This document shows, piece by piece, positions 1-64,000 of a stretch of 64,000 bases of DNA. The translations under genes were made by a program, and so were the position numbers. Every line of letters starts with the position of its first letter. Position 1 is the first letter of the stretch. The DNA is from Actinoplanes lutulentus (GTDB taxonomy: Bacteria > Actinomycetota > Actinomycetes > Mycobacteriales > Micromonosporaceae): NCBI RefSeq assembly GCF_003259845.1, contig NZ_QLMJ01000005.1, positions 124,001 to 188,000 of the forward strand, in the 5' to 3' direction. Below the pieces are notes generated by a model that made no database searches, was not told the DNA's origin, and saw nothing but the letters and a program-made list of their open reading frames with translations.

Positions 1-100
1 ATCCCAGCAGCACCAGCGCGACACCGCCGAGCGACGTCAGAACCCGGCGACGGGCCGTCCACGAGCGCGTGCGGTAGACGTTCGGAGATCGATGGTCCAC
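1..100 (-). CDS. N-terminus of a secreted or membrane protein (partial)
   Basis: An open frame starts at a GTG (98-100) and runs off the left edge. Its 33 visible codons give a basic start with several Arg (RTRSWTARRRV) followed by a hydrophobic stretch (LGGVALVLLG). This looks like a signal peptide or first membrane segment. No strong ribosome-binding site is visible upstream and no family can be named from so little. It lies just upstream of the c-di-GMP gene on the other side of a 34-bp gap and reads in the same direction. Confidence 0.4.
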   Translation of the reverse strand, partial: MDHRSPNVYRTRSWTARRRVLTSLGGVALVLLG

Positions 101-134
101 CGGCAGAATGTAACCGCTGCGCCCGATGCCGCGC

Positions 135-2810
135 TCAGACGGGGGCGCCCTCCAGGAACAGGCGGCCCGCCTCCGACGCCGGCACCGGGCGGGAGAAGTA
201 GTAGCCCTGTGCGAACCCGCAGCCCATCTCGCGCAGCGCCGCCAGCTGGCCGAACTCCTCGATGCCCTCGGCCACCGTCGCCATGCCCAGGCTCTTGCCG
301 AGCCGGACGATCGTGTCGGTCAGCGCCGTGTCGTCGGCGAGGATGCCGAGGCGTTCGACGAACGAGCGGTCGATCTTCAGGGTGTCGACCGGGAAGCGGC
401 GCAGGTACGCGAGGGACGAATATCCCGTACCGAAGTCGTCGATCGCGAGAGTGAGTCCCAGGGCCTTGAGACGGACCAGCTGCTCCAGGTTGGCCTCGGT
501 GTCGGTCATCAGGACGCTCTCGGTCATCTCCAGGCAGAGGCAGTCGGCGGGCATGCCGGTCTCGGCGAGCACGGCGGCAACGGTCTCGGCGAGGTCGGCC
601 TGGTCGAACTGGCGTACCGAGACGTTGACGCTCATCTTCAGCGGGCGGCCGCCGGCGGCGTTGCTCCACTCCATGGCCTGACGGCAGGCCTCGTGCAGGA
701 CCCAGCGGCCGAGCGGCACGATCAGGCCGGTGGCCTCGGCGATCGGGATGAAGTCCAGCGGGTTGATCATGCCGCGGGTCGGGTGCGGCCAGCGTGCGAG
801 CGCTTCGAAGCCGACCACCTCGTGGGTGACCAGGTCGACGGTGGGCTGGTAGTGCAGTTGCAGCTCGCCGCGTTCCAGGGCGCCGCGCAGGTCGGACTCG
901 AGCTCGAGGCGTTCCATCAGGCCCTCGCGCATCCGGGGGTGGTACCCGGCGAAGATGTTGCCGCCGACCGACTTGGCGTGGTGCATGGCGAGGTCGGCGT
1001 TGCGCATCAGCTGGTCGGCGCGCTCGGTGGCGGACCCGGCGTCGAGGTCGGCGACACCGGCCAGGCCGATGCTGCCCCGGACGTGGATCTGCCGTTCGCC
1101 GACCAGGACAGCCGCGTCGAGGTCGTCGAGGATGCGCCGGGCGACGCCTTCGGTCGAGGCCGAGTCCCCGGCGAGCAGCACGCCGAACTCGTCGGCGCCG
1201 AAGCGGGCGACCAGGTCGGTGTCGCGTACGCATGCCTTGATCCGATCGGCGACCTGGACCAGGAGCTGGTCGCCGGCGAGGTGACCGAGGCTGTCGTTGA
1301 CCCGCTTGAACCCGTCCAGATCGAAGTGCAGCACGGTGACGTCCTCCGGGCCGGCCAGAGCCGCCGCGGTCCGGTCGCGGAACAGGGCGCGGTTCGCCAG
1401 TTGGGTGAGCGAGTCGTGGTACGCCTCGTGCACCAGCTGCTCCTGCAGCTCCATCCGCTCGCTGATGTCGCGGGTGTTCAGCACGAGACCACGCACGTGC
1501 GGGTCGTCGAGCAGGTTCGTGATGGTCATCTCGGCCTGACGGGGGCGGCCGTCGCGGTGCGGCACTGTCAGTTCGAGGACGGTCGTGGCATGCGGGCGGC
1601 CGGCGACCTGCCGCAGCGCCTGGGCCAGCCGCATCGCCGACTCGGGGTCGAGCAGCTGGGTGAGGCGGCGGCCGGTGAGCAGCCGCGGCGTGTGCCCGAA
1701 GATCCGCTGCACCGACTCGCTCTGGTAGATCACGTCGGCGTCCGTGCTGACCACGGTCACCACGTCGGAGCTCTGCTGGACGAGCGCGTGGAACTGCTGC
1801 TCGCGGGCGTACAGCTCGGCGGTCCGGTCGGCGACCCGCTTCTCCAGGTCGCGGGTCAGGCTGCGGTTCTCCAGCTGGGTGAGCAGCTGCCGGCCCACGA
1901 TCAACAAGATCAGGAACGAGCGTGTGTACGCGACGAAGGGGTGACTGTGCCCGGTCGAGACATGGAACAGCACGCTGGAGGCGAGCGCGGCCAGCACCGC
2001 CAGGTACGGCATCAGCACAGCACCGGTGCGGACGCCGCGCGGCAGGTCGATCGGGGCGACGGCGCCGACCCGGGGACGTAGCGCACCCGCCACGATCAGC
2101 CCGTAACCGGCCAGCCAGCCGAGGTCGAGCAGCCGTCCGATGCCGTCGTCGTGTACGAGGCCGAGGTACGCGTACCCGATGTCGGAGATCGCGAAAGCGA
2201 GCATGCCAGCGCCGAAGAAGGCGAGGTCAGCGCCGCAGCCGTGCCGCCGGCGCTGCTGCGGAAGCATGTACGCCGCCATCGTGGCGATCACGATGTCGCC
2301 GACCGGGAAGGCCAGCGTCAGGTAGAAGGGCAGCCCGACACCGGCGTCGGCGATCAGCCCGGCGGCGAAGACCCACGCGACCAGGACGAGCGAGGTCGCG
2401 ATCATGAGGCCGTCGAGAACGCTGCGGATCCGGTTCGCCAGCGGCTGCGCGCTGCTCGGCATGATCAGCAGCCCGGCCGGGACCAGCACGATCATGCCGA
2501 TCAGGGTGAGGCTCGGGGTGACCACACCGGTCTCGACGGTCCCACCGGTGTTGATCAGGAACTGGAGTTGCCCGGCGCCCCAGAGGAAGATCCCGGCCGC
2601 CAGCGTCGTCCAGCCCACCCGGGTACGCCCGGTGAACTGCCGTGATCGCCACAGGCAGGCGGCGGCAGCGGCGGCCGCCGCGACCGGCAGCGCGACGAAC
2701 GAGACGGCCGCGCCGCCGAAACCGAGCATCACCGGGGAAACGGCGAGAAGGGCGACGATCAGCGCGCAGGCGAGCGCCCACCGGCGCCCTGGGTTCATGC
2801 TGCGTGTCAT
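135..2810 (-). CDS. Membrane-bound PAS-GGDEF-EAL c-di-GMP turnover protein
   Basis: An 891-residue protein. Residues 1-320 hold about eight or nine hydrophobic segments. A PAS domain follows at about 335-450, then a GGDEF domain at about 480-620 and an EAL domain at about 630-880. The diguanylate cyclase signature is degenerate, RFGADEF (residues 538-542 GADEF), with Ala in the second position. The RDTD inhibitory-site motif sits at the canonical spacing just before it. The EAL domain looks intact: EAL at 669-671 in GFEALARW, then DDFGTGYSSL and KIDRSF. By family knowledge GGDEF makes c-di-GMP and EAL degrades it; which activity dominates here is open. The ATG is preceded by GGAGGC. The gene is monocistronic and ends before another minus-strand partial gene. 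Confidence 0.93.
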   Translation of the reverse strand: MTRSMNPGRRWALACALIVALLAVSPVMLGFGGAAVSFVALPVAAAAAAAACLWRSRQFTGRTRVGWTTLAAGIFLWGAGQLQFLINTGGTVETGVVTPSLTLIGMIVLVPAGLLIMPSSAQPLANRIRSVLDGLMIATSLVLVAWVFAAGLIADAGVGLPFYLTLAFPVGDIVIATMAAYMLPQQRRRHGCGADLAFFGAGMLAFAISDIGYAYLGLVHDDGIGRLLDLGWLAGYGLIVAGALRPRVGAVAPIDLPRGVRTGAVLMPYLAVLAALASSVLFHVSTGHSHPFVAYTRSFLILLIVGRQLLTQLENRSLTRDLEKRVADRTAELYAREQQFHALVQQSSDVVTVVSTDADVIYQSESVQRIFGHTPRLLTGRRLTQLLDPESAMRLAQALRQVAGRPHATTVLELTVPHRDGRPRQAEMTITNLLDDPHVRGLVLNTRDISERMELQEQLVHEAYHDSLTQLANRALFRDRTAAALAGPEDVTVLHFDLDGFKRVNDSLGHLAGDQLLVQVADRIKACVRDTDLVARFGADEFGVLLAGDSASTEGVARRILDDLDAAVLVGERQIHVRGSIGLAGVADLDAGSATERADQLMRNADLAMHHAKSVGGNIFAGYHPRMREGLMERLELESDLRGALERGELQLHYQPTVDLVTHEVVGFEALARWPHPTRGMINPLDFIPIAEATGLIVPLGRWVLHEACRQAMEWSNAAGGRPLKMSVNVSVRQFDQADLAETVAAVLAETGMPADCLCLEMTESVLMTDTEANLEQLVRLKALGLTLAIDDFGTGYSSLAYLRRFPVDTLKIDRSFVERLGILADDTALTDTIVRLGKSLGMATVAEGIEEFGQLAALREMGCGFAQGYYFSRPVPASEAGRLFLEGAPV

Positions 2811-2872
2811 CGAAGCCTCCGTTTCCGTGGTACCTGGAAATCGGGCACGCGGGGGCCGGGCTGAGAGAAATC

Positions 2873-3523
2873 TCAGATCAAGCCGTCCTCGTACGCGACG
2901 ATCACCAGCTGCACCCGGTCACGGACGCCCAGTTTGCTGATGGCCCGGGTCACGTGGGTCTTCGCGGTCAGCGGGCTGATCACCAGCTTCGCGGCGATCT
3001 CGTCGTTGGCGAGCCCGGTGGCGACGAGCCGGACGACCTCGCGCTCGCGGTCGGTGAGCACGGCCAGCCGATCACCGCCGGGCGACGCGGCGGCCGGGAC
3101 CGGGCGGTGGGCGAACTGGCCGACCACCCGGCGGGTGACGCTGGGGGAGAGCAGCGCGTCGCCGGCCGCGACGACACGGACCGCGTTGCGCAGGCCGTCC
3201 GGGTCGATCTCCTTGGTCAGGAAGCCGCTGGCGCCGGCGGCGAGGGCGGAGAAGACGTACTCGTCGGTCTCGAACGTCGTCAAGATGATGATCTTGGTGT
3301 CCTGTGAGCTCAGGATCTGTCTCGTGGCGGTGATCCCGTCCATGCCGGGCATCCGGATGTCCATCAGGATGACGTCCGGATCGAGGGTGCGGGCGGCGCG
3401 GATCGCCTCATCACCGGTCGAGGCCTCGCCGACGACGTCGATGTCCCGCCCGCGGCGCAGCAGGCTGCGGAAACCGGCGCGGACCAGGTGCTGGTCGTCG
3501 GCGAGAAGAACGGTGATCGGCAC
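2873..3523 (-). CDS. NarL/LuxR-type response regulator
   Basis: A receiver domain (about 1-120) with acidic pocket ADD and phospho-acceptor Asp in LMDIRMPG (about residue 55), followed by a LuxR-type helix-turn-helix (LTDREREVVRLVATGLANDEIA, about 150-210). It is the output partner of the histidine kinase encoded immediately upstream. I chose the GTG at 3523 because GGGAG lies six bases before it; a TTG two codons upstream is also open and would overlap the kinase stop by 4 bp. Targets are not evident from the sequence. Confidence 0.9.
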   Translation of the reverse strand: MPITVLLADDQHLVRAGFRSLLRRGRDIDVVGEASTGDEAIRAARTLDPDVILMDIRMPGMDGITATRQILSSQDTKIIILTTFETDEYVFSALAAGASGFLTKEIDPDGLRNAVRVVAAGDALLSPSVTRRVVGQFAHRPVPAAASPGGDRLAVLTDREREVVRLVATGLANDEIAAKLVISPLTAKTHVTRAISKLGVRDRVQLVIVAYEDGLI

Positions 3524-3525
3524 TC

Positions 3526-4683
3526 TCAACTCCCGACAGGAATGCTGGCTCGAACCACAAATCCGGATTTATCAGGACCAGCCGTCAGGGCCCCGCCCAG
3601 CGCCGCCACCCGTTCCCGCATGCCGGCGATGCCATGCCCGTCAACGACCTTTTCCGCCGCCTTTCCGTCATCCTGCACATCCACCACCACCCGGGTCGGC
3701 GAGTAACGCAGGGTCACCACGGCACGGGTCGCCCCGGCGTGCCGGACGGTGTTCGTGAGCGACTCCTGCACCACCCGGTAGACGGCGGTCGCGACCGGCG
3801 CGGGCACCTCGACCGGGTCGCCGAACTCGTTCAGAGACACCGTCATGCCGGCCGTGCGTACCTGATCAACCAGCTGTTCCAAGCTCTCCAGCGCCGGAAC
3901 CTCGCCCTCGCGCAACACGCCGACCAGCGCTTTCAGGTCGACCATCGCCCGGTTGCGCACCTCCTGCGCGAGCTTCAGCGACGCCCGCGCCTCCTCGGGA
4001 TCAGCCTCGAAGGAGTCCATCGCGACGTTCAGATGCACACCCACCACGGCCAGCGTGTGCGAGACCACGTCGTGCAGGTCACGCGCGATCTCCACGCGCT
4101 CCTCCGCCCGCCTGCGGCGTGCGTCGATCTCTCGCTGCCGCTCATCCTGCGTGATCCGGTGCGCCACCTCGATGCGCCAGCGCGATTGACTTCGGTACGC
4201 GGCCGCGCCCGCGAGTGACGTCGCCAGAACCAGGGTCTCGGCGCCGAGATGGGCGAACATCCAGTTCATCGAATGCGAGCCGGCCGTGACGTCCCAGTTG
4301 GCCCAGTAGACGACGGAGAACGCGCCGATCGCGACGGCGGACCTCATCCGGCCGCTGAGCACGACCGCCACGAACGCGGCCGTCGCCGGCCAGATGGCGG
4401 AGTAGTCGATCAGTCCGGCGCTGCGGAACGCGAAGACGCTGACCAGACAGAAGGCCAGCACGGACCGGGGCCATCGGTGGCTGAACAGCATCGCCAGTGC
4501 CAGCGAGGCCGCGAGTGGCCCGGTGAACACCGCGTCCACGTTGCCGCCGGTGAGTGCGAGGCCGGCCGGGACACCCGCGAGGGTGAGAGCGGCGGCCGCA
4601 TAGGTGAAGTTCTTGGTAGGCATGTCCGGGACGTTAGGGTCGCCGGGCAGGTCAGCGCGTCGTCCCGCCGTCGTCACCCGCAT
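3526..4683 (-). CDS. HisKA_3 sensor histidine kinase
   Basis: A 385-residue kinase. About five membrane segments occupy residues 25-165, with no obvious extracellular domain. A short coiled region leads into the dimerisation/phospho-acceptor helix RDLHDVVSHTLAVV with His204. The HATPase domain follows (VVQESLTNTVRHAGA, then GHGIAGMRERV). This is the NarL-partner class of kinase. The start at 4683 is supported by a strong GGGAGGAG seven bases upstream, although an internal ATG at 4623 aligns with where many homologues begin. It is translated immediately ahead of its response regulator. The membrane-embedded sensor gives no clue to the signal. Confidence 0.92.
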   Translation of the reverse strand: MRVTTAGRRADLPGDPNVPDMPTKNFTYAAAALTLAGVPAGLALTGGNVDAVFTGPLAASLALAMLFSHRWPRSVLAFCLVSVFAFRSAGLIDYSAIWPATAAFVAVVLSGRMRSAVAIGAFSVVYWANWDVTAGSHSMNWMFAHLGAETLVLATSLAGAAAYRSQSRWRIEVAHRITQDERQREIDARRRRAEERVEIARDLHDVVSHTLAVVGVHLNVAMDSFEADPEEARASLKLAQEVRNRAMVDLKALVGVLREGEVPALESLEQLVDQVRTAGMTVSLNEFGDPVEVPAPVATAVYRVVQESLTNTVRHAGATRAVVTLRYSPTRVVVDVQDDGKAAEKVVDGHGIAGMRERVAALGGALTAGPDKSGFVVRASIPVGS

Positions 4684-4747
4684 CCACTCCTCCCGCGTAC
4701 GAGATACACCATTCGATGTATGCCGCGTTGCTGGTTAAGGTAACGGA

Positions 4748-5269
4748 GTGACCGCCGCGGAACTGCTAGCCGCTTCCGGCCGCTTCTCCATCGCGCCCGG
4801 CCTGTCCGATTCTGAACTGGGAGGGATCGAGCGGGAGTTCGGCTTCACGTTCGCTCCGGACCACCGCGAGTTCCTCGCCGCGGGCGTACCCACCGGCGTC
4901 GGCTGGCCGGACTGGCGCTCACCCGACCGCTCCGCCCTGCGCGAGGCGCTGACCGCCCCGGTCGACGGCGTCCTCTTCGACGTGGCCGAGAACGACTTCT
5001 GGTACGAAGGCTGGGGCCCCGCCTTCGGCGACCGCCTGGCCGCCGCCCGGGCCGGCCTGCTGATCGCTCCCAGGATGATCCCGCTCTACGCGCACCGATA
5101 TCTCCCCGCGGCGATACCGGGTCACCCGGTCCTGTCGATCTACCAGACCGACGTGATCGTCTACGGCGCCGACCTCCCGGACTGGCTGAACCGCGAATTC
5201 GCCATCGGCGAGCCGGCCACCCACCAGGCCCGCCCCACAGCCACCTTCTGGTCCGCCCTAACCCGCTAA
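4748..5269 (+). CDS. SMI1/KNR4 (SUKH)-like protein
   Basis: A 173-residue soluble protein starting at GTG with an AAGG-type ribosome-binding site upstream. The opening segment (LSDSELGGIEREFGFTFAPD, then HREFLAAGVPTG) and later W/Y-rich pieces resemble the SMI1/KNR4 or SUKH superfamily, in which bacterial members are often toxin-immunity proteins. No toxin gene is adjacent: the neighbours are a divergent two-component pair and a repeat-filled gap. The family call is from pattern recognition and is moderate; the immunity role is not supported here. Confidence 0.6.
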   Translation: MTAAELLAASGRFSIAPGLSDSELGGIEREFGFTFAPDHREFLAAGVPTGVGWPDWRSPDRSALREALTAPVDGVLFDVAENDFWYEGWGPAFGDRLAAARAGLLIAPRMIPLYAHRYLPAAIPGHPVLSIYQTDVIVYGADLPDWLNREFAIGEPATHQARPTATFWSALTR

Positions 5270-5326
5270 CCCGCCGACCCGCCCTGGTCCGCTGGCCGTA
5301 GCTGCCTGCCGCCGCCCCCCATTCGC

Positions 5327-5373
5327 GATCTTGTGAGTTTGTGCCGTCCTGCTGACCGCAAGCTCACAAGGTC
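5327..5373. repeat. Family D inverted repeat
   Basis: Arms of about 17 bp, GATCTTGTGAGTTTGTG and its imperfect complement CGCAAGCTCACAAGGTC, with three mismatches around a 13-bp centre. A similar but shorter-armed palindrome built on GATCTTGAGTGATT occurs at 35195-35242. Confidence 0.5.
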
Positions 5374-5413
5374 GACCGCGCTGGGTGTGAAGCGCCCGCA
5401 CCGGCCCGGATGC

Positions 5414-5452
5414 GTGTCGAGTTGGGGTGCGAATTGCGCCTGAAGTCGACAC
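5414..5452. repeat. Family A 39-bp palindrome, copy 1
   Basis: Begins GTGTCGAGTTGGGGTGCG and ends GTCGACAC. Length is 39 bp, the same as the two copies at 35035-35073 and 35096-35134. A half-site beginning GTGTCGACTTCGGGTTCG follows at 5475. Confidence 0.7.
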
Positions 5453-5703
5453 GACGGCCTGGCACGCGGGGTGTGTGTCGACTTCGGGTTCGACCGAGGG
5501 CATGTGGTGGACCAGACGACCTGATTTCGGGTACGAGACAGCACCGACAGCCAGCCGGACCCAGCACAGGGCCTGATGCGGGGCGCCCAAGGGACTTCAT
5601 CCACGCCAGGGCCGGGATGAGAGCTCACCTACGCACTCGGTGAGCCCTGACCACTGCTGTCGAGTCCTTGTGCGTGCCCGCGCGCCGGCCGGCCATTAGC
5701 CAG

Positions 5704-5762
5704 GCCGGCTCGCGCTTGTGGTCGCGTAAAAGCCGGAATCTCGACCACAAGCACAAGCCGGC
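5704..5762. repeat. Family B palindrome, copy 1
   Basis: A 59-bp inverted repeat with arms GCCGGCTCGCGCTTGTGGTC and GACCACAAGCACAAGCCGGC around a 19-bp centre. Two mismatches separate the arms. It matches copies at 25622-25679 and the three tandem copies at 50047-50230. Confidence 0.75.
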
Positions 5763-5821
5763 CGAACCGGCTCGCCCGAACGCCGCAGCACGACGGCAGG
5801 GGAACAACCGCGTGGGTGGGG

Positions 5822-6784
5822 TCAGCTCTCCGCTTCGCGGCGGGCTTTGGCTCGGCGTTTGCCCTCGTGCATGGCTTGGACTCGGGCTACCGGGATGGTG
5901 TGGCCCTCGGCGATCAGGTTCTTGTCCAGCGGCTGCGGTGACGGTAGCGCCTCGGCCCACGGGTCGCGGTCGCCCAGTAGACCGGGCGCCGTGTGCAGGG
6001 TGAAGTCGGCTGGGGTCACCGTGTCGGCATCGGACCAGTCGACCGGGAACGAGACCGGGACGCCGGGGCGGATGCGAGGGCTGTACGCCGCCGCCACCGT
6101 TGCCCCGCCGGCTCGGGTCGCGTCGAGGAAGACTTTGCCGTGGCGGTCGTCGCGGATGAACGCGGTGGTCGCGAGCGCCGGATCCAGGCGTTCGGCGCGG
6201 GCCGCGACGGCGCGCTGGGCGGCGGCCACGTCGTCCGGGGCGGCGTCCGCTTCGAGGGGGACGTAGACGTGCACACCCTTAGAGCCGGACGTCTTCAGAG
6301 CGCCGGTCATCCCCACATCGGCGAGCACCTGCCGGACCAGCTTGGCGGCCTCGACGGCGAGCCGGAAGCCGCCGCCCTCTGGCGGGTCCAGGTCCATGAT
6401 CAGGTGGGTGGGGTGGTGCGAGCCGGCGAGCGTCAGCCCGGGGTGGTATTCGATGGCGCGCTGGTTGCCGAACCAGATCAGCGTGCGCTGGTCGTTGCCG
6501 AGCGCGTACGTGACCTCGCGGTGGGACGCGTCCGCCCAGATGCTGGTGCGCGGCACCCAGTCCGGGGTGTACTTCGGCAGGTTCTTCTGCACGAAGCGTT
6601 CCGGGTCGCCCTTGCCTTTCGACAAGACCCGGATCACCGTGAGCGGGCGGTCGCGCAGGACCGGGATCAGCCGGGCGGACATCGCGTCCAGATAGTCCAC
6701 CAGGTCGCGCTTCGTGGCGCCGGCCTCGGGAAAGAGCTCCTGGTCCAGGTTGGTCAGCGGTACGCCGTGCCGTTCCTCAGGCAT
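5822..6784 (-). CDS. ligD: LigD-type polymerase/primase domain protein
   Basis: A 320-residue stand-alone LigD polymerase domain (archaeo-eukaryotic primase superfamily). The metal-binding pair is in MDLDPP (Asp131 and Asp133). SGSKGVHVYVPL supplies the nucleotide-contacting Ser/Lys/His segment, and a later acidic residue lies in FLDATR. In bacterial non-homologous end joining this domain adds nucleotides at breaks and works with Ku and a ligase domain. Neither Ku nor a ligase is encoded next to it, and the protein has the length of the polymerase module alone. Actinomycetes often carry several such split paralogues, so it may be accessory. The ATG is plausible but its ribosome-binding site is weak. 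Confidence 0.92.
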   Translation of the reverse strand: MPEERHGVPLTNLDQELFPEAGATKRDLVDYLDAMSARLIPVLRDRPLTVIRVLSKGKGDPERFVQKNLPKYTPDWVPRTSIWADASHREVTYALGNDQRTLIWFGNQRAIEYHPGLTLAGSHHPTHLIMDLDPPEGGGFRLAVEAAKLVRQVLADVGMTGALKTSGSKGVHVYVPLEADAAPDDVAAAQRAVAARAERLDPALATTAFIRDDRHGKVFLDATRAGGATVAAAYSPRIRPGVPVSFPVDWSDADTVTPADFTLHTAPGLLGDRDPWAEALPSPQPLDKNLIAEGHTIPVARVQAMHEGKRRAKARREAES

Positions 6785-6794
6785 ACCCCACAGC

Positions 6795-8066
6795 TTAGTT
6801 CTGATCCTGCTTGATGAACTGCTTCGCGGCCGCGGCCAGCGCCTTGTGCAGCGCCGTGACGCTGCGGTGCTTGGTGGAGTACGCGCTCAGCGCGCTGTTC
6901 ACCGCGTTCTGCCAGGCCTGGGAGCAGGCTGAGCCGTGCGCGCAGGACGGCACCGGAGTGGCCGTCTTCCAGTCCTCGACCGCGTCCAGCTGGTAACCCG
7001 AGAAGCCCTCGGTCGGCGTGTCGGTACGCGCCGGGATCGAGCCCTTGGCCACGTTGAACGCCTGCTGACCCGCGGCTGACGCGACAGTGCCGAGCCAGCA
7101 CCGGGTGCCCTCCGGGTTGGGTGCGCCGGTGGAGAGCACGAACGAGTCGGCCAGCCACTGGAAGACCTTCCCGTTGCCGGGGAAGGTGAAGTGGTCGTAC
7201 GCCTTGAAGCCCTTGGCCTCGAGGTCGGCTGCCTCCCAGTCACCCATCAGCTGGTAACCGGCCTTGCCGTCGATGAGCAGCCGTTCGGCGTCCGGCCAGT
7301 CCAGCGCGTCCCGGTCGGTGTTGCTGTAATCCACCAGCTTGTCGAAATCGTTGATCGCGGCGGAGACCGCTGTGCTGTTCCAGCTGGTCTCGCCGGTGAA
7401 GAGGCCGGAGAACTTGTCCGCGCCGAGCTTGGTGATCAGCACGGCTTCGAGCAGCATCAGCTGGGTCCAGTCGCGGCCCAGGGCGAGCGGCGACTCGATG
7501 CCCGACTTCCGGAGTTTCTCCAGGTCGCGCAGGAACGCGGGAAGCGTCGTCGGCGTGGTGTTGATGCCGGCATCGGAGAGGACCTGCGGGTTGGTCCAGA
7601 CCACGTTGGCGCGGTGCACGTTCGCCGGTACCGAGTAGATCTCGCCGTTGACCGTGAGGTCGTCGACCAGGCCTTCGGGAAGGGCCTGGCGCAGTCCCCA
7701 CGCGTCGTACTCGGTGGTCAGGTCCTGGACCTTGCCGGCGTCGATGAAGTCGGTCAGCTCCGCGCCGGCGTGCACCTGGAACGTGTCCGGCGGGTCGTTC
7801 TGCGCGAGGCGGGCGGTGAGCACCTGCTTCGCGTTGATGCCGGCGCCGCCCGCGACCACGCCGTCGGTGAACTGCTGCCCGGGGCACTCCGCGGTGAACC
7901 TGCTGACCAGCGCGTCCAGTCCGGCCTTCTCGCCGCCCTCGGCCCACCAGGTGAAGACCTCCACCTTTGCCGCGCCGGAGTCCTCGTCGCCGGAGCCGCA
8001 CGCGGCCACCGTCGTCAGCAGGACGAGCCCGGCGAATGCCGCCAGAGCACGTCGCGTGTAGCGCAT
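6795..8066 (-). CDS. Sugar-type ABC solute-binding lipoprotein (orphan)
   Basis: A family-1 extracellular solute-binding protein of 423 residues. It has a basic N-terminus, a hydrophobic segment and a lipobox ending TVAAC, so it should be lipid-anchored outside the membrane. The mature part opens with VEVFTWWAEGGEKAGL and resembles glucose/mannose-binding proteins of the GtsA group. The ATG at 8066 is preferred over an upstream TTG because GAGGGGG lies eight bases before it. No permease or ATPase gene is adjacent; it ends 10 bp from the polymerase gene, which shares its strand. It may supply another importer or act as a sensor. Confidence 0.88.
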   Translation of the reverse strand: MRYTRRALAAFAGLVLLTTVAACGSGDEDSGAAKVEVFTWWAEGGEKAGLDALVSRFTAECPGQQFTDGVVAGGAGINAKQVLTARLAQNDPPDTFQVHAGAELTDFIDAGKVQDLTTEYDAWGLRQALPEGLVDDLTVNGEIYSVPANVHRANVVWTNPQVLSDAGINTTPTTLPAFLRDLEKLRKSGIESPLALGRDWTQLMLLEAVLITKLGADKFSGLFTGETSWNSTAVSAAINDFDKLVDYSNTDRDALDWPDAERLLIDGKAGYQLMGDWEAADLEAKGFKAYDHFTFPGNGKVFQWLADSFVLSTGAPNPEGTRCWLGTVASAAGQQAFNVAKGSIPARTDTPTEGFSGYQLDAVEDWKTATPVPSCAHGSACSQAWQNAVNSALSAYSTKHRSVTALHKALAAAAKQFIKQDQN

Positions 8067-8322
8067 GGCCAACCCCCTCGTGGACAACTGGGAGTACCGT
8101 GCCGCTCAATTCGCAAATGTGTCAACTCGTGATCTATCGCCGCAGTAGTACGCAGAGTGACCATTTAGATCTTGACCTCGGGCGATGCGTTCCCCACCAC
8201 TGGTTACCCTGCAGTAGAGATCACAACCGATGGTGAACAAGGTTGAGCCTTCGCGCTAATTCCTTCGGGGTACGTCAAACGGGCCATAGCTCACGGTCTA
8301 TCCACTTCGTCACAATCAAGTC

Positions 8323-8901
8323 ATGACGGCTCCAGGCGACCTTGTGATCCTCTTCGTCCTGCTCGCCGTGTTCGTGGCCTGTTGCGGTTACGCGGCCGGC
8401 CGGCTCCACCAGCGGCGCCAGCACGGCGCGGACCGCGCGGAGGCCTACCGCGACGGGTACGCGACGGGCACCAGCAGCGTGTTCAGCATGGCGGCACGAG
8501 CAGCGGGCCGGCGACGCGAGCGGGCCTCGGCACGAGCGGCGGTGCCGGTCCCGGAGAAAACGGCGCCAAAAATCGTACCCAAGAAGGATCCCGTACCCAA
8601 GAAGGAGCCGGAGGCGGAGAGCTTCCCTGCGCCGAAGGCGCAGCTGCCGCCCGGTTTGCCGGAGCCGGCGGCACCCGGTGGGGTGACCTACTCGACGCTG
8701 CCCGACCCGCAGTGGTCCGCTCCGGCGGAGCCGGTTCCGCCGCCGCGAGTCGCGAGGGAAGGCAAGCACACCGTGCCTGAGGAGCTGGTCCGGGCCGCGA
8801 CCTATCGGCTGCCGCCGGACCGGGTGGCGCGTGCGAAGGTGGCTCAGCCGGGGGATGGCAAGCCGCCCGTTCCGCGTCCGCGGAACGCCGACAAGATCTG
8901 A
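8323..8901 (+). CDS. Single-pass membrane protein with Pro/Ala/Lys-rich tail
   Basis: A 192-residue protein that I do not recognise. Residues about 7-27 form one membrane helix (LVILFVLLAVFVACCGYAAG), and the rest is a basic then proline-rich, low-complexity tail with PKKDPVPKKE repeats and a PPPR stretch. The topology would put the tail in the cytoplasm if the basic residues follow the positive-inside rule. It ends one base before the convergent RNase HI stop. Codon use matches a real gene. Confidence 0.65.
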   Translation: MTAPGDLVILFVLLAVFVACCGYAAGRLHQRRQHGADRAEAYRDGYATGTSSVFSMAARAAGRRRERASARAAVPVPEKTAPKIVPKKDPVPKKEPEAESFPAPKAQLPPGLPEPAAPGGVTYSTLPDPQWSAPAEPVPPPRVAREGKHTVPEELVRAATYRLPPDRVARAKVAQPGDGKPPVPRPRNADKI

Positions 8902-8902
8902 A

Positions 8903-9361
8903 TCAGGCCTTGGCGGCCTCGACCGCTTCGCGCAGGCCCCGGGTCGCGAGCTGGTCGGCGCGCTCGTTCTCCGGGTGCCCGGCGTGGCCTTTCACCCAGT
9001 GCCAGCGCACCTCGTGGCGGCGGACCGCCTCGTCCAGGCGTTGCCAGAGGTCGACGTTCTTGACGGGCTGACGGGCGGAGGTCTGCCAGCCGTTCGCCCG
9101 CCAGCGCGACACCCACTTCGTGATGCCGTCGCGCACGTAGACGCTGTCGGTGTAGACGTCGACGGTCAGCGGCGCCCGGTTGAGCGACTCCAGCGCGCGG
9201 ATCGGGGCCATCAGCTCCATCCGGTTGTTGGTGGTCGTGGTCGCCTCGCCGCCGCACAGGTCTTTCTCGGCGCGTCCGTAACGCAGCACGGCGCCCCAGC
9301 CGCCCGGACCGGGGTTCGGCGCGCAGGCGCCGTCGGTGTAGATCTCCACGACCGTGCTCAT
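8903..9361 (-). CDS. rnhA: Ribonuclease HI
   Basis: A 152-residue RNase H1 that cleaves RNA in RNA-DNA hybrids. All four catalytic carboxylates are present: Asp10 in IYTDGAC, Glu49 in NNRMELM, Asp72 in VYTDSVY and Asp136 in NERADQLA. The [12 protein letters not shown] loop supplies the conserved His. Length equals that of the E. coli type enzyme and no extra hybrid-binding or phosphatase domain is fused. It stands alone, convergent with the membrane protein gene. Confidence 0.96.
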
Positions 9362-9470
9362 GGTCAGTGAGAATAAGGGTGAGGCATGACATCCCGCGGG
9401 ACTGCGGTGGTTCGTGCCTGTCGGCCTGAGCCGTATGGTTGCCGTGGGCGGCGATTCTCAAGGGAGCTCA

Positions 9471-10394
9471 ATGGTGGGTGGCGACGTGGCCGCGGCGGTT
9501 GAATTAAGCGACGTCGTGGTGAGTTACGGCGAGAAGACGGCCGTCGGCGGAGTGTCACTCAGCATGCCCCGGGGACGGGTCCTGGCGCTGCTCGGCCACA
9601 ACGGCGCGGGCAAGACCAGTCTGCTCCAGGTCTGCGAGGGTTTCCGGCGGCCGGACGCGGGCTCGGCCCGGGTGCTCGGCCTGGACCCGGTCGGCGACCA
9701 CGACGAGCTCATGCCTCGGCTCGGCATCATGCTGCAGTCCGGTGGCGTCTACCCGTGGGCCGCGGCCGGCGAGATCCTCCGGCTGTTCGCGTCCTTCGCG
9801 GCGAACCCGCTGGACACCGGCATGCTGATGGACCGGCTCGGCCTGCGAAAGGTGGAGCGGACCCGGTTCCGCCGGCTCTCCGGCGGCGAGCAGCAGCGGC
9901 TCAGCCTCGCGGTGGCCCTGGTCGGCCGCCCCGAGCTGGTCTTCCTGGACGAGCCGACCGCCGGCATGGACACCGAGGCGCGGCACACCACCTGGCAGCT
10001 GATCGAGGAGTTGCGGGCCGACGGCGTGTCCGTCCTGCTCACCACGCACCTGCTGGACGAGGCGGAACGCCTCGCCGACGACGTCGTGATCATGAAATCC
10101 GGCAAGATCGCCGCGACCGGCACCCCGGCGTCCCTCACGGCCGCCGCCGGGATCGACCTGCTGGAGGTCCGCGCCGACCCGGGCCTTGATCTCCTGACCT
10201 TGCCGTTCCCGGCGAAGGAGGCTTCGCCGGGGGAGTACTCGATCACCGGGGCGCTGGACACCCGGGCCCTCGCCGACGTGCTCGGCTGGTTCGCCGCCAC
10301 CGGCGCACACGTCACCGCGGTGAGCAGTCGCCGCCGGACGCTCGAAGACGTCTACCTTTCCCTGACCTCTGACCTGGTTGGAGCCTCGCAGTGA
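9471..10394 (+). CDS. ABC exporter ATPase (DrrA-like), first pair
   Basis: An ATP-binding subunit of about 307 residues with Walker A GHNGAGKT, signature LSGGEQQR, Walker B LVFLDEP and H-loop LTTHLLDEAE. The C-terminal part after about residue 220 is the usual regulatory tail of drug-export ATPases. The ATG at 9471 is chosen because AGGGAG sits just upstream, although the frame is open further back. The stop overlaps the next start by 4 bp (GTGA), so it should be translationally coupled to its permease. The substrate cannot be read from sequence. Confidence 0.92.
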   Translation: MVGGDVAAAVELSDVVVSYGEKTAVGGVSLSMPRGRVLALLGHNGAGKTSLLQVCEGFRRPDAGSARVLGLDPVGDHDELMPRLGIMLQSGGVYPWAAAGEILRLFASFAANPLDTGMLMDRLGLRKVERTRFRRLSGGEQQRLSLAVALVGRPELVFLDEPTAGMDTEARHTTWQLIEELRADGVSVLLTTHLLDEAERLADDVVIMKSGKIAATGTPASLTAAAGIDLLEVRADPGLDLLTLPFPAKEASPGEYSITGALDTRALADVLGWFAATGAHVTAVSSRRRTLEDVYLSLTSDLVGASQ

Positions 10395-11152
10395 GCGCCG
10401 GAACGTTCTCGCCCGCTCCCGGCCGGGCGCCGATGCGCACCATCATCGGCAAGCAGATCCGGATGGAACTGCTGCTGACCGCCCGTCGCGGCGAGGCCGT
10501 CGTGCTGGCCATGGGCGTACCGCTGCTGGTCCTGCTCGGCGCCGGCCTCTTCGAGGTGACCAATCTGCCGACCGACGACCGGCTCGGCTTCGTGGTTCCC
10601 GGCGTCCTCGCGCTGACCGTGATGTCGACGGCCTTCACCGGCCAGGCGATCACCACCGGTTACGAGCGCAGTTACGGGGTGCTCAAGCGGCTCGGCGCGT
10701 CCCCGCTGACCCGGCCCGGCCTGCTGCTCGCCAAGACCGCCGCGGTGCTCGTCCAGATCGTCCTCCAGGTGCTGGTGCTCGGCGCGGTCGGTTTCGCGGT
10801 CGGCTGGCGGCCGCACGGCGACCAGTTGCTGCCGGCGATCGCGGTGACCGTGCTGGCCGCCGCCGGTTACAGCGGCCTGGCCCTGCTGCTGGCCAGCGTG
10901 CTCAAGCCGGAGACGACCACCGGCGCCGCGACGCTGATCTACGTTCTGATGCTCTCGGTCGGCGGCATCATGTTCGCCGCGCCGGACCTCGGCACGGCCG
11001 GCTGGTTCCTGCTCCCTCTCGCCGCGCACGCGGAGGCTTTGCGAGACACCCTTTTGTACGACACGTCGGTGCCGTTCGCGATCTGGCTGAGTCTCGGGAC
11101 GTGGGCCGTGGTCTTCCTGACCGCTGCCGCGCGTAATTTCCGCTGGGAGTAA
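10391..11152 (+). CDS. ABC-2 type permease, first pair
   Basis: A 253-residue integral membrane protein with six predicted hydrophobic segments, of the ABC-2/DrrB transporter class. It follows its ATPase with a 4-bp overlap and is followed 88 bp later by a second ATPase-permease pair. The two together probably export lipids, peptides or drugs. The GTG start is supported by the coupling overlap. Confidence 0.9.
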   Translation: MSAGTFSPAPGRAPMRTIIGKQIRMELLLTARRGEAVVLAMGVPLLVLLGAGLFEVTNLPTDDRLGFVVPGVLALTVMSTAFTGQAITTGYERSYGVLKRLGASPLTRPGLLLAKTAAVLVQIVLQVLVLGAVGFAVGWRPHGDQLLPAIAVTVLAAAGYSGLALLLASVLKPETTTGAATLIYVLMLSVGGIMFAAPDLGTAGWFLLPLAAHAEALRDTLLYDTSVPFAIWLSLGTWAVVFLTAAARNFRWE

Positions 11153-11240
11153 AGCCCTCGGCTGTCCATCGATCGGTTGACAACCGATGACGGCCGGGCG
11201 GTCGTCCCGGCTCCTTTTAAAAACAAGCAGGATCAATGGC

Positions 11241-12080
11241 ATGGAAGCCATTGAGGTAACCGGACTACGCAAGACATACAAGAACCGGGAAGCGGTCGAC
11301 GGCATCGACCTCGTGGTCGCCCGCGGCGAGATCTTCGCGTTGCTCGGCCCGAACGGCGCCGGCAAGACCACCACCGTGGAGATCCTCGAAGGACACCGGC
11401 GGCGGTCCGGCGGCGATGTGCGGGTTCTCGGCGAGGACCCGGGCAAGGCCGGCTCCGCCTGGCGTACCCGGGTCGGCATCGTCCTGCAGGACGCCGCCGA
11501 CGCGGCCGACCTGACCGTTCGCGAGATGATCCGGCACGTCGGTGGCTTCTATCCCGAGCCGCGCTCCGCCGACGAGGTGATCGAGCTGGTCGGGCTCACC
11601 GCCAAGAGCAAGAGCAAGATCCGTACGCTCTCCGGAGGCCAGCGCCGCCGCGTCGACGTGGCGCTCGGCATCGTCGGCCGCCCCGAGCTGCTCTTCCTCG
11701 ACGAGCCGACCACCGGGTTCGACCCGGAGGCGCGCCGCCAGTTCTGGGAGCTGATCCGCAAGCTTGCCGGTGACGGCACCACGATCGTGCTCACCACGCA
11801 CTATCTGGACGAGGCCGAGGCGCTCGCCGACCGGCTCGCCGTGATGGCCGACGGCCGGATCGTCGCCGAGGGCACCCCGGCCACGCTGGGCGGCCGGTCC
11901 GGTGCTGCCGCGCGGGTCCGCTGGCGGACGGCGGACGGTGTGGCGCACGACGAGCGGCACGAGGACCCGACGGAGCTGATTCATCGCCTCGTCAACACCG
12001 GTGTGGACCTGACCACGCTGACGATCACCCGTCCGACGCTGGAAGACACGTACCTGAGCCTGATCGGGGAAGCACGATGA
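11241..12080 (+). CDS. ABC exporter ATPase, second pair
   Basis: About 279 residues with Walker A GPNGAGKTT, signature LSGGQRRR, Walker B LLFLDEPTTGFDPEA and H-loop LTTHYLDEAEALAD. It belongs to the same CcmA/DrrA-type group as the ATPase 1.8 kb upstream but is clearly divergent from it. I chose the ATG at 11241 (MEAIEVTGLRKTY), which matches the usual beginning of the family. The stop overlaps the permease start by 4 bp (ATGA). Confidence 0.92.
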   Translation: MEAIEVTGLRKTYKNREAVDGIDLVVARGEIFALLGPNGAGKTTTVEILEGHRRRSGGDVRVLGEDPGKAGSAWRTRVGIVLQDAADAADLTVREMIRHVGGFYPEPRSADEVIELVGLTAKSKSKIRTLSGGQRRRVDVALGIVGRPELLFLDEPTTGFDPEARRQFWELIRKLAGDGTTIVLTTHYLDEAEALADRLAVMADGRIVAEGTPATLGGRSGAAARVRWRTADGVAHDERHEDPTELIHRLVNTGVDLTTLTITRPTLEDTYLSLIGEAR

Positions 12081-12859
12081 ACACGAGCCTTAGCCGCGGC
12101 CACGTCGAACTTCTCCAGTTTTTTCGAGATAAAACGGCGCTGGTCTTCACCTTCGCCTTCCCGGCGATGCTGCTGCTCCTGTTCGGCACGATCTTCGGGG
12201 ACCAGTACAACGACGCCGGCGTCAGTGCGAGCCGCGTCTTCACGGCCAGCATGATCGCGTACGGAGTTCTGAACACCGCGTTCGTCACGATGGGCGCCGG
12301 GCTGGCGATGGACCGGGAGGACGGGACACTCAAGCGCCTCCGGGGTACGCCTATGCCGGTTTCGGCGTACCTGGTGGGTAAGGCTCTTCTGGTTCTGGCT
12401 TTGAGCCTTGCCGAGACGGCGCTGTTGCTCCTGGTCGGTGTCCTGGTCTTCGACATGCCGCTGCCTGATGCGAGCCACTGGCTCACCTTCACCTGGATCT
12501 TCCTGCTGTCGGTGATCGCGTGTTCGCTGCTCGGCGTCGCGGTGAGCGCGCTGGTCCGCAACGCCCGCAACGCCGGCGCCATCCTCAACGTGCCGGTGGT
12601 CGCGCTCCAGTTCATCTCCGGCGTCTTCATCCAGCCGATGAGCCAGCTGCCGGACTGGCTGGTCAATGTGGCCTCGATCTTCCCGGTCCGGTGGATGGCG
12701 CAGGGCTTCCGGTACGTCTTCCTGCCCGAGTCGGCGAGCAGCCAGGAACTCGCCGGATCCTGGGAACTCGGCAAAGTGGCGTTGGTGCTCGGTGTGTGGT
12801 GTGTGGTCGGATTGGTGCTGTGCCTGATGACCTTCCGGTGGAGCGACAGCGACCGATGA
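12077..12859 (+). CDS. ABC-2 type permease, second pair
   Basis: A 260-residue permease with six hydrophobic segments and the ABC-2 family motif region near NARNAGAILNVPVV. It overlaps both the ATPase before it and the histidine kinase after it by 4 bp, so the exporter and the two-component genes form one transcription unit. In similar operons the kinase senses the exported compound or membrane stress. Confidence 0.91.
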   Translation: MNTSLSRGHVELLQFFRDKTALVFTFAFPAMLLLLFGTIFGDQYNDAGVSASRVFTASMIAYGVLNTAFVTMGAGLAMDREDGTLKRLRGTPMPVSAYLVGKALLVLALSLAETALLLLVGVLVFDMPLPDASHWLTFTWIFLLSVIACSLLGVAVSALVRNARNAGAILNVPVVALQFISGVFIQPMSQLPDWLVNVASIFPVRWMAQGFRYVFLPESASSQELAGSWELGKVALVLGVWCVVGLVLCLMTFRWSDSDR

Positions 12860-13968
12860 GTCTGAGGTTGTGGGACGTCTACTTCCTGGTGGTCGCGGCC
12901 GCTGTGACGGCCGCGATCATCATCGTGGACGGCTTCTCGTTCGAGCTCCGGGCCGGATCGATCGCCGCCATCGCCACGATGGCGGCGCTGCACATCCTGG
13001 TGGGCCGCCCGCTGGTCCGGCGGGAAGCGGTGGGCACCGCCGCCCTGCTCGTCTGCCTGACCCATCTGCTGCTGTTCGGCATCGCGATCGCCTGCGTACC
13101 GCTCGCGACCTGGCTCATGTTCGCGGTCCTGCCGATCTTCTTCATGATGGTCACGCTGCGCCGGGCGATCGCCCTGGTCGTGGTCGCGAACGTGATCCCG
13201 GTTCTGCTGGAGCTCCACGCCGACCCCGGTGGCATCGGCATCGACCTGGTCATCGCGGCGATCTCCACCGCCTCCGGGGTCTGCATCGGCGTCTGGATCA
13301 CCCGGATGATCGAGCAGAGCAACGAGCGTGCCGACCTGATCGCCGAGCTGGAGGCGAGCCGCGCCGAGCAAGAACGGCTCTCCCACACCGCCGGCGTCGC
13401 GGCCGAGCGCAACCGGCTGGCCGGCGAGATCCACGACACGCTCGCACAGGGCTTCACCAGCATCATCACCCTGGTTCAGGCCGCCGATCCGGGCCTCAAG
13501 GACGAGCGCCTTGCGCTCGCCGTGCGTACCGCACGGGAAAACCTGGCCGAGTCGCGCGCACTCATCGCGGCTCTCTCGCCCGCCGCGCTCGCTTCCGCTT
13601 CACTGCCTGAGGCGGTACGCCGACAGGCCGCCCGTTTCAGCGAAGAATCTTCCGTTCCGTCAACGGTACGAGTAGCCGGCGAACCCCGGCACCTGCCGAC
13701 CCCGGTCGAGGTGGTCCTGCTGCGTGCCGTGCAGGAGGCGCTGACGAACGTGCGACGACATGCCGGAGCCGGTGAGGTGGCGGTGTTGCTCTCCTATGCG
13801 GCGTCGAGTGTGCGGCTGGTGGTCCGCGACGACGGATGCGGCTTCGACCCTGCTTCCTCGGAGGGCTTCGGGCTGGCCGGTATGCGCGCCCGAGCCGCTC
13901 AGGTCGGCGGCGCGGTCACCGTGCACGGCGCCGAGGGCACGACGATCGAAGTGGAGATTCCCGCGTGA
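12856..13968 (+). CDS. HisKA_3 sensor histidine kinase of the exporter operon
   Basis: A 370-residue kinase. The first 140 residues form five or six membrane helices with short loops, resembling intramembrane-sensing kinases. A coiled linker leads to LAGEIHDTLAQGFTS with His193, and the C-terminal ATPase domain carries QEALTNVRRHAGA, DDGCGFD and GFGLAGMRAR. The ATG overlaps the permease stop. It should phosphorylate the response regulator that begins four bases before its own stop. Confidence 0.92.
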   Translation: MSLRLWDVYFLVVAAAVTAAIIIVDGFSFELRAGSIAAIATMAALHILVGRPLVRREAVGTAALLVCLTHLLLFGIAIACVPLATWLMFAVLPIFFMMVTLRRAIALVVVANVIPVLLELHADPGGIGIDLVIAAISTASGVCIGVWITRMIEQSNERADLIAELEASRAEQERLSHTAGVAAERNRLAGEIHDTLAQGFTSIITLVQAADPGLKDERLALAVRTARENLAESRALIAALSPAALASASLPEAVRRQAARFSEESSVPSTVRVAGEPRHLPTPVEVVLLRAVQEALTNVRRHAGAGEVAVLLSYAASSVRLVVRDDGCGFDPASSEGFGLAGMRARAAQVGGAVTVHGAEGTTIEVEIPA

Positions 13969-14582
13969 TCCGGATCCTGCTCGTCGACGACCACCCGGTG
14001 GTCCGGATGGGTCTGCGCGGCATGCTCGACGCCGAGGCCGACCTCACGGTGATCGGCGAGGCATCCTCCGGCTCGGCCGGGGTGACTCAGGCGCTCGCTC
14101 TCCAACCCGACATCGTGCTGATGGACCTGCGGATGCCGGACGGCGACGGGGTGGAGGCGACCGGCCGCATCCTCGCGGCCACGCCAGGGGTGAAGGTCAT
14201 GGTCCTCACCACCTATGAATCGGACCGGGACATCCTGCGCGCAATCGAGGCCGGGGCCTCAGGCTATTTGTTGAAGGACGCGACGCCGGCCGAGCTGGCG
14301 GACGCGGTCCGGGCGGCGGCGCGCGGCGAGACGGTCCTCGCGCCCAGCGTGGCGTCGACGCTGGTGCGGCAGGTGCGCGCTCCGGCGCCGCCGGCACTCT
14401 CGGCGCGCGAGACCGAGGTGCTGCGGCAGGTGGCGGCCGGCCTGACCAACGCCGAGATCGGAAAGCGCCTGTTCATCTCCGAGGCGACAGTGAAGACGCA
14501 CTTGCTGAGAGCCTTCAACAAGCTGGACGTGGCGGACCGGACAGCGGCCGTTACCACCGCCATGCGACACGGACTGCTTTAA
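13965..14582 (+). CDS. NarL/LuxR-type response regulator of the exporter operon
   Basis: A 205-residue regulator with receiver domain (DDHPVV, Asp54 in LMDLRMP, Lys in YLLKDA) and a C-terminal LuxR helix-turn-helix (LSARETEVLRQVAAGLTNAEIG). It begins with GTG inside the kinase stop region. It probably controls the two exporters upstream. No operator can be identified from the sequence. Confidence 0.92.
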   Translation: MIRILLVDDHPVVRMGLRGMLDAEADLTVIGEASSGSAGVTQALALQPDIVLMDLRMPDGDGVEATGRILAATPGVKVMVLTTYESDRDILRAIEAGASGYLLKDATPAELADAVRAAARGETVLAPSVASTLVRQVRAPAPPALSARETEVLRQVAAGLTNAEIGKRLFISEATVKTHLLRAFNKLDVADRTAAVTTAMRHGLL

Positions 14583-14625
14583 ACCGCTAAACCTGAAACT
14601 TCGTCATGAGCGGCTTTTGTGGCGA

Positions 14626-14637
14626 TTAGATTACCGA
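14626..14637 (+). promoter_or_regulatory. Motif shared by the two Calx-beta gene leaders
   Basis: TTAGATTACCGA lies 97 bp before the first Calx-beta start and recurs with one change as TTAGATTACGGA at 22200-22211 before the second. It may be a promoter element, but no paired -35 box is convincing. A small hairpin (CGCCCG/CGGGCG) lies downstream at 14692-14708. The rest of this 151-bp leader shows no riboswitch that I recognise. Confidence 0.3.
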
Positions 14638-14733
14638 CTGCGTCCCCTGTTTCCGCAGATCACTGAGGTTCCCAGGCTTCGCGCTGCTCCACGCCCGAAA
14701 TCCGGGCGGTTCCATGGAGAGACGGGGACGATC

Positions 14734-17700
14734 ATGCGCGTACGTCCGAGTGTGCCTTTTCGCCTGTGGGCACCGGCCCGGTTCCGGACCCTGGTGTCGA
14801 TCGTCGCGGCGTCCGCGGCCGGCCTGGTCCCGGCGGTAATGCTTCCGGCCCGTCCGGCGTACGCGGCCGCCGGCGAGATCATTATCGAGGCGGACATCGA
14901 GGACGCCGAGGCCGGCACGTTCGTCTTCGAGGTACGCAGGCTCGGCCCGACTACCGGCCTCGGGTCGGTCACGCTGACCTACGACACGGTGACCTCGCCG
15001 TCCAGCGACCTCGTCGGTGCGACACCGAACGTCGACTTCCACACGATCAGCGGCTCGACCACGTTCTCGGAGAGCGGCCGAGACTCGATCAAACGGCTCA
15101 CCGTTACCGGCATCACCGACCCGAACGACGAGTACGACGAGCGGTTCGCTCTGCGCCTGTTCAACCCCAACGGCAGCCTGCTGACCGAGGCGTACGGAAC
15201 GATGCTCGACGACGACGTGCCTCCGACGTACACCCTGGGTACACCGGTGACCGTGGGAGAGTCGGACGGCACCGCCTCGCTGACGGCGACACTGTCGGAC
15301 TTCTCGGCAAAGGAAGTGCGGATCCCGTACGCCACTGCGGACGGCTCGGCCACCCCGGCCGACTACACGCCGGTCACGGACGTACTGGTGATCCCGCCGG
15401 AGAGCCCGACCGGCACGTTCACCGTGCCGATCCTGCCGGACGCCCGGGACGAGCTGAGCCCGGAGACCTTAACGGTCACCACCGGCACGCCGGTGAACGC
15501 GACCACCACCGCCAATACGGCGCAGGTGCGGATCACCGACGACGACGATCCGCCGGTGGTCGGAATAGGCGCGCCCCCGGACGCGGCCGAGGGCGATCCG
15601 CTCAAGTTCCCGGTGAGCCTGAGCGCGGCGTCGAACCTGCCGGTCACGGTCTCGGCCGCGACGAATGGGAACGGGGACGCGACAGCCGACGACGACTACA
15701 CGCCTGTGGCTCCGACAACGATCACGTTCAGCCCGGGGGACGTCGCGAAGACCTTCGAGGTGCCGACCACCGGCGATCTAGATCCGGAGTCGCCCGAGAC
15801 GGTGGGTGTGACGTTGTCCGGACCGTCCCAGGCCACCCTGGATCCGGCCGCGACGTCGGTGCTCGGCAACATCGTCGACAACGCCGTGACGGTGACTGCG
15901 GTCGGTACCCTCGACGAGAGCTCCCACACGCAGGCCTTCGACGTCACGCTGACGGCGGCCCCGGCCACCGCCATCGACATTGGCTGGGCGGCCTCGGCTG
16001 GCGCCGGAAGCGCGACCGACGGGAAGGACTTCGACGCCGACAGCGGAACGCTGACCTTCGAGCCGGGCGAGTCGACCAAACGGATCGGCGTGGACATCCG
16101 CGCCGACGAGGTCTACGAATTCGGCGGGGAGACCTTCGAGATCGCGCTGACGAACACCGACAACGCCCGGATCTCCGGTTTCACTTCGCCGACGACGTTC
16201 ACCCTCCCGGACGACGACCCGGAACCCACTTTGGACGCCTTCACGAGCACCGGCCCTCAGGCCGAAGGCGACTCGGCCGGCGCGGTCACGTTCACCGCGA
16301 CGCTGAGCAACCCGACCAACGTGCCGGTCACCCTGAACCTGGGGTCTACCGACGGCACCGCTACCTCGGTCAGCACCGGCGACCCGGGCGACGATGACTT
16401 CGCCGTACCGGCCACCCTCGTGATCGCGGCCGATGCCCTCAGCGGGACCCAGAACGTGACGGTCAACGGCGACGAGGTCTTCGAGAGTGACGAGAGCGCG
16501 GTCATCTCGGCGACCGTCGACTCCGACGCCACCCAGGTCGCGCAGGGATCCCGATCCGGGGCGCTGACGCTGATCAACGACGACGACATGCCGTCGGTTG
16601 CGCTCGCTCCGGTCGCCGGTGTCGAGGACATCCCATCGGCGCTGACCGCGACCGTCACCGGCGACGCGCAGGCCCCGCTGAACTACACCGCGGTCCTCGC
16701 CGGCGCCCCCGACGGCACCAGTGACCCCGCCGAGCCCACCGACTTCGCCACCGGCGGCATGTCGCTGATCGGTCCGCTGAATCCCGGCGATCACCTGATC
16801 GACCTCGGCTCGGTCGGCCTGACGACCGACACCATCGACGAGTACGCCGAGACGATCAGAGTCAGCCTCTCCCTTGGTGGTCAGACCCCGGCTGTCAACT
16901 ACGTCACGATCGCTGACGACACCGACGACAAGGAACCGATCGTCTCGATCGGATCGCCGATCTCGGTGATCGAGGACGACGGCCCGGCCGAAGTACCGGT
17001 GACGCTGGACTTCGACCACGACAGCAACGACGCGGACAGGACCGAGAAGACGATCGAGGTCGCGTACGAGACCGGAACCGGTGCCGGGATGACGCCCGCG
17101 ACGGCGGACGGCGACTACACCGCGGTCACCGACGGCACGCTGATCTTCGATCCGGCGACCGACTTGCTGGTCAAGAACATCGAGGTGGGTATCGCCGACG
17201 ACGAGGACTACGAACTCGGCGAGACATTCGATGTAGACCTCACGGCAGCGCCCCTGGCGTACGCCTTCGCGCCCTCCTCCAGCATCGTGACTATCACGAA
17301 TGACGATGATCCGCCGGGGTTCGAGGTCACGCCCTCGTCCGCGCAGCCGGTAGCCGAGGGCGGTACCGCCTCGTTCACCGTGACCCTCGACGCGCCGGCT
17401 GTGGCACCGGTCAACTTCACCCTGGTGACGACGCCGGTGGCGCCGATGACTGGCGCTGACTACACGACCCCGGCCGGCACGTTCCAGATCGGCGCGAACC
17501 AGCAGTCCGCGACGGTTACGGTGCAGACCGCGGTCGACACGGTCGACGAGCCGGACGAGGCTCTGACCGTCAGGTTCGCCCTCGACGGCGCGGAGACTGA
17601 CGCCACCGGTGGCCCGATTGACCGTACGGTCACCATTACCGACGACGATCCGGTGCCCACGCTCGCGTTTGCTAACCCGTTCACCGGCACCGAGGGCGAC

Positions 17701-20700
17701 ACCGAGGAACTGGTCGCGACGGTGACCGGGTCGGCGCAGGCGCCGATCGGATACATCGCGACGGTCACCGGAGTCGGCGGGACAGCGGCCGCCGCCGGGA
17801 TGACCAACCCGGTCCAGGCTGCCGACCTCGACGGATCCGGGCTGACGCTGACCGGCAACCTCACCTCTGGCGCTACCACGCTGGACCTCGGCGACCTCCT
17901 GCTGAAGAACGACACGATCGACGAGTACGACCAGACCGTGAAGATCACCGTCACCCTCGCCGGGCAGACTCCGGTGGAGACCACCGTGACGATCGCCGAC
18001 GACGATGACGACCTGCCGCCAGAAGTGTCCGCCGACGCGTCGGTCGCGGTCGCGGAGAATCTCGGCCCGGCGGCGGTGCCAGTGACGCTGGACTTCGCCC
18101 AGGACGGCAACGACGCGGATTCGACCGAGAAGACGATCGTGGTCGGGTACGCCACGGCTGTGGGCACGGCGACGGCGGGCGCGGATTACACCGCGACGGC
18201 GAACGGCACGCTGAGCTTCGATCCGGCGACCGACTCGCTCACCAAGGACATCGAGATCGCGGTCACGAACGACGCGGACTACGAACTGGCCGAGACGTTC
18301 GGGGTGACGCTGACGTCGGCGCCGCTGGCAGACACCATCAGTCAGGCCGACAGCACTGTGACGATCACCAATGACGACACCGCACCGGGCTTCACGATCA
18401 CACCGGCGTCGCCGGTCCCGGTGGCCGAGGGCGCCGCGGCCACACTCACCGTCACCCTGGCCGCCGACGCGGTGGCGCCGGTCGACTTCACGGTGGTTAC
18501 GACCGACGGCACGACGATCGGCGCCGACTACACGACCCCGGCCGGCACCTTCCGGATCCCTGTGAACCAGCGGACCGCGACAGTGTCGCTGCAAACCTTC
18601 GCCGACCTGGTCGACGAGCCGGACGAGGACCTGACCGTCACGATCGCCCTGGACGGCGCGGAGACCGACGCCATCGGTGGCCCGGTGAACCGCACGATCA
18701 GCATCACCGACGACGACCCGGCGCCTACGCTCTCGTTCGCGGGCCCGATCACCGGCACCGAGGGAGACACGAAAGCGCTGGTCGCGACGGTCACCGGAAC
18801 AGCGCAGTCGCCGATCGCCTTCACCGCGACGGTCACCGGGGTGGGCGGGACCGCGGCCGCCGCCGGGATGACCAACCCGGTCCAGGCCGGCGACATCGAG
18901 GGATCCGGGCTGACGCTGACTGGCAACCTTGCACCCGGCGCGTCCATGATCAACCTTGGTGGCCTGGTGCTCCGCGACGACCTGATCGACGAGGACGCCC
19001 AGACCGCCGAGGTCTCGATCACCCTGGCCGGTCAGAGCCCGGTCACGACCACCGTCACGATCACCGACAACGTGGACGACGCCGAACCGGCCGTGGTCGG
19101 CCCCGGCTCGCTCGCGGTCGCCGAAACCAATCCCGCGACGCTGCCGGTCACCCTTGCCTTCGCCGGCGCGACCACCTCCACCGAGAAGGAGGTGACGGTC
19201 CGGTACGCGACCACGGCCGGCACGGCCACCGCCGCCGACTTCACCGGCGCGACCGACCAGCTGCTGACCTTCACGCCCGGAAACGGCACCGCGAACATCA
19301 GCATCCCGGTCGTCGCGGACACCCTGCACGAGAACAACGAGCAGTTCGCCCTGACCCTCTCCGGCCAGAACGCCGCCGCCTCTGCGATCACCACGCCGCA
19401 GTCGACGATCACCATCACCGACGACGACAGCACCGTCCCGGAGTTCACGCTCTCGGCGGAGAGCCCGGTCGTCGAGGGCGGCACCGCCACCTACACAGTC
19501 GAGCTCGGCTCGGCGGCCGCCGAGGACATCGACTTCGACGTCACCCTGACCGGTAGCGGCGCGGCCGCCACCACCGACGGCGGCTCGGACCCCGGCAAGG
19601 ACGACTTCGGTACGGTCGCCGCGACCGCAACCGTGCTGAAGGACGCGACCACTGCGACGATCAGCATCCCGGCCACGGGCGACAACGTTTACGAGGGCGC
19701 CGAGACCGCCACGCTGTCGGTCGAGCCGGCGTCGACCGAGGACGACGTGGCGGACCTGACGCGTACGCGGGCCGTCACGATCAACGACGCCGACCCGGTG
19801 CCGACCGTGGCCCTCAACGTGGCGAACGGCGACTTCTACGCGGTTGCCGAGGCCGGGCACTTCTACGTGACCGCGACGACGACCGGTGTCGCCGAGCGGA
19901 ACATGGACTACTCGATCTCGGTCGACGGGTACGGCCTGAACGGGGAGAACCCGGCCGAGCCCGCCGACTACCAGGTCGAGGACGCGACCGACACGATTCC
20001 CGGCGGCAGCGCCTCCGGCACCTCGTGGACCGTCGGGCACGTCCGGTTCCTCGCCGACACCGTCGACGAGGCGACCGAGACGATCACGGTGACCGCGCAC
20101 AACGACACCTCGGCCACGGCGGACGTCAGCACCCACTACAAGATCACCGACGACGTCAACGACCGGCCGCCGACACCCTCGCTAGGCCCGGTGACGATCG
20201 CCGAGGGCGCCGGACCGGCGTCCGTCCCGGTGACCCTCAGCTACGCCGACAACCAGGCCCTCTCGACCGAGCAGGACCTCACCCTCAGCTACGAGGTGCT
20301 GGCCGGAAGCGCCGCCGCCAACGACTTCGGCACCCCTACCAGCACCAACCCGCTGATCATCACGGCCGGCTCGCCGTCCGGCGCGATCGTCGTACCGATC
20401 ACCGACGACCTGCGGTACGAGCAGAACGAGACGTTCCAGGTCCACGCCACCGAGGTCGGTCCCCTGGGAGCGGCGCTCGGCACCGACACCGCCACGGTCA
20501 CCATCACCGACAACGACCAGAACTACCCCCGGCCGTCGTTCACGGTCGGTTCGGCGTTCGCCTCGGAGAGCTCGACCGGCGCCACCTTCACGGTGACCCT
20601 GTCCGGGGTGGCCCAGGACGACGTCGACTTCACCGTGTCGATGGCGGACGGCTCGGCCACCGGCAGTGGCACCGGCCCGGGCGGTGACGACTTCGACGAC

Positions 20701-22104
20701 CCGTCCGGGACGCTGCGGATCGCTCAGGGAAGCCTGACCGGCTCGATCTCCGTACCCTTGCGCTCGGACACCGTCCATGAGGGTGACGAGACCGCTCAGC
20801 TGACTGTCGCGCTCGCCGCAGGCGAGCAGGACGCGACCGGCAGCGCCCAGCAGGGCACGCTCGGGATCGCCGACGACGACGCGCGGCCCACCATCGCGCT
20901 GAAACCGGGCAGCGGCGCCGAGGGGGAGCGGGTGTCGATCACCGGCGTGGTCACCGGAACGGGGCAGAGGAGCCTTGGCTTCGGCACGCTGTCCGGCACC
21001 GGCGCGGGGGACGCCGCCGCCGGAGCGGCCGACTACCAGCTCCCCACGTCCTCGGTCTACGTCTCCGGTGGCACGTCCAGCGGCAGCACCGTCGACCTCG
21101 GGTCGATCGCTCTCGCCTCGGACACCGTCGACGAGAACACCGAGAGCGTCGTCGTCAGCCTCGGCGGTCAGACCGCGACCTATCGGATCACCGACGACCC
21201 CGACGACACGCCGCCGACCATCACGATCTCCGACGAGGACACCCGGGAGAGCTCCGCCTCGGTCGACCTCACGGTCTCCCTCGGCTTCGCCGGCAGCACC
21301 ACGGCCACCGAGCGCCGCATCACGGTCCCATGGCGTACGGTCGCCGGCACCGCTGAAGCCGGCTCGGACTTCACCACCTCATCGGGCACGGTGTCGTTCG
21401 CGCCGCCGGACACCCGGTCGATCGTGTCGATCCCGCTGCTGCACGACAACCTCAAGGAATCGGACCAGACCTTCACCGTACGGTTCGGGACGCCCTCACC
21501 CAGTGACGTGAAGACGGCCAAGGCCGAGGGAACCGTCACGATCGCCGACGACGACAAGGCGAAGACGCCGACGCTGACCGTCCCGTTCACTGTCGTCAAC
21601 GGCTCGGTCCGGATGACGCTCAGCGGCACGGCCGGCGCCGGGTCGGCGGTCGAGCTGCTCGGCGCGCCCGGCCTCACCGGCAACACGTGGCGGGTGATCA
21701 GCACGACCGAGGCGGACACGGACGGCGCCTACAGCTTCCGGCCCAACTTCACCCAGGGCTACCGCCTCGCGGTACGCGCGGACGACCTGGTCTCGGCGAC
21801 CCGGATCGTCCAGATCGCCCAGCAGCCGGTCCTGGCGGCCACCTCCACGGCGAAGGGCGTCGTGAGCCTGACCGTGACCGGTGACCCGGACAAGGCCGGC
21901 CAGGCGGTGACCGTGCAACGCCTGAACAGCGGCGACTGGGATCCGGTCGCCACCGGCAAGCTGAACGCCGACGGCACCTTCACGGCCACCCAGCGCTCGC
22001 TGCGGTCCGGTACCTCGTACAGCTACCGCGCGGTGATCGCCGCGACCGCGAGCCTAGGCATCCTGGCCGGCACCTCACCGGCCCGATCGGTCCGCGTTCG
22101 CTGA
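14734..22104 (+). CDS. Giant secreted Calx-beta repeat protein
   Basis: A 2456-residue secreted protein. The signal peptide ends at PAYA/AAG. It is followed by about 19 tandem Calx-beta-like modules of roughly 90-130 residues, each closing on a VTITDDD-type acidic motif that in this family binds calcium. A final domain of about 150 residues (about 2310-2456) lacks these motifs and resembles the end of the next gene. No LPxTG motif, transmembrane anchor or enzymatic domain is visible. The likely role is a calcium-stiffened matrix or adhesion filament. A 1068-bp block is duplicated in tandem inside it. I chose the ATG at 14734 (MRVRPSVPF) for its position before the signal peptide and a GGGGACG upstream. 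Confidence 0.9.
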   Translation: MRVRPSVPFRLWAPARFRTLVSIVAASAAGLVPAVMLPARPAYAAAGEIIIEADIEDAEAGTFVFEVRRLGPTTGLGSVTLTYDTVTSPSSDLVGATPNVDFHTISGSTTFSESGRDSIKRLTVTGITDPNDEYDERFALRLFNPNGSLLTEAYGTMLDDDVPPTYTLGTPVTVGESDGTASLTATLSDFSAKEVRIPYATADGSATPADYTPVTDVLVIPPESPTGTFTVPILPDARDELSPETLTVTTGTPVNATTTANTAQVRITDDDDPPVVGIGAPPDAAEGDPLKFPVSLSAASNLPVTVSAATNGNGDATADDDYTPVAPTTITFSPGDVAKTFEVPTTGDLDPESPETVGVTLSGPSQATLDPAATSVLGNIVDNAVTVTAVGTLDESSHTQAFDVTLTAAPATAIDIGWAASAGAGSATDGKDFDADSGTLTFEPGESTKRIGVDIRADEVYEFGGETFEIALTNTDNARISGFTSPTTFTLPDDDPEPTLDAFTSTGPQAEGDSAGAVTFTATLSNPTNVPVTLNLGSTDGTATSVSTGDPGDDDFAVPATLVIAADALSGTQNVTVNGDEVFESDESAVISATVDSDATQVAQGSRSGALTLINDDDMPSVALAPVAGVEDIPSALTATVTGDAQAPLNYTAVLAGAPDGTSDPAEPTDFATGGMSLIGPLNPGDHLIDLGSVGLTTDTIDEYAETIRVSLSLGGQTPAVNYVTIADDTDDKEPIVSIGSPISVIEDDGPAEVPVTLDFDHDSNDADRTEKTIEVAYETGTGAGMTPATADGDYTAVTDGTLIFDPATDLLVKNIEVGIADDEDYELGETFDVDLTAAPLAYAFAPSSSIVTITNDDDPPGFEVTPSSAQPVAEGGTASFTVTLDAPAVAPVNFTLVTTPVAPMTGADYTTPAGTFQIGANQQSATVTVQTAVDTVDEPDEALTVRFALDGAETDATGGPIDRTVTITDDDPVPTLAFANPFTGTEGDTEELVATVTGSAQAPIGYIATVTGVGGTAAAAGMTNPVQAADLDGSGLTLTGNLTSGATTLDLGDLLLKNDTIDEYDQTVKITVTLAGQTPVETTVTIADDDDDLPPEVSADASVAVAENLGPAAVPVTLDFAQDGNDADSTEKTIVVGYATAVGTATAGADYTATANGTLSFDPATDSLTKDIEIAVTNDADYELAETFGVTLTSAPLADTISQADSTVTITNDDTAPGFTITPASPVPVAEGAAATLTVTLAADAVAPVDFTVVTTDGTTIGADYTTPAGTFRIPVNQRTATVSLQTFADLVDEPDEDLTVTIALDGAETDAIGGPVNRTISITDDDPAPTLSFAGPITGTEGDTKALVATVTGTAQSPIAFTATVTGVGGTAAAAGMTNPVQAGDIEGSGLTLTGNLAPGASMINLGGLVLRDDLIDEDAQTAEVSITLAGQSPVTTTVTITDNVDDAEPAVVGPGSLAVAETNPATLPVTLAFAGATTSTEKEVTVRYATTAGTATAADFTGATDQLLTFTPGNGTANISIPVVADTLHENNEQFALTLSGQNAAASAITTPQSTITITDDDSTVPEFTLSAESPVVEGGTATYTVELGSAAAEDIDFDVTLTGSGAAATTDGGSDPGKDDFGTVAATATVLKDATTATISIPATGDNVYEGAETATLSVEPASTEDDVADLTRTRAVTINDADPVPTVALNVANGDFYAVAEAGHFYVTATTTGVAERNMDYSISVDGYGLNGENPAEPADYQVEDATDTIPGGSASGTSWTVGHVRFLADTVDEATETITVTAHNDTSATADVSTHYKITDDVNDRPPTPSLGPVTIAEGAGPASVPVTLSYADNQALSTEQDLTLSYEVLAGSAAANDFGTPTSTNPLIITAGSPSGAIVVPITDDLRYEQNETFQVHATEVGPLGAALGTDTATVTITDNDQNYPRPSFTVGSAFASESSTGATFTVTLSGVAQDDVDFTVSMADGSATGSGTGPGGDDFDDPSGTLRIAQGSLTGSISVPLRSDTVHEGDETAQLTVALAAGEQDATGSAQQGTLGIADDDARPTIALKPGSGAEGERVSITGVVTGTGQRSLGFGTLSGTGAGDAAAGAADYQLPTSSVYVSGGTSSGSTVDLGSIALASDTVDENTESVVVSLGGQTATYRITDDPDDTPPTITISDEDTRESSASVDLTVSLGFAGSTTATERRITVPWRTVAGTAEAGSDFTTSSGTVSFAPPDTRSIVSIPLLHDNLKESDQTFTVRFGTPSPSDVKTAKAEGTVTIADDDKAKTPTLTVPFTVVNGSVRMTLSGTAGAGSAVELLGAPGLTGNTWRVISTTEADTDGAYSFRPNFTQGYRLAVRADDLVSATRIVQIAQQPVLAATSTAKGVVSLTVTGDPDKAGQAVTVQRLNSGDWDPVATGKLNADGTFTATQRSLRSGTSYSYRAVIAATASLGILAGTSPARSVRVR
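17317..19450 (+). repeat. Tandem duplication of a three-module block inside the Calx-beta gene
   Basis: Two adjacent copies with a period of 1068 bp (356 codons). The anchor GTAAAAGMTNPVQA is encoded near 17773 and again near 18841, and LDGAETDA plus YTTPAGTF recur at the same offset. The limits given are approximate. Divergence between copies is substantial, so the event is not very recent. Confidence 0.7.
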
Positions 22105-22199
22105 TCGGCCGGCCTCCATCCCGAACGATGGTTTCTCGGTAGATAGATCCGTATTTAGACCGAAAAAAGCATTCCGCCGGTAACGGACGGATACGCGAG

Positions 22200-22211
22200 T
22201 TAGATTACGGA
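22200..22211 (+). promoter_or_regulatory. Second copy of the shared leader motif
   Basis: TTAGATTACGGA, 11 of 12 bases identical to the copy before the first Calx-beta gene. It lies about 75 bp upstream of the riboswitch, as expected for a promoter region, but its function is inference. Confidence 0.3.
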
Positions 22212-22283
22212 TGGCGCGGCGTCATGCCGGACCAATAGTTCCGGTGTTTCCGCTGCTCAACCCGTATAAGACGGGTGCACGAC

Positions 22284-22386
22284 GAAGCGCCCCCTCAGGC
22301 GCGGTACCCGAACAGGCAAACCCGTTGTAAGGCGGGGACGCAAAGCCAGGGGCCTCCCCGGACGGAGGTAGCCCAGCCGCCGAAGG
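22284..22386 (+). promoter_or_regulatory. GEMM-I (c-di-GMP-I) riboswitch
   Basis: The leader carries the hallmarks of a GEMM-I RNA: GGCAAACC, a hairpin CCCGTT-GTAA-GGCGGG closed by a GNRA tetraloop, the highly conserved GGGGACGCAAAGCC, and a second hairpin GGCCTCC...GGAGGTAGCC whose helix is the tetraloop-receptor arm. The final strand AGCCGCC, which should close the basal helix with the GGCGCGG near 22298, ends against the ribosome-binding site GAAGGAG (22382-22388). Ligand binding should therefore affect translation initiation. The direction (on or off) is not decidable by eye. It controls the Calx-beta gene starting at 22399. Confidence 0.88.
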
Positions 22387-22398
22387 AGAAAGAAACAC

Positions 22399-25308
22399 AT
22401 GCGCTATCAAGAAGCCCATGCGGCCAGGAGCGGCTCGGTTCCGTTCACGCTGTATGGCAAGAAGACCCTGCAACGGGTCCTGTCCACGGCTGTGGCCGGT
22501 GTTATCGGCCTGGCACCCGCAGTTCTCATCTCGTCGCCCGCTCTGGCGGCGAATGCGGTTGCCGACGACGTTACTTTCACCACCACACCCGTGGTTGTCA
22601 CCGAAGGCGGTGTCGCAGCCCTCGAGCTGACGTGGGTCGGGACAACGACCGGTGCCACGCCGGAAGCGGACCTGACCTGGAAGACCGAAACCTCGGGCAC
22701 TGCCACAGCGGGATCGGATTACACAGCCGTCAGCAGCACGCTCATCACCTTCGATGGCAATAAGAAGGCCACTCTGAGCGTCACCACACTGCTGGACAGT
22801 CTCGATGAGGCCTCACCCGAGACCATCAACGTGAGTGTGTATGACCCATCGGGATCGACTTCTGTTCCGATCAAGACGGCCGTCATCAACATCACTGATG
22901 ACGACCCCGAGCCGAGCTACACGTTCACCGCGAACCGCACCAGCGTTCCTGAGGACGGCGGCACGGTGCGGGTCACTGCTCGGTTGTTGACCGCGTCGGG
23001 TCGCACGATCAACATTCCGTACTCGACGGAGGATGGCACCGCCAAGGCGGGGCAGGACTACGTAGCCACTTCCGGAACGTTGACCTTCGCCCCGACCGAA
23101 ACCGAGAAGTACTTCGACGTCACGATCACGGATGACGCCCTTTATGAGGGCACTACCCCGCAAACGTTCGTTGTCAAGGCCGGCTCGGCTGATGGTGTGG
23201 CCGCCACCGCGACCCCGATCACGATCAGCATCGTCGACAACGAAACCACTCCGAAGGTGGGCGTCGTCGCTGCCTCGCCCACGGCGGTTGCCGAGGGCCA
23301 GTCGCTGAGCTACCCGCTCACGCTGATCCCTGGATCGGAGACGGCGGTCACGGTCAAATACGGCACCACTGACACGCCGACGCCGCTGCCGAGTCACGGT
23401 CCGGCCACTTCAGGCTTGGACTACACCGCGGTCACTCCGCCGCAGACGGTTACCTTCTCGCCGGGTGTCACGGCAGGCCCGACTGCGCAGGTGATCACGA
23501 AGAACGACATCCTCGACGAGCTTCCCGAGGACGTCACGGTCGCGCTGAGCGAGCCGTCGGGCGCGGTCATCGACCCGACGAAGGCGAGCGCGATCGGCAC
23601 CATCACCGACCAGGTCGTGTCCCTGCCGGTCGTCAGCCTCACTGATGCCTCCAAGACCATCGCGGTCGAGGGGAACAGCGGCACCAAGAAGCACACGGTT
23701 ACCGTTCAGCTCAGCCAGGCATCGGGGCAGGAGCAGAAGTTCACCTGGGCGGCGGCCAACTCGGGAAGCGTGTCTGCCGAGTCCGGCAAGGACTTCGTGG
23801 CTGGCAGCGGGGCCCTGACCTTCGCTCCGGGTGACACCACGAAGACCTTCGACGTCGAGATCATCGGCGATCTGATCGACGAGGGTGACAGCGAAAGCTT
23901 CACGATCACCTTGGCGAGGACCGCTGGCACTGCGACCGGAGCCGGGGCAAACACCATCGTCATCACGGATGATGACGCGAAGCCGACGATCAGCCTGGAG
24001 CAGACCGACCTGAAGATGCCTGAAGGCAACGGCTACTCTGCCGCGCTTCTTCAGGTCAATCTTTCGAACCCGAGTGCGCAGGGCGTCAGCTGGACGACCG
24101 CCCTTGCCACCGACCCGGGTACTGCCACGGACGGTGCCACCCTGACGGGCGGGCAGACCGTCGGCGCCGATGATTACGACATCATCTCGGTGGTCTCGCC
24201 TACGGCCCAAACCATCGCGGCCGGCCAGACTTCCGGTTATGTCCTGGTACTGGTCAAGGGCGACACTGTCTTCGAAGGCGATGAGACCATTCGACTGACT
24301 GCTGCCCTCAATACGGGGGAGACCGACGCCACGGGCGGTCCGCTCTCCGGCACGATCACCCTGACCAACGACGATCTCGCCCCGGCGCTCGTCGTCGACT
24401 CGGCGAACGCGGTCGAGGGTGACGCTCTCGCTCTCACCGGCACGACGCTGGGATGGTCGCAGAGTGCCACCCTGCTCAACGTGACCCTGGCCGGGGAGAA
24501 GCACGGCACCACCGCCGCTGCTTCGAACAACGACTTCTCGCCGAACGTGTTCTCGGTCAACATCCCGGCCGGCACGGACACCGACAAGAAGGTGCCGATC
24601 GGTACGGTCAACATCGTCAACGACCCGACCGAGGAGCCCGCTGAGGCGATCAAGGTCTCGGGTTCTGGCTTCGGTGGGACCGGCACGGTCAAGGACGGCT
24701 GGATTGTCATCGCTGCCAGCGACGGCGCTTCCGAGCCGACCGACCCGGAGGAGCCGGGTGAAGAGGAGCCGGGCAAGCCGACCATCGCGACCGGGAGCAC
24801 CACGCTCACCGGCACCGGGACCGTCACGGTCACCGGCAAGGTCGCCAAGGGTGCGGACGTCGAGTTCTACGGCCGTCCGTTCGGCACCGAGGAATGGCTG
24901 AAGATCAAGACGGCCAAGGCTGACGCCGAGGGTCACTACTCGTTCGCTCGCTGGATCGGGACCGGTTACCAGTTCCGCACCATGAGCAGCGAACTCTGGT
25001 CGGACATCCTCACCGTCCGGGTCAAGCAGAACCCGGTGCTCACGGTGACCTCGCCGAGCAAGGGCAAGCTGTGGGTCGGCGTCGCCGCCAACCCGAAGGA
25101 CGCCGGTCAGGCCGTTCTGGTCCAGAGCTGGGTCAGTGGCGCCTGGAAGACCGTCTACAAGGGCACGACCAACGCCAGCGGGGCGTACTCGATCACGTCC
25201 TCGATCGCTTCGGGCAAGAGCCTGACGCTGCGGGCGTTCGTCGAGGGTGACACGTCCGAGGGCCTGCTGGGCAACTGGACCACCTCGAAGAAGATCACCA
25301 TCAAGTAA
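22399..25308 (+). CDS. Secreted Calx-beta protein under c-di-GMP riboswitch control
   Basis: A 969-residue secreted protein with a signal peptide ending PALA/ANA. About six Calx-beta modules follow, marked by NITDDDPEP, VITDDDAKP and TLTNDDLAP. A Glu/Pro-rich linker (EPTDPEEPGEEEPGKP, about 785-800) precedes a C-terminal domain of about 160 residues that aligns with the end of the larger neighbour. No sortase or membrane anchor is seen. GAAGGAG eight bases before the ATG is adjacent to the GEMM-I RNA. The product is probably part of the extracellular matrix or sheath, made or silenced according to c-di-GMP level. Confidence 0.92.
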   Translation: MRYQEAHAARSGSVPFTLYGKKTLQRVLSTAVAGVIGLAPAVLISSPALAANAVADDVTFTTTPVVVTEGGVAALELTWVGTTTGATPEADLTWKTETSGTATAGSDYTAVSSTLITFDGNKKATLSVTTLLDSLDEASPETINVSVYDPSGSTSVPIKTAVINITDDDPEPSYTFTANRTSVPEDGGTVRVTARLLTASGRTINIPYSTEDGTAKAGQDYVATSGTLTFAPTETEKYFDVTITDDALYEGTTPQTFVVKAGSADGVAATATPITISIVDNETTPKVGVVAASPTAVAEGQSLSYPLTLIPGSETAVTVKYGTTDTPTPLPSHGPATSGLDYTAVTPPQTVTFSPGVTAGPTAQVITKNDILDELPEDVTVALSEPSGAVIDPTKASAIGTITDQVVSLPVVSLTDASKTIAVEGNSGTKKHTVTVQLSQASGQEQKFTWAAANSGSVSAESGKDFVAGSGALTFAPGDTTKTFDVEIIGDLIDEGDSESFTITLARTAGTATGAGANTIVITDDDAKPTISLEQTDLKMPEGNGYSAALLQVNLSNPSAQGVSWTTALATDPGTATDGATLTGGQTVGADDYDIISVVSPTAQTIAAGQTSGYVLVLVKGDTVFEGDETIRLTAALNTGETDATGGPLSGTITLTNDDLAPALVVDSANAVEGDALALTGTTLGWSQSATLLNVTLAGEKHGTTAAASNNDFSPNVFSVNIPAGTDTDKKVPIGTVNIVNDPTEEPAEAIKVSGSGFGGTGTVKDGWIVIAASDGASEPTDPEEPGEEEPGKPTIATGSTTLTGTGTVTVTGKVAKGADVEFYGRPFGTEEWLKIKTAKADAEGHYSFARWIGTGYQFRTMSSELWSDILTVRVKQNPVLTVTSPSKGKLWVGVAANPKDAGQAVLVQSWVSGAWKTVYKGTTNASGAYSITSSIASGKSLTLRAFVEGDTSEGLLGNWTTSKKITIK

Positions 25309-25323
25309 TCGCACTGAGCATCA

Positions 25324-25355
25324 AAGCGGGGGCGGCCATTCGGCCGCCCCCGCTT
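25324..25355 (+). terminator. Terminator of the Calx-beta gene
   Basis: A perfect 14-bp stem, AAGCGGGGGCGGCC and GGCCGCCCCCGCTT, with loop ATTC, 16 bp after the stop codon. No long T tract follows, as is usual in actinobacteria. Confidence 0.75.
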
Positions 25356-25457
25356 CGCGTATCCACAGCAGCCCCGTGAGGGAACCGCACCCCAAGACCG
25401 CGGGGGCCGGGCGGAGACCGGACCCGACCACTGGCAAGCCGTGCCGGCGGGCAAGCC

Positions 25458-25512
25458 GAGCCGTAGCTCAGATACGTCATCCGGGTTCCAGAACAGTCCT
25501 GGACTACGGCTC
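25458..25512. repeat. Family C palindrome, copy 1
   Basis: A 55-bp inverted repeat beginning GAGCCGTAGCTCAG and ending CTGGACTACGGCTC. The outer arms pair well; the centre has drifted. Confidence 0.7.
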
Positions 25513-25520
25513 AGGCAGGC

Positions 25521-25575
25521 GAGCCGTAGTCCAGACATGTCATTCGAGTCCGATGACCTATCTGAGCTACGGCTC
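25521..25575. repeat. Family C palindrome, copy 2
   Basis: A 55-bp inverted repeat beginning GAGCCGTAGTCCAG and ending CTGAGCTACGGCTC, with GTCATTCG opposite CGATGAC nearer the centre. It lies eight bases after copy 1 in the same orientation. Confidence 0.75.
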
Positions 25576-25621
25576 GCCTGCGGCAAGCTCGCCACCGAGC
25601 AGCGATGCCGGCGAATCCGGA

Positions 25622-25679
25622 GCCGGCTTGTGCTCACGGTCGTCCGCAGGCCGAAAACACGACCGCAAGCGCCAGCCGG
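25622..25679. repeat. Family B palindrome, copy 2
   Basis: A 58-bp inverted repeat with arms GCCGGCTTGTGCTCACGGTC and GACCGCAAGCGCCAGCCGG. Sequence and length match the copies at 5704 and 50047. Confidence 0.7.
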
Positions 25680-25774
25680 ACGCAGGCGGCTGTACGCCAC
25701 GGCTGCCGGCTGTCACGTACGGCGACCGTGGCGTACAGCCGACCTTGGGACTCGCGGCCACGGCGAGCGGGGCG

Positions 25775-27745
25775 TCAGTCGACCTCGACCACTGCCTGGG
25801 CGAACTGTGCCGAATAAAGCCTCGCGTACGCCCCATCCGCCGCGATCAGGTCGTCATGAGTGCCCTGTTCGACGATGCTGCCGTTCTCCATCACCAGGAT
25901 CACGTCGGCGTCGCGGATCGTGGACAACCGGTGGGCGATCACAAAACTGGTCCGGCCGGTGCGCAGGGTGCTCATGGCCCGCTGGATCAGCACCTCGGTA
26001 CGCGTATCGACCGAGCTGGTGGCCTCGTCGAGGATCAGGATGCTCGGCTCGGCCAGGAACGCCCGGGCGATCGTGATGAGCTGCTTCTGCCCGGCGCTGA
26101 TGTTCGAGCCCTCTTCGTCGATCTTCGTGTCGTAGCCCTCCGGGAGCATCCGCACGAAACCGTCGACGTGGGCGGCCTCGGCGGCCTCGACGACAGCGGT
26201 CATGTCACGGTCGCCGGAGTCCGCGGAGGCGCCGTATGCCAGGTTGTCCGCGATGGTGCCGCCGAACAGCCAGGTGTCCTGCAGGACCATGCCGATCTGC
26301 TCGCGCAGCTGCTCGCGGGGCATCGTGGCGATGTCCACGCCGTCCAGCGTGATCCGCCCGCCGGTCACGTCGTAGAACCGCATCAGCAGGTTGACCAGGG
26401 TGGTCTTGCCGGCGCCGGTGGGTCCGACGATCGCGACGGTCTGGCCGGGCTCGACGACCAGCGACAGGTTCTCGATGAGCGGCTTGTCCGGCAGGTACCG
26501 GAACGAGACGTCCTCGAACGTGATCCGCCCCTGGATGCGGGGCATCTCGACGGGCGCCGGGTCCGGGCTCTGCTCGGGCGCGTCGAGCAGGGCGAAGACC
26601 CGCTCGGCCGAGGCCACGCCGGACTGCACCAGGTTCGCCATGCTGGCGACCTGGGTGAGCGGCTGGCTGAACTGCCGGGAGTACTGGATGAACGCCTGCA
26701 CCTCGCCGAGCGACAGGGTGCCGGACGCCACCCGCAGGCCGCCGACGACCGCGACGAGCACGTAGTTGACGTTCGAGATGAACATCATCGCGGGCTGGAT
26801 CAGCCCGGAGACGAACTGGGCGCGGAAGCTGGACGCGTACAGCTTGTCGTTGTGCTCGCGGAACGTGTCGGCCGCCTCGTGCTGCCGGCCGAAGACCTTG
26901 ACCAGCGTGTGGCCGGTGAACATCTCCTCGATGTGCCCGTTGAGCTGGCCGGTCACCTTCCACTGGGCGACGAACTGCGGCTGGGACCGCTTGCCGATCG
27001 CGGTGGTCAGCCAGATCGACAACGGCACCGTCACCAGCGCGATGAGCGCCAGCAAAGGCGAGATCCAGAACATCACCCCGAGTACGCCGATGATCATCAG
27101 CAGTGCCGTGACCAGCTGAGCGAACGTCTGCTGGAGCGTCTGCGCGATGTTGTCGGTGTCGTTGGTGGCCCGGCTGAGCACCTCGCCGCGCGCCTGCTTG
27201 TCGAAGTAGGAGAGCGGCAGCCGGGACAGCTTGACCTCGACCTGCTGACGGAGGTCGTAGACGGCCGTCTGCACGACCCGGGCGGTGAGCCGGCCCTGCA
27301 GGACGCCGAACACCCAGGCGAACAGGTAGATCGCCGCCACCCAGACGAGGACGTGCCACAGCTTGGTGAAGTCGATGCCCTGACCGGGCACCGCGCCGGA
27401 GCCGGCGAGCACGTCGGCGATGCCGTCGTCGCCGCGGGCGCGGAGCCCGGCGATCGCCTCGGCCTTGGAGGTGCCGGCCGGGAACATCCGGCCGATCACG
27501 CCATTGAAGATCACGTCGGTGGCCTTGCCGAGCAGGTACGGCCCGATCACCGAGAGGGTCACGCTGGCGACGCCGAAGGCCATCACCGCGGCGACCAGGG
27601 CGCGCTGCGGTTTCAGCAGGCCGAGCAGGCGCTTTGTCGAGCCCTTGAAGTCCTGGAGTTTCTCCGGCGGTCCGCCTGCCATCATCATCCGGGCGGCCGG
27701 CGGGCCACCCATGGGCCGCGGCTGCGGCCGGTTCTCGGTGCTCAT
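25775..27745 (-). CDS. ABC exporter half-transporter, catalytically intact subunit
   Basis: A 656-residue fused membrane-ATPase protein with an extended Pro/Met-rich N-terminus, six membrane helices (about 60-370) and an ATPase domain. It keeps Walker A GPTGAGKTT, the catalytic Glu574 in LILDEATSSVD and His605 in IAHRLSTI. Its own signature is altered to NISAGQKQ. Together with its partner this is the classical heterodimeric arrangement with one consensus and one degenerate ATP site. It begins within the last codons of the partner gene (4-bp overlap), so the two should be made in equal amounts. Substrates of such pairs are usually hydrophobic drugs or lipids. Confidence 0.93.
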   Translation of the reverse strand: MSTENRPQPRPMGGPPAARMMMAGGPPEKLQDFKGSTKRLLGLLKPQRALVAAVMAFGVASVTLSVIGPYLLGKATDVIFNGVIGRMFPAGTSKAEAIAGLRARGDDGIADVLAGSGAVPGQGIDFTKLWHVLVWVAAIYLFAWVFGVLQGRLTARVVQTAVYDLRQQVEVKLSRLPLSYFDKQARGEVLSRATNDTDNIAQTLQQTFAQLVTALLMIIGVLGVMFWISPLLALIALVTVPLSIWLTTAIGKRSQPQFVAQWKVTGQLNGHIEEMFTGHTLVKVFGRQHEAADTFREHNDKLYASSFRAQFVSGLIQPAMMFISNVNYVLVAVVGGLRVASGTLSLGEVQAFIQYSRQFSQPLTQVASMANLVQSGVASAERVFALLDAPEQSPDPAPVEMPRIQGRITFEDVSFRYLPDKPLIENLSLVVEPGQTVAIVGPTGAGKTTLVNLLMRFYDVTGGRITLDGVDIATMPREQLREQIGMVLQDTWLFGGTIADNLAYGASADSGDRDMTAVVEAAEAAHVDGFVRMLPEGYDTKIDEEGSNISAGQKQLITIARAFLAEPSILILDEATSSVDTRTEVLIQRAMSTLRTGRTSFVIAHRLSTIRDADVILVMENGSIVEQGTHDDLIAADGAYARLYSAQFAQAVVEVD

Positions 27746-29496
27746 CGAGTTACCGCTTCCTCTGCCGTGAGCTGCGAAAGAACGATCTCGCGGTACGTCG
27801 GGTTGGACTCCATGAGGTCGTCGTGCGTGCCGGTGCCGACCACCTTGCCGTCGTCCAGCACGATGATCCGGTCGGCCTCGCGGATCGTGCTGACCCGCTG
27901 GGCCACGATCACCACGGTCGCCTGGTTCCCCTCGTCGGCGGTCAGGTACTCGGTCAGAGCGGACCGCAGCGCCGCGTCGGTGGCGTAGTCGAGCGCCGAG
28001 AACGAGTCGTCGAACAGGTAGATCTCCGGCCGGTGCACCAGCGTCCGGGCGATGGCGAGCCGCTGCCGCTGACCGCCGGAGACGTTCGTGCCGCCCTGTG
28101 CGATCGGGGCGTCGAGCTGCCCGTCCATCCGCTCGACGAAGTCCTTGGCCTGGGCGATCTCCAAGGCTTTCCAGAGGTCCTCGTCGGTGGCGTCCGGGTT
28201 GCCGTACCGCAGGTTGGAGGCGACGGTTCCGGTGAACAGGTAGGGCCGTTGCGGCACCAGGCCGACCGTGCGGGAAAGCAGGTCCGGGTCCAGTTCGCGG
28301 ACGTCGACGCCGTCGACCAGTACCGTGCCACCGGTCGCGTCGAAGAGCCTGGGGACGAGGTTGAGCAGGGTCGTCTTGCCACTGCCGGTGCTTCCGATGA
28401 TCGCTGTCACCTCACCGGGGTGCGCTTTGAGGCGTACCCCGGAAAGGACCGCGGCCTCGGCGCCCGGATAGCGGAAGTCGACGTCGGCGAGCTCGAGCTC
28501 GCCGTGGCGAGCGAGCGAAGTGATCGGCGCCGCAGGCGGCGTCACGCTGCTGTCGGTGTCCGTCACTTCCTTGATGCGCTCGGCGCAGACCTCGGCGCGC
28601 GGGATCATCATGAACATGAAGGTCGCCATCATGATCGACATGAGGATCTGCATGAGGTAGCTGATGAACGCGGTCAGCTCGCCGACCTGCATGCCGCCCG
28701 AGTCGATCCGGTGGCCGCCGAACCAGACCACCGCGACGCTGGAGATGTTCACGATCAGCATCACGGTCGGGAACATCAGTGCCATGATCCGGCCGACCCG
28801 CAGCGAGACGTCGGTCAGATCGTCGTTGGCGACGCCGTATCGCTGCTGCTCGTGCTCGTCGCGGACGAACGCCCGGATCACCCGGATTCCGGTGATCTGC
28901 TCGCGCATCACCTGGTTGACCCGGTCGAGGCGCACCTGCATGAGGCGGAACAGCGGCCGCATCCGCGAGATGATCAGGCCGACCACGATGATCAGCAGCG
29001 GCACGATGATCAGCAGCAGCGAGGAGAGCGGCACGTCCTCGCGCAGCGCCAGCACGATGCCGCCGACGCACATGATCGGCGCCGACACCATGAGCGTGAA
29101 GGTGAGCAGCACCAGCATCTGGATCTGCTGGACGTCGTTGGTGGTCCGGGTGATCAGCGACGGGGCGCCGAACTGCCCGACCTCGCGAGCCGAGAACGTC
29201 TGGACCCGATCGAAGATCGAGGCGCGCAGGTCACGCCCGACGGCCATCGCGGTACGCGCACCGAAGTAAACAGCCACGGACTGAGCGGCGATCTGGAGCA
29301 CCGTGATGCCCAGCATGCCGCCGCCGACCCGCAGCACGTAGTCGGTGTCGCCCAGGACGACACCCTTGTCGATGATGTCGGCGTTGAGCGCCGGCAGGTA
29401 GAGCGTCGCCAGCGTCTGCAGGAACTGGAACGCCACCACGAGGGCGATCGCAGTCCGGTAAGGACGCAGGTGGACGCGAAGTAGTTTGATCAGCAC
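27742..29496 (-). CDS. ABC exporter half-transporter, degenerate-site subunit
   Basis: A 584-residue half-transporter with six membrane helices and an ATPase domain. Walker A is GSTGSGKTT and the signature is NVSGGQRQR. However the catalytic Glu after Walker B is replaced by Asp497 (YLFDDSFSALD), and the H-loop His is replaced by Gln533 (VIVAQRVSTI). This marks the non-hydrolytic site of a heterodimer. It starts at GTG, overlapping the TetR gene stop by 7 bp. It is co-transcribed with the regulator and with the intact subunit downstream. Confidence 0.93.
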   Translation of the reverse strand: MLIKLLRVHLRPYRTAIALVVAFQFLQTLATLYLPALNADIIDKGVVLGDTDYVLRVGGGMLGITVLQIAAQSVAVYFGARTAMAVGRDLRASIFDRVQTFSAREVGQFGAPSLITRTTNDVQQIQMLVLLTFTLMVSAPIMCVGGIVLALREDVPLSSLLLIIVPLLIIVVGLIISRMRPLFRLMQVRLDRVNQVMREQITGIRVIRAFVRDEHEQQRYGVANDDLTDVSLRVGRIMALMFPTVMLIVNISSVAVVWFGGHRIDSGGMQVGELTAFISYLMQILMSIMMATFMFMMIPRAEVCAERIKEVTDTDSSVTPPAAPITSLARHGELELADVDFRYPGAEAAVLSGVRLKAHPGEVTAIIGSTGSGKTTLLNLVPRLFDATGGTVLVDGVDVRELDPDLLSRTVGLVPQRPYLFTGTVASNLRYGNPDATDEDLWKALEIAQAKDFVERMDGQLDAPIAQGGTNVSGGQRQRLAIARTLVHRPEIYLFDDSFSALDYATDAALRSALTEYLTADEGNQATVVIVAQRVSTIREADRIIVLDDGKVVGTGTHDDLMESNPTYREIVLSQLTAEEAVTR

Positions 29497-30113
29497 GTCG
29501 TCCGATCCCCCCGCTTGTCGTCTTTGATCAGGATTCCGTCCAGAAGCAGCGTCGCCAGATCGGTGCCGCGGAACTCCTCCGGGTCACCGAACGGGCCGAA
29601 CGCGTTCGCCCCGCAGTGCAGCAGGAGCAGCCGGCCCGCCTGGTCCGGCGGGATGCGCAGCAGGCTCACGTCCGCCTCGAAGATCTCGACGACCGCCTCG
29701 TGCATCTGCCGCCGGGAGTCCACGATGCGCTGCTGCGCGTCCGCGTCCGGAGCTGTCTCGAAGAACAGCCGGCGTGCCGCGTGCATGAGGTGGGCGCCGT
29801 CGATGAACCGGTTGTGCACGATCTCGGCGGCCTCGGCGACCCGCTGCCGCAGGCCGGCGCCGCGATCGATCGCGGCCAGCGCGTCCAGCGTCGGCTGCGG
29901 ATCGAGCGCCTTGACCAGCGAGCAGACCACGAGCTGGCTCTTGCTCTCGAAGACGCCGAAGATCGTGCCCTCGGCGACGCCGGCGGCGCTCGCGATCTGG
30001 CGGGTGCTCACGTCGGTGCCGTGCGCGTGCAGCAACGGGATGGTCGCCGCGATGAGAGCCTCGCGGCGTTCCTCCGGTGCCATGGCAGGCACCCGCCTGC
30101 GCCTGTTTTCCAT
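29490..30113 (-). CDS. TetR-family repressor of the ABC exporter
   Basis: A 207-residue regulator. The N-terminal helix-turn-helix region reads RREALIAATIPLLHAHG, then STRQIASAAGVAEGTIFGVFESKSQL, which is the standard TetR layout. The C-terminal ligand domain is helical and specific to the subfamily. I chose the ATG at 30113 (MENRRRRVPAM); a second ATG at 30083 is possible. It is first in a three-gene operon with the heterodimeric exporter, and a near-perfect palindrome lies 15 bp upstream, so autoregulation relieved by an exporter substrate is the likely logic. Confidence 0.9.
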   Translation of the reverse strand: MENRRRRVPAMAPEERREALIAATIPLLHAHGTDVSTRQIASAAGVAEGTIFGVFESKSQLVVCSLVKALDPQPTLDALAAIDRGAGLRQRVAEAAEIVHNRFIDGAHLMHAARRLFFETAPDADAQQRIVDSRRQMHEAVVEIFEADVSLLRIPPDQAGRLLLLHCGANAFGPFGDPEEFRGTDLATLLLDGILIKDDKRGDRTTC

Positions 30114-30127
30114 GTCGGCCACTCTAA

Positions 30128-30145
30128 TGAGCGAGTACTCACTCA
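30128..30145. promoter_or_regulatory. TetR operator palindrome
   Basis: TGAGCGAGTACTCACTCA is an 18-bp inverted repeat with eight of nine base pairs matching. It lies between the divergent TetR and phosphatase/sulfatase genes, 15 bp before the TetR start and 67 bp before the other. It could regulate both. Confidence 0.7.
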
Positions 30146-30211
30146 GCCACTGACTTTTGTCATGGGGGTGCCCGTCGAACCGGATCGGGTGCCTTGGCGT
30201 ATGAACAGAAC

Positions 30212-31882
30212 GTGAGCCACGAAAAGCCGTACCGCCGCGTTGCAAGGCACTTGACCACGGGATTCGCTGCCGTTCTGGTCTTTCTGGCACTGATCGTGCC
30301 GGACCAGATCTTCCGTCTGCCGCCCGGAAATTCGGTCTTCACCGCCCTGTTGCGCGTCCCGGTCGAGGCATTGGTGGCCGGAGCGATCCTGCTCCTGCTC
30401 CCGCAACGGGGGCGCCTCGGCCGGGCCCGGCGGCCGCTCGCCGCCGGATTGGGTGTGCTGCTCGGCCTGCTCACCGTTGTGAAGCTCATCGACATCGGGT
30501 TCTTCGCGGTGCTGGCCCGCCGGTTCGACCCGGTCCTCGACTGGATCCTGGTCGACGACGGCTTCAACTTCCTGACCGACTCGATCGGCAAGGCCGCCGC
30601 GATCGGGGCGGCCGTCGGCGCCGTCGTGCTCGCCGCGGGCCTGATCGCCGGGATGACCTGGGCGGTCATGCGGCTCAGCGGTGTGATGACCGCCCACCGC
30701 GTGGGGGCCTGGCGGGGCCTCGGCGCGGTGGGTGTCGCCTGGGTCGCGCTCACCGCGATCGGTTTCCAGCTGATCGGCGGCATCCCGGTCGCGTCGTACA
30801 CCGCGGCCGAGCTGGCCGCGCACACCGCGCTGGCGCTGCCGAACGACCTGAAGGACCGCAAGCGGTTCGCCGAAGAGGTCCAGATCGACGCGTTCCGCGA
30901 CCGACCGGCTGACCAGCTGCTCACCGCGCTGCGGGACAAGGACGTGGTGGTCTCGTTCGTGGAGAGCTACGGCCGGGACGCGCTGGAGAACCCGCAGTTC
31001 AACGGCGCGGTGCAGGCCAGCCTCGCGGCGAACAGCGACAAGCTCGCGAAAGCCGGCTTCACGTCGCGCAGCGGATTCCTCACGTCATCGACCGCGGGCG
31101 GCGGCAGCTGGCTCGCGCACGCCACGTTCCTCTCCGGGCTGTGGATCGACAACGAGCAGCGGTACCGCAGCCTTGTCTCCACCGACCGGCTCACCCTGAC
31201 CAGGGCGTTCGCCAACTCCGGGCATCGCGCGGTCGGCGTCGAGCCGGGCATCACGTTCGCCTGGCCGGAGGGCCAGTTCTACGGGTACGACCACATCTAC
31301 GACTCGCACACCCTGGGATACAACGGCCCCGTGTTCAGCTGGTCCACGATGCCCGACCAGTTCGTGATGTCCGCCTTCCAGAAGCTGGAGTACGCGAAGA
31401 AGGACCGTGACAAGCTCCTCGCCGAGATCACGCTGACCTCCAGCCACACCCCGTGGTCGCCGGTACCGAGCATGGTCGGCTGGGACGAGGTCGGCGACGG
31501 CAGCGTGTACGGCCCGATGGTCACCGGCGTCGAGTCACCGCAGAGCCTGTGGAAGGACAGCGACCGGGTCAAGACCGAGTACGCGAAATCGATCGCGTAC
31601 TCCCTCGACAGCGTCCTCGGCCACACCGCCGAGTACGGCAAGGACGACCTGGTGATGGTCTTCCTCGGCGACCACCAGCCGGCGCCGGTCGTGGTCGGGC
31701 AGAACGCCACCCACGACGTGCCGATCACGATCGTCGCGAAGGACCCGAAGGTCTTCGACCGGATCACGTCGTGGGGCTGGACCGACGGGCTCCAGCCGGC
31801 TCCGGACGCGCCGGTCTGGCGGATGGACACCTTCCGGGACCGATTCCTGACGGCGTTCGGCCCGGACGGCGACCCGCATTGA
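30212..31882 (+). CDS. LTA-synthase-like membrane sulfatase/phosphotransferase
   Basis: About 556 residues. Five membrane helices occupy the first 200 residues, followed by an extracellular alkaline-phosphatase-superfamily domain. Features include SFVESYGRDAL (first metal ligand region), a Ser/Thr-rich nucleophile segment in SSTAGGGSWLAHAT, and FLGDHQPAP (metal-binding Asp-His). Family members transfer phosphoglycerol or phosphoethanolamine to glycolipids or polymers. The true substrate here is unknown. I prefer the GTG at 30212 to a TTG six codons upstream, but neither has a clear ribosome-binding site. It shares its promoter region with the TetR regulator. Confidence 0.82.
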   Translation: MSHEKPYRRVARHLTTGFAAVLVFLALIVPDQIFRLPPGNSVFTALLRVPVEALVAGAILLLLPQRGRLGRARRPLAAGLGVLLGLLTVVKLIDIGFFAVLARRFDPVLDWILVDDGFNFLTDSIGKAAAIGAAVGAVVLAAGLIAGMTWAVMRLSGVMTAHRVGAWRGLGAVGVAWVALTAIGFQLIGGIPVASYTAAELAAHTALALPNDLKDRKRFAEEVQIDAFRDRPADQLLTALRDKDVVVSFVESYGRDALENPQFNGAVQASLAANSDKLAKAGFTSRSGFLTSSTAGGGSWLAHATFLSGLWIDNEQRYRSLVSTDRLTLTRAFANSGHRAVGVEPGITFAWPEGQFYGYDHIYDSHTLGYNGPVFSWSTMPDQFVMSAFQKLEYAKKDRDKLLAEITLTSSHTPWSPVPSMVGWDEVGDGSVYGPMVTGVESPQSLWKDSDRVKTEYAKSIAYSLDSVLGHTAEYGKDDLVMVFLGDHQPAPVVVGQNATHDVPITIVAKDPKVFDRITSWGWTDGLQPAPDAPVWRMDTFRDRFLTAFGPDGDPH

Positions 31883-31886
31883 TCAG

Positions 31887-32855
31887 TTAATCCGCGATCT
31901 CGATGACCTGGTCGCTCGGCAGCCGCGGCGTTGTGGGCGGCGCCGAGTGCGCCGGGTCCAGGTTGCCGAGGCGCACCGCGAGCAGTGGGTACCCCAGTCC
32001 GCCGAGCATCTGGCGCAGCGCGGCCCGGCTCGACGCGATCTCCACCGGCCCGCTGAGCGGGAGCAGGTTCACCGCCTGCTCGGCGGCGGCCAGCCACAGC
32101 CGGCTCAGTGCCTCACCGCCACGCAGCCAGTCGGCCTGGTCGTCGCCCGTACCGTAGAGAACCGCGTACGTCGCGCCCTGATCGTGCCCCTCGCCTGCCG
32201 CAAGCGTTCCGCGGGTCTGGAAGTCGCGTTCCGCGACGGTGGTGAGCGGCAGCTCCTCGGGCAGCGCCGATGCCGGGATGCCGGAGCCGTCCGGGCGGTC
32301 GCCGCCGACCCAGATCGCCGTCTCGGCGCGCAGCCGCTCGTCGGTGTCCTGCGCCTTCTGCGCCTGGTCCACCGCGGCGGCCAGCTCCAGCACCTGGTCC
32401 CGGCCGAGCACGTGCAGCCGGGAGCCGGCCTGCTCGGCGGCCTTCGCCAGGAATGCCAGCACGTCCTCCGGCACGGCGTCCTCGGTCACCGTGCGCCGAT
32501 CGGTACGCCGGACCCGCAACATTTGGAGGTGGCGGGTCGCCTCCGGCTGGATCGGCTCCCGGACGGTCGGCCGGATCACCGCGAGCGGACCCTCCTCGGG
32601 CCGGCTGATCTCGTACCGCCAGCCCTCGGCGTCCAGCGCCACCTGGGCGTGGTGCAGGGCCGTGCCGCAGCTGAGCAGCAGCATCCGCCCTTCCGGATCC
32701 TGCTCGGTGAGCTGCCGCTCGGCGACGCCGAAAAGCCTCAGCTCGCCGCCCCGCACCACCCAGCGCCACGGCTGCGTGTTGTGGATCGAGGGAGCGAACC
32801 GTGCGGCGTCCGCAGCCTGCACCAGGGCCTTCTTGACTTCTTCCGCATTGCTCAT
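31887..32855 (-). CDS. Acg-type nitroreductase-family protein
   Basis: A 322-residue protein of the NAD(P)H nitroreductase superfamily, in the branch containing mycobacterial Acg proteins. Recognisable features are RFAPSIHNTQPWRW at the N-terminus (FMN-contacting) and LPLSGPVEIASSRAALRQML near the C-terminus. Acg-type members bind FMN, often lack reductase activity and are induced in dormancy. The ATG at 32855 (MSNAEEVKKAL) is chosen over upstream frame extension on domain grounds. It converges on the phosphatase gene with a 4-bp gap. Confidence 0.85.
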   Translation of the reverse strand: MSNAEEVKKALVQAADAARFAPSIHNTQPWRWVVRGGELRLFGVAERQLTEQDPEGRMLLLSCGTALHHAQVALDAEGWRYEISRPEEGPLAVIRPTVREPIQPEATRHLQMLRVRRTDRRTVTEDAVPEDVLAFLAKAAEQAGSRLHVLGRDQVLELAAAVDQAQKAQDTDERLRAETAIWVGGDRPDGSGIPASALPEELPLTTVAERDFQTRGTLAAGEGHDQGATYAVLYGTGDDQADWLRGGEALSRLWLAAAEQAVNLLPLSGPVEIASSRAALRQMLGGLGYPLLAVRLGNLDPAHSAPPTTPRLPSDQVIEIAD

Positions 32856-32916
32856 GACACCAGTGTCCCGCCGATGGGAGGCTCCGCGCACGGCCGAAAG
32901 GCCCTAGTCTTCCGAG

Positions 32917-33447
32917 GTGCTCTCACATGATCTAGGCGATGGCGCCGAGCTGCGCCCGCTCGAACCCTGGCAGGCCGAGGAGTTCCTAGCGCACATGGAC
33001 CGGGCCCGCGAGCTCGTCGACCCGTGGATTCCCTGGGCGAGCGTCAGCACCGACCTGGCGAGCGCGACCGCGACCCTGCGGCGTTATGCCGACAAGCAGG
33101 CCGCCGACACCGGCCGTCTCTTCGGCATCTGGCTGGACGGCGTGCTGGTCGGCGGCACGATGTTCGTGGCCTTCGACGCGAACTCCGGCAACTGCGAGAT
33201 CGGCTGCTGGCTGGAGCCGGCCGGGACCGGGCGCGGCCTGATCACCACGGCGGTCCAGGTGCTCATCGACTGGGCGCTGCACACCCGCGGCATGCACCGG
33301 GTCGAGTGGCACTGCGACCCGAAGAACGTGGCCAGCTCGAACGTCGCTCGCCGGCTCGGCATGACGCTGGAAGGGACGCTCCGGTCCGCGTACCCATGGA
33401 ATGGCTCTCGCCGCGACACCGAGATCTGGGCGATCTTAAGGTCGTAG
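32917..33447 (+). CDS. RimJ/RimL-type GNAT acetyltransferase
   Basis: A 176-residue N-acetyltransferase. It shows GCWLEPAGTGRGLITTAVQVL (acetyl-CoA-binding motif), RVEWHCDPKNVASSNVARRLGM, and LEGTLRSAYPWNG near the end, all typical of the RimJ/RimL branch that acetylates N-terminal residues of proteins or small molecules. It starts at GTG, divergent from the nitroreductase, and its 3' end overlaps the next, convergent gene by 12 bp. The substrate is unknown. Confidence 0.9.
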   Translation: MLSHDLGDGAELRPLEPWQAEEFLAHMDRARELVDPWIPWASVSTDLASATATLRRYADKQAADTGRLFGIWLDGVLVGGTMFVAFDANSGNCEIGCWLEPAGTGRGLITTAVQVLIDWALHTRGMHRVEWHCDPKNVASSNVARRLGMTLEGTLRSAYPWNGSRRDTEIWAILRS

Positions 33448-33900
33448 GACCCCGGTGTCGATGAGCGCCCGCTGCGCTGACGCGTCACTCAGATAATCGA
33501 CGAAGAGCTCGGCGGCGGGCGATTCGTCGAGGGCGGCGACGGTCAGCCGCCCACTGCCGAACGTCGCCTTTTCGCTGCTCACACCGCGCAGCGCCGCCGC
33601 GTCATCGGTCGCGACCACATCCGGCGGCTCGCCGCCGGCTATCTGCCGGGTCAGGCTTTCATTGCTTGTGTACGCCATAACGACGAACGCCCGCGGGTTT
33701 CGAGCCTGGAAACCGTCCCGGATCAGGTCGAACGCCTCACTGAGCGTGTCGGACGCCAGCACCGTGATCTCCCCGGTGGCCTCCGGCGCGAGACTGGTGG
33801 CCGGCACCCCGCCGATCCCCTCGTCGCCCTCGCTCTCGACCGCCGGCGACGCACAGCCGCCGAGCGCCAGCACGGCCATCAGCAGAATCTTCACCGTCAT
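33436..33900 (-). CDS. Shortened ModA-like solute-binding lipoprotein
   Basis: A 154-residue lipoprotein with lipobox LGGC. After a short linker, ITVLASDTLSEAFDLIRDGF, then SNESLTRQIAGGEPPDVVATDD match the N-lobe of molybdate/tungstate-binding ModA-type proteins. The last 35 residues (AAELFVDYLSDASAQRAL) match their C-terminus. The roughly 100 residues normally between these parts are absent, so a complete bilobal pocket cannot form. The reading frame is intact and GGAG lies before the ATG, so it is either a functional small derivative or an in-frame deletion remnant. No transporter genes are adjacent. Confidence 0.75.
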   Translation of the reverse strand: MTVKILLMAVLALGGCASPAVESEGDEGIGGVPATSLAPEATGEITVLASDTLSEAFDLIRDGFQARNPRAFVVMAYTSNESLTRQIAGGEPPDVVATDDAAALRGVSSEKATFGSGRLTVAALDESPAAELFVDYLSDASAQRALIDTGVLRP

Positions 33901-34024
33901 GGGCTCTCCGACGCATCCGCTCCGGATTCGGTGCCGTGTCCGGCTTCTCGTACGGCTTCTCTTACGGCAAAACGTGGCAAATCACCCGACGTCCAGGGCG
34001 TTGCGTACGTCACTGTGACGCCGC

Positions 34025-35005
34025 ATGCTGGTGTGCGTGCCAGAACGCATCGCCGAAGTCACCGCCCTGCTCGCCGAGGTGCTGGCACCGCGCGCCCCAC
34101 TCACCGTGATCGTCGACGGGGGTGATCCCGGTGCCGCGGCATCCTTCGCCTCGTGTCTCGCCGCCGCGTTCCCGTCCTCGTCCCGGGCCTGGAGCATCGA
34201 CGCCGTGCTCGGCGTGACCGGCCCCGGCGGCGGCCTGTCCGACTCGGCGCTCAACGTCCTCGAGCCGGCCACCGACCGCATCCTGGTCTTCCTGCGCGGC
34301 GGCCCGCGCCACCGCTTCGCCGAGGGTGACGGCGAGCGCCGCGCCCAGGTGGTGATCGACCACCGCGACCCGGAGTGGCCGGTGATCCGGCAGATCCACC
34401 CCGACCTGGCCGACCCCGACCGGTGGTACCTCTCGGAGAGCCGCGCCTTCTTCGCCGCCAAGGCCACCGGCTGGGACACCAAGTTCGGCGACGACATGCC
34501 CCGCTATGCCGAGGCGGTCCGCCTGGCCGGCGTCCGCCCCGGCGACGTGGTCCTCGACGTGGGCTGCGGCACCGGCCGAGCCCTACCCGCCCTGGCAGCC
34601 GCAGCGGGCCGGGTGATCGGCCTCGACTTCACCCCGGACATGCTGGACGCCGCCCGTAAGGCCGGCCGCGACCAGTGCGCCGACCTGGTACTCGCCGACG
34701 CCCGCAGGCTCCCCGTCGCCGATGCCGCAGCGGACGTGATCTTCGCGGCCGGCCTGGTCCACCACCTGCCCGACCCGGTGGCCGGCCTGACCGAGCTGGC
34801 CCGAGCCACCCGCCCCGGCGGCACCCTGGCCATCTTCCACCCCACAGGCCGAGCCCAGCTCGCAGCCCGGCACGGCCGGACGTTACGCCCAGGCGAGCCG
34901 ATGAGCGAAGACCGCCTCGGCCCTCTGCTGGCCGAGTCAGGCTGGCAGCTGAACTCCTACGAAGACGTCCCCGACCGCTTCCTGGCCCTAGCAACCCGCC
35001 ACTGA
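34025..35005 (+). CDS. Methyltransferase fused to a uridine-kinase-like domain
   Basis: A 326-residue two-part protein. The N-terminal 130 residues (LTVIVDGGDPGAA, then VVIDHRDPEWPVIRQI) resemble the uridine kinase-like P-loop proteins common in actinomycetes, but the GKS/T of the P-loop is missing. Residues about 150-326 are a class I SAM-dependent methyltransferase, with VVLDVGCGTGRALPALA for SAM binding, GLDFTPDML and HHLPDPVAG. The methyl acceptor is unknown. The N-terminal part may bind a nucleoside or be a scaffold. The ATG is uncertain, since a GTG four codons later is equally placed. Confidence 0.82.
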   Translation: MLVCVPERIAEVTALLAEVLAPRAPLTVIVDGGDPGAAASFASCLAAAFPSSSRAWSIDAVLGVTGPGGGLSDSALNVLEPATDRILVFLRGGPRHRFAEGDGERRAQVVIDHRDPEWPVIRQIHPDLADPDRWYLSESRAFFAAKATGWDTKFGDDMPRYAEAVRLAGVRPGDVVLDVGCGTGRALPALAAAAGRVIGLDFTPDMLDAARKAGRDQCADLVLADARRLPVADAAADVIFAAGLVHHLPDPVAGLTELARATRPGGTLAIFHPTGRAQLAARHGRTLRPGEPMSEDRLGPLLAESGWQLNSYEDVPDRFLALATRH

Positions 35006-35034
35006 CCCGCCGGCCGGCCCGCCCACCACCGAGT

Positions 35035-35073
35035 GTGTCGATTTCGGGTGCGGTTCGAACCTCAAGTCGACAC
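35035..35073. repeat. Family A 39-bp palindrome, copy 2
   Basis: Begins GTGTCGATTTCGGGTGCGG and ends AACCTCAAGTCGACAC. It begins 29 bp after the methyltransferase stop. Confidence 0.75.
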
Positions 35074-35095
35074 GCGCCGCCGGTTTCCGTTGTGT

Positions 35096-35134
35096 GTGTC
35101 GACTTGGGGTGCGGATCGCACCCGAAATCGACAC
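35096..35134. repeat. Family A 39-bp palindrome, copy 3
   Basis: The best-conserved copy: GTGTCGACTTGGGGTGCG, a GAT centre, and CGCACCCGAAATCGACAC. It is exactly 39 bp long, as are copies 1 and 2. Confidence 0.78.
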
Positions 35135-35194
35135 GCATTCGGTGGGGGCCGCGCGGTCGTGGGCTCCGCGCCGCTCTGGCTCGGCGGCCTTCGA

Positions 35195-35242
35195 GATCTT
35201 GAGTGATTCTCTACTGCGGGCTGGTGAAAATCGCTCAAGATT
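35195..35242. repeat. Family D-like inverted repeat
   Basis: Arms GATCTTGAGTGATT and AATCGCTCAAGATT with one mismatch and an outer end mismatch, around a 20-bp centre. The core GATCTTG resembles the element at 5327. Confidence 0.45.
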
Positions 35243-35567
35243 CGGAAGCAGCTCGCTCTCACAGCTGTCGCGCGGCCGTCGAGGCAGCCGTCAGAGCCAG
35301 CTGGTGCCGTTCAGCTGGCTGTCAGCGCTATCGCACGGGCGCGTTGGGGACACTTGAGCGCCAACCGGACCGGCTAGTGCTCGGCGACGGCTGGGCCGCA
35401 TGCGGCGGCCAACCTCGCGTGACGGGCGGTTTGTCAACGAAAATGGGGATTTCACCGGCCGGAAACATGGGCGGCGGCGTGTGCGCCGACACTGCTGGGA
35501 CTGTCGCCGAAGTAGGTGTGGCGTGCAAGGCTGCATAGGGTTGTGACGGGAGAGCGGGGAATCAGCC

Positions 35568-36725
35568 ATGGGAATGGTCAAGGTCGTGGGGCTGGTTCTG
35601 CATCCGCGACGGGACTGCGGTTCGGCGGTCGACGCGATCGTGAACTGGGCGGCCGAGCGGGGTGTCACCGTGCTCGGGTTGCCGGACGAGATCACCAGGA
35701 TCGCGTGCAGTGCTGTCGCGGTGCCCGTCGAGGAGATGGTGGAACGCGCCGGGCTGCTGGTCAGCCTGGGTGGCGACGGCACCATGCTGCGGACGATGCG
35801 CCTGGTGGAGGGGCGGAAGACGCCGGTGCTCGGCGTCAACGTCGGCCGGCTCGGGTTCCTCGCCGAGGTGGACCTGCCCGACCTGGGTGAGGCGCTGTCG
35901 TCGATCGACGAGCATCGGTACAGGGTGGAGTCGCGCACCGCCGTGCGGACCATTCTGCCGGACGGGCGTGAGGTGACCGCCTTCAACGACATCGCTCTGG
36001 TCCGGGTGCCCGGGCACGGGCTGGCCGCGGTGGGGATCCGGGTCGAGGACCACGGTTTCGTCAACTACGCGGCCGACGCCGTGATCGTCGCCACGCCGAC
36101 CGGTTCGACCGCGTACAGCTTCTCGGCCGGCGGGCCGATCGTCTCGCCGAACGTCGAGGCACTGATCGTCAGCGCGGCCGCCGCGCACTCCTCGTTCAAC
36201 CGTTCGCTGGTGCTGGACACCTCGGAGAAGGTCAGCCTGGACGTGCTGCCGACCAGCGGCCGGCTCGCCATCGAGGTCGACGGCATCATCGAGGGGTACG
36301 CCGAACCCGGCGCCCGCCTGGAGATCCAGCCGCTGCCGGCCGCCGCCCAGGTGATCCGTTTCGGACGCACCTCGTTCTACGAGCGGGCCCGCCGCAAGCT
36401 GCGGGTCGAGGGCAGCGCCCAGGTCGGCTCGGCCGAGCCCGGCGACGCCGTGGTCGTCGACAGCTTCGAACAGCAGCGCTACGAAGTGATGCTCGGCGGC
36501 GAGGTCGCCGGAGTGCTGCACTACCGCCGCCACGCCGACCGGGTGGAGCTGCTGCACACCGAGGTCGACCAGGCGTTCTCCGGCCGTGGCCTGGCCGGGC
36601 GTCTCGCCTCGGCGGCGTTCGCCGACGCTCGCTCGCGCTCCGCGGCGGTCGTCGCCACCTGCCCGTTCGTGATGTCCTATCTCGAACGCCATCCCGAAAA
36701 CGCCGACATCGTGACCCAGAGCTGA
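35568..36725 (+). CDS. nadK: NAD kinase fused to a C-terminal GNAT domain
   Basis: A 385-residue fusion. Residues 1 to about 285 are a complete NAD kinase: GGDGT at 68-72, NVGRLGFLAE, NDIALVR, and TPTGSTAYSFSAGGPIVSP. This enzyme phosphorylates NAD to NADP. Residues about 298-380 form a second domain (YEVMLGGEVAGVLHYRRHADRV, then HTEVDQAFSGRGLAGRL and ATCPFVMSYLERHPE) typical of small NATD1/YidJ-type acetyltransferases. No stop or frame change separates them. It is first in an operon, 10 bp before a response regulator/flavoprotein gene, suggesting that NADPH supply is tied to that redox system. Confidence 0.93.
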   Translation: MGMVKVVGLVLHPRRDCGSAVDAIVNWAAERGVTVLGLPDEITRIACSAVAVPVEEMVERAGLLVSLGGDGTMLRTMRLVEGRKTPVLGVNVGRLGFLAEVDLPDLGEALSSIDEHRYRVESRTAVRTILPDGREVTAFNDIALVRVPGHGLAAVGIRVEDHGFVNYAADAVIVATPTGSTAYSFSAGGPIVSPNVEALIVSAAAAHSSFNRSLVLDTSEKVSLDVLPTSGRLAIEVDGIIEGYAEPGARLEIQPLPAAAQVIRFGRTSFYERARRKLRVEGSAQVGSAEPGDAVVVDSFEQQRYEVMLGGEVAGVLHYRRHADRVELLHTEVDQAFSGRGLAGRLASAAFADARSRSAAVVATCPFVMSYLERHPENADIVTQS

Positions 36726-36735
36726 GGTATTGACT

Positions 36736-38394
36736 ATGGGCCAGCCCGCGATTCTCACCGTCGACGACGACCCCTCGGTCTCCCGGGCCATCGCCCGCGA
36801 CCTGCGCCGCCGGTACGGCGACAAGTACCGGATCATCCGGGCCTCGTCCGCCTCCGAAGCTCTCGATGTGTTGCGGGAGCTGAAACTGCGCGGCGGCCGG
36901 GTCGCGGTGATGCTCGCCGATTACCGGATGCCGCAGATGAACGGCATCGATTTCCTGGAGCAGGCGATGGACCTGTTCCCGCACGCGCGGCGGGCGCTGC
37001 TCACCGCGTACGCGGACACCGACGCCGCGATCCAGGCCATCAACGTGGTCGACGTCGACCACTACCTGCTCAAGCCGTGGGACCCGCCGGAGGAGAAGCT
37101 CTACCCGGTGCTGGACGCGCTGCTCGACGCGTGGCAGGCGACCGGCGACACCGAGCTGCCGGACATCCGGGTGGTCGGCCACCGGTGGAGTGAGCCGTCG
37201 TTCCAGATCCGTGACTTCCTGGCGCGCAACCTGGTTCCGTACCGATACTTCGGCGCCGACGAGCCGGAAGGCCGCCGCCTGCTGGAGGCGGCGAACGCCG
37301 GGCCGGAGTCGGTCCCGCTCGTGGTGACCGCCGAGGGCCGTGCGCTGAGCCGGCCGACAGTGCAGCAGGTGGCCGAGGTGGCCGGCCTCTCCACCAGCCC
37401 GGGTCGCGACTTCTACGACCTGATCATCGTGGGTGGCGGGCCGGCCGGGCTCGGCGCGGCTGTCTACGGCGGCTCGGAGGGCCTCAAGACCCTGCTGGTC
37501 GAACGGCAGGCGGTCGGCGGGCAGGCCGGGCAGAGCTCCCGGATCGAGAACTACCTCGGATTCCCGGACGGGATCTCCGGCGCCCAGCTCACCGAGCGGG
37601 CCCGGCGTCAGTCCGACAAGTTCGCGGCCGAGACGCTGAACACCCGCGAGGTGGTCGGTCTGCGTGCCGACGGCTCGGCGCGGACGCTGACCCTCGCCGA
37701 CGGCCGGGAGATCTCCTCGCACGCGATCCTGCTCGCCACCGGTGTCTCGTACCGTCCGCTGATCGCCGACGGCGTGGCCGACCTGACCGGGTCCGGTGTC
37801 TTCTACGGCTCGGCGTCGACCGAGGGGCCGGCCTGCTCCGGCACCGACGTCTACATCGTCGGCGGGGCCAACTCCGCCGGTCAGGCCGCGCTCTTCTTCT
37901 CGAAGTACGCGCGGAAGGTCACCCTGCTGGTCCGCGGCGACTCCCTCGAGTCGTCGATGTCGTACTACCTGATCCAGCAGCTCGCCCAGATCGAGAACAT
38001 CGAGGTGCGTACCCGCTGCGAGGTGATCGGGGCGCAGGGCGACGGGCACCTTCAGGCGATCACCATCTGTGACAGCAAGGACGGGACGAAAGCCACCGTC
38101 GAGTGCGGTTACCTCTTCGTGTTCATCGGGGCGGAGCCGCGTACCGATTGGCTCGGCGACACCCTGGTGCGTGACGGGAAGGGCTTCATCCGTACCGGTC
38201 CGGATCTTGTCGGAAACGGTGAGCGGCCGCGGGGATGGGATCGCGACCGGGATCCGTTCTATCTGGAGAGCAGTGTCCCCGGCATCTTCGCCGCTGGCGA
38301 CGTCCGGGCCAACTCGATCAAACGAGTGGCCTCGGCGGTCGGCGAGGGAGCGATGGCCGTCGCGCTGGTCCACCGCTATCTGGAGGCGCAGTAA
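36736..38394 (+). CDS. Response regulator fused to a thioredoxin-reductase-like flavoprotein
   Basis: A protein of about 552 residues in three parts. Residues 1-130 are a receiver domain with DDD at 10-12, phospho-acceptor Asp62 in LADYRMPQMNG and Lys in LLKPWDPP. Residues about 145-235 resemble a thioredoxin/glutaredoxin fold that lacks a CxxC. Residues about 240-552 form a pyridine nucleotide-disulfide oxidoreductase with GGGPAGLG (FAD), VGGANSAGQAA (NADPH) and GIFAAGDVR. The redox-active CxxC of thioredoxin reductase is not present. Enzyme output controlled by phosphorylation is the simplest reading. I chose the ATG at 36736 over a TTG two codons earlier. It is followed 3 bp later by a histidine kinase. 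Confidence 0.9.
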   Translation: MGQPAILTVDDDPSVSRAIARDLRRRYGDKYRIIRASSASEALDVLRELKLRGGRVAVMLADYRMPQMNGIDFLEQAMDLFPHARRALLTAYADTDAAIQAINVVDVDHYLLKPWDPPEEKLYPVLDALLDAWQATGDTELPDIRVVGHRWSEPSFQIRDFLARNLVPYRYFGADEPEGRRLLEAANAGPESVPLVVTAEGRALSRPTVQQVAEVAGLSTSPGRDFYDLIIVGGGPAGLGAAVYGGSEGLKTLLVERQAVGGQAGQSSRIENYLGFPDGISGAQLTERARRQSDKFAAETLNTREVVGLRADGSARTLTLADGREISSHAILLATGVSYRPLIADGVADLTGSGVFYGSASTEGPACSGTDVYIVGGANSAGQAALFFSKYARKVTLLVRGDSLESSMSYYLIQQLAQIENIEVRTRCEVIGAQGDGHLQAITICDSKDGTKATVECGYLFVFIGAEPRTDWLGDTLVRDGKGFIRTGPDLVGNGERPRGWDRDRDPFYLESSVPGIFAAGDVRANSIKRVASAVGEGAMAVALVHRYLEAQ

Positions 38395-38397
38395 CCC

Positions 38398-39867
38398 ATG
38401 ACCATCGAGACTGAAGAGATCCGGCTCGAACCGTGTGAGCCCGGTGCGCTCACCCCGGACGAACTGCGCACCCTTTTCCTCTTCGAGAAGCTGACCGACG
38501 AGCAGCTGCGCTGGCTCGCCGACCACGGCTGCACGATGCGGGTGCCCGGCGGTGGCCTGGTGGTGCGTGAGGGTGACCCGGCCGAGTCCTTCTTCGTGCT
38601 GCTCACCGGGACGATCGCGCTCACCCGGCGCGTCGGCGCTGATGACGTCGAGACGACCCGGACCGAGCAGCGGGGCGTCTACATGGGCGCCACCCAGGCC
38701 TATCTGCGCGACGACGGCGTGCCCCGCAAATATCAGGCGTCGATGCGGGCGCTCTCCGACTCCGAGTTCTTCACGGTCTCCGCCGCGGACTTCGGCCGGC
38801 TCATGCGCGAGTGGTTCCCGATGGCGATCCACCTGCTCGAAGGCCTCGCGCTCGGCATCGCCAGCTCGCAGGCGGCGATCGGGGAACGGCAGCGGCTCGC
38901 CGCGCTCGGCGCCCTCTCGGCCGGCCTGATGCACGAGCTGAACAACCCGGCCGCCGCGGCTGCCCGGGCCACCGGCGCGCTGCGTCAGCGGGTCGCCGCG
39001 ATGCGGATGAAACTCGGCAAGCTCGCCGCCGGCAAGGTCGCCCCGGACCGCCTCACCGCGCTGCTCGAACTCCAGGAGGAGGTCATCGAGCGGGCCGCGA
39101 AAGCCCCGGTGCTGACCGCCATGCAGACCGCCGACCTGGAGGACGAGCTCGGCGACTGGATGGAGGAGCACAACATCACCGGCGGCTGGGACGTCGCCCC
39201 GGTCTTCGCCCAGGGCGGCATCGACACCGAGTGCCTCTCCCAGATCGAGGCCCGGCTCGCCTCGGCGGAGTTGCTGGACCAGGCGATCCACTGGATCGGG
39301 TACGCCTTGGAGACCGAGCAGCTGATGACCGACATCGAGGACGCCACCGGACGGGTGTCGTCGCTGGTGTCGGCCGCAAAGCAGTACTCGCACCTGGACC
39401 GGGCCGCCCACCAGTGGATCGACGTGCACGGCGGGCTGGACAGCACCCTGGTGATGCTCGGCCACAAGATCGGTGAAGGCGTCCGGGTGGTCAAGGACTA
39501 CGACCGGACGCTGCCGCAGGTCCCGGCCCACCCGGCGGAGCTGAACCAGGTGTGGACCAACCTGATCGACAACGCGGTGCACGCGATGAAGGGTCAAGGG
39601 ACGCTCACCATCCGGACGTACCGGGAGGACGACACGGTCGTGGTGTCGGTCGCCGACGACGGGCCGGGGATGCCGGCCGAGGTACGCAAGCGGGTCTTCG
39701 AGCCGTTCTTCACCACGAAGCCGGTGGGCGAGGGGACCGGCCTGGGGCTGGACATCTCGTACCGGATCGTGGTGAACGGCCATGGCGGGGACATTCAGGT
39801 TTCGTCTGAACCGGGGAACACCCGTTTCCTGGTGCGGCTCCCGATCACGGAGCCCGCATCCGTCTAA
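38398..39867 (+). CDS. Histidine kinase with N-terminal cyclic-nucleotide-binding-like domain
   Basis: A 489-residue soluble kinase without membrane segments. Residues about 25-145 form a cNMP-binding-like beta-barrel (VVREGDPAESFFVLLTGTIAL). The phospho-acceptor helix carries LSAGLMHELNNPAAAA with His179. After a long helical insert comes the ATPase domain (NQVWTNLIDNAVHAM, DDGPGMP, FFTTKPVGEGTGLGL). It most probably phosphorylates the receiver domain of the flavoprotein encoded 3 bp upstream. Whether the N-terminal domain binds a nucleotide is unknown. Its last four bases overlap the convergent DinB gene. Confidence 0.92.
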   Translation: MTIETEEIRLEPCEPGALTPDELRTLFLFEKLTDEQLRWLADHGCTMRVPGGGLVVREGDPAESFFVLLTGTIALTRRVGADDVETTRTEQRGVYMGATQAYLRDDGVPRKYQASMRALSDSEFFTVSAADFGRLMREWFPMAIHLLEGLALGIASSQAAIGERQRLAALGALSAGLMHELNNPAAAAARATGALRQRVAAMRMKLGKLAAGKVAPDRLTALLELQEEVIERAAKAPVLTAMQTADLEDELGDWMEEHNITGGWDVAPVFAQGGIDTECLSQIEARLASAELLDQAIHWIGYALETEQLMTDIEDATGRVSSLVSAAKQYSHLDRAAHQWIDVHGGLDSTLVMLGHKIGEGVRVVKDYDRTLPQVPAHPAELNQVWTNLIDNAVHAMKGQGTLTIRTYREDDTVVVSVADDGPGMPAEVRKRVFEPFFTTKPVGEGTGLGLDISYRIVVNGHGGDIQVSSEPGNTRFLVRLPITEPASV

Positions 39868-40358
39868 AGCAGTCCCCGCACGTAAGCGGCCTGGCCGGCA
39901 TGCTGGGCGTCGTCGTCGATGATGCTGACGAGGCGTACGCCCAGCGTGACCGGCGGGTCCCAGTTGTCGTCGACGACGCGGCCGAGGTCCGTGACTCCGC
40001 GCAGGTATTCCAGCGTCCGGGCGTGCACGGCCGCGTAGTAATCGATCAGAACCTGGGCGTTCTCCGGGGCCACCGCCGCGACCTGCTGCGGTGAGTGGCC
40101 GTAACCGCTGTCCGACGGGTCGGCCTTGAGGCCGAAACGCGGGGCCCAGTCGCCGGTGAGATAGACCTGGTCCTGTTCCAGCAGTTCGGCGATGTGCGAG
40201 TCCTGCACCCGGGTCAGGTGCCAGACCAGCCAGCCGATCGTGTTCGCACCGGGTTTCGGGGCCCACCGGAGTTGCTCGGGTGTGAGGTCGTGGACGGCGG
40301 TCTCGACCAGCTCGGGCAGCCGGCCGTGCGCCTCGATCAGGATGTCCCTGGCGTCCAT
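39864..40358 (-). CDS. DinB/YfiT-superfamily protein
   Basis: A protein of about 164 residues of the DinB four-helix metalloenzyme-like fold. It has WLVWHLTRVQDSHIAELL with two His positions, and DDAQHAGQAAYVRGLL at the end, which would give a three-His metal site. Actinobacterial members include bacillithiol/mycothiol-dependent transferases, but the activity here is not determined. I prefer the ATG at 40358, which has GAGG nine bases upstream, over a GTG three codons earlier. It lies one base after the stop of the membrane protein gene upstream. Confidence 0.88.
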   Translation of the reverse strand: MDARDILIEAHGRLPELVETAVHDLTPEQLRWAPKPGANTIGWLVWHLTRVQDSHIAELLEQDQVYLTGDWAPRFGLKADPSDSGYGHSPQQVAAVAPENAQVLIDYYAAVHARTLEYLRGVTDLGRVVDDNWDPPVTLGVRLVSIIDDDAQHAGQAAYVRGLL

Positions 40359-40359
40359 G

Positions 40360-41052
40360 TCACTCACCCTCGGTCGTCGTCTCGGTCCCGGTGTCCGTCT
40401 GCTCCTCCGGCGCGGCGGTCGGCTCGGCCTCCGGAGCTGCGGTCTCTTCCGTCGCGGGCGCCTCGGTTGCGGGCGCTTCGGTGGTCTCCTCGTCCGTGGG
40501 CTGGGTGGCCTCGCCGGTCGGCGCAGTCGTCGCCTCTTCTGGAGCCTGCTCCTGCTCCTTGGTCTCTTCCTTCTTGTCCTGCGCCGTGTCGCCCTTGTTG
40601 CCGGACAGCTGGAACACGGACGGGTTGCTGCCGCTCCCGCCGCCGGTGGCCTGCCCCGCCGACTGTCCGGCGACCAGCTCGACCGCGGTCAGCGTGCCCA
40701 GGCCCAGGACGAAGAGCGCGCCGGCCACCACGCCCACCCGCTTCCAGCGGATCTGCCGCGGCGGCTCCGGCTGGGAGGGCGGCTCGGGCGCTGCCGCGAC
40801 CTCGGGCGTACCGACCGCGGCCGGGGCGGTGACGAAGGCGGACTGCAGCTTCTTCGTCCCATGATCCAGATAGCGGTGGTAGACCTCGGTGCCGACCGAG
40901 CTGATCAGGCTCGCCACCGCGGCACCGATGATCGTGCCGGCAACACCGAGGTACGAGCCGACCACCGCCGCCGAGACAGCGGCCAGAGTGCCGGCGAGTG
41001 TCTTCGGGACATCGATGTTCGGCAAGATCCGAGGTTGAGCCTGGTCGGACAT
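40360..41052 (-). CDS. Membrane protein with acidic Thr/Glu/Ala-rich tail
   Basis: A 230-residue protein that I cannot assign to a family. Residues about 18-52 are a Gly/Ala-rich hydrophobic hairpin (TLAAVSAAVVGSYLGVAGTI). A second membrane helix lies at about 105-125. The last 90 residues are an acidic low-complexity tail built from TEAPATE and PEE units, probably extracellular. GAAGGAGGGAA before the ATG is a strong ribosome-binding site. It is followed immediately by the DinB gene. Confidence 0.7.
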   Translation of the reverse strand: MSDQAQPRILPNIDVPKTLAGTLAAVSAAVVGSYLGVAGTIIGAAVASLISSVGTEVYHRYLDHGTKKLQSAFVTAPAAVGTPEVAAAPEPPSQPEPPRQIRWKRVGVVAGALFVLGLGTLTAVELVAGQSAGQATGGGSGSNPSVFQLSGNKGDTAQDKKEETKEQEQAPEEATTAPTGEATQPTDEETTEAPATEAPATEETAAPEAEPTAAPEEQTDTGTETTTEGE

Positions 41053-41126
41053 TTCCCTCCTTCGGGAAGTGCGGGTATCAGCGCCAGCTTCTAGCCTTTA
41101 CCACCCGCCCCAGGGCTAAACCGGGC

Positions 41127-42446
41127 TCAACGCCTGCCGGTCAACTCCCGGCGGTCGCTCAGGGTCTTCCGGAGGGACGGAAACACGACGCCGTCCTCCT
41201 GCTCCATCTTGCGACGCGCCAGGCGACGGGTCCGCAGGATGCCGATCACCCCGATCGCCGCGACGGCGAACTGCACCGACATCGCGACCCGGAAATCAGC
41301 GATGTGATAGTCGGCACTCCCACCCGTACGTGCGTCGAGGATCAGTCCGATCAGCAAGATCGTGAGCAGTGAGGCGACGAAACCGCCCACGTTCACGACG
41401 CCGGTAGCCGTACCCAATCTGCTCGGGGGGTTGAAGGTCCTCGCGTAGTCGAAGCCGATCATCGAGCCGGGGCCGCCGAGGCCGAGCGCGACGACCAGCA
41501 GCACGAGCAGCGCCATCGGCGCCTGGCCGGGCCAGGCGATGACCAGAGCCCAGGCGCCCATGTTCGCGGCGACGATGCCGAGCACCAGCCAGGAACGCCG
41601 CAGCGGGTGCCGCTGGGTCAGCATGCCGAGCACCGGCCCGGACGCCATGCCGGTCAGCACGAAGACGATCAGCAGCGAGCTCGCCGCGCCCCGGCTCAGC
41701 CCCTCACCGGCGATCAGGAACGGGACACCCCACATCAGCGCGAAGACCGTCCCGGTGAACTGGGTGGTGAAGTGCGTCCACAGACCCAGCCTGGTCCCGG
41801 GATGCCGCCACGCGCCGCTCAGATCGGAGCCGAGCCGCCGCCAGGTGATCGCGCCGCCGCTGTTCACCCGGCGCTCCGGCGTGTCGTGCAGTGCCGCGAA
41901 CGCCACCAGCGCGACGAAGACCCCGGCGCCTGCGGCACCGGCGAAAGCGGTGGTCCAGCCAGGACCGGCCAGCAGAGCAGCCAGGGGTACGGCGGACAGC
42001 AGCTGACCGATCTGTCCCACGATGCCGGTGACCTGGGTGAGCACCGGCACCCGTTTCGCCGGGAACCAGTGCGGCACCAGCCGCAGCACGCTGATGAACG
42101 TCATGGCATCGCCGGCGCCGACCAGGACCCGCGCCACGACCGCACCGGTCACATCGTCGGTGAACGCCATGAGCGTCTGCCCGGCCGCCATGAGCAACGC
42201 GCCGGACAGCACCAGCCGCAGTGATCCGAATCGGTCGAGCAGCATCCCGACCGGGATCTGCAGGCCGGCGTAGACGAGCAGCTGAAGCACCGCGAAGCTG
42301 GCCAGCGTGCTCGCGCCGATGTCGAAGCGGTGCTGAGCGTCGAGCCCGGCCACACCGAGCGAGGTCCGGTGCAGAACGGCGATGACGTATGCGGCGAGTC
42401 CGGCGGACCACACCGCCCAGGCCCGGGTTTCGGGACGCAGGGGCAT
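41127..42446 (-). CDS. MFS transporter at the end of the amidoligase operon
   Basis: A 439-residue major facilitator protein with twelve predicted membrane helices, including the loop motif LLDRFGSLRL between helices 2 and 3. It resembles nitrate/hexose-phosphate-type antiporters only at fold level, so the substrate is not assigned. I chose the ATG at 42446 (MPLRPETRAW) because GGAAGG lies just upstream. It is the fourth gene after the GCS2/ATP-grasp fusion on the same strand, 79 bp after the peptidase stop, with a small hairpin in the gap. It may export the product of the preceding genes. Confidence 0.88.
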   Translation of the reverse strand: MPLRPETRAWAVWSAGLAAYVIAVLHRTSLGVAGLDAQHRFDIGASTLASFAVLQLLVYAGLQIPVGMLLDRFGSLRLVLSGALLMAAGQTLMAFTDDVTGAVVARVLVGAGDAMTFISVLRLVPHWFPAKRVPVLTQVTGIVGQIGQLLSAVPLAALLAGPGWTTAFAGAAGAGVFVALVAFAALHDTPERRVNSGGAITWRRLGSDLSGAWRHPGTRLGLWTHFTTQFTGTVFALMWGVPFLIAGEGLSRGAASSLLIVFVLTGMASGPVLGMLTQRHPLRRSWLVLGIVAANMGAWALVIAWPGQAPMALLVLLVVALGLGGPGSMIGFDYARTFNPPSRLGTATGVVNVGGFVASLLTILLIGLILDARTGGSADYHIADFRVAMSVQFAVAAIGVIGILRTRRLARRKMEQEDGVVFPSLRKTLSDRRELTGRR

Positions 42447-42463
42447 GGTTCGCCTTCCGGTAA

Positions 42464-42479
42464 GGGGGCAGGAGCCCCC
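42464..42479 (-). terminator. Hairpin between peptidase and MFS genes
   Basis: A six-bp GGGGGC/GCCCCC stem with a four-base loop, 18 bp before the MFS start. It may partially terminate or process the operon transcript. No T tract. Confidence 0.4.
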
Positions 42480-42525
42480 CAAGCCTTTCTCGCCGCACCC
42501 TCGCCGACAACGTGCGTTTGTTCAC

Positions 42526-44328
42526 TCAGGCATGCAGGAGGTGTTTGTCGAGCCAGGTGAGGACCTCGCGGAGGTATTCGGCGCGGGAGGAGCGGTGCAG
42601 CAGCTCGTGGCCTTCGCCGGGGAAGAGCAGGTAGCGGTGCTCGACCCCACGGGAGGCCAGGGCCTTCACCACCTGCTCGGCCTCGATCACCGGGACGTTG
42701 CTGTCGTTCTCGCCGTGCACCACCAGCAGCGGCGCCGTGAGCTGGTCGATCCGCTTGATCGGTGACAGGTCGGCGAGCAGCTCGGCGTCCAGCACCGGGT
42801 CCCCGTATTTGCTGACCGCCGCCGCGGCGATCCACGGCTCCGTGTGCTGATAAAACGTGGAAAAGTTGGACATGCCGCATACGTCGACGCCTACCGCGAA
42901 CAGGTCAGGGAACGTCGTCAGCGCCGCCAGCGTCAGGTAGCCACCGTACGACCGCCCCATGCACCCCACGGCCCCGGCGATCCCGGCATCCCGGAGGTAC
43001 GAGACGCACGTCCGGACGTCCTCGATCGCCGCGTACCGCCGCGCCCCGTTGTCGGCGTCGACGAAGCTGCGCCCGAATCCCGACGACCCCCGGACGTTTG
43101 CCGCGAACACCGCGATGCCCCGGTTCACCAGCGACTGGAACAGCGGACCGTGCCCCGGCCGTTCCTGCGCCTCCGGCCCGCCGTGCAGCCACAACACGGT
43201 CGGATGCGGTCCCGGCGTCGACGGCTGGAAAAGCCACCCGGTCAGCGTCAAACCGTCGTGAGCAGGGAAAACCTCCAGCGTCGGCCGGACCGCTTCGGGC
43301 GAGGCCGGCTCGGCCGACACCGCGCGGACCTCACCGGCGGAACGCACCCAGACACCGTGCGGCTGCCCCGGCCCCTCCGCCGTGAACGCCAGCGCCGCCC
43401 CGTCGAAACTCCACGCGAGCTCACCGACCACCAGACCCGGCAGCGGCGACACCGGCACCGGGACGCGATCTCCGTCGTGGTCCAGGCCGATCAGCGCGAC
43501 CTCCGACTCCCCGCCGCGCACGTTCCACAAGACCGCAGCGGTACGCCCATCGGCGGTGATCGTGAAGTCCTCGACCTCGCCGGAGACCGGGAACGAACCG
43601 CCGGCACCACCGGTCAGCACCTCGACGGCATCCCCGGCGACCCGGATCAGAACGGGCACTTCACCGTCCTGGCTGAGCGCGTAGACATTGCCGCCACCCG
43701 GGCTGAACACGGCCCGTTCGCCACGCGTGACCGGCTTCTCGGAACCGGTCGACAGGTCCCGCAGGACGATCTCACGACTGCCCCGCGGCCCGTACCGAAG
43801 AAGTGCGAAGTGTCCGGCCGGGTCCACATCGAGGAGCGAGAGAAGGTCGCCGTGCGCGACCACCGTCCTGGTTCCTGCGACCACGTCGAGCAGGACGGCG
43901 GTGGTCAGGTTCTCGGTGAGAGCGAGCACCGGGCGGCCGGGCAGCCACCGCATGTTCTCCGCGGTGTCCGCGCCGAAGCCGGCGACCTGGTGCAGGTCGG
44001 AGCCGTCCGGGCGGACCAGCCAGACCTCGTGCCGGGGCGCGCCGCCGGGGGTGATCTCGCAGGCCAGCCAGCCGCCACCGGAGGACCACCGCACCGCGGT
44101 GACCGGTTCGCCTCCGGTGTCGACGCGGAAGGTCAGCTCGCTGCCGACCGGCTGCACCCAGACGGCCGGGACGCCACCGCGGTCGGAGACGTACGCCAGG
44201 TGCCGGCCGTCGGGAGACAGCGCCGGCGACCAGTTGCCGGCGACCTCCGATTCGGTCTTCGGGCCGGATGGGCGGCTCCAGCCCACCGGCAGCACCGTGA
44301 CGTCGTTACGGCTGAGCTGACCTTCCAT
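42526..44328 (-). CDS. S9-family (prolyl oligopeptidase/acylaminoacyl) peptidase
   Basis: A 600-residue serine peptidase. The first 330 residues form a beta-propeller of WD40/TolB-like blades (SPDGRHLAYVSDRGG). The C-terminal alpha/beta-hydrolase has the triad Ser460 in GRSYGGYL, Asp542 in HGENDSNVP and His574 in GEGHEL. No signal peptide is seen, so it should be cytoplasmic. S9 enzymes cleave short peptides. It is 18 bp downstream of the asparagine-synthetase-like gene and has a strong GGAGGT ribosome-binding site. It could trim or recycle the product of the two ligases in this operon. Confidence 0.92.
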   Translation of the reverse strand: MEGQLSRNDVTVLPVGWSRPSGPKTESEVAGNWSPALSPDGRHLAYVSDRGGVPAVWVQPVGSELTFRVDTGGEPVTAVRWSSGGGWLACEITPGGAPRHEVWLVRPDGSDLHQVAGFGADTAENMRWLPGRPVLALTENLTTAVLLDVVAGTRTVVAHGDLLSLLDVDPAGHFALLRYGPRGSREIVLRDLSTGSEKPVTRGERAVFSPGGGNVYALSQDGEVPVLIRVAGDAVEVLTGGAGGSFPVSGEVEDFTITADGRTAAVLWNVRGGESEVALIGLDHDGDRVPVPVSPLPGLVVGELAWSFDGAALAFTAEGPGQPHGVWVRSAGEVRAVSAEPASPEAVRPTLEVFPAHDGLTLTGWLFQPSTPGPHPTVLWLHGGPEAQERPGHGPLFQSLVNRGIAVFAANVRGSSGFGRSFVDADNGARRYAAIEDVRTCVSYLRDAGIAGAVGCMGRSYGGYLTLAALTTFPDLFAVGVDVCGMSNFSTFYQHTEPWIAAAAVSKYGDPVLDAELLADLSPIKRIDQLTAPLLVVHGENDSNVPVIEAEQVVKALASRGVEHRYLLFPGEGHELLHRSSRAEYLREVLTWLDKHLLHA

Positions 44329-44346
44329 CCAGACCTCCTGCAGTCT

Positions 44347-46116
44347 CTAAATGCCCTTGTCCTGCAACCACATCTCCAGCAGCGCGAGCTGCCACAACTG
44401 GTTCGCTCCGAGCGTCGTCCGCGGCGTGTTCGGATCGGCGAGAAGTGCTTCCACGTACTCGGTCCGGAACAGCCCCCGTTGCCGGGCGGCCGTCGCGTGC
44501 AGCGCGTCGCGCACCTTTTCCAGCATCGGGCCTTCGAGATGCCGGATGCCGGGAACCGGGAAGTATCCCTTCGGCCGATCGATGACCTCGTCGGGGACCA
44601 GGCCACGCGCCGCGTCCTTGAGTACCCCCTTGCCGCCCTGCGCCAGTTTGATCTCCGGCGGGCACGCCGCCGCGAACTCCACCAACTCGTGATCCAGGAA
44701 CGGTACGCGTGCTTCCAGGCCCCACGCCATAGTCATGTTGTCCACCCGTTTGACCGGGTCGTCGACGAGCATCACCTGCGAGTCGAGGCGTAGTGCGGCA
44801 TCGACCGCGGTGGTCGCCCCGGGTCGTCCGAAACTCGCCGCCACGAACTCCAGCGACGGATCGTTCTCGGTCAGCCACTCGGGATTGAGCTGTCGAGCGA
44901 GCGCGCCGTGCGGGCGGTCGAAGAACTCCTTCGCATATGCCTCGACGGCCTTGTCGCGATCGACGCCGGCGAGGGGCGGGTACCAGCTGTATCCGGCGAG
45001 GATCTCGTCCGCGCCCTGCCCAGATTGCACGACCTTGACCTGCTTCGCCACATCTTCGCTGAGAAGGTTGAAAGCGATGCAGTCGTGACTCACCATCGGC
45101 TCGCTCATCGCCGCGACGGTCCGCTCGACCGCCGGCAGGAAGCGTTCCTGTCCGATTCTGATCTGGTGGTGCGTGGTGCCGAACTTCCGCGCGATCAGGT
45201 CCGAGTACTCGAACTCGTCGCCGCTCTCGCCGCCGCCCGCGTCGAACCCGATGCTGAACGTGGTCAGCCCGGTCTGCCCCTGCTCGGCGAGCAGGGCCAC
45301 GATGAAACTCGAGTCCAGGCCACCGGAGAGCAGCACGCCGACCGGCACGTCGGCGACCATCCGCCGTTCCACCGCGAGCCGGAGCCTTTCCCGCAGCTCA
45401 CCGGCCCAGTCCGCCGGCGCCACCTGCAACCGGCTGTGGTTCGCCTCCCAGTACACCCGCTCGGTGGACGTACCGTCCTTCTGGATCACCCGTACGGTGG
45501 CCGGCGGCAGTTTCCGGATCCCGGTCAGCACCGTGCGCGGCGCCGGTACGACCGAGTGGAACGTCATGTAGTGGTGCAGCGCCACCTTGTCGATGGTGGT
45601 GTCCACACCGCCCGCCGCCAGCAGCGCCGGCAGCGTCGAGGCGAACCGCAGCCGCCCCGGCGTCTCGGCGAGGTACATCGGCTTGATGCCGAGACGGTCC
45701 CGGGCGAGCGTGACCGTCCCGCTCGCGTGCTCGGCGATCGCGAACGCGAACATGCCGAGGAAACGCGTGACACAGTCGGCGCCCCAGCGGTGGTACGCCT
45801 TCAGGATCACCTCGGTGTCCGACGTCGAGAAGAACGTGTAGCCGTACCCCTGAAGCTCTTCTCGAAGCTCTTGATAGTTGTAGACGCAGCCGTTGAAGAC
45901 CACGGTGAGGCCGAGCTGCTCGTCGGTCATCGGCTGACGACCGTTGTCGGACAGGTCGATGATCCTCAGCCGCCGGTGCCCGAAGGCCAGGCGGCCGTCA
46001 TCCCAGAGCCCTTCGCCGTCCGGTCCTCGGCTCTGCAAGCAGGGCATCATCCGGCGGACCGCTTCGGTGTCGGCGGGCCGGTCGCCGTAACAGATCTCGC
46101 CGGCTATCCCGCACAT
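44347..46116 (-). CDS. Asparagine-synthetase-like glutamine amidotransferase
   Basis: A 589-residue class II amidotransferase. Cys2 after the initiator Met (MCGIAGE) is the glutaminase nucleophile, followed by NGCVYNYQELR and DRLGIKPMY. The synthetase half has the ATP-pyrophosphatase motif SGGLDSS (about 263-269) and GQGADEILAGYSWYPP. The sequence resembles N-acetylglutaminylglutamine amidotransferases rather than plain AsnB, so it probably converts a terminal carboxylate of a small peptide to an amide. It has an AGGAGGT site and lies 21 bp after the GCS2/ATP-grasp fusion gene. Confidence 0.92.
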   Translation of the reverse strand: MCGIAGEICYGDRPADTEAVRRMMPCLQSRGPDGEGLWDDGRLAFGHRRLRIIDLSDNGRQPMTDEQLGLTVVFNGCVYNYQELREELQGYGYTFFSTSDTEVILKAYHRWGADCVTRFLGMFAFAIAEHASGTVTLARDRLGIKPMYLAETPGRLRFASTLPALLAAGGVDTTIDKVALHHYMTFHSVVPAPRTVLTGIRKLPPATVRVIQKDGTSTERVYWEANHSRLQVAPADWAGELRERLRLAVERRMVADVPVGVLLSGGLDSSFIVALLAEQGQTGLTTFSIGFDAGGGESGDEFEYSDLIARKFGTTHHQIRIGQERFLPAVERTVAAMSEPMVSHDCIAFNLLSEDVAKQVKVVQSGQGADEILAGYSWYPPLAGVDRDKAVEAYAKEFFDRPHGALARQLNPEWLTENDPSLEFVAASFGRPGATTAVDAALRLDSQVMLVDDPVKRVDNMTMAWGLEARVPFLDHELVEFAAACPPEIKLAQGGKGVLKDAARGLVPDEVIDRPKGYFPVPGIRHLEGPMLEKVRDALHATAARQRGLFRTEYVEALLADPNTPRTTLGANQLWQLALLEMWLQDKGI

Positions 46117-46137
46117 GTACGACCTCCTATGGTGGGT

Positions 46138-48729
46138 TTATCCGAGCAACCAGGTGTCCTTGGAGCCGCCGCCCCGCGATGAATTGACGATCATGCTGCC
46201 GGCCGGGGCGACCCTGGTCAGCGCCGCCGGGGCCACCGTCGAGTGCTTGCCGGTGAAGACGAACGCGCGCAGGTCCACGTGCCGCGGCGCGAGCCGGTGA
46301 CCGTCGAAGACCGGGTGGGTGGAGAGGTGCACCAGCTCCTGGGCCACCCAGCGGTGCGGTGCCGTCTGGATCTGCCGGCGCAGCGCGTCCAGCTCGTCGG
46401 CGCTGGCGTGCGGGCCGATCACGATCCGGTCGCCGCCGTAACCGTCGACCGGCTTGCAGACCAGCTCGTCAAGGCGGGACAGCACCTCGACCCGCTGGTC
46501 CGGGATGCCGCACAGGTACGTCGGCACGTCGGCCAGGATCGGCTTCTCACCCAGGTAGTACTCGATCATCTTGGGCACGTACGCGTACACGGCCTTGTCG
46601 TCGGCGATCCCGTTGCCGAGAGCGTTCGCCAGCACGACGGTGTCCGCGTGCAGCGCGGACACCAGGCTCGGTCCCAGCGGCATCCCGTCCGCACCCGGCG
46701 AGTGCACCAGGCTGTCCTCGCCCATCCGCAGGTAGATCACGTCGACCGGGTGACGGTGACCGTCACGCAGCCGCCAGACCCGGCCCTCGTCGACGAATAT
46801 CTCGGTGCTGCGGCAGACCGGGACACCCATCGCCTCGGCGAGCATCTTGTGCTCGAACCAGGCCGAGTCGTCCGGGCCCTGGCTCAGCACCACGATCGCG
46901 GGCTCGTCCTGCGCGGCCGGGCCGGCCGCCTCCATCAGCACCCGTTTGAGCAGCTTGGGGGTGTCCTCGACCGAGAGCAGGTTCGCCGGTCGCGGCAGCT
47001 CCGGCAGAACACTCCAGGTCAGGCGCCGGTTCTGCATGGCGTACGCGATACCGGACGGCACCCGCAGGTTGTCCTCCAGCACACACCACTCGTTCGTGAC
47101 CGAGTCCAGGACGAGGTCGACGCCGGCCACCTGGCACCGCACCGCCCGCCGCCGGATCAGGGCGCCGCTGGCCCGCAGCTCCGGCGAACCGTTCACCACC
47201 CACTCCGGGACGGCGCCGTCCCGCACGATCTGGCGTTCGCCGTACACGTCGTTGAGGAACGCGTCGAGCGCCTGCACCCGCTGGGTGAGGCCGGTACGCA
47301 GGTGACCCCAGTCGGCCGACGGGACGATCCGCGGCACCAGGTCGAACGGGAACAGCCGGGTCGCCGCCTCGCCGGCCACGCTGAACGTGATCCCGCGGGC
47401 CCGCTGCTCGTCGTCCCGCTTGTCCTCGCGCTGCCGCAGGCCGGTCGCGCCGAGCGCGGTCAGCACCGGCAGGATGCCCGCGTATCCCTGGGCCACCCGG
47501 CCGTCCGGGAACGCCTCGTCGCCGCTCTCGCCGTACGTTTCGAGGCGGTCCGGCGCCGGAGTGCCGGCCGGGCCGGTTCCGACCACGCCGCCACGGGTGT
47601 CCGCGACGAGCAGGTCCACCACGTCGGCGAGCCGGCCACGCCGGGCCAGCGCGCGACGCTGCCGGGCCGCCGAACTGCCCCGGCTCAGCGTCCGCAGCGA
47701 CAGGTCGAAGACCTGCTCCCAGTCACCGAGCTCCTCCAGCTGCGGGCGCAGCTCACCGATCAGCCGCTCGACCGCCACCGCGGCCGGCACCGGAACGGGG
47801 GAGCGCGGCAGATCCAGCAGGTCGCCCTCCAGCCCGGACCGGGCCGCCCGCCACATCGCCGCCCGGTGCAGCGGCGGCCGGGCCGACGGCATCGGCTCAC
47901 CGGCCCGGTGGTCCTGCAGCGCCCGCAGCACCAGACCCCGGAACAGGCCGGCGATCAGCACGACCGTCTCGGTGTCCGGGCTCGCGTCGGTCACCCGCAG
48001 CTCCACGGTCGGCACGTGCGCCGACGGCCGGACGTCGAAATAGACCATCTTCGGGTCGCTGATCGTCCCGGAGGCGATCAGGTCGCTGACCAGCTCCTCG
48101 TGCTCGGCCGCCGAGCTCAGCGGCCCGCTGTCACCGGCCGTCGGCCAGCGCATCCAGACCAGGGAGCGGACGCTGGCGTACCCGGAGTCCTCACCCATCC
48201 AGTACGGCGAGCTGGCCGAGAGCGCGAGCAGCACCGGCAGCACCGGCGACACCCGCTGGGTCACCGCGACCGCCTCGTCCCGGTCGGCCACCCCGACGTG
48301 CACCTGGGTGCCGCAGATCAGCTGCTCGCGGACGAGCATCTGATATTCGTGCAGCATCCGGTGATATCGGCTGGTCGGCGTCACCGGCAGCCGGTCCAGG
48401 TCCACCAGCGGGACCGTGCCGGCCGCGACCAGACCCAGGCCCAGCGACTCGGCCACCGCTATCGCCGACCGGCGGCGCTCGGTGATGCCGTCCCGCAGGC
48501 CGTCCAGGGTGTCGCTCACCGGCGTGTTCGTCTCCACCACCGAGCGGTGCAGCTCAGCGGAGAAGTGCGCGGCGTCCAGCCGGTCCAAGATCTCAGGGGC
48601 CTGGGGTACGAGTTCGCGCGTACCCAGATCGACGACGTGGAGCTCTTCCTCCACCCCGAGCGTCAGGTCGGTCTTTCGTCCTTCTGGCATGGCGTCCATT
48701 GGACTCGCTGCCTGAAGAGAATCCGTCAT
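46138..48729 (-). CDS. GCS2 carboxylate-amine ligase fused to a circularly permuted ATP-grasp
   Basis: An 863-residue double ligase. Residues about 20-385 are a glutamate-cysteine-ligase type 2 (YbdK-like) domain, with TLGVEEELHVVD at its start, CGTQVHVGV and TVELRVTDASPD. Residues about 420-863 are a type 2 circularly permuted ATP-grasp, with GYAGILPVLTALGATGL, EDNLRVPSGIAYAM and VCKPVDGYGGDRIVIGP. Both halves should form amide bonds with ATP. The ATG at 48729 is fixed by GGAGGCGG seven bases upstream. It is the first gene of a unit continuing with amidotransferase, peptidase and MFS. The product is probably a short modified peptide; its identity is unknown. Confidence 0.92.
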   Translation of the reverse strand: MTDSLQAASPMDAMPEGRKTDLTLGVEEELHVVDLGTRELVPQAPEILDRLDAAHFSAELHRSVVETNTPVSDTLDGLRDGITERRRSAIAVAESLGLGLVAAGTVPLVDLDRLPVTPTSRYHRMLHEYQMLVREQLICGTQVHVGVADRDEAVAVTQRVSPVLPVLLALSASSPYWMGEDSGYASVRSLVWMRWPTAGDSGPLSSAAEHEELVSDLIASGTISDPKMVYFDVRPSAHVPTVELRVTDASPDTETVVLIAGLFRGLVLRALQDHRAGEPMPSARPPLHRAAMWRAARSGLEGDLLDLPRSPVPVPAAVAVERLIGELRPQLEELGDWEQVFDLSLRTLSRGSSAARQRRALARRGRLADVVDLLVADTRGGVVGTGPAGTPAPDRLETYGESGDEAFPDGRVAQGYAGILPVLTALGATGLRQREDKRDDEQRARGITFSVAGEAATRLFPFDLVPRIVPSADWGHLRTGLTQRVQALDAFLNDVYGERQIVRDGAVPEWVVNGSPELRASGALIRRRAVRCQVAGVDLVLDSVTNEWCVLEDNLRVPSGIAYAMQNRRLTWSVLPELPRPANLLSVEDTPKLLKRVLMEAAGPAAQDEPAIVVLSQGPDDSAWFEHKMLAEAMGVPVCRSTEIFVDEGRVWRLRDGHRHPVDVIYLRMGEDSLVHSPGADGMPLGPSLVSALHADTVVLANALGNGIADDKAVYAYVPKMIEYYLGEKPILADVPTYLCGIPDQRVEVLSRLDELVCKPVDGYGGDRIVIGPHASADELDALRRQIQTAPHRWVAQELVHLSTHPVFDGHRLAPRHVDLRAFVFTGKHSTVAPAALTRVAPAGSMIVNSSRGGGSKDTWLLG

Positions 48730-48951
48730 CGACCGCCTCCGAATGAGTTCCGGCAAAGGGTTCGTATCCGCCGGAGCTTTCCCATTTGATGTAGCGAATC
48801 TGTGACGTGCCCGTTTCGCGCGCTCGCCAAGCATTACTCCGTACATGAGGAAAGTCTCGTCCTGGGGTAGGTGCCGACCGGCCGGTCCGGAGCGTGCCGG
48901 AGATGTGTAACCTCGGCCGGTGGCTGGTTTGTGCGTCTCACGGAGGTCCTG

Positions 48952-50022
48952 ATGAGCAGCGTCGTCGTAATCACCGGATCGGCCGGCCTGATCGGCTCCG
49001 AGGCGGTTCGGCACTTCGCCGGGCTGGGCATGGACGTGGTCGGGCTCGACAACGACATGCGCGGCTACTTCTTCGGCGCCGACGGCTCCACCAAGGGAAA
49101 CCTGGAGCGGCTGACCAAGGAGATCGGTGACCGTTACACCCACCACGGCATCGACATCCGCGACCGCGAGGGCCTGGACAAGCTCTTCGCAGGCCTCGGC
49201 AAGAACATCGGCCTGGTCATCCACGCCGCCGCGCAGCCGAGCCACGACTGGGCCGCCCGCGAGCCGTTCACCGACTTCGACGTCAACGCGGTCGGCACGA
49301 TCAACATGCTGGAGGCGACCCGGCGGCACGCCAAGGACGCCCCGTTCATCTTCACCTCGACCAACAAGGTCTACGGCGACCTGCCGAACTCGCTGCCGCT
49401 GATCGAGCAGGACACCCGCTGGGAGCTGCCCGCCGACCACAAGTGGTACGGCGGCATCGACGAGACCATGTCGATCGACCAGTGCCTGCACTCCGTCTTC
49501 GGCGCGTCGAAGGTCGCCGCCGACGTGATGGTCCAGGAGTATGGCCGCTACTTCGACATGCCCACCGCGGTCTTCCGCGGCGGCACGCTCACCGGACCGG
49601 GTCACTCCGCTGCCGAACTGCACGGCTTCCTTGCGTACGTGATGCGCTGCGTCATGGAGCAGCGCCTGTACCGGATCTTCGGGTACAAGGGCAAGCAGGT
49701 CCGCGACGCCATCCACTCCAGCGACCTGGTGTCGGCGTTCGAGGCGTTCCACGCTGCGCCGCGGGTGGCCGAGGTCTACAACATGGGCGGCGGCCGCACC
49801 TCGAACTGCAGCGTCCTCGAAGCGTTCCAGATCGCCTCGTCGATCGCCGGCGTCGAGGCTCAGACCGAGTACGTCCCGGAGAACCGCGTCGGCGACCACC
49901 AGTGGTGGATCAGCAGCACGGCCCGCTTCGAGGAGCACTACCCGGACTGGAGCGTCAAGTACGACGTCCCGATGATCCTCCAGGACATGTACGAGTCCAA
50001 CAAGGACCTCTGGAAGCCCTGA
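48952..50022 (+). CDS. CDP-paratose 2-epimerase-like SDR enzyme
   Basis: A 356-residue extended short-chain dehydrogenase/epimerase. The NAD-binding motif is GSAGLIG (about residues 9-15). [13 protein letters not shown] carries the Thr, and [13 protein letters not shown] shows the YxxxK motif with Phe in place of Tyr and the Lys kept, as I recall for the CDP-paratose-2-epimerase-like branch. The characteristic CFRGG-type segment is [19 protein letters not shown]. The likely role is sugar nucleotide epimerisation for cell-surface glycans. The ATG has GGAGGTCCTG upstream. No other sugar biosynthesis gene is adjacent. Confidence 0.9.
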
Positions 50023-50046
50023 CCCGCCCCGACGAGCCGGCCACGG

Positions 50047-50230
50047 CTGGCTTGCGCTTGTAGGTCGTTTTTCAGTGCTCCGCGCGACCGTGAGCACGAG
50101 CCGGCTCTGACTGGCTTGTGCTTGTGGTCGTTTTTTAGCGCTTCGCGCGACCGTAAGCGCGAGCCGGTTACGGCTGGCTTGTGCTTGTGGTCGTTTTTCG
50201 GCGCTTCGCGCGACCGCGAGCACGAGCCGG
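50047..50230. repeat. Three tandem family B palindromes
   Basis: Copies at 50047-50104, 50111-50167 and 50174-50230, at spacings of 64 and 63 bp. Each is an imperfect inverted repeat with arms like CTGGCTTGTGCTTGTGGTCG and CGACCGTAAGCGCGAGCCGG around a T-rich centre. They begin 25 bp after the epimerase stop. Confidence 0.8.
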
Positions 50231-50397
50231 GGTGGGGCTGAGCTCGGCGGGTTGCGGTGGGTGCCGGGTCGAGCTGGATCGCCAGGCGGGGTGGGTGCGT
50301 GTCCGGGCCGTTGCGCCGCTCGAGCTGCGTGCGTGGTCTCGGCCGTGACGCGGGCTGCTGCAACTTGGGGCGGCGTTCGCGCGCTGCCGCCACGTTC

Positions 50398-50431
50398 GCT
50401 GCTGCTGCTGCTGCTGCTGCCGCCGCCGCCG
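50398..50431. repeat. Trinucleotide run
   Basis: Seven GCT units followed by four GCC units and GCG. Surrounding DNA repeats CGTTCG and GCTGC words irregularly. Confidence 0.75.
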
Positions 50432-50491
50432 CGTTCGTGCTGCCCGTGCTGCGTTCGCACTGCCGCCGCGTTCGCGCAGCCGGGCGGGCGC

Positions 50492-50545
50492 GAGCCGTAG
50501 TTCCGGCACGTTATCGGGCCGGTATTCCGTTGCTGGGCTACGGCC
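50492..50545. repeat. Family C palindrome, copy 3 (degenerate)
   Basis: Begins GAGCCGTAGTTCCGG and ends CTGGGCTACGGCC; 54 bp. The outer arms are recognisable, with mismatches. Confidence 0.55.
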
Positions 50546-50554
50546 GAGCGGCGT

Positions 50555-50609
50555 CAGCCGTCGCTGAGGCCTGTTATGGAGCGGCCATTCCATGTCTGAG
50601 CGACGGCTC
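50555..50609. repeat. Family C palindrome, copy 4
   Basis: Begins CAGCCGTCGCTGAGG and ends CTGAGCGACGGCTC; 55 bp. It follows copy 3 after nine bases, the same tandem arrangement as copies 1 and 2. Confidence 0.6.
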
Positions 50610-50628
50610 GCGGGATCACGGCGCGCGC

Positions 50629-50673
50629 GTTCACGTTGCGCTGGCTCACGGCTCGCTGGTTCACGGTGCGCTG
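50629..50673. repeat. Three 15-bp tandem units
   Basis: GTTCACGTTGCGCTG, GCTCACGGCTCGCTG and GTTCACGGTGCGCTG in direct succession. They could encode a five-residue repeat on the minus strand but no gene context supports that. Confidence 0.6.
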
Positions 50674-50855
50674 GGACGTTTGCGTGCTGGGAGGCCTGCG
50701 CGGCTGGGGAGGCTGCGTGCTGGACCCGGCGCTGCCTTGCGGTGTGCTCATGGGTAGGCAGTGGCCGGTGGGCTGCCGGTTGATCTAGTGAGTTTGTGGT
50801 TGGCGTGGCTGCGTAACCGCACAAGATCTGGGGGAGCGGGCGGCGCTTCCGGGGT

Positions 50856-50909
50856 GAGCCGTCGCTCATGTAGGTCATCGGGGCCGATGACCTACATGAG
50901 CTACGGCTC
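50856..50909. repeat. Family C palindrome, copy 5 (best copy)
   Basis: A 54-bp element with 25-bp arms and a GGGC loop, only one mismatch. The left arm begins GAGCCGTCGCTCATGTAGG and the right arm ends CATGAGCTACGGCTC. Confidence 0.85.
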
Positions 50910-51239
50910 GGCGGTGCAGCGTGGCTTGGGTCTCGGCTTGTGGGAAAAGGGCGGGGTGGCACAGCGGGTTGTTGGTGGGACTGAGCGGGCGCTGAGGCGT
51001 TTTGTGGAGTTTGTGGTCATCGGGTAACGACACGGCAGGGCCTGCGGCTACAGCGCATGATCACCGGAGGATCTTCGGGCGGGCGGCTGCCATGCGGGGG
51101 GATCTTCGGGGCTCCAAGCGAGGGAGTGATCCACATTTTGCTGGGATGTCCCTGAGCGCCAGGCGGCAGTTTGCTGTGTTTTGCAAGTAAGGGCCGGTTG
51201 CGTAATGACCCGTTAACCATTATTCGGTATTTTGCTGAA

Positions 51240-53420
51240 ATGTCCGACTTGACGCAGTTGTTGCGCCGGGACTTGCCGGCGTCCATCGTCGTGTTCCTGA
51301 TCGCCATCCCGTTGTCGCTGGGTATCGCCGCGGCATCCGGGGCCCCGCTGTTGGCGGGGTTGGTCGCCGCGGTTGTCGGCGGCATCGTCGCGGGCGCCCT
51401 AGGTGGCGCCCCATTGCAGGTGAGCGGCCCGGCCGCGGGTCTCACCGTGATCGTCGCAGGAGCCGTGGCCGACTTCGGTTTCGCCGGCACGGCCGCGATC
51501 GTCGCGGTCGCCGGGCTCATCCAGATCCTGCTCGGCACGTCCCGGATGGGCCGTGCCGCCCTTGCCCTCTCTCCCGCCGTCGTGCACGGCATGCTCGCCG
51601 GGATCGGGCTGGTCATCGCGGTCAGCCAGATCCACGTGCTGCTGGGTGGCTCGCCGCAGAGCTCCGCCTGGCAGAACCTGCGGGACCTACCCGCACAGAT
51701 CGCCACCCATCACGGGGTCGCCGCGCTGCTCGGCGGGCTGACCGTGGCGATTCTGATCATCTGGCCGCGCGTTGTGAAGATCTCCCTGCTGCCCGCCGCG
51801 CTGGTGGCGGTGGTGTCGATGACGGCGCTGGCTGCCGCGATCGGCGCCGACGTGGAGCGGGTCAACCTGCCGGACGAACCGCTCGCCAACCTGATCCGGC
51901 CGGCCTGGCCTGATGCGCCGCTGCGTGAGATCGCGGTGGCCGCCATCACGATCGCCCTGGTGGCGAGCGTGGAGTCGCTGCTGTCGGCGGTGGCGGTGGA
52001 CCGGATGCACGACGGTCCGCGGGCCAGCCTGAACCGGGAACTGGTCGGTCAGGGTGCCGCGAACACGATCTCCGGCCTCCTTGGTGGCCTGCCGGTGACC
52101 GGGGTGATCGTGCGGTCGTCGACGAATGTGGCGGCGGGTGCGCGTACCCGGGCCTCGGCGATCATGCACGGGCTCTGGATCGCGGCGTTCGTGCTGCTCT
52201 TCGCCGGTCTGCTGGAGACCATCCCGATGGCGGTCCTGGCCGCCGTGCTGATCGTGGTGGGTCTGCGGCTGGTCAGTCTGGCGCAGATCAAGACCTACGC
52301 CCGGCATCGGGAGTTGCCGACGTACCTGGTCACCGCGCTCGGCGTGGTCTTCACCGACCTGCTGACCGGTGTCGCGCTCGGCATGATCACCGCGGCGGTG
52401 ATGATCCTGTGGCGGCTCACCCGCTGCGAGATCCGCCGGGTGCAGCAGGCCGACGGCGAGTGGCTCGTCACGATCACCGGAACCCTGGCGTTCGTCGAGT
52501 CGGCGCGGCTCATCCGTGAGCTGGGCGCGCTGCCGAAGGCCGCGAAGGTCGACGTCGAGCTGCACCTGGATTACCTGGACCACGGCGCCTTCGAGACGAT
52601 CCGGGACTGGCAGGAGTCCTACGAGCGCTCCGGTGGCCGGGTACGGATCCGGGAGGTGCACGACTCCTGGTTCTCCCAGGCGACGTCCGGGCGGCTGGGC
52701 GGCGGTAAACGTACGCCCCGGCTGGTCGGTTCCTGGTCGCGCTGGCAGGGCATGGACCACCAGCGCCGGGACGCCATGGCGGCCGGTATCGCCGAGTTCG
52801 AGCGTTCGGTCGCCCCGATGGTCCGGCCGCACCTGGCCGATCTGGCCCGCGACGGTCAGAGCCCGGAGCAGCTCTTCATCACCTGCGCCGACTCGCGCCT
52901 GGTGCCGAACCTGATCACCGCGAGCGGTCCGGGTGACCTGTTCTGCGTGCGTAACGTCGGCAACATCGTGCCGCGGCACGGCGCTGCCGACTCCTCGGCC
53001 GGCGCGGCGATCGAATACGCGGTTGACGTCCTGGGAGTCTCCACGATCACCGTCTGCGGTCACTCCGGCTGCGGCGCGGTGCGCGCTCTGATGAGCGACG
53101 CCGCCGGGAAAGGCTCGGCCCTGGGCGATTGGCTCGCCCTTTCAGGGGTACGGTTCACCGACTCCAGCGACGAGGAACAGTGCTGCACCGACAACGTGAT
53201 GCAGCAGCTGGCGAACCTGCGGACGTACCCGACGGTCCGGGCTGCTGAGGCGGCCGGCCGTCTCCGGCTCACCGGTCTCTTCTTCGACCTGGCCGAGGCC
53301 CGGATGTACGAGGTGGATCCGGACCTGGGCGCCCGCCCGATGGCCGTCCGCCCGCCCAGCACGCAGAGCGGCAGTCCCGAGAACAGTGAGGACGACCGCC
53401 TCACCGGCGCCGCCGCATAG
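51240..53420 (+). CDS. SulP anion transporter fused to beta-carbonic anhydrase
   Basis: A 726-residue fusion resembling M. tuberculosis Rv3273. Residues 1 to about 390 form a SulP membrane domain with about 10-12 helices. Residues about 400-480 are STAS-like. Residues about 510-726 are a beta-carbonic anhydrase with zinc ligands Cys549 (CADSR, with Asp551 and Arg553), His608 and Cys611 (GHSGCGAV). It should couple bicarbonate transport with CO2 hydration. The ATG at 51240 has no ribosome-binding site, and TATTTT lies a few bases before it, so a leaderless transcript is possible. It ends at a strong bidirectional terminator. Confidence 0.92.
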   Translation: MSDLTQLLRRDLPASIVVFLIAIPLSLGIAAASGAPLLAGLVAAVVGGIVAGALGGAPLQVSGPAAGLTVIVAGAVADFGFAGTAAIVAVAGLIQILLGTSRMGRAALALSPAVVHGMLAGIGLVIAVSQIHVLLGGSPQSSAWQNLRDLPAQIATHHGVAALLGGLTVAILIIWPRVVKISLLPAALVAVVSMTALAAAIGADVERVNLPDEPLANLIRPAWPDAPLREIAVAAITIALVASVESLLSAVAVDRMHDGPRASLNRELVGQGAANTISGLLGGLPVTGVIVRSSTNVAAGARTRASAIMHGLWIAAFVLLFAGLLETIPMAVLAAVLIVVGLRLVSLAQIKTYARHRELPTYLVTALGVVFTDLLTGVALGMITAAVMILWRLTRCEIRRVQQADGEWLVTITGTLAFVESARLIRELGALPKAAKVDVELHLDYLDHGAFETIRDWQESYERSGGRVRIREVHDSWFSQATSGRLGGGKRTPRLVGSWSRWQGMDHQRRDAMAAGIAEFERSVAPMVRPHLADLARDGQSPEQLFITCADSRLVPNLITASGPGDLFCVRNVGNIVPRHGAADSSAGAAIEYAVDVLGVSTITVCGHSGCGAVRALMSDAAGKGSALGDWLALSGVRFTDSSDEEQCCTDNVMQQLANLRTYPTVRAAEAAGRLRLTGLFFDLAEARMYEVDPDLGARPMAVRPPSTQSGSPENSEDDRLTGAAA

Positions 53421-53436
53421 CTGACACGACCCAAAA

Positions 53437-53464
53437 GGGCCCGCGCCGAGATCGGCGCGGGCCC
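53437..53464. terminator. Bidirectional terminator between convergent genes
   Basis: A 28-bp perfect palindrome, GGGCCCGCGCCGA and TCGGCGCGGGCCC with GA between. On the minus strand it is followed by TTTTGG. It serves the SulP/carbonic anhydrase gene and the GH87-like gene. Confidence 0.8.
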
Positions 53465-53478
53465 CCTTCATGGAAAAA

Positions 53479-56400
53479 CTAGTTCCGGGTGATCGTGAAC
53501 GTGCTGGTCGGGTTCTCGATGTCGCGGAAGTTGTTGCTCATCTGCAGGTTGTTGAAGGTCACCGAGCCGACCGCGGGACCCTGCCCGGCCTCCGGCAGCG
53601 GGTTGGCCCAGATGCCGTAACCGGACTTGGCGTCGTACGCGTCACCGCTCTTCTGCGCCCCGGTGATCGTGACGTTGGTGAAGACGGTGTCCTTGATGAT
53701 GTTCTGCGGCTGACCACCGACGTAGTTGGTCTGGAACATGATCCCGGAGTACGTCGGGTCGACGATGTCGACGTTGCTGACCCGGATGCCCTGGAACACC
53801 TTCGACGCGCTGAACACCCAGATCGCCGGGAAGACCTGAGCGCCCCAGAAGTGGCCGCCCGCCCGCACGATCGAGATGTTGTCGAAGCTGGTCGGCGGGG
53901 AGGCGCCGAACCCGTTCATCGGGTACCCGAAGTCGAGCGAGCTGATCGTGATGCCCGAGTAGACCAGGGTGTCCGCGATGTAGATGTTCTTGAACGTGTT
54001 GGCGTAACCGCCGTAGACCGCGAGGCCGGCGGCGCGCCAGGTCAGGATCGACGTGAGGTTGGAGAAGACGTTGTTGATCTCGTCCGCGCCGCCCGCGTCG
54101 ATCGCCGAGAACAGCGCGAAGCTGTCGTCGCCGGTGGCCCGGGCCTCGTTGTTGTCGACCAGGTTGTCGGTGCTGCCGTTTGTCATGTTCACACCGTCGG
54201 CGAACGTGTTCCGGATGCGCGAGTTGGTGATCTTCATGCGGTCGGTGTTGGCGCCCCAGTAGAGGCAGACCACGTGCTCGGCCCAGATGTTGTCGATCGT
54301 GACGTCGGCGACGTTGGCGAAGTCGAACACCTTGCCGGGGCCGTCGATGCGGATCGTGTAGTTGCCGAAGAACGCGAAGTTCGCGAACGTCGACCCGTTG
54401 GCGGTGGCGTCGGCCCGGAAGCCGGCGTCCGTCTCGGTCTGGCTCTCCGGGGTACGGAAGCGGGTGAACCACGGACCGGCGCCGACCACCTTGATCGACC
54501 GGCCGTAGACCTGGAACTTGTTCGAGGTGGAGTAGTCACCGGCCGGCAGGTACACACCGAGCTTCGAGGTGTCCTGGCGGGCGGCGTCCAGCGCGTTCTG
54601 CACCGACTGCTGATCAAAACCGGACGGCACGACGTAGCGAGCCGCATCCGGGTTCGGCAGGGCCGCGACCTGCTCGGTGTTGATGAAGTCGATCGCGATC
54701 GGGCCGGAGTTCGCCCCGTCCTTCTGCAGCTTGATCGTGCTGCCGGCCGGGAACGAACCGGTCAGCAGGATGTTCGCCTCGTCGTAGATGTGCCGCGGCC
54801 CGGTGCCGGAGTTCTGCGGGGCCGCCTCGTTGCCGTAGAGCCATGCGTACTTGGAGGTCAGCGGCAGGGTCTTGTTGAGCGTGCCGTTCACATACACGTT
54901 GATCGAACTACTGGAAAGATCCGGGATGGAGAACCGCGCGACCACCGTGTTGGTGGCGGCTCGGGTCGTCCACTGGACGTAGGCGCCGGTGGCGTTGAGC
55001 GTCACGGCCTTGCGTCCGGACGCCTCGCCGGCCAGGTCGCCTACCGTGCGGTTCGGTCCGACGACCGCCGCGCCGCCGCCGGTCTGCCCGTCCTCGGCCT
55101 CGTAGAAGTCGAACGGCATGTTGGCGCCGCGACCCACGAAGAACGGCTTCTCAGCCGTGTTGTTGGCCTGCTTCACCGGCAGCTCGTTGCCGTCGTTCGC
55201 GATCACCGTGCGGACCGTGTACCGGCCGTTCGCCGCGGTCCAGGTGCCCAGGTTGATCGCCGGTGAGGAGGCCCCGGCGGCCAGGGTTCCGGTCCAGGAA
55301 CCGGTCAGCGTGCGGACCACTGTCGAGCCGTTCAGCACGGTCAGCGTGACGTTGTGCGCGCCACCGGCCGAGGCGGCCGAGCCCTGGTTGCGAAGGGTCA
55401 CCGAGAACGTGACGGTGTTGCCGGCCGCCGGGGTGCCCGGGGACCAGCTGACCGCCGAGGCGACCAGGTCGGAGCTGCTCACCGGGGTGACGACCAGCGC
55501 CGACGGGTGGGTCCAGCTGTTGTTCGCCTCGTTGGTCTCGAGGACCGTGTTCGCCTCGTCGACCTTGGCGGACAGCTGGTAACTGCCGGCGTCCCGGGCG
55601 CCGATGTTCACCGAGACCGTCGTGGATGCCCCGGCCGCGAGAGCCGGCACCGCGACGGTGCCCGCTTTGGGCGTACCGACGTAGAAGTTGACGTTTGTTG
55701 CTGCGGACGCGGCGGAGCCCGCGTTACGCACCGTGGCCGACGCGGTGATCGCGTCGGTCTCCACCGGCGCGGCGGGGGTGAAGCCGGTCGAGGTGATCGT
55801 GAGATCCGGGTTGGGCGCCAGGGAGCCGAACGCCTGCACCTCGGCGACCTGACCGCTCGGCGCACCGCTGTTCGCGGTGAAGGAAAGACGCAGGTCAGAG
55901 ATGGTTGCGCTGACCGGGATGGTCACCGTGTTGCCACTCGCGGGATTGAATGTGTACGCGGCACCGGCCTTCACCGTCGTGAAAGAGGTGGCCGACTGCT
56001 CCCGTCCCAGGATCGCGAAGCTCTGGGTCCGGGTGCCCCAGGCACTGCTCGGGTTGAGCTTCACGACGACCGAGGTCAACGCAGCGTTAGCGCCGAGCTT
56101 CGTGGTGAGCGTGGCCGGGTACGCGCCACCCTCCCAGTACGTCGCGGTGTCCTCGTCGTTCGCGTTGGTGGCGACGAACGTGTGCACCGTCGACGACGCC
56201 TCGATCGGCTTCTTGGCCGCGAGGTTCGTGCCGGTCGGCGGCGGCGTCGTGGGGTCCGGATCCGGGTCCGGGTTGCCGCCGGTCGGGCCGTAGACCTCCA
56301 GCTCGGAGATCTGACCGGCCGGCCAGCCGGTGTTGCCGGTGATCGTCAGCCGGACGTAGCGGACGTTCGCCGTGCTGAAGTCGATCGTCACGGTGTTCGC

Positions 56401-56790
56401 CGAGCTCGGGTTGAAGACGTAACCCGCGCTCGCCTTGAGCGTGCTGAACGACGAGCCGTTGGTGCTGCCCTGCACGGTCAGCGTCTGCGTGCGGGTGGCC
56501 CACGCGGTCGCCGGCGGCAGCTTCAAAACGGCCTGGTTGACGTCGGCGGCGGCGCCGAGGTCGACCTGCAGCCACTGCGGGAAGGCGTTGTTCGCGCTCT
56601 CCCAGTACGTGTTCGCGTTGCTGTCACCGGCGTTGCCGGCGCCGTAGACGTCCGAGGTGCTGCTGGCGGTGAACGTCTTGCCGGCGGCCAGGTTGGGACC
56701 GGCCGCCGATGCTGCCGGCGCGTGGACGAGCGCGGCGACAAAAGTGGCCGCGGCCGTCGCGGCGATGATCCTTCGTCGTAGTCGAGACAT
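53479..56790 (-). CDS. Secreted GH87-like alpha-1,3-glucanase with carbohydrate-binding modules
   Basis: A 1103-residue secreted protein. The signal peptide ends near AASA/AGP. Two discoidin (F5/8 type C) modules (about 32-165 and 185-320) are joined by a DPDPDPTTPPP linker. Two CARDB modules (about 325-550) and a CBM35/6-like module (about 558-690) follow. The catalytic part (about 710-1103) is a right-handed beta-helix. Asp865 in FADGVN and Asp888-Asp889 in TGDDSFALFS have the 23/24-residue spacing that I recall for the catalytic Asp trio of GH87 alpha-1,3-glucanases. It should attack fungal alpha-1,3-glucan or nigeran-type polymers. It follows the glucosidase and importer genes on the same strand. 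Confidence 0.82.
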   Translation of the reverse strand: MSRLRRRIIAATAAATFVAALVHAPAASAAGPNLAAGKTFTASSTSDVYGAGNAGDSNANTYWESANNAFPQWLQVDLGAAADVNQAVLKLPPATAWATRTQTLTVQGSTNGSSFSTLKASAGYVFNPSSANTVTIDFSTANVRYVRLTITGNTGWPAGQISELEVYGPTGGNPDPDPDPTTPPPTGTNLAAKKPIEASSTVHTFVATNANDEDTATYWEGGAYPATLTTKLGANAALTSVVVKLNPSSAWGTRTQSFAILGREQSATSFTTVKAGAAYTFNPASGNTVTIPVSATISDLRLSFTANSGAPSGQVAEVQAFGSLAPNPDLTITSTGFTPAAPVETDAITASATVRNAGSAASAATNVNFYVGTPKAGTVAVPALAAGASTTVSVNIGARDAGSYQLSAKVDEANTVLETNEANNSWTHPSALVVTPVSSSDLVASAVSWSPGTPAAGNTVTFSVTLRNQGSAASAGGAHNVTLTVLNGSTVVRTLTGSWTGTLAAGASSPAINLGTWTAANGRYTVRTVIANDGNELPVKQANNTAEKPFFVGRGANMPFDFYEAEDGQTGGGAAVVGPNRTVGDLAGEASGRKAVTLNATGAYVQWTTRAATNTVVARFSIPDLSSSSINVYVNGTLNKTLPLTSKYAWLYGNEAAPQNSGTGPRHIYDEANILLTGSFPAGSTIKLQKDGANSGPIAIDFINTEQVAALPNPDAARYVVPSGFDQQSVQNALDAARQDTSKLGVYLPAGDYSTSNKFQVYGRSIKVVGAGPWFTRFRTPESQTETDAGFRADATANGSTFANFAFFGNYTIRIDGPGKVFDFANVADVTIDNIWAEHVVCLYWGANTDRMKITNSRIRNTFADGVNMTNGSTDNLVDNNEARATGDDSFALFSAIDAGGADEINNVFSNLTSILTWRAAGLAVYGGYANTFKNIYIADTLVYSGITISSLDFGYPMNGFGASPPTSFDNISIVRAGGHFWGAQVFPAIWVFSASKVFQGIRVSNVDIVDPTYSGIMFQTNYVGGQPQNIIKDTVFTNVTITGAQKSGDAYDAKSGYGIWANPLPEAGQGPAVGSVTFNNLQMSNNFRDIENPTSTFTITRN

Positions 56791-56833
56791 CTTGGGGAGC
56801 GCCTCTCTGAACGGGGACGGGGGTGGTGCAACG

Positions 56834-56868
56834 CCGGGCGTCACCGGCGGTGGACCCGTGACGCCCGG
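56834..56868 (-). terminator. Inverted repeat after the glucosidase gene
   Basis: Perfect 11-bp arms CCGGGCGTCAC and GTGACGCCCGG around 13 bases, 15 bp downstream of the GH13 stop and 44 bp before the glucanase start. It is a likely terminator or mRNA-stability hairpin dividing the importer operon from the secreted enzyme. Confidence 0.55.
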
Positions 56869-56882
56869 ACGACTGAGCGGCT

Positions 56883-58448
56883 TTAGAGCCGCAGCCAGGC
56901 GGCGGTATCCACCGGGAGGAGACCGCTGTCGTCGAGGGGGCTGCTGAGCAGCAGCGGAGTGGTTCCGGCCGGCAGCGCGATCGGACCGGCCGACAGATTG
57001 AGCACGCAGGCGAAGTCCGGTCCGCGGGTGTAGGCCAGCACGTCCGGGCCGCCGTCGAGCCAGGTCATCGCGGGTGCGTGCAGGCCCGGCTCGGCCCGGC
57101 GCAGGGTGATCGCCGAGCGGTACAGCTCCAGCATCGAGCTGGGGTCGCCGGACTGCGCCTGGACGGTCCGGTCCTTCCACTCGGCGGGCTGCGGAAGCCA
57201 CGGGTCACCCTCGGTGAACGTGTAGGGCGGCTCGTCACCGGACCACGGCAGGGGCACCCGGCAGCCGTCACGGGTGTGGCCGCGTCGCGCGTACATCGGG
57301 TCCTGAATTTGATCTTCGGGGATGTTCTCGTTCTCCCAGAGACCGAGCTCTTCGCCCTGGTAGACGTAGGCGGAGCCGGGCAGCGAGAGGGACAGCAGTG
57401 CGGCGGCACGGGCCCGGCGGGTGCCCAGCGTGAGGTCCACCGGGGTGCCGTCGAGGTTGTTGTCGAAGCTGAACGTGGTGTCGGCGCGGCCGTACCGGGT
57501 CACGTGCCGGGTGACGTCGTGATTCGACAGAACCCAGGTGGGCGGCGCGCCCACCGTCGCATGGGCTTCGAGGGTACGGTCGACGCACGCCCGCATCAGC
57601 GCCGGATCCCAGGCACAGCCGAGGAAGTCGAAGTTGAACGCGGCGTGCAGCTCGTCCGGGCGCAGATAGTTGGTGAAGCGGTCCACCTCGGGCATCCAGA
57701 CCTCGCCGATCAGCGCCCGGTCGGGATATTCGTCGGCGACCCGCCGCCACGAGCGGTACACGTCGTGCACCGCGTCCAGGTCGTGGAACGGGTGCGGGGC
57801 GCCCTCGGTCACCTCGGGGAACGTCGTGTCCTTGAAGAGCAGCGCTGCCGAGTCGATCCGGATGCCGTCGACACCCCTGTCGAACCAGAACCGCAGGATG
57901 CTCTCGAACTCCTTCCGGACGTCCGGGTGCTCCCAGTTGAGGTCGGGTTGTTCCGGGGTGAACAGGTGCAGGTACCAGTCGCCGTCAGGTGCCTGGGTCC
58001 AGGTGGTGCCACCGAACTCCCCGGTCCAGTCGGTCGGCATTTTTCCGTCTTTTCCGGGGCGGAACCAGAAGTAGTCCCGCTCCGGCGCGTCCGGGGAGGC
58101 CAGTGCGGCCTGGAACCACGGGTGCGCGCTGGAGATGTGGTTCGGGACGATGTCGACGATGAGCTTGATGCCGGCCGCGTGCGCTTCGGCGACCAGCGCC
58201 TCGGCCTCGGCGAGGCTGCCGAAGACCGGGTCGATGTCACGGAAGTCGGCGACGTCGTAACCGGCGTCCGCCATCGGCGACGGGTACCAGGGGCTCATCC
58301 AGATGGCGTCGACCCCGAGGTCGCGCAGGTGCCCCAGACGGGCTCGGATGCCACCGATGTCGCCGACACCATCGCCGTTCGAGTCGGCGAAGCTTCGGGG
58401 GTACACCTGGTAGATCACCGCGCTCTTCCACCAAGAGGACACGAGCAC
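56883..58448 (-). CDS. GH13 alpha-glucosidase
   Basis: A cytoplasmic GH13 enzyme of about 521 residues of the oligo-1,6-glucosidase/alpha-glucosidase branch. It shows WWKSAVIYQVYPRSF, SNGDGVGDIGG, nucleophile Asp199 in DGIRIDSA, acid/base Glu249 in LIGEVW and stabiliser Asp311 in SNHDV. It probably splits imported alpha-gluco-oligosaccharides to glucose. The start is uncertain: GTGs at 58448 and 58442 and an open extension to 58502 exist, and I chose the first before SSWWKS. It lies downstream of two permease genes in the same operon. Confidence 0.9.
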   Translation of the reverse strand: MLVSSWWKSAVIYQVYPRSFADSNGDGVGDIGGIRARLGHLRDLGVDAIWMSPWYPSPMADAGYDVADFRDIDPVFGSLAEAEALVAEAHAAGIKLIVDIVPNHISSAHPWFQAALASPDAPERDYFWFRPGKDGKMPTDWTGEFGGTTWTQAPDGDWYLHLFTPEQPDLNWEHPDVRKEFESILRFWFDRGVDGIRIDSAALLFKDTTFPEVTEGAPHPFHDLDAVHDVYRSWRRVADEYPDRALIGEVWMPEVDRFTNYLRPDELHAAFNFDFLGCAWDPALMRACVDRTLEAHATVGAPPTWVLSNHDVTRHVTRYGRADTTFSFDNNLDGTPVDLTLGTRRARAAALLSLSLPGSAYVYQGEELGLWENENIPEDQIQDPMYARRGHTRDGCRVPLPWSGDEPPYTFTEGDPWLPQPAEWKDRTVQAQSGDPSSMLELYRSAITLRRAEPGLHAPAMTWLDGGPDVLAYTRGPDFACVLNLSAGPIALPAGTTPLLLSSPLDDSGLLPVDTAAWLRL

Positions 58449-58518
58449 CTGCTTTCTGGGACGTTTTTGGGCGTGCTGAACCTGGCGGACCACATCGTCC
58501 ACCCTGATAAATCCGGAT

Positions 58519-59394
58519 TTAACCTTTAAGGCTGCCCGAGGTGAGGCCGGACATGATGTTGCGCTGGAAGATCAAGAAGATGATCACCGTCGGGATGGCC
58601 GCGATCACCGACGCCGCGATCACGACGTTCTGCGGCGTGCCGCCGGCGAACGCGTAGATGCCGACGCTGACCGTACGGGTCTCCGGTGACGGCATGACCA
58701 GCTTCGGCCAGAGGAAGTCCTTCCACACCGCGGTCACCGAGAAGATCGCGACCACGCCGAGGATCGGCCGCGACATCGGCAGGATGATCGACCAGAGCGT
58801 GCGCAGCGGCGACGCGCCGTCCACCATCGCGGCCGCCATCAGGTCTTCCGGGATCGAGTCGAAGAACCGCTTGAGCAGGAAGATGTTGAACGCGTTCGCG
58901 ACCAGCGGCAGCCAGATCGAGAACGGCGAGTCGAGCAGGTTGATGTGCAGGATCGGCAGGTCGATCACGGTCACGTACTGCGGGACGATCAGCACCATCG
59001 CCGGGATCATCAGCGTCGCCAGCATGAGACCGAGGATCACGTTGCCGAGAACCGGCCGCAGCTTCGACAGCGAGTACGCCGCCGCCGTGTCGAACACCAG
59101 CTGGAACACCACCGCCCCGGCCGCGTAGTAGAAGGTGTTGAAGAGCAGCTTGCCGAGGGCCAGGTTGGTCCAGGCGTCGACGTAGTTCTGCGTCTGCGGG
59201 TCCTGCGGCCACAGCGTCGGCGGGGTCTGCGCGATCTCCTGGCCGCTCTTGAGCGCGCCGGTGACCATCCAGTACAGCGGTCCGAGGAAGACCAGGGTGA
59301 AGCCGAGGACGACGACCGACAGCAGGGTCCAGTACACGACCTTGCCGCGGCCACGCTGCAGTTGTGCCTGCGAGACGAGGGTCCGGGACGACAT
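58519..59394 (-). CDS. Sugar ABC importer permease, MalG type
   Basis: A 291-residue permease with six membrane helices. The EAA loop reads AAAMVDGASPLRTLWSIILP, which docks the ATPase. It belongs to the CUT1 family. It starts one base after the stop of the companion permease and has GAAGGAG upstream. No ATPase gene is present in the locus, so a shared MsiK-type ATPase elsewhere is expected, as is usual in actinomycetes. Confidence 0.93.
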   Translation of the reverse strand: MSSRTLVSQAQLQRGRGKVVYWTLLSVVVLGFTLVFLGPLYWMVTGALKSGQEIAQTPPTLWPQDPQTQNYVDAWTNLALGKLLFNTFYYAAGAVVFQLVFDTAAAYSLSKLRPVLGNVILGLMLATLMIPAMVLIVPQYVTVIDLPILHINLLDSPFSIWLPLVANAFNIFLLKRFFDSIPEDLMAAAMVDGASPLRTLWSIILPMSRPILGVVAIFSVTAVWKDFLWPKLVMPSPETRTVSVGIYAFAGGTPQNVVIAASVIAAIPTVIIFLIFQRNIMSGLTSGSLKG

Positions 59395-59395
59395 C

Positions 59396-60331
59396 TCAGT
59401 TCTCCTTCGTGCTCAGCCGGACGTACACGGCGGAGAAGGCGGCCAGGACGACGAGCATGATCACGCCGAGGGCGGCCGCGCCGTTGAGGTCGTTCTGGAA
59501 GAAGCCGTGCTGGTAGATGAGGTACGCGACCGAGGTGGCCGAGTCCTGGGTGCCCGCGCCGTTCGCCAGGATCAGCGGCTCGATGAAGAGCTGCATGGTG
59601 GCGACGATCTGGAGCATCGCGAGCAGCGCCAGGATCAGCTTGGTCTGCGGGATCGTCACGTGCCAGATCCGTTTCACCAGGCCGGCGCCGTCCAGCTCGG
59701 CGGCCTCGTAGAGCTCACCCGGGATGTTCTGCAGCGAGGCCAGATAGATCAGCACGGCGCTGCCCATGTTCATCCAGGTGGACGCGATGACCATGGCCGG
59801 GATCGTCATCGTGGGTGACTGCATCCACTCCGAGGTGGGCAGGCCCAGCCCCGCGAGGATCGCGTTGAACAGGCCCGCCTCGCTCGGGTCGTACGCATAG
59901 AACTTGAAAAGGAAGAGGGCCGAGGCCGGCGGCAGCATCACCGGCAGGTAGACCAGGATCCGCAGGTAACCCTTGGCGTGCCGGAACTCGTTGAGCAGGA
60001 TCGCCACCAGGAACGGGATCACGTAACCGAGGACGAGCGCGAGAACCGTGAAGTAGAAGGTGTTCTGCCAGGCGGTCCAGAAGCTCGGGTCGGCCACGAT
60101 CCGGACGTAGTTGTCCCAGCCCACCCAGGTGGTCTCACCGCGCCGGGTTCGCTGGAAGCTCATCACGACGCCGCGGATCATCGGGTACCACATGAAGAGG
60201 GCGAAGCAGATGACCGCCCCGATCAGGAACGCGTGCCCGGTGAGGTTGTCCCGGATCTTGCGGCGGCTCTTGGATGAGGTCGAGGGTGCTGCCGTCGTCC
60301 GGGGCGGCGCGGGCGCGGTCATGATCGCCAA
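59396..60331 (-). CDS. Sugar ABC importer permease, MalF type
   Basis: A 311-residue CUT1 permease with six membrane helices and EAA loop YEAAELDGAGLVKRIWHVTIP. I chose the TTG at 60331 because AGGAG sits six bases before it; the ATG three codons later would place the site 15 bases away. It pairs with the MalG-type subunit and receives substrate from the lipoprotein encoded upstream. Confidence 0.92.
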   Translation of the reverse strand: MAIMTAPAPPRTTAAPSTSSKSRRKIRDNLTGHAFLIGAVICFALFMWYPMIRGVVMSFQRTRRGETTWVGWDNYVRIVADPSFWTAWQNTFYFTVLALVLGYVIPFLVAILLNEFRHAKGYLRILVYLPVMLPPASALFLFKFYAYDPSEAGLFNAILAGLGLPTSEWMQSPTMTIPAMVIASTWMNMGSAVLIYLASLQNIPGELYEAAELDGAGLVKRIWHVTIPQTKLILALLAMLQIVATMQLFIEPLILANGAGTQDSATSVAYLIYQHGFFQNDLNGAAALGVIMLVVLAAFSAVYVRLSTKEN

Positions 60332-60352
60332 GGGAAACTCCTAGTTCACAGA

Positions 60353-60380
60353 GGTGCGGGGGCCCTGCGGCCCCCGCACC
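60353..60380 (-). terminator. Hairpin between binding protein and permease genes
   Basis: Perfect 12-bp arms GGTGCGGGGGCC and GGCCCCCGCACC with a CTGC loop. It lies 9 bp after the binding-protein stop and 22 bp before the permease start. Such hairpins commonly give more binding protein than permease by partial termination or mRNA protection. Confidence 0.65.
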
Positions 60381-60388
60381 CATCCGGG

Positions 60389-61768
60389 TCAGCTACCAGC
60401 GGCCAGCAGCTGGTTGACCTTCTCCTCAGCGGTCTTGAGCAGCGTGTCGATGTTCGCGTTCTTGTCGGTCAGGACTCCGGACATCGCCGAGTCGAGCACC
60501 GCGTAGATCGCCTGCGCGTTGCGCGGCTCGCCCTTGATCGCGACCGGGGTGGCCTCGAAGAGCGCGAAGTTCGCGGTGTCCACGTTGGCGTTCGCCTTAC
60601 GCAGGTCGAACTCCTGCTTCTGCGCCTCGGTGCCGTTCGCGAAGAGCAGCGGCTGGGGCAGGCCCACCGGGTAGTTCTGCGGCTTGGCCCGCTCGTAGTC
60701 GAACTGGCCCTTGCCGGGGGTGAGCTTCTGGTACGCGATCCACTTCAGGCCGGCCTTGACCTGCTCCGGAGTGAGGCCCTTCTTGAAGAAGTAGCCCTCG
60801 CCGCCGCCGAGCGTGCCCTTTGCCGCACCGGTCTGACCGGGCAGCGGAGCCATCGCCCAGTCCTCGAACTTGCCCTGGAACTGGCTGACGATCGCCTGGG
60901 TGGCGTCCGGTGCGCCGACGAACATGCCGACCTTGCCGGCGCCGGCGTTGGTCAGCAGGTCGCCCCACTGCAGCAGTTGACGGCTGCCCATGCTGTTGTC
61001 GCCGTACCGCATGTCCTTGAGGTTCTGCAGGACCTGCTTGCCCTCGGCGGTGTTGAAGGCGGCCTTCTTGCCGTCCTCGCTGAGGATGGTGCCGCCCTGC
61101 GAGTAGAGCAGCGAGGTGAAGTGCCAGCCGCCGGTGTTGCCGGCGCTGTACTCCGAGTACCCGGCGACGCCGTCACCCAGCGCGGAGATCTTCTTGGCCG
61201 CGTCGCGGACCTCGGTCCACGTCTTCGGCGGGTTGGCGGCGTCGAGGCCCGCCTTGGCGAACAGAACCTTGTTGTAGACCAGGCCCATCGAGTAGTTCTT
61301 CACCGGCACGGCGTAGAGCTTGCCGCCGTCGGTGAAGACCTCCTTGAGGGCCGGGTCGACGCTGTCCCAGGTCGGGACGTTGTCCTTGGTCGCGAACTCG
61401 GTGATGTCCATCGCCTGGCCGGAGTCCAGCACCTGGCCGAGGTCGGTCATGTACCCGTAGAAGACGTCGGTCATGGTGCCGCCGGCGAGGCGGGCGGTGA
61501 AGTCCGGCGGGTTGTTGCACTGCTCGCCGACGCTCACGCTCTTGATGATGATGTCGGGGTTCTCCTGCTGGAACGCCGCGACGTCCTCATTCCAGTTCGC
61601 CAGGAGCTCCTTCTGGGCACCGACCGGCTGGCAGTCGACAGTGATGGTGACCTTGCCGCCGGCCTCCTGTCCGCCGTCGTCGCTTTTCGTGGAGCACGCC
61701 GTGAGGCTGAGCCCCAGGCCGGCCACGAGCGCCAGCGCTGCGACCTTCCGGTATTGCGGTACGGACAT
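60389..61768 (-). CDS. Sugar ABC solute-binding lipoprotein
   Basis: A 459-residue family-1 solute-binding protein with a basic N-terminus, hydrophobic segment and lipobox LTAC. The body shows the sugar-binding fold segments WNEDVAAFQQENPDI, LYAVPVKNYSMGLVYNK and ERAKPQNYPVGLPQP. By context it binds alpha-gluco-oligosaccharides. I chose the ATG at 61768 (MSVPQYRK) because GAAGGGA lies upstream, although the frame opens earlier. It is the first gene of the importer operon. Confidence 0.93.
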   Translation of the reverse strand: MSVPQYRKVAALALVAGLGLSLTACSTKSDDGGQEAGGKVTITVDCQPVGAQKELLANWNEDVAAFQQENPDIIIKSVSVGEQCNNPPDFTARLAGGTMTDVFYGYMTDLGQVLDSGQAMDITEFATKDNVPTWDSVDPALKEVFTDGGKLYAVPVKNYSMGLVYNKVLFAKAGLDAANPPKTWTEVRDAAKKISALGDGVAGYSEYSAGNTGGWHFTSLLYSQGGTILSEDGKKAAFNTAEGKQVLQNLKDMRYGDNSMGSRQLLQWGDLLTNAGAGKVGMFVGAPDATQAIVSQFQGKFEDWAMAPLPGQTGAAKGTLGGGEGYFFKKGLTPEQVKAGLKWIAYQKLTPGKGQFDYERAKPQNYPVGLPQPLLFANGTEAQKQEFDLRKANANVDTANFALFEATPVAIKGEPRNAQAIYAVLDSAMSGVLTDKNANIDTLLKTAEEKVNQLLAAGS

Positions 61769-61826
61769 CGGTCCATCCCTTCGGGAGCGGGTGTTATCCA
61801 CGGTCATCGCTTGAAATCAGTGAGGT

Positions 61827-61862
61827 CCCACGGAGTGCGTTCGGTGGCTTGCACTCCGTGGG
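61827..61862 (-). promoter_or_regulatory. Leader hairpin of the importer mRNA
   Basis: Perfect 12-bp arms CCCACGGAGTGC and GCACTCCGTGGG with a 12-base loop, between the likely transcription start and the binding-protein start. It may stabilise the transcript; no riboswitch class is recognised. Confidence 0.5.
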
Positions 61863-61877
61863 GGAGTGAGTGGAGTC

Positions 61878-61929
61878 ACTGTAACCAGAGCAACTTATGT
61901 CGGCAAGGTTTCGATCGTGCTTTGCAAAG
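61878..61929 (-). promoter_or_regulatory. Candidate promoter and operator of the importer operon
   Basis: On the minus strand TTGCCG and TACAGT are separated by 17 bp, as for a housekeeping promoter. The palindrome CTTTGCAAAG (61920-61929) lies just upstream of the -35 box and could be bound by the LacI protein. Confidence 0.4.
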
Positions 61930-62025
61930 ACACGACTTAGATTCGGCAGATCCCGACAGTGGACCGTTTTGAGGGGAGTGGCGTGTTTCGGCCGTGTTTC
62001 ACGACCTGATTTTGGGTACGCAAGA

Positions 62026-62058
62026 AGGCCGCCGACCGCTGGAAGCGGTCGACGGCCT
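62026..62058 (-). terminator. Terminator of the lacI-type gene
   Basis: 15-bp arms AGGCCGCCGACCGCT and AGCGGTCGACGGCCT with one mismatch and a GGA loop. TTCTTG follows on the minus strand. Confidence 0.7.
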
Positions 62059-62070
62059 GCTGTGCCTTTT

Positions 62071-63066
62071 CTAGTGCGTGGGTGCCGGCCCCGTGGAGCC
62101 GCGGACCACCAGCTCCGGTTCGAAGAGCAGCTCGTCGCTGAGGACCCGGGCCTCCTCGATCTGGCTGACCAGGATGTCCACCGCTGCCTGGCCCATCGTC
62201 TCGATCGGCTGGCGCACCGTGGTCAGCGGCGGATCGGTGCAGGTCATGAACGCGGAGTCGTCGAAACCGACCACCGACACGTCGGCCGGCACGGCCTTGC
62301 CCAGCCGGCGGGCGGCCCGGATCGCGCCCAGGGCGAGCACGTCGCTGGCGCAGATGATGCCGGTGACGCCGCGCTCCACCAGTTTCGTCGCGGCGACCCG
62401 GGCGCCCTCCATCGAGAAGCTGGAACGCTCGACGAACGAGGGGTTGTCGCCGGCGACCTGGATCATCGCGGCGAGCTTGCGGCCGGACGGGACGTGCCCC
62501 TCCGGGCCGAGGACCATGCCGATCCGCTCGTGGCCCAGCGAGCGCAGGTGGCCCCACGCCTGCTCGACAGCGACCGCGTCGTCGGTGGAGACCCGGGGGA
62601 AGCCCAGCTCGTCGACGCCCGCGTTGACCAGCACGACCGGGAGGCCACGGTCGGTGAGGCGGCGGTAGTGCTCGTGCGAGGCGTCGGTCAACGCGTACGA
62701 CCCACCGGCGAATATGACGCCGGAGACCTGGTGGTCGAGCAGCATCTCGACGTAATCCGACTCGGGGACGCCGCCGATCGTGCGGGCGCAGAGGGCCGGG
62801 GTGAAGCCGCGCTGCGCCAGCGAGCCGGTGACCACCTCGGCCAGGGCCGGGAAGATCGGGTTCTGCAGCTCGGGCAGGACCAGGCCGACGAGGCGGGCGC
62901 GCTCGCCGCGGAGTTTGGTGGGCCGCTCGTAGCCCAGCACATCGAGGGCGGTGAGAACCGATGTGCGGGTGGCCTCGGAGACGCCGCTGCGCCCGTTGAG
63001 CACCCGGCTGACGGTCGCCTCACTGACCCCGGCTTTCTTTGCCACCTCGGCAAGACGTTTGGTCAC
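62071..63066 (-). CDS. LacI-family regulator of alpha-glucan utilisation
   Basis: A 331-residue LacI/GalR protein. The N-terminal headpiece reads RLAEVAKKAGVSEATVSRVLNG, and the periplasmic-binding-like sensor domain follows (LVGLVLPELQNPIFPAL, then GFDDSAFMTCTDPPLTTVRQP). It starts at GTG. It lies upstream of the importer on the same strand and presumably represses it until an imported sugar binds. A perfect CGAAGCGCTTCG palindrome 42 bp upstream suggests autoregulation. Confidence 0.93.
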   Translation of the reverse strand: MTKRLAEVAKKAGVSEATVSRVLNGRSGVSEATRTSVLTALDVLGYERPTKLRGERARLVGLVLPELQNPIFPALAEVVTGSLAQRGFTPALCARTIGGVPESDYVEMLLDHQVSGVIFAGGSYALTDASHEHYRRLTDRGLPVVLVNAGVDELGFPRVSTDDAVAVEQAWGHLRSLGHERIGMVLGPEGHVPSGRKLAAMIQVAGDNPSFVERSSFSMEGARVAATKLVERGVTGIICASDVLALGAIRAARRLGKAVPADVSVVGFDDSAFMTCTDPPLTTVRQPIETMGQAAVDILVSQIEEARVLSDELLFEPELVVRGSTGPAPTH

Positions 63067-63107
63067 GTCGGAATCCTACGTCAGAAACTTGCAAAAACTG
63101 AACCGTG

Positions 63108-63119
63108 CGAAGCGCTTCG
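63108..63119. promoter_or_regulatory. LacI-type operator
   Basis: CGAAGCGCTTCG is a perfect 12-bp palindrome with the central CG typical of LacI-family operators. It lies 42 bp before the regulator start and 141 bp before the divergent chemoreceptor-like gene. Confidence 0.6.
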
Positions 63120-63259
63120 AGGGAGGCCGATTTGGCTGTGCTTGCAAGCGGTGAGCAGCGGTACGGCGACCAGCGCACCCGTGTTCAGGCAAAACGCCCC
63201 GGAAGCGGTGGTCCGGATGGGATGTTTTACGACAACCGGGAGAAAGGGGCCGCCACCAC

Positions 63260-63757
63260 ATGTCCGACTGGCAGCAGGACGAAGCCGTGCAGGACGACTG
63301 GTCGGCGGGTGCCCAGGGGCGGCAGCGCGACTCCGTGTTCCGGCTCGCCAACGTCAGCAACGACATGGCCACCGCGACCCAGGCGGCGGTGCGGGCGGCC
63401 GAGACCGCGGTCCAGGTGATCCAGCGGCTCGAAGCGAGCAGCACCGAGATCGGCAAGGTCGTGCAGCTCATCGCCACGATCGCGAAACAGACCAACCTGC
63501 TGGCGCTCAACGCGACCATCGAGGCGGCACGGGCCGGTGACGCCGGCCGCGGGTTCGCCGTGGTCGCGAGCGAGGTCAAGGACCTGGCGAACGAGACCGC
63601 CACGGCCACGAACGACATCGGTACGCAGGTCGGCGGGATCCGCTCGGACACCCAGAACGCGGTCTCCGCCATCGAGGAGATGCAAGGGCTCATCGAAGAG
63701 CTGGACCGCTGCCAGAAGGTGATCAGCGGCATCGTCGTGGAGCAGCAGGCCGGCTGA
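63260..63757 (+). CDS. Miniature soluble chemoreceptor signalling protein
   Basis: A 165-residue protein made almost only of a methyl-accepting chemotaxis protein cytoplasmic tip. The highly conserved hairpin reads [20 protein letters not shown], then [17 protein letters not shown]. There is no membrane helix, HAMP or sensor domain, and the flanking helices are much shorter than the 250-300 residues of normal receptors. It should still be able to contact CheW/CheA. A GAAAGGGG lies 12 bases before the ATG. It is divergent from the LacI gene and followed by an unrelated YchJ-family gene. Confidence 0.85.
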
Positions 63758-63784
63758 CCCGGCGGGTTTGCAACAATCCCCGCC

Positions 63785-64000
63785 ATGGCGAAACGGCGTG
63801 CTTCCTCCTCGACCTGTTCGTGCGGCTCTCCGGCGTACCAAAGCTGTTGTCAGACCTTGCACGACGGGAAGCCGGCGGCGAGTCCGGAAGCTCTCATGCG
63901 CTCGCGTTTCAGCGCGTATGCGCGGGGACGCACCGACTACGTCTACCGCACCTGGCATCCGGAGACCCGGCCGGAGCACGAGGCCGACCTCGCCGACGAG
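63785..64000 (+). CDS. YchJ/SEC-C-family protein (partial)
   Basis: The first 72 codons of a YchJ-type (UPF0225) protein, running off the right edge. It begins with a zinc-binding-like cysteine cluster CSCGSPAYQSCCQTLH and continues ALMRSRFSAYARGRTDYVYRTW, the family's hallmark SRYSAY-type motif. The function of the family is poorly known. It starts 28 bp after the chemoreceptor-like gene. Confidence 0.9.
   Translation, partial: MAKRRASSSTCSCGSPAYQSCCQTLHDGKPAASPEALMRSRFSAYARGRTDYVYRTWHPETRPEHEADLADE

Follow-up and report, generated by a model that had tools for sequence, protein, structure and literature searches.

A candidate class-I c-di-GMP riboswitch overlapping the Shine-Dalgarno sequence of a Calx-beta protein gene in Actinoplanes lutulentus

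A c-di-GMP-I aptamer in the leader of a Calx-beta gene

A stretch of 64,000 nucleotides from Actinoplanes lutulentus, a soil actinomycete of Actinoplanes sensu lato (contig NZ_QLMJ01000005.1, positions 124,001 to 188,000; hereafter the window) contains a c-di-GMP-I (GEMM-I) aptamer at 22306-22385 on the + strand, the 3' end of which overlaps the Shine-Dalgarno (SD) sequence of a gene for a predicted secreted Calx-beta protein. We read this leader as a class-I c-di-GMP-responsive translational switch on the Calx-beta gene, whatever its sign, and from the sequence comparisons described below we put the probability of this reading at about 0.75. The c-di-GMP riboswitch itself is a known kind of switch, of which this copy is a further member.

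The whole window gave one Rfam match above the gathering cut-off, to RF03167 (c-di-GMP-I-GGC; 22306-22385, + strand, 60.7 bits, E 7.3e-12; cut-off 59 bits). RF01051 (c-di-GMP-I; cut-off 35 bits) scores 62.9 bits at the same site (E 2.2e-11), placed one base upstream of the RF03167 match, and the 9.89 Mb genome has no other RF01051 match at E<=1. The two families belong to one Rfam clan, and the aptamer exceeds both cut-offs. An earlier note, made from the letters of the DNA, had called a GEMM-I aptamer here and proposed a covariance-model search, which has now returned a significant c-di-GMP-I match. The four motifs that it named are all present (GGCAAACC at 22315, GACGCAAAGCC at 22337, GTAGCC at 22368 and GAAGGAG at 22382). 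Chance similarity is ruled out by the E-value and by the recurrence of the aptamer throughout the genus.

In Vc2 numbering, which we take to map onto the window in this way, the pocket residues G20, A47 and C92 are G22315, A22342 and C22380, the last of these placed by the model alignment. Because these three residues form the G20/A47/C92 pocket of RF01051, the aptamer was filed under c-di-GMP-I and not under the GGC variant, and on sequence grounds c-di-GMP-I is the more fitting name. The RF03167 consensus has G at position 47, which, from the name and consensus of that family, we take to be its class mark; the aptamer scores above the RF03167 cut-off but has A22342 at this position. According to an excerpt of PMC4744006, G20, A47 and C92 of Vc2 contact c-di-GMP. 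By analogy, c-di-GMP would be bound by the same three residues here, with stabilisation of P1.

Anatomy of the leader

The covariance models and the comparison with relatives indicate that the leader RNA would fold into the GEMM-I three-way junction. The 5' strand of P1 (CCCG, 22307-22310) pairs through its CG with 22381-22382 and through its CC with GG 22385-22386 of the SD sequence GAAGGAG (22382-22388), which lies 10 nt from the start codon; the leader does end against its ribosome-binding site, as had been proposed. P2 (22316-22341) is made of GC/GC outer pairs and a 6-bp stem (22321-22326/22331-22336) closed by a GUAA loop (22327-22330). This is the GNRA-capped hairpin of the earlier note, and some relatives are without a GNRA loop (e.g. 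L079, L087). In RF01051 aptamers the P2 loop of this kind docks in a receptor within P3. The P3 arm (22344-22378) includes two non-standard pairs, A22344.C22378 and C22347.A22375. Two details of the earlier description had to be adjusted: the aptamer begins about 20 nt downstream of position 22284, which had been taken as the start of the interval, and the riboswitch is "fused" to the Calx-beta protein only in the sense that it lies in the leader of the gene, not as a literal fusion.

The structure was compared across 44 of the 59 leaders of the window's type (type A, see below), 15 near-duplicates being left out by choice. The 22 pairs written on the window, which omit two P3 positions of the family consensus that do not pair here, are paired in 97.3% of cells, compared with 32-57% when the partners were slid. 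The P1-P2-P3 junction of RF01051 is thus present in these relatives, and covariation is thin: two P2 pairs are changed on both sides among the 44 rows, and a control slid by -3 columns also has two such changes, with a score of 0.048 versus 0.074 for the true structure. Each of the two P1-SD pairs (22307-22308 with GG 22385-22386) is standard in 43 of the 44 rows, and each of the two P1 CG pairs in 34; of the 10 remaining rows, at least 7 have the P1 CG one column upstream (read by eye), which would cost one SD pair. AAGGAG is invariant in the aligned relatives, which were themselves picked by a GCCGCC...GGAG end. RNAalifold favours a competing pairing of GGC 22315-22317 with GCC 22376-22378.

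Further upstream, a promoter-like stretch, GTAACG ... TTAGATTACGGA (22180-22212, + strand), would place the start of transcription near 22213; a scan with the sigma-70 consensus called no promoter at this stretch. It includes TTAGATTAC at 22200, and the same 9-mer occurs in 36 of the 59 type-A loci, some 100 nt ahead of the aptamer, as well as at 14626, ahead of a Calx-beta paralog in the window. Since TTAGATTAC is found ahead of both Calx-beta genes and of many type-A aptamers, it is probably a promoter element.

The Calx-beta gene and its neighbourhood

The open reading frame at 22399-25308 (+ strand) agrees in its limits and in its content with the secreted Calx-beta target that had been proposed. 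It encodes 969 amino acids, has a signal-peptide-like N-terminus (by eye) and matches Calx-beta (PF03160) in three stretches with 154.6 bits (cut-off 27 bits). The protein contains no LPxT motif. Calcium binding by this Calx-beta-type protein is putative, and it may be a component of the extracellular matrix or serve in adhesion. The upstream gene (14617-22104) is a Calx-beta paralog with nine Calx-beta stretches, 33% identical to the 969-aa protein over residues 13-780. Its true start is probably ATG 14734 (2,456 aa) and not the listed TTG 14617. A second riboswitch before the paralog was considered and rejected, as 14000-15000 gave no Rfam match at E<=1.

Just 3' of the stop codon of the 969-aa frame lies a 14-bp perfect G+C-rich hairpin (25324-25355, + strand), possibly the end of the transcript. 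The region at 25454-25581, also 3' of the Calx-beta gene, consists of nested inverted repeats built on GAGCCGTAG, with 59-nt arms (78%) and 29-nt arms (86%).

Distribution of the unit in Actinoplanes

A set of 120 genomes was searched with RF01051 at E<=0.001. Matches were obtained in 60 of 67 same-genus genomes, in none of the 5 others of the same family and in 7 of the remaining 48, those listed among the latter being of the same order; searches over more than 40 genomes use stricter filters, by which weak matches are lost. The 82 same-genus loci fall into two types, A (59 loci in 59 genomes) and B (23 loci in 23 genomes). Type A was picked by the GCCGCC...GGAG end, and C92 is part of the picking string. 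The unit of aptamer, SD and gene is accordingly present in 59 of the 67 genomes of the genus. Type A is also carried by 22 of the 23 type-B genomes, such as G058 (L007, L034); genome G005 has type B only.

All 59 type-A aptamers precede a reading frame that aligns with that of the window (27-46% identity). In the first 480 residues of these proteins Pfam detects Calx-beta in 48 and LapA in 10 (E<=1e-3). The pocket is G20/A47 in 57 loci and G20/G47 in two.

The exact type-A pattern was found in none of the seven genus genomes that lack a called aptamer. In four of them (G009, G020, G037, G046) a homologous gene is kept after a leader that has diverged or decayed; G018 and G024 show no more than partial C-terminal matches to the gene, and a search of G008 returned no homologous gene. 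As four relatives keep the gene behind such a leader, the switch may be dispensable. In one of these decayed or divergent type-A leaders, L161, a large part of the P2 region has disappeared; L166 and L171 carry GACGCGAAGCC (G47) and an extended P2, and in L159 the P2/P3 junction is altered.

A pattern search with the type-A aptamer and SD gave 33 named stretches, 31 of which are from Actinoplanes or the close genera Paractinoplanes, Winogradskya, Amorphoplanes, Symbioplanes, Couchioplanes, Pseudosporangium and Nucisporomicrobium; all 31 continue into the same protein N-terminus. The other two are from Candidatus Solirubrobacter pratensis and an Actinomycetota MAG. These two loci (L118 and L123) carry the same unit of aptamer plus CAGCCGCCGAAGGAG outside the genus, and the gene behind the Solirubrobacter copy is glycosidase-like (by eye).

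A second type of locus with a varied position 20

Type B precedes a secreted protein of 130-150 amino acids without a clear Pfam or NCBIfam family. Position 20, which is G in all 59 type-A loci, is G in 12, A in 6 (L011, L013, L034, L058, L059, L080) and C in 5 (L066, L070, L075, L076, L077) of the 23 type-B loci. Mapped onto the tree of the neighbouring type-A proteins (22 genomes), these states require at least 8 changes, and shuffled labels gave as low a number in 258 of 2000 trials. On the weakly supported tree of the type-B leaders themselves at least 5 changes are needed, and shuffling never gave as few (0 of 2000). The position-20 state thus follows the lineage of the leader and not the neighbouring gene family. 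Species seem to have exchanged whole leaders with different pocket types, alongside some changes, a history that we favour over repeated mutation in place.

A20 is the change by which class-I switches can accept 3',3'-cGAMP, and we know of no characterised natural class-I switch with C20. According to the excerpts available, position 20 contributes to selectivity between c-di-GMP and cyclic AMP-GMP (PMC9262584, PMC10333796), a crystal structure of a G20A class-I RNA with 3',3'-cGAMP is reported (PMC6274999), and binding by Vc2 falls 30,000-fold when G20 is mutated (PMC4744006). One could picture a two-switch surface-protein regulon, with the Calx-beta switch on c-di-GMP and with type-B lineages (G20, A20 or C20) that differ in ligand preference before the same gene family; we regard this picture as speculative and rather doubtful, and A20 or C20 may simply weaken binding. 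Still, the varied position 20 of type B is a more surprising lead than the Calx-beta switch.

Mode and sign of regulation

Control would most likely be exerted at translation initiation, because the SD overlaps P1 and leaves no room for a terminator. The aptamer model ends 13-16 nt before the ATG in all 59 type-A loci, and a scan for terminator-like sites on the + strand of 22090-22450 found none; on these two grounds transcription attenuation was rejected.

The 3' strand of P1 enters GAAGGAG, so that the P1 state would compete with the ribosome for the SD. If c-di-GMP bound at G20, A47 and C92 stabilises P1, as the family suggests, the P1-SD pairing makes us lean to OFF at high c-di-GMP as the likeliest sign, at odds close to even. 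Synthesis of the Calx-beta protein would then follow a fall in c-di-GMP, plausibly during sporangium or spore development. Thermodynamic folding of 58 leaders, with and without the aptamer imposed, showed no switch and did not reveal the sign of regulation: the mean unpaired probability of the SD (free/forced) was 0.49/0.53, 0.46/0.46 and 0.36/0.36 for three leader lengths, and the forced aptamer carried an average penalty of 8-9 kcal/mol.

The same aptamer and ligand could also act in the opposite sense, with binding of c-di-GMP freeing the SD from an alternative helix that involves either an upstream GUGCGG, which would pair with CCGC at the P3/P1 junction, or an upstream CCU. In that case high c-di-GMP, as in sessile growth, would turn on synthesis of the protein. 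We take this ON switch seriously but would not bet on it. GUGCGG is well kept upstream (its C is invariant, and G25, G27, G29 and G30 of the first row are conserved to at least 90%), and the shortest free fold of the window pairs CCU with the AGG of the SD and GGCG with CGCC. With the aptamer forced, the SD became more open in 21 and less open in 12 of the 58 leaders in their shortest version, the corresponding numbers for the two longer versions being 18 and 14, and 20 and 18. However, no covariation backs the helix, because some rows disrupt it (GCTG in L028, L041 and L085; also L029) while its partner never changes, and P1 itself pairs with the SD.

It is also conceivable, but improbable in our view, that the aptamer is a relic, which stayed on as leader RNA or to stabilise the mRNA after its ligand response had been lost through the mismatches in P3. 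A22344.C22378 is mismatched in all 44 aligned leaders and C22347.A22375 in 41, the remaining three having U-A, and these mismatches may lower affinity; the four relatives with a decayed or divergent leader point the same way. A relic would not be expected from the pocket letters, which are kept in 57 of the 59 type-A loci, and a similar GCCAGGG/CCCAGC form of P3 is found in copies from other families (e.g. L083, L086, L094). Least probable, and by a wide measure unlikely, is a c-di-GMP-I-GGC variant that senses another ligand: RF03167 is the best cmscan match by E-value, but RF01051 gives more bits (62.9 vs 60.7), position 47 is A where RF03167 has G, and RF03167 is also the best match of the A20 relatives L034, L013 and L011, so that this model does not sort by pocket.

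GEMM-I leaders in the wider actinomycetes

Of 394 genomes drawn from across the class, 43 have an RF01051 match; the window's genome is one of these. The earlier note had seen in the locus an RNA-level c-di-GMP output in an actinomycete, which is a fair description, but class-I riboswitches are not rare in this class. The survey gave 58 places outside the window's genome, of which the 29 with a fetched locus were read; among these, the core pattern failed on L131 and L158, a false core was picked in L147, L148, L151 and L154, and no reading frame was found for L130 and L136. The set of 36 scanned proteins consists of 21 from this survey, those of L118 and L123, and 13 from other-family loci of the 120-genome set.

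Of these 36 proteins behind RF01051 copies outside the genus, 19 match the N-terminal motif of type IV pilins, none matches Calx-beta, and a few belong to the glycoside hydrolases or response regulators. Five resemble the type-B protein by eye (L004, L005, L038, L133, L137). In actinomycetes, then, GEMM-I leaders commonly stand in front of genes for surface appendages, and among the loci surveyed a Calx-beta target was seen only in Actinoplanes. The pilin-like genes lie behind the GEMM-I copies L139-L143, L145, L146, L149, L150, L152, L153 and L155-L157, and further behind L063, L083, L086, L092 and L094.

c-di-GMP supply and comparison with known systems

The genome has 84 GGDEF matches, some of which are halves of one domain, and 42 EAL matches, and c-di-GMP supply is, judging by this gene content, ample. 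Near the edge of the window, about 21 kb from the riboswitch, 186-1424 (- strand) holds GGDEF and EAL in one 927-aa frame. Excerpts of the literature count 67 GGDEF or EAL proteins in Actinoplanes sp. SE50/110 (PMC6828939) and name Actinoplanes among the densest in turnover proteins (PMC10333796). Our search of the open-access literature turned up neither a natural riboswitch reported from Actinoplanes nor a paper on Actinoplanes and Calx-beta; in the portions available of PMC6828939, PMC11767292, PMC11626248, PMC10333796 and PMC11205660, riboswitch mentions are reference entries or general text. If our main reading is right, a spore-forming actinomycete rich in c-di-GMP enzymes has an RNA through which c-di-GMP acts directly on a surface protein of a named class. 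Genetic work has already been done in one strain of the genus, A. missouriensis 431T.

Compared with RF03167, the window scores just above the gathering cut-off but has A47, and G47 is confined to 2 of the 59 type-A relatives. With Vc2 and Vc1 of Vibrio cholerae (RF01051) it shares the fold, the conserved motifs and the G20/A47/C92 pocket; unlike them, it has non-standard P3 pairs and a high-G+C actinomycete host. GbpA is a secreted adhesin. Vc1 sits in the gbpA leader, and RF01051 aptamers have an inter-helical Watson-Crick pair between P2 and P3 (both from an excerpt of PMC4744006). The excerpted account places the start site of Vc1 244 bp from the transcript start, whereas in the window P1 runs up to the SD and the start codon follows after 13-16 nt. 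Bc2 of Bacillus thuringiensis is likewise a c-di-GMP riboswitch before a surface adhesin, a collagen adhesion protein, and the excerpt of PMC4933901 describes its gene as strongly repressed in the parent strain; both adhesin and bacterium, as described there, are unrelated to those of the window. FrhA of Vibrio cholerae, an adhesin with Calx-beta and cadherin repeats, is also a Calx-beta surface protein tied to c-di-GMP, but according to the excerpt of PMC6890996 it is governed by LapG cleavage and transcriptional control, with Vc2 acting only via the repressor TfoY, whereas in Actinoplanes the aptamer lies in the leader of the Calx-beta gene itself.
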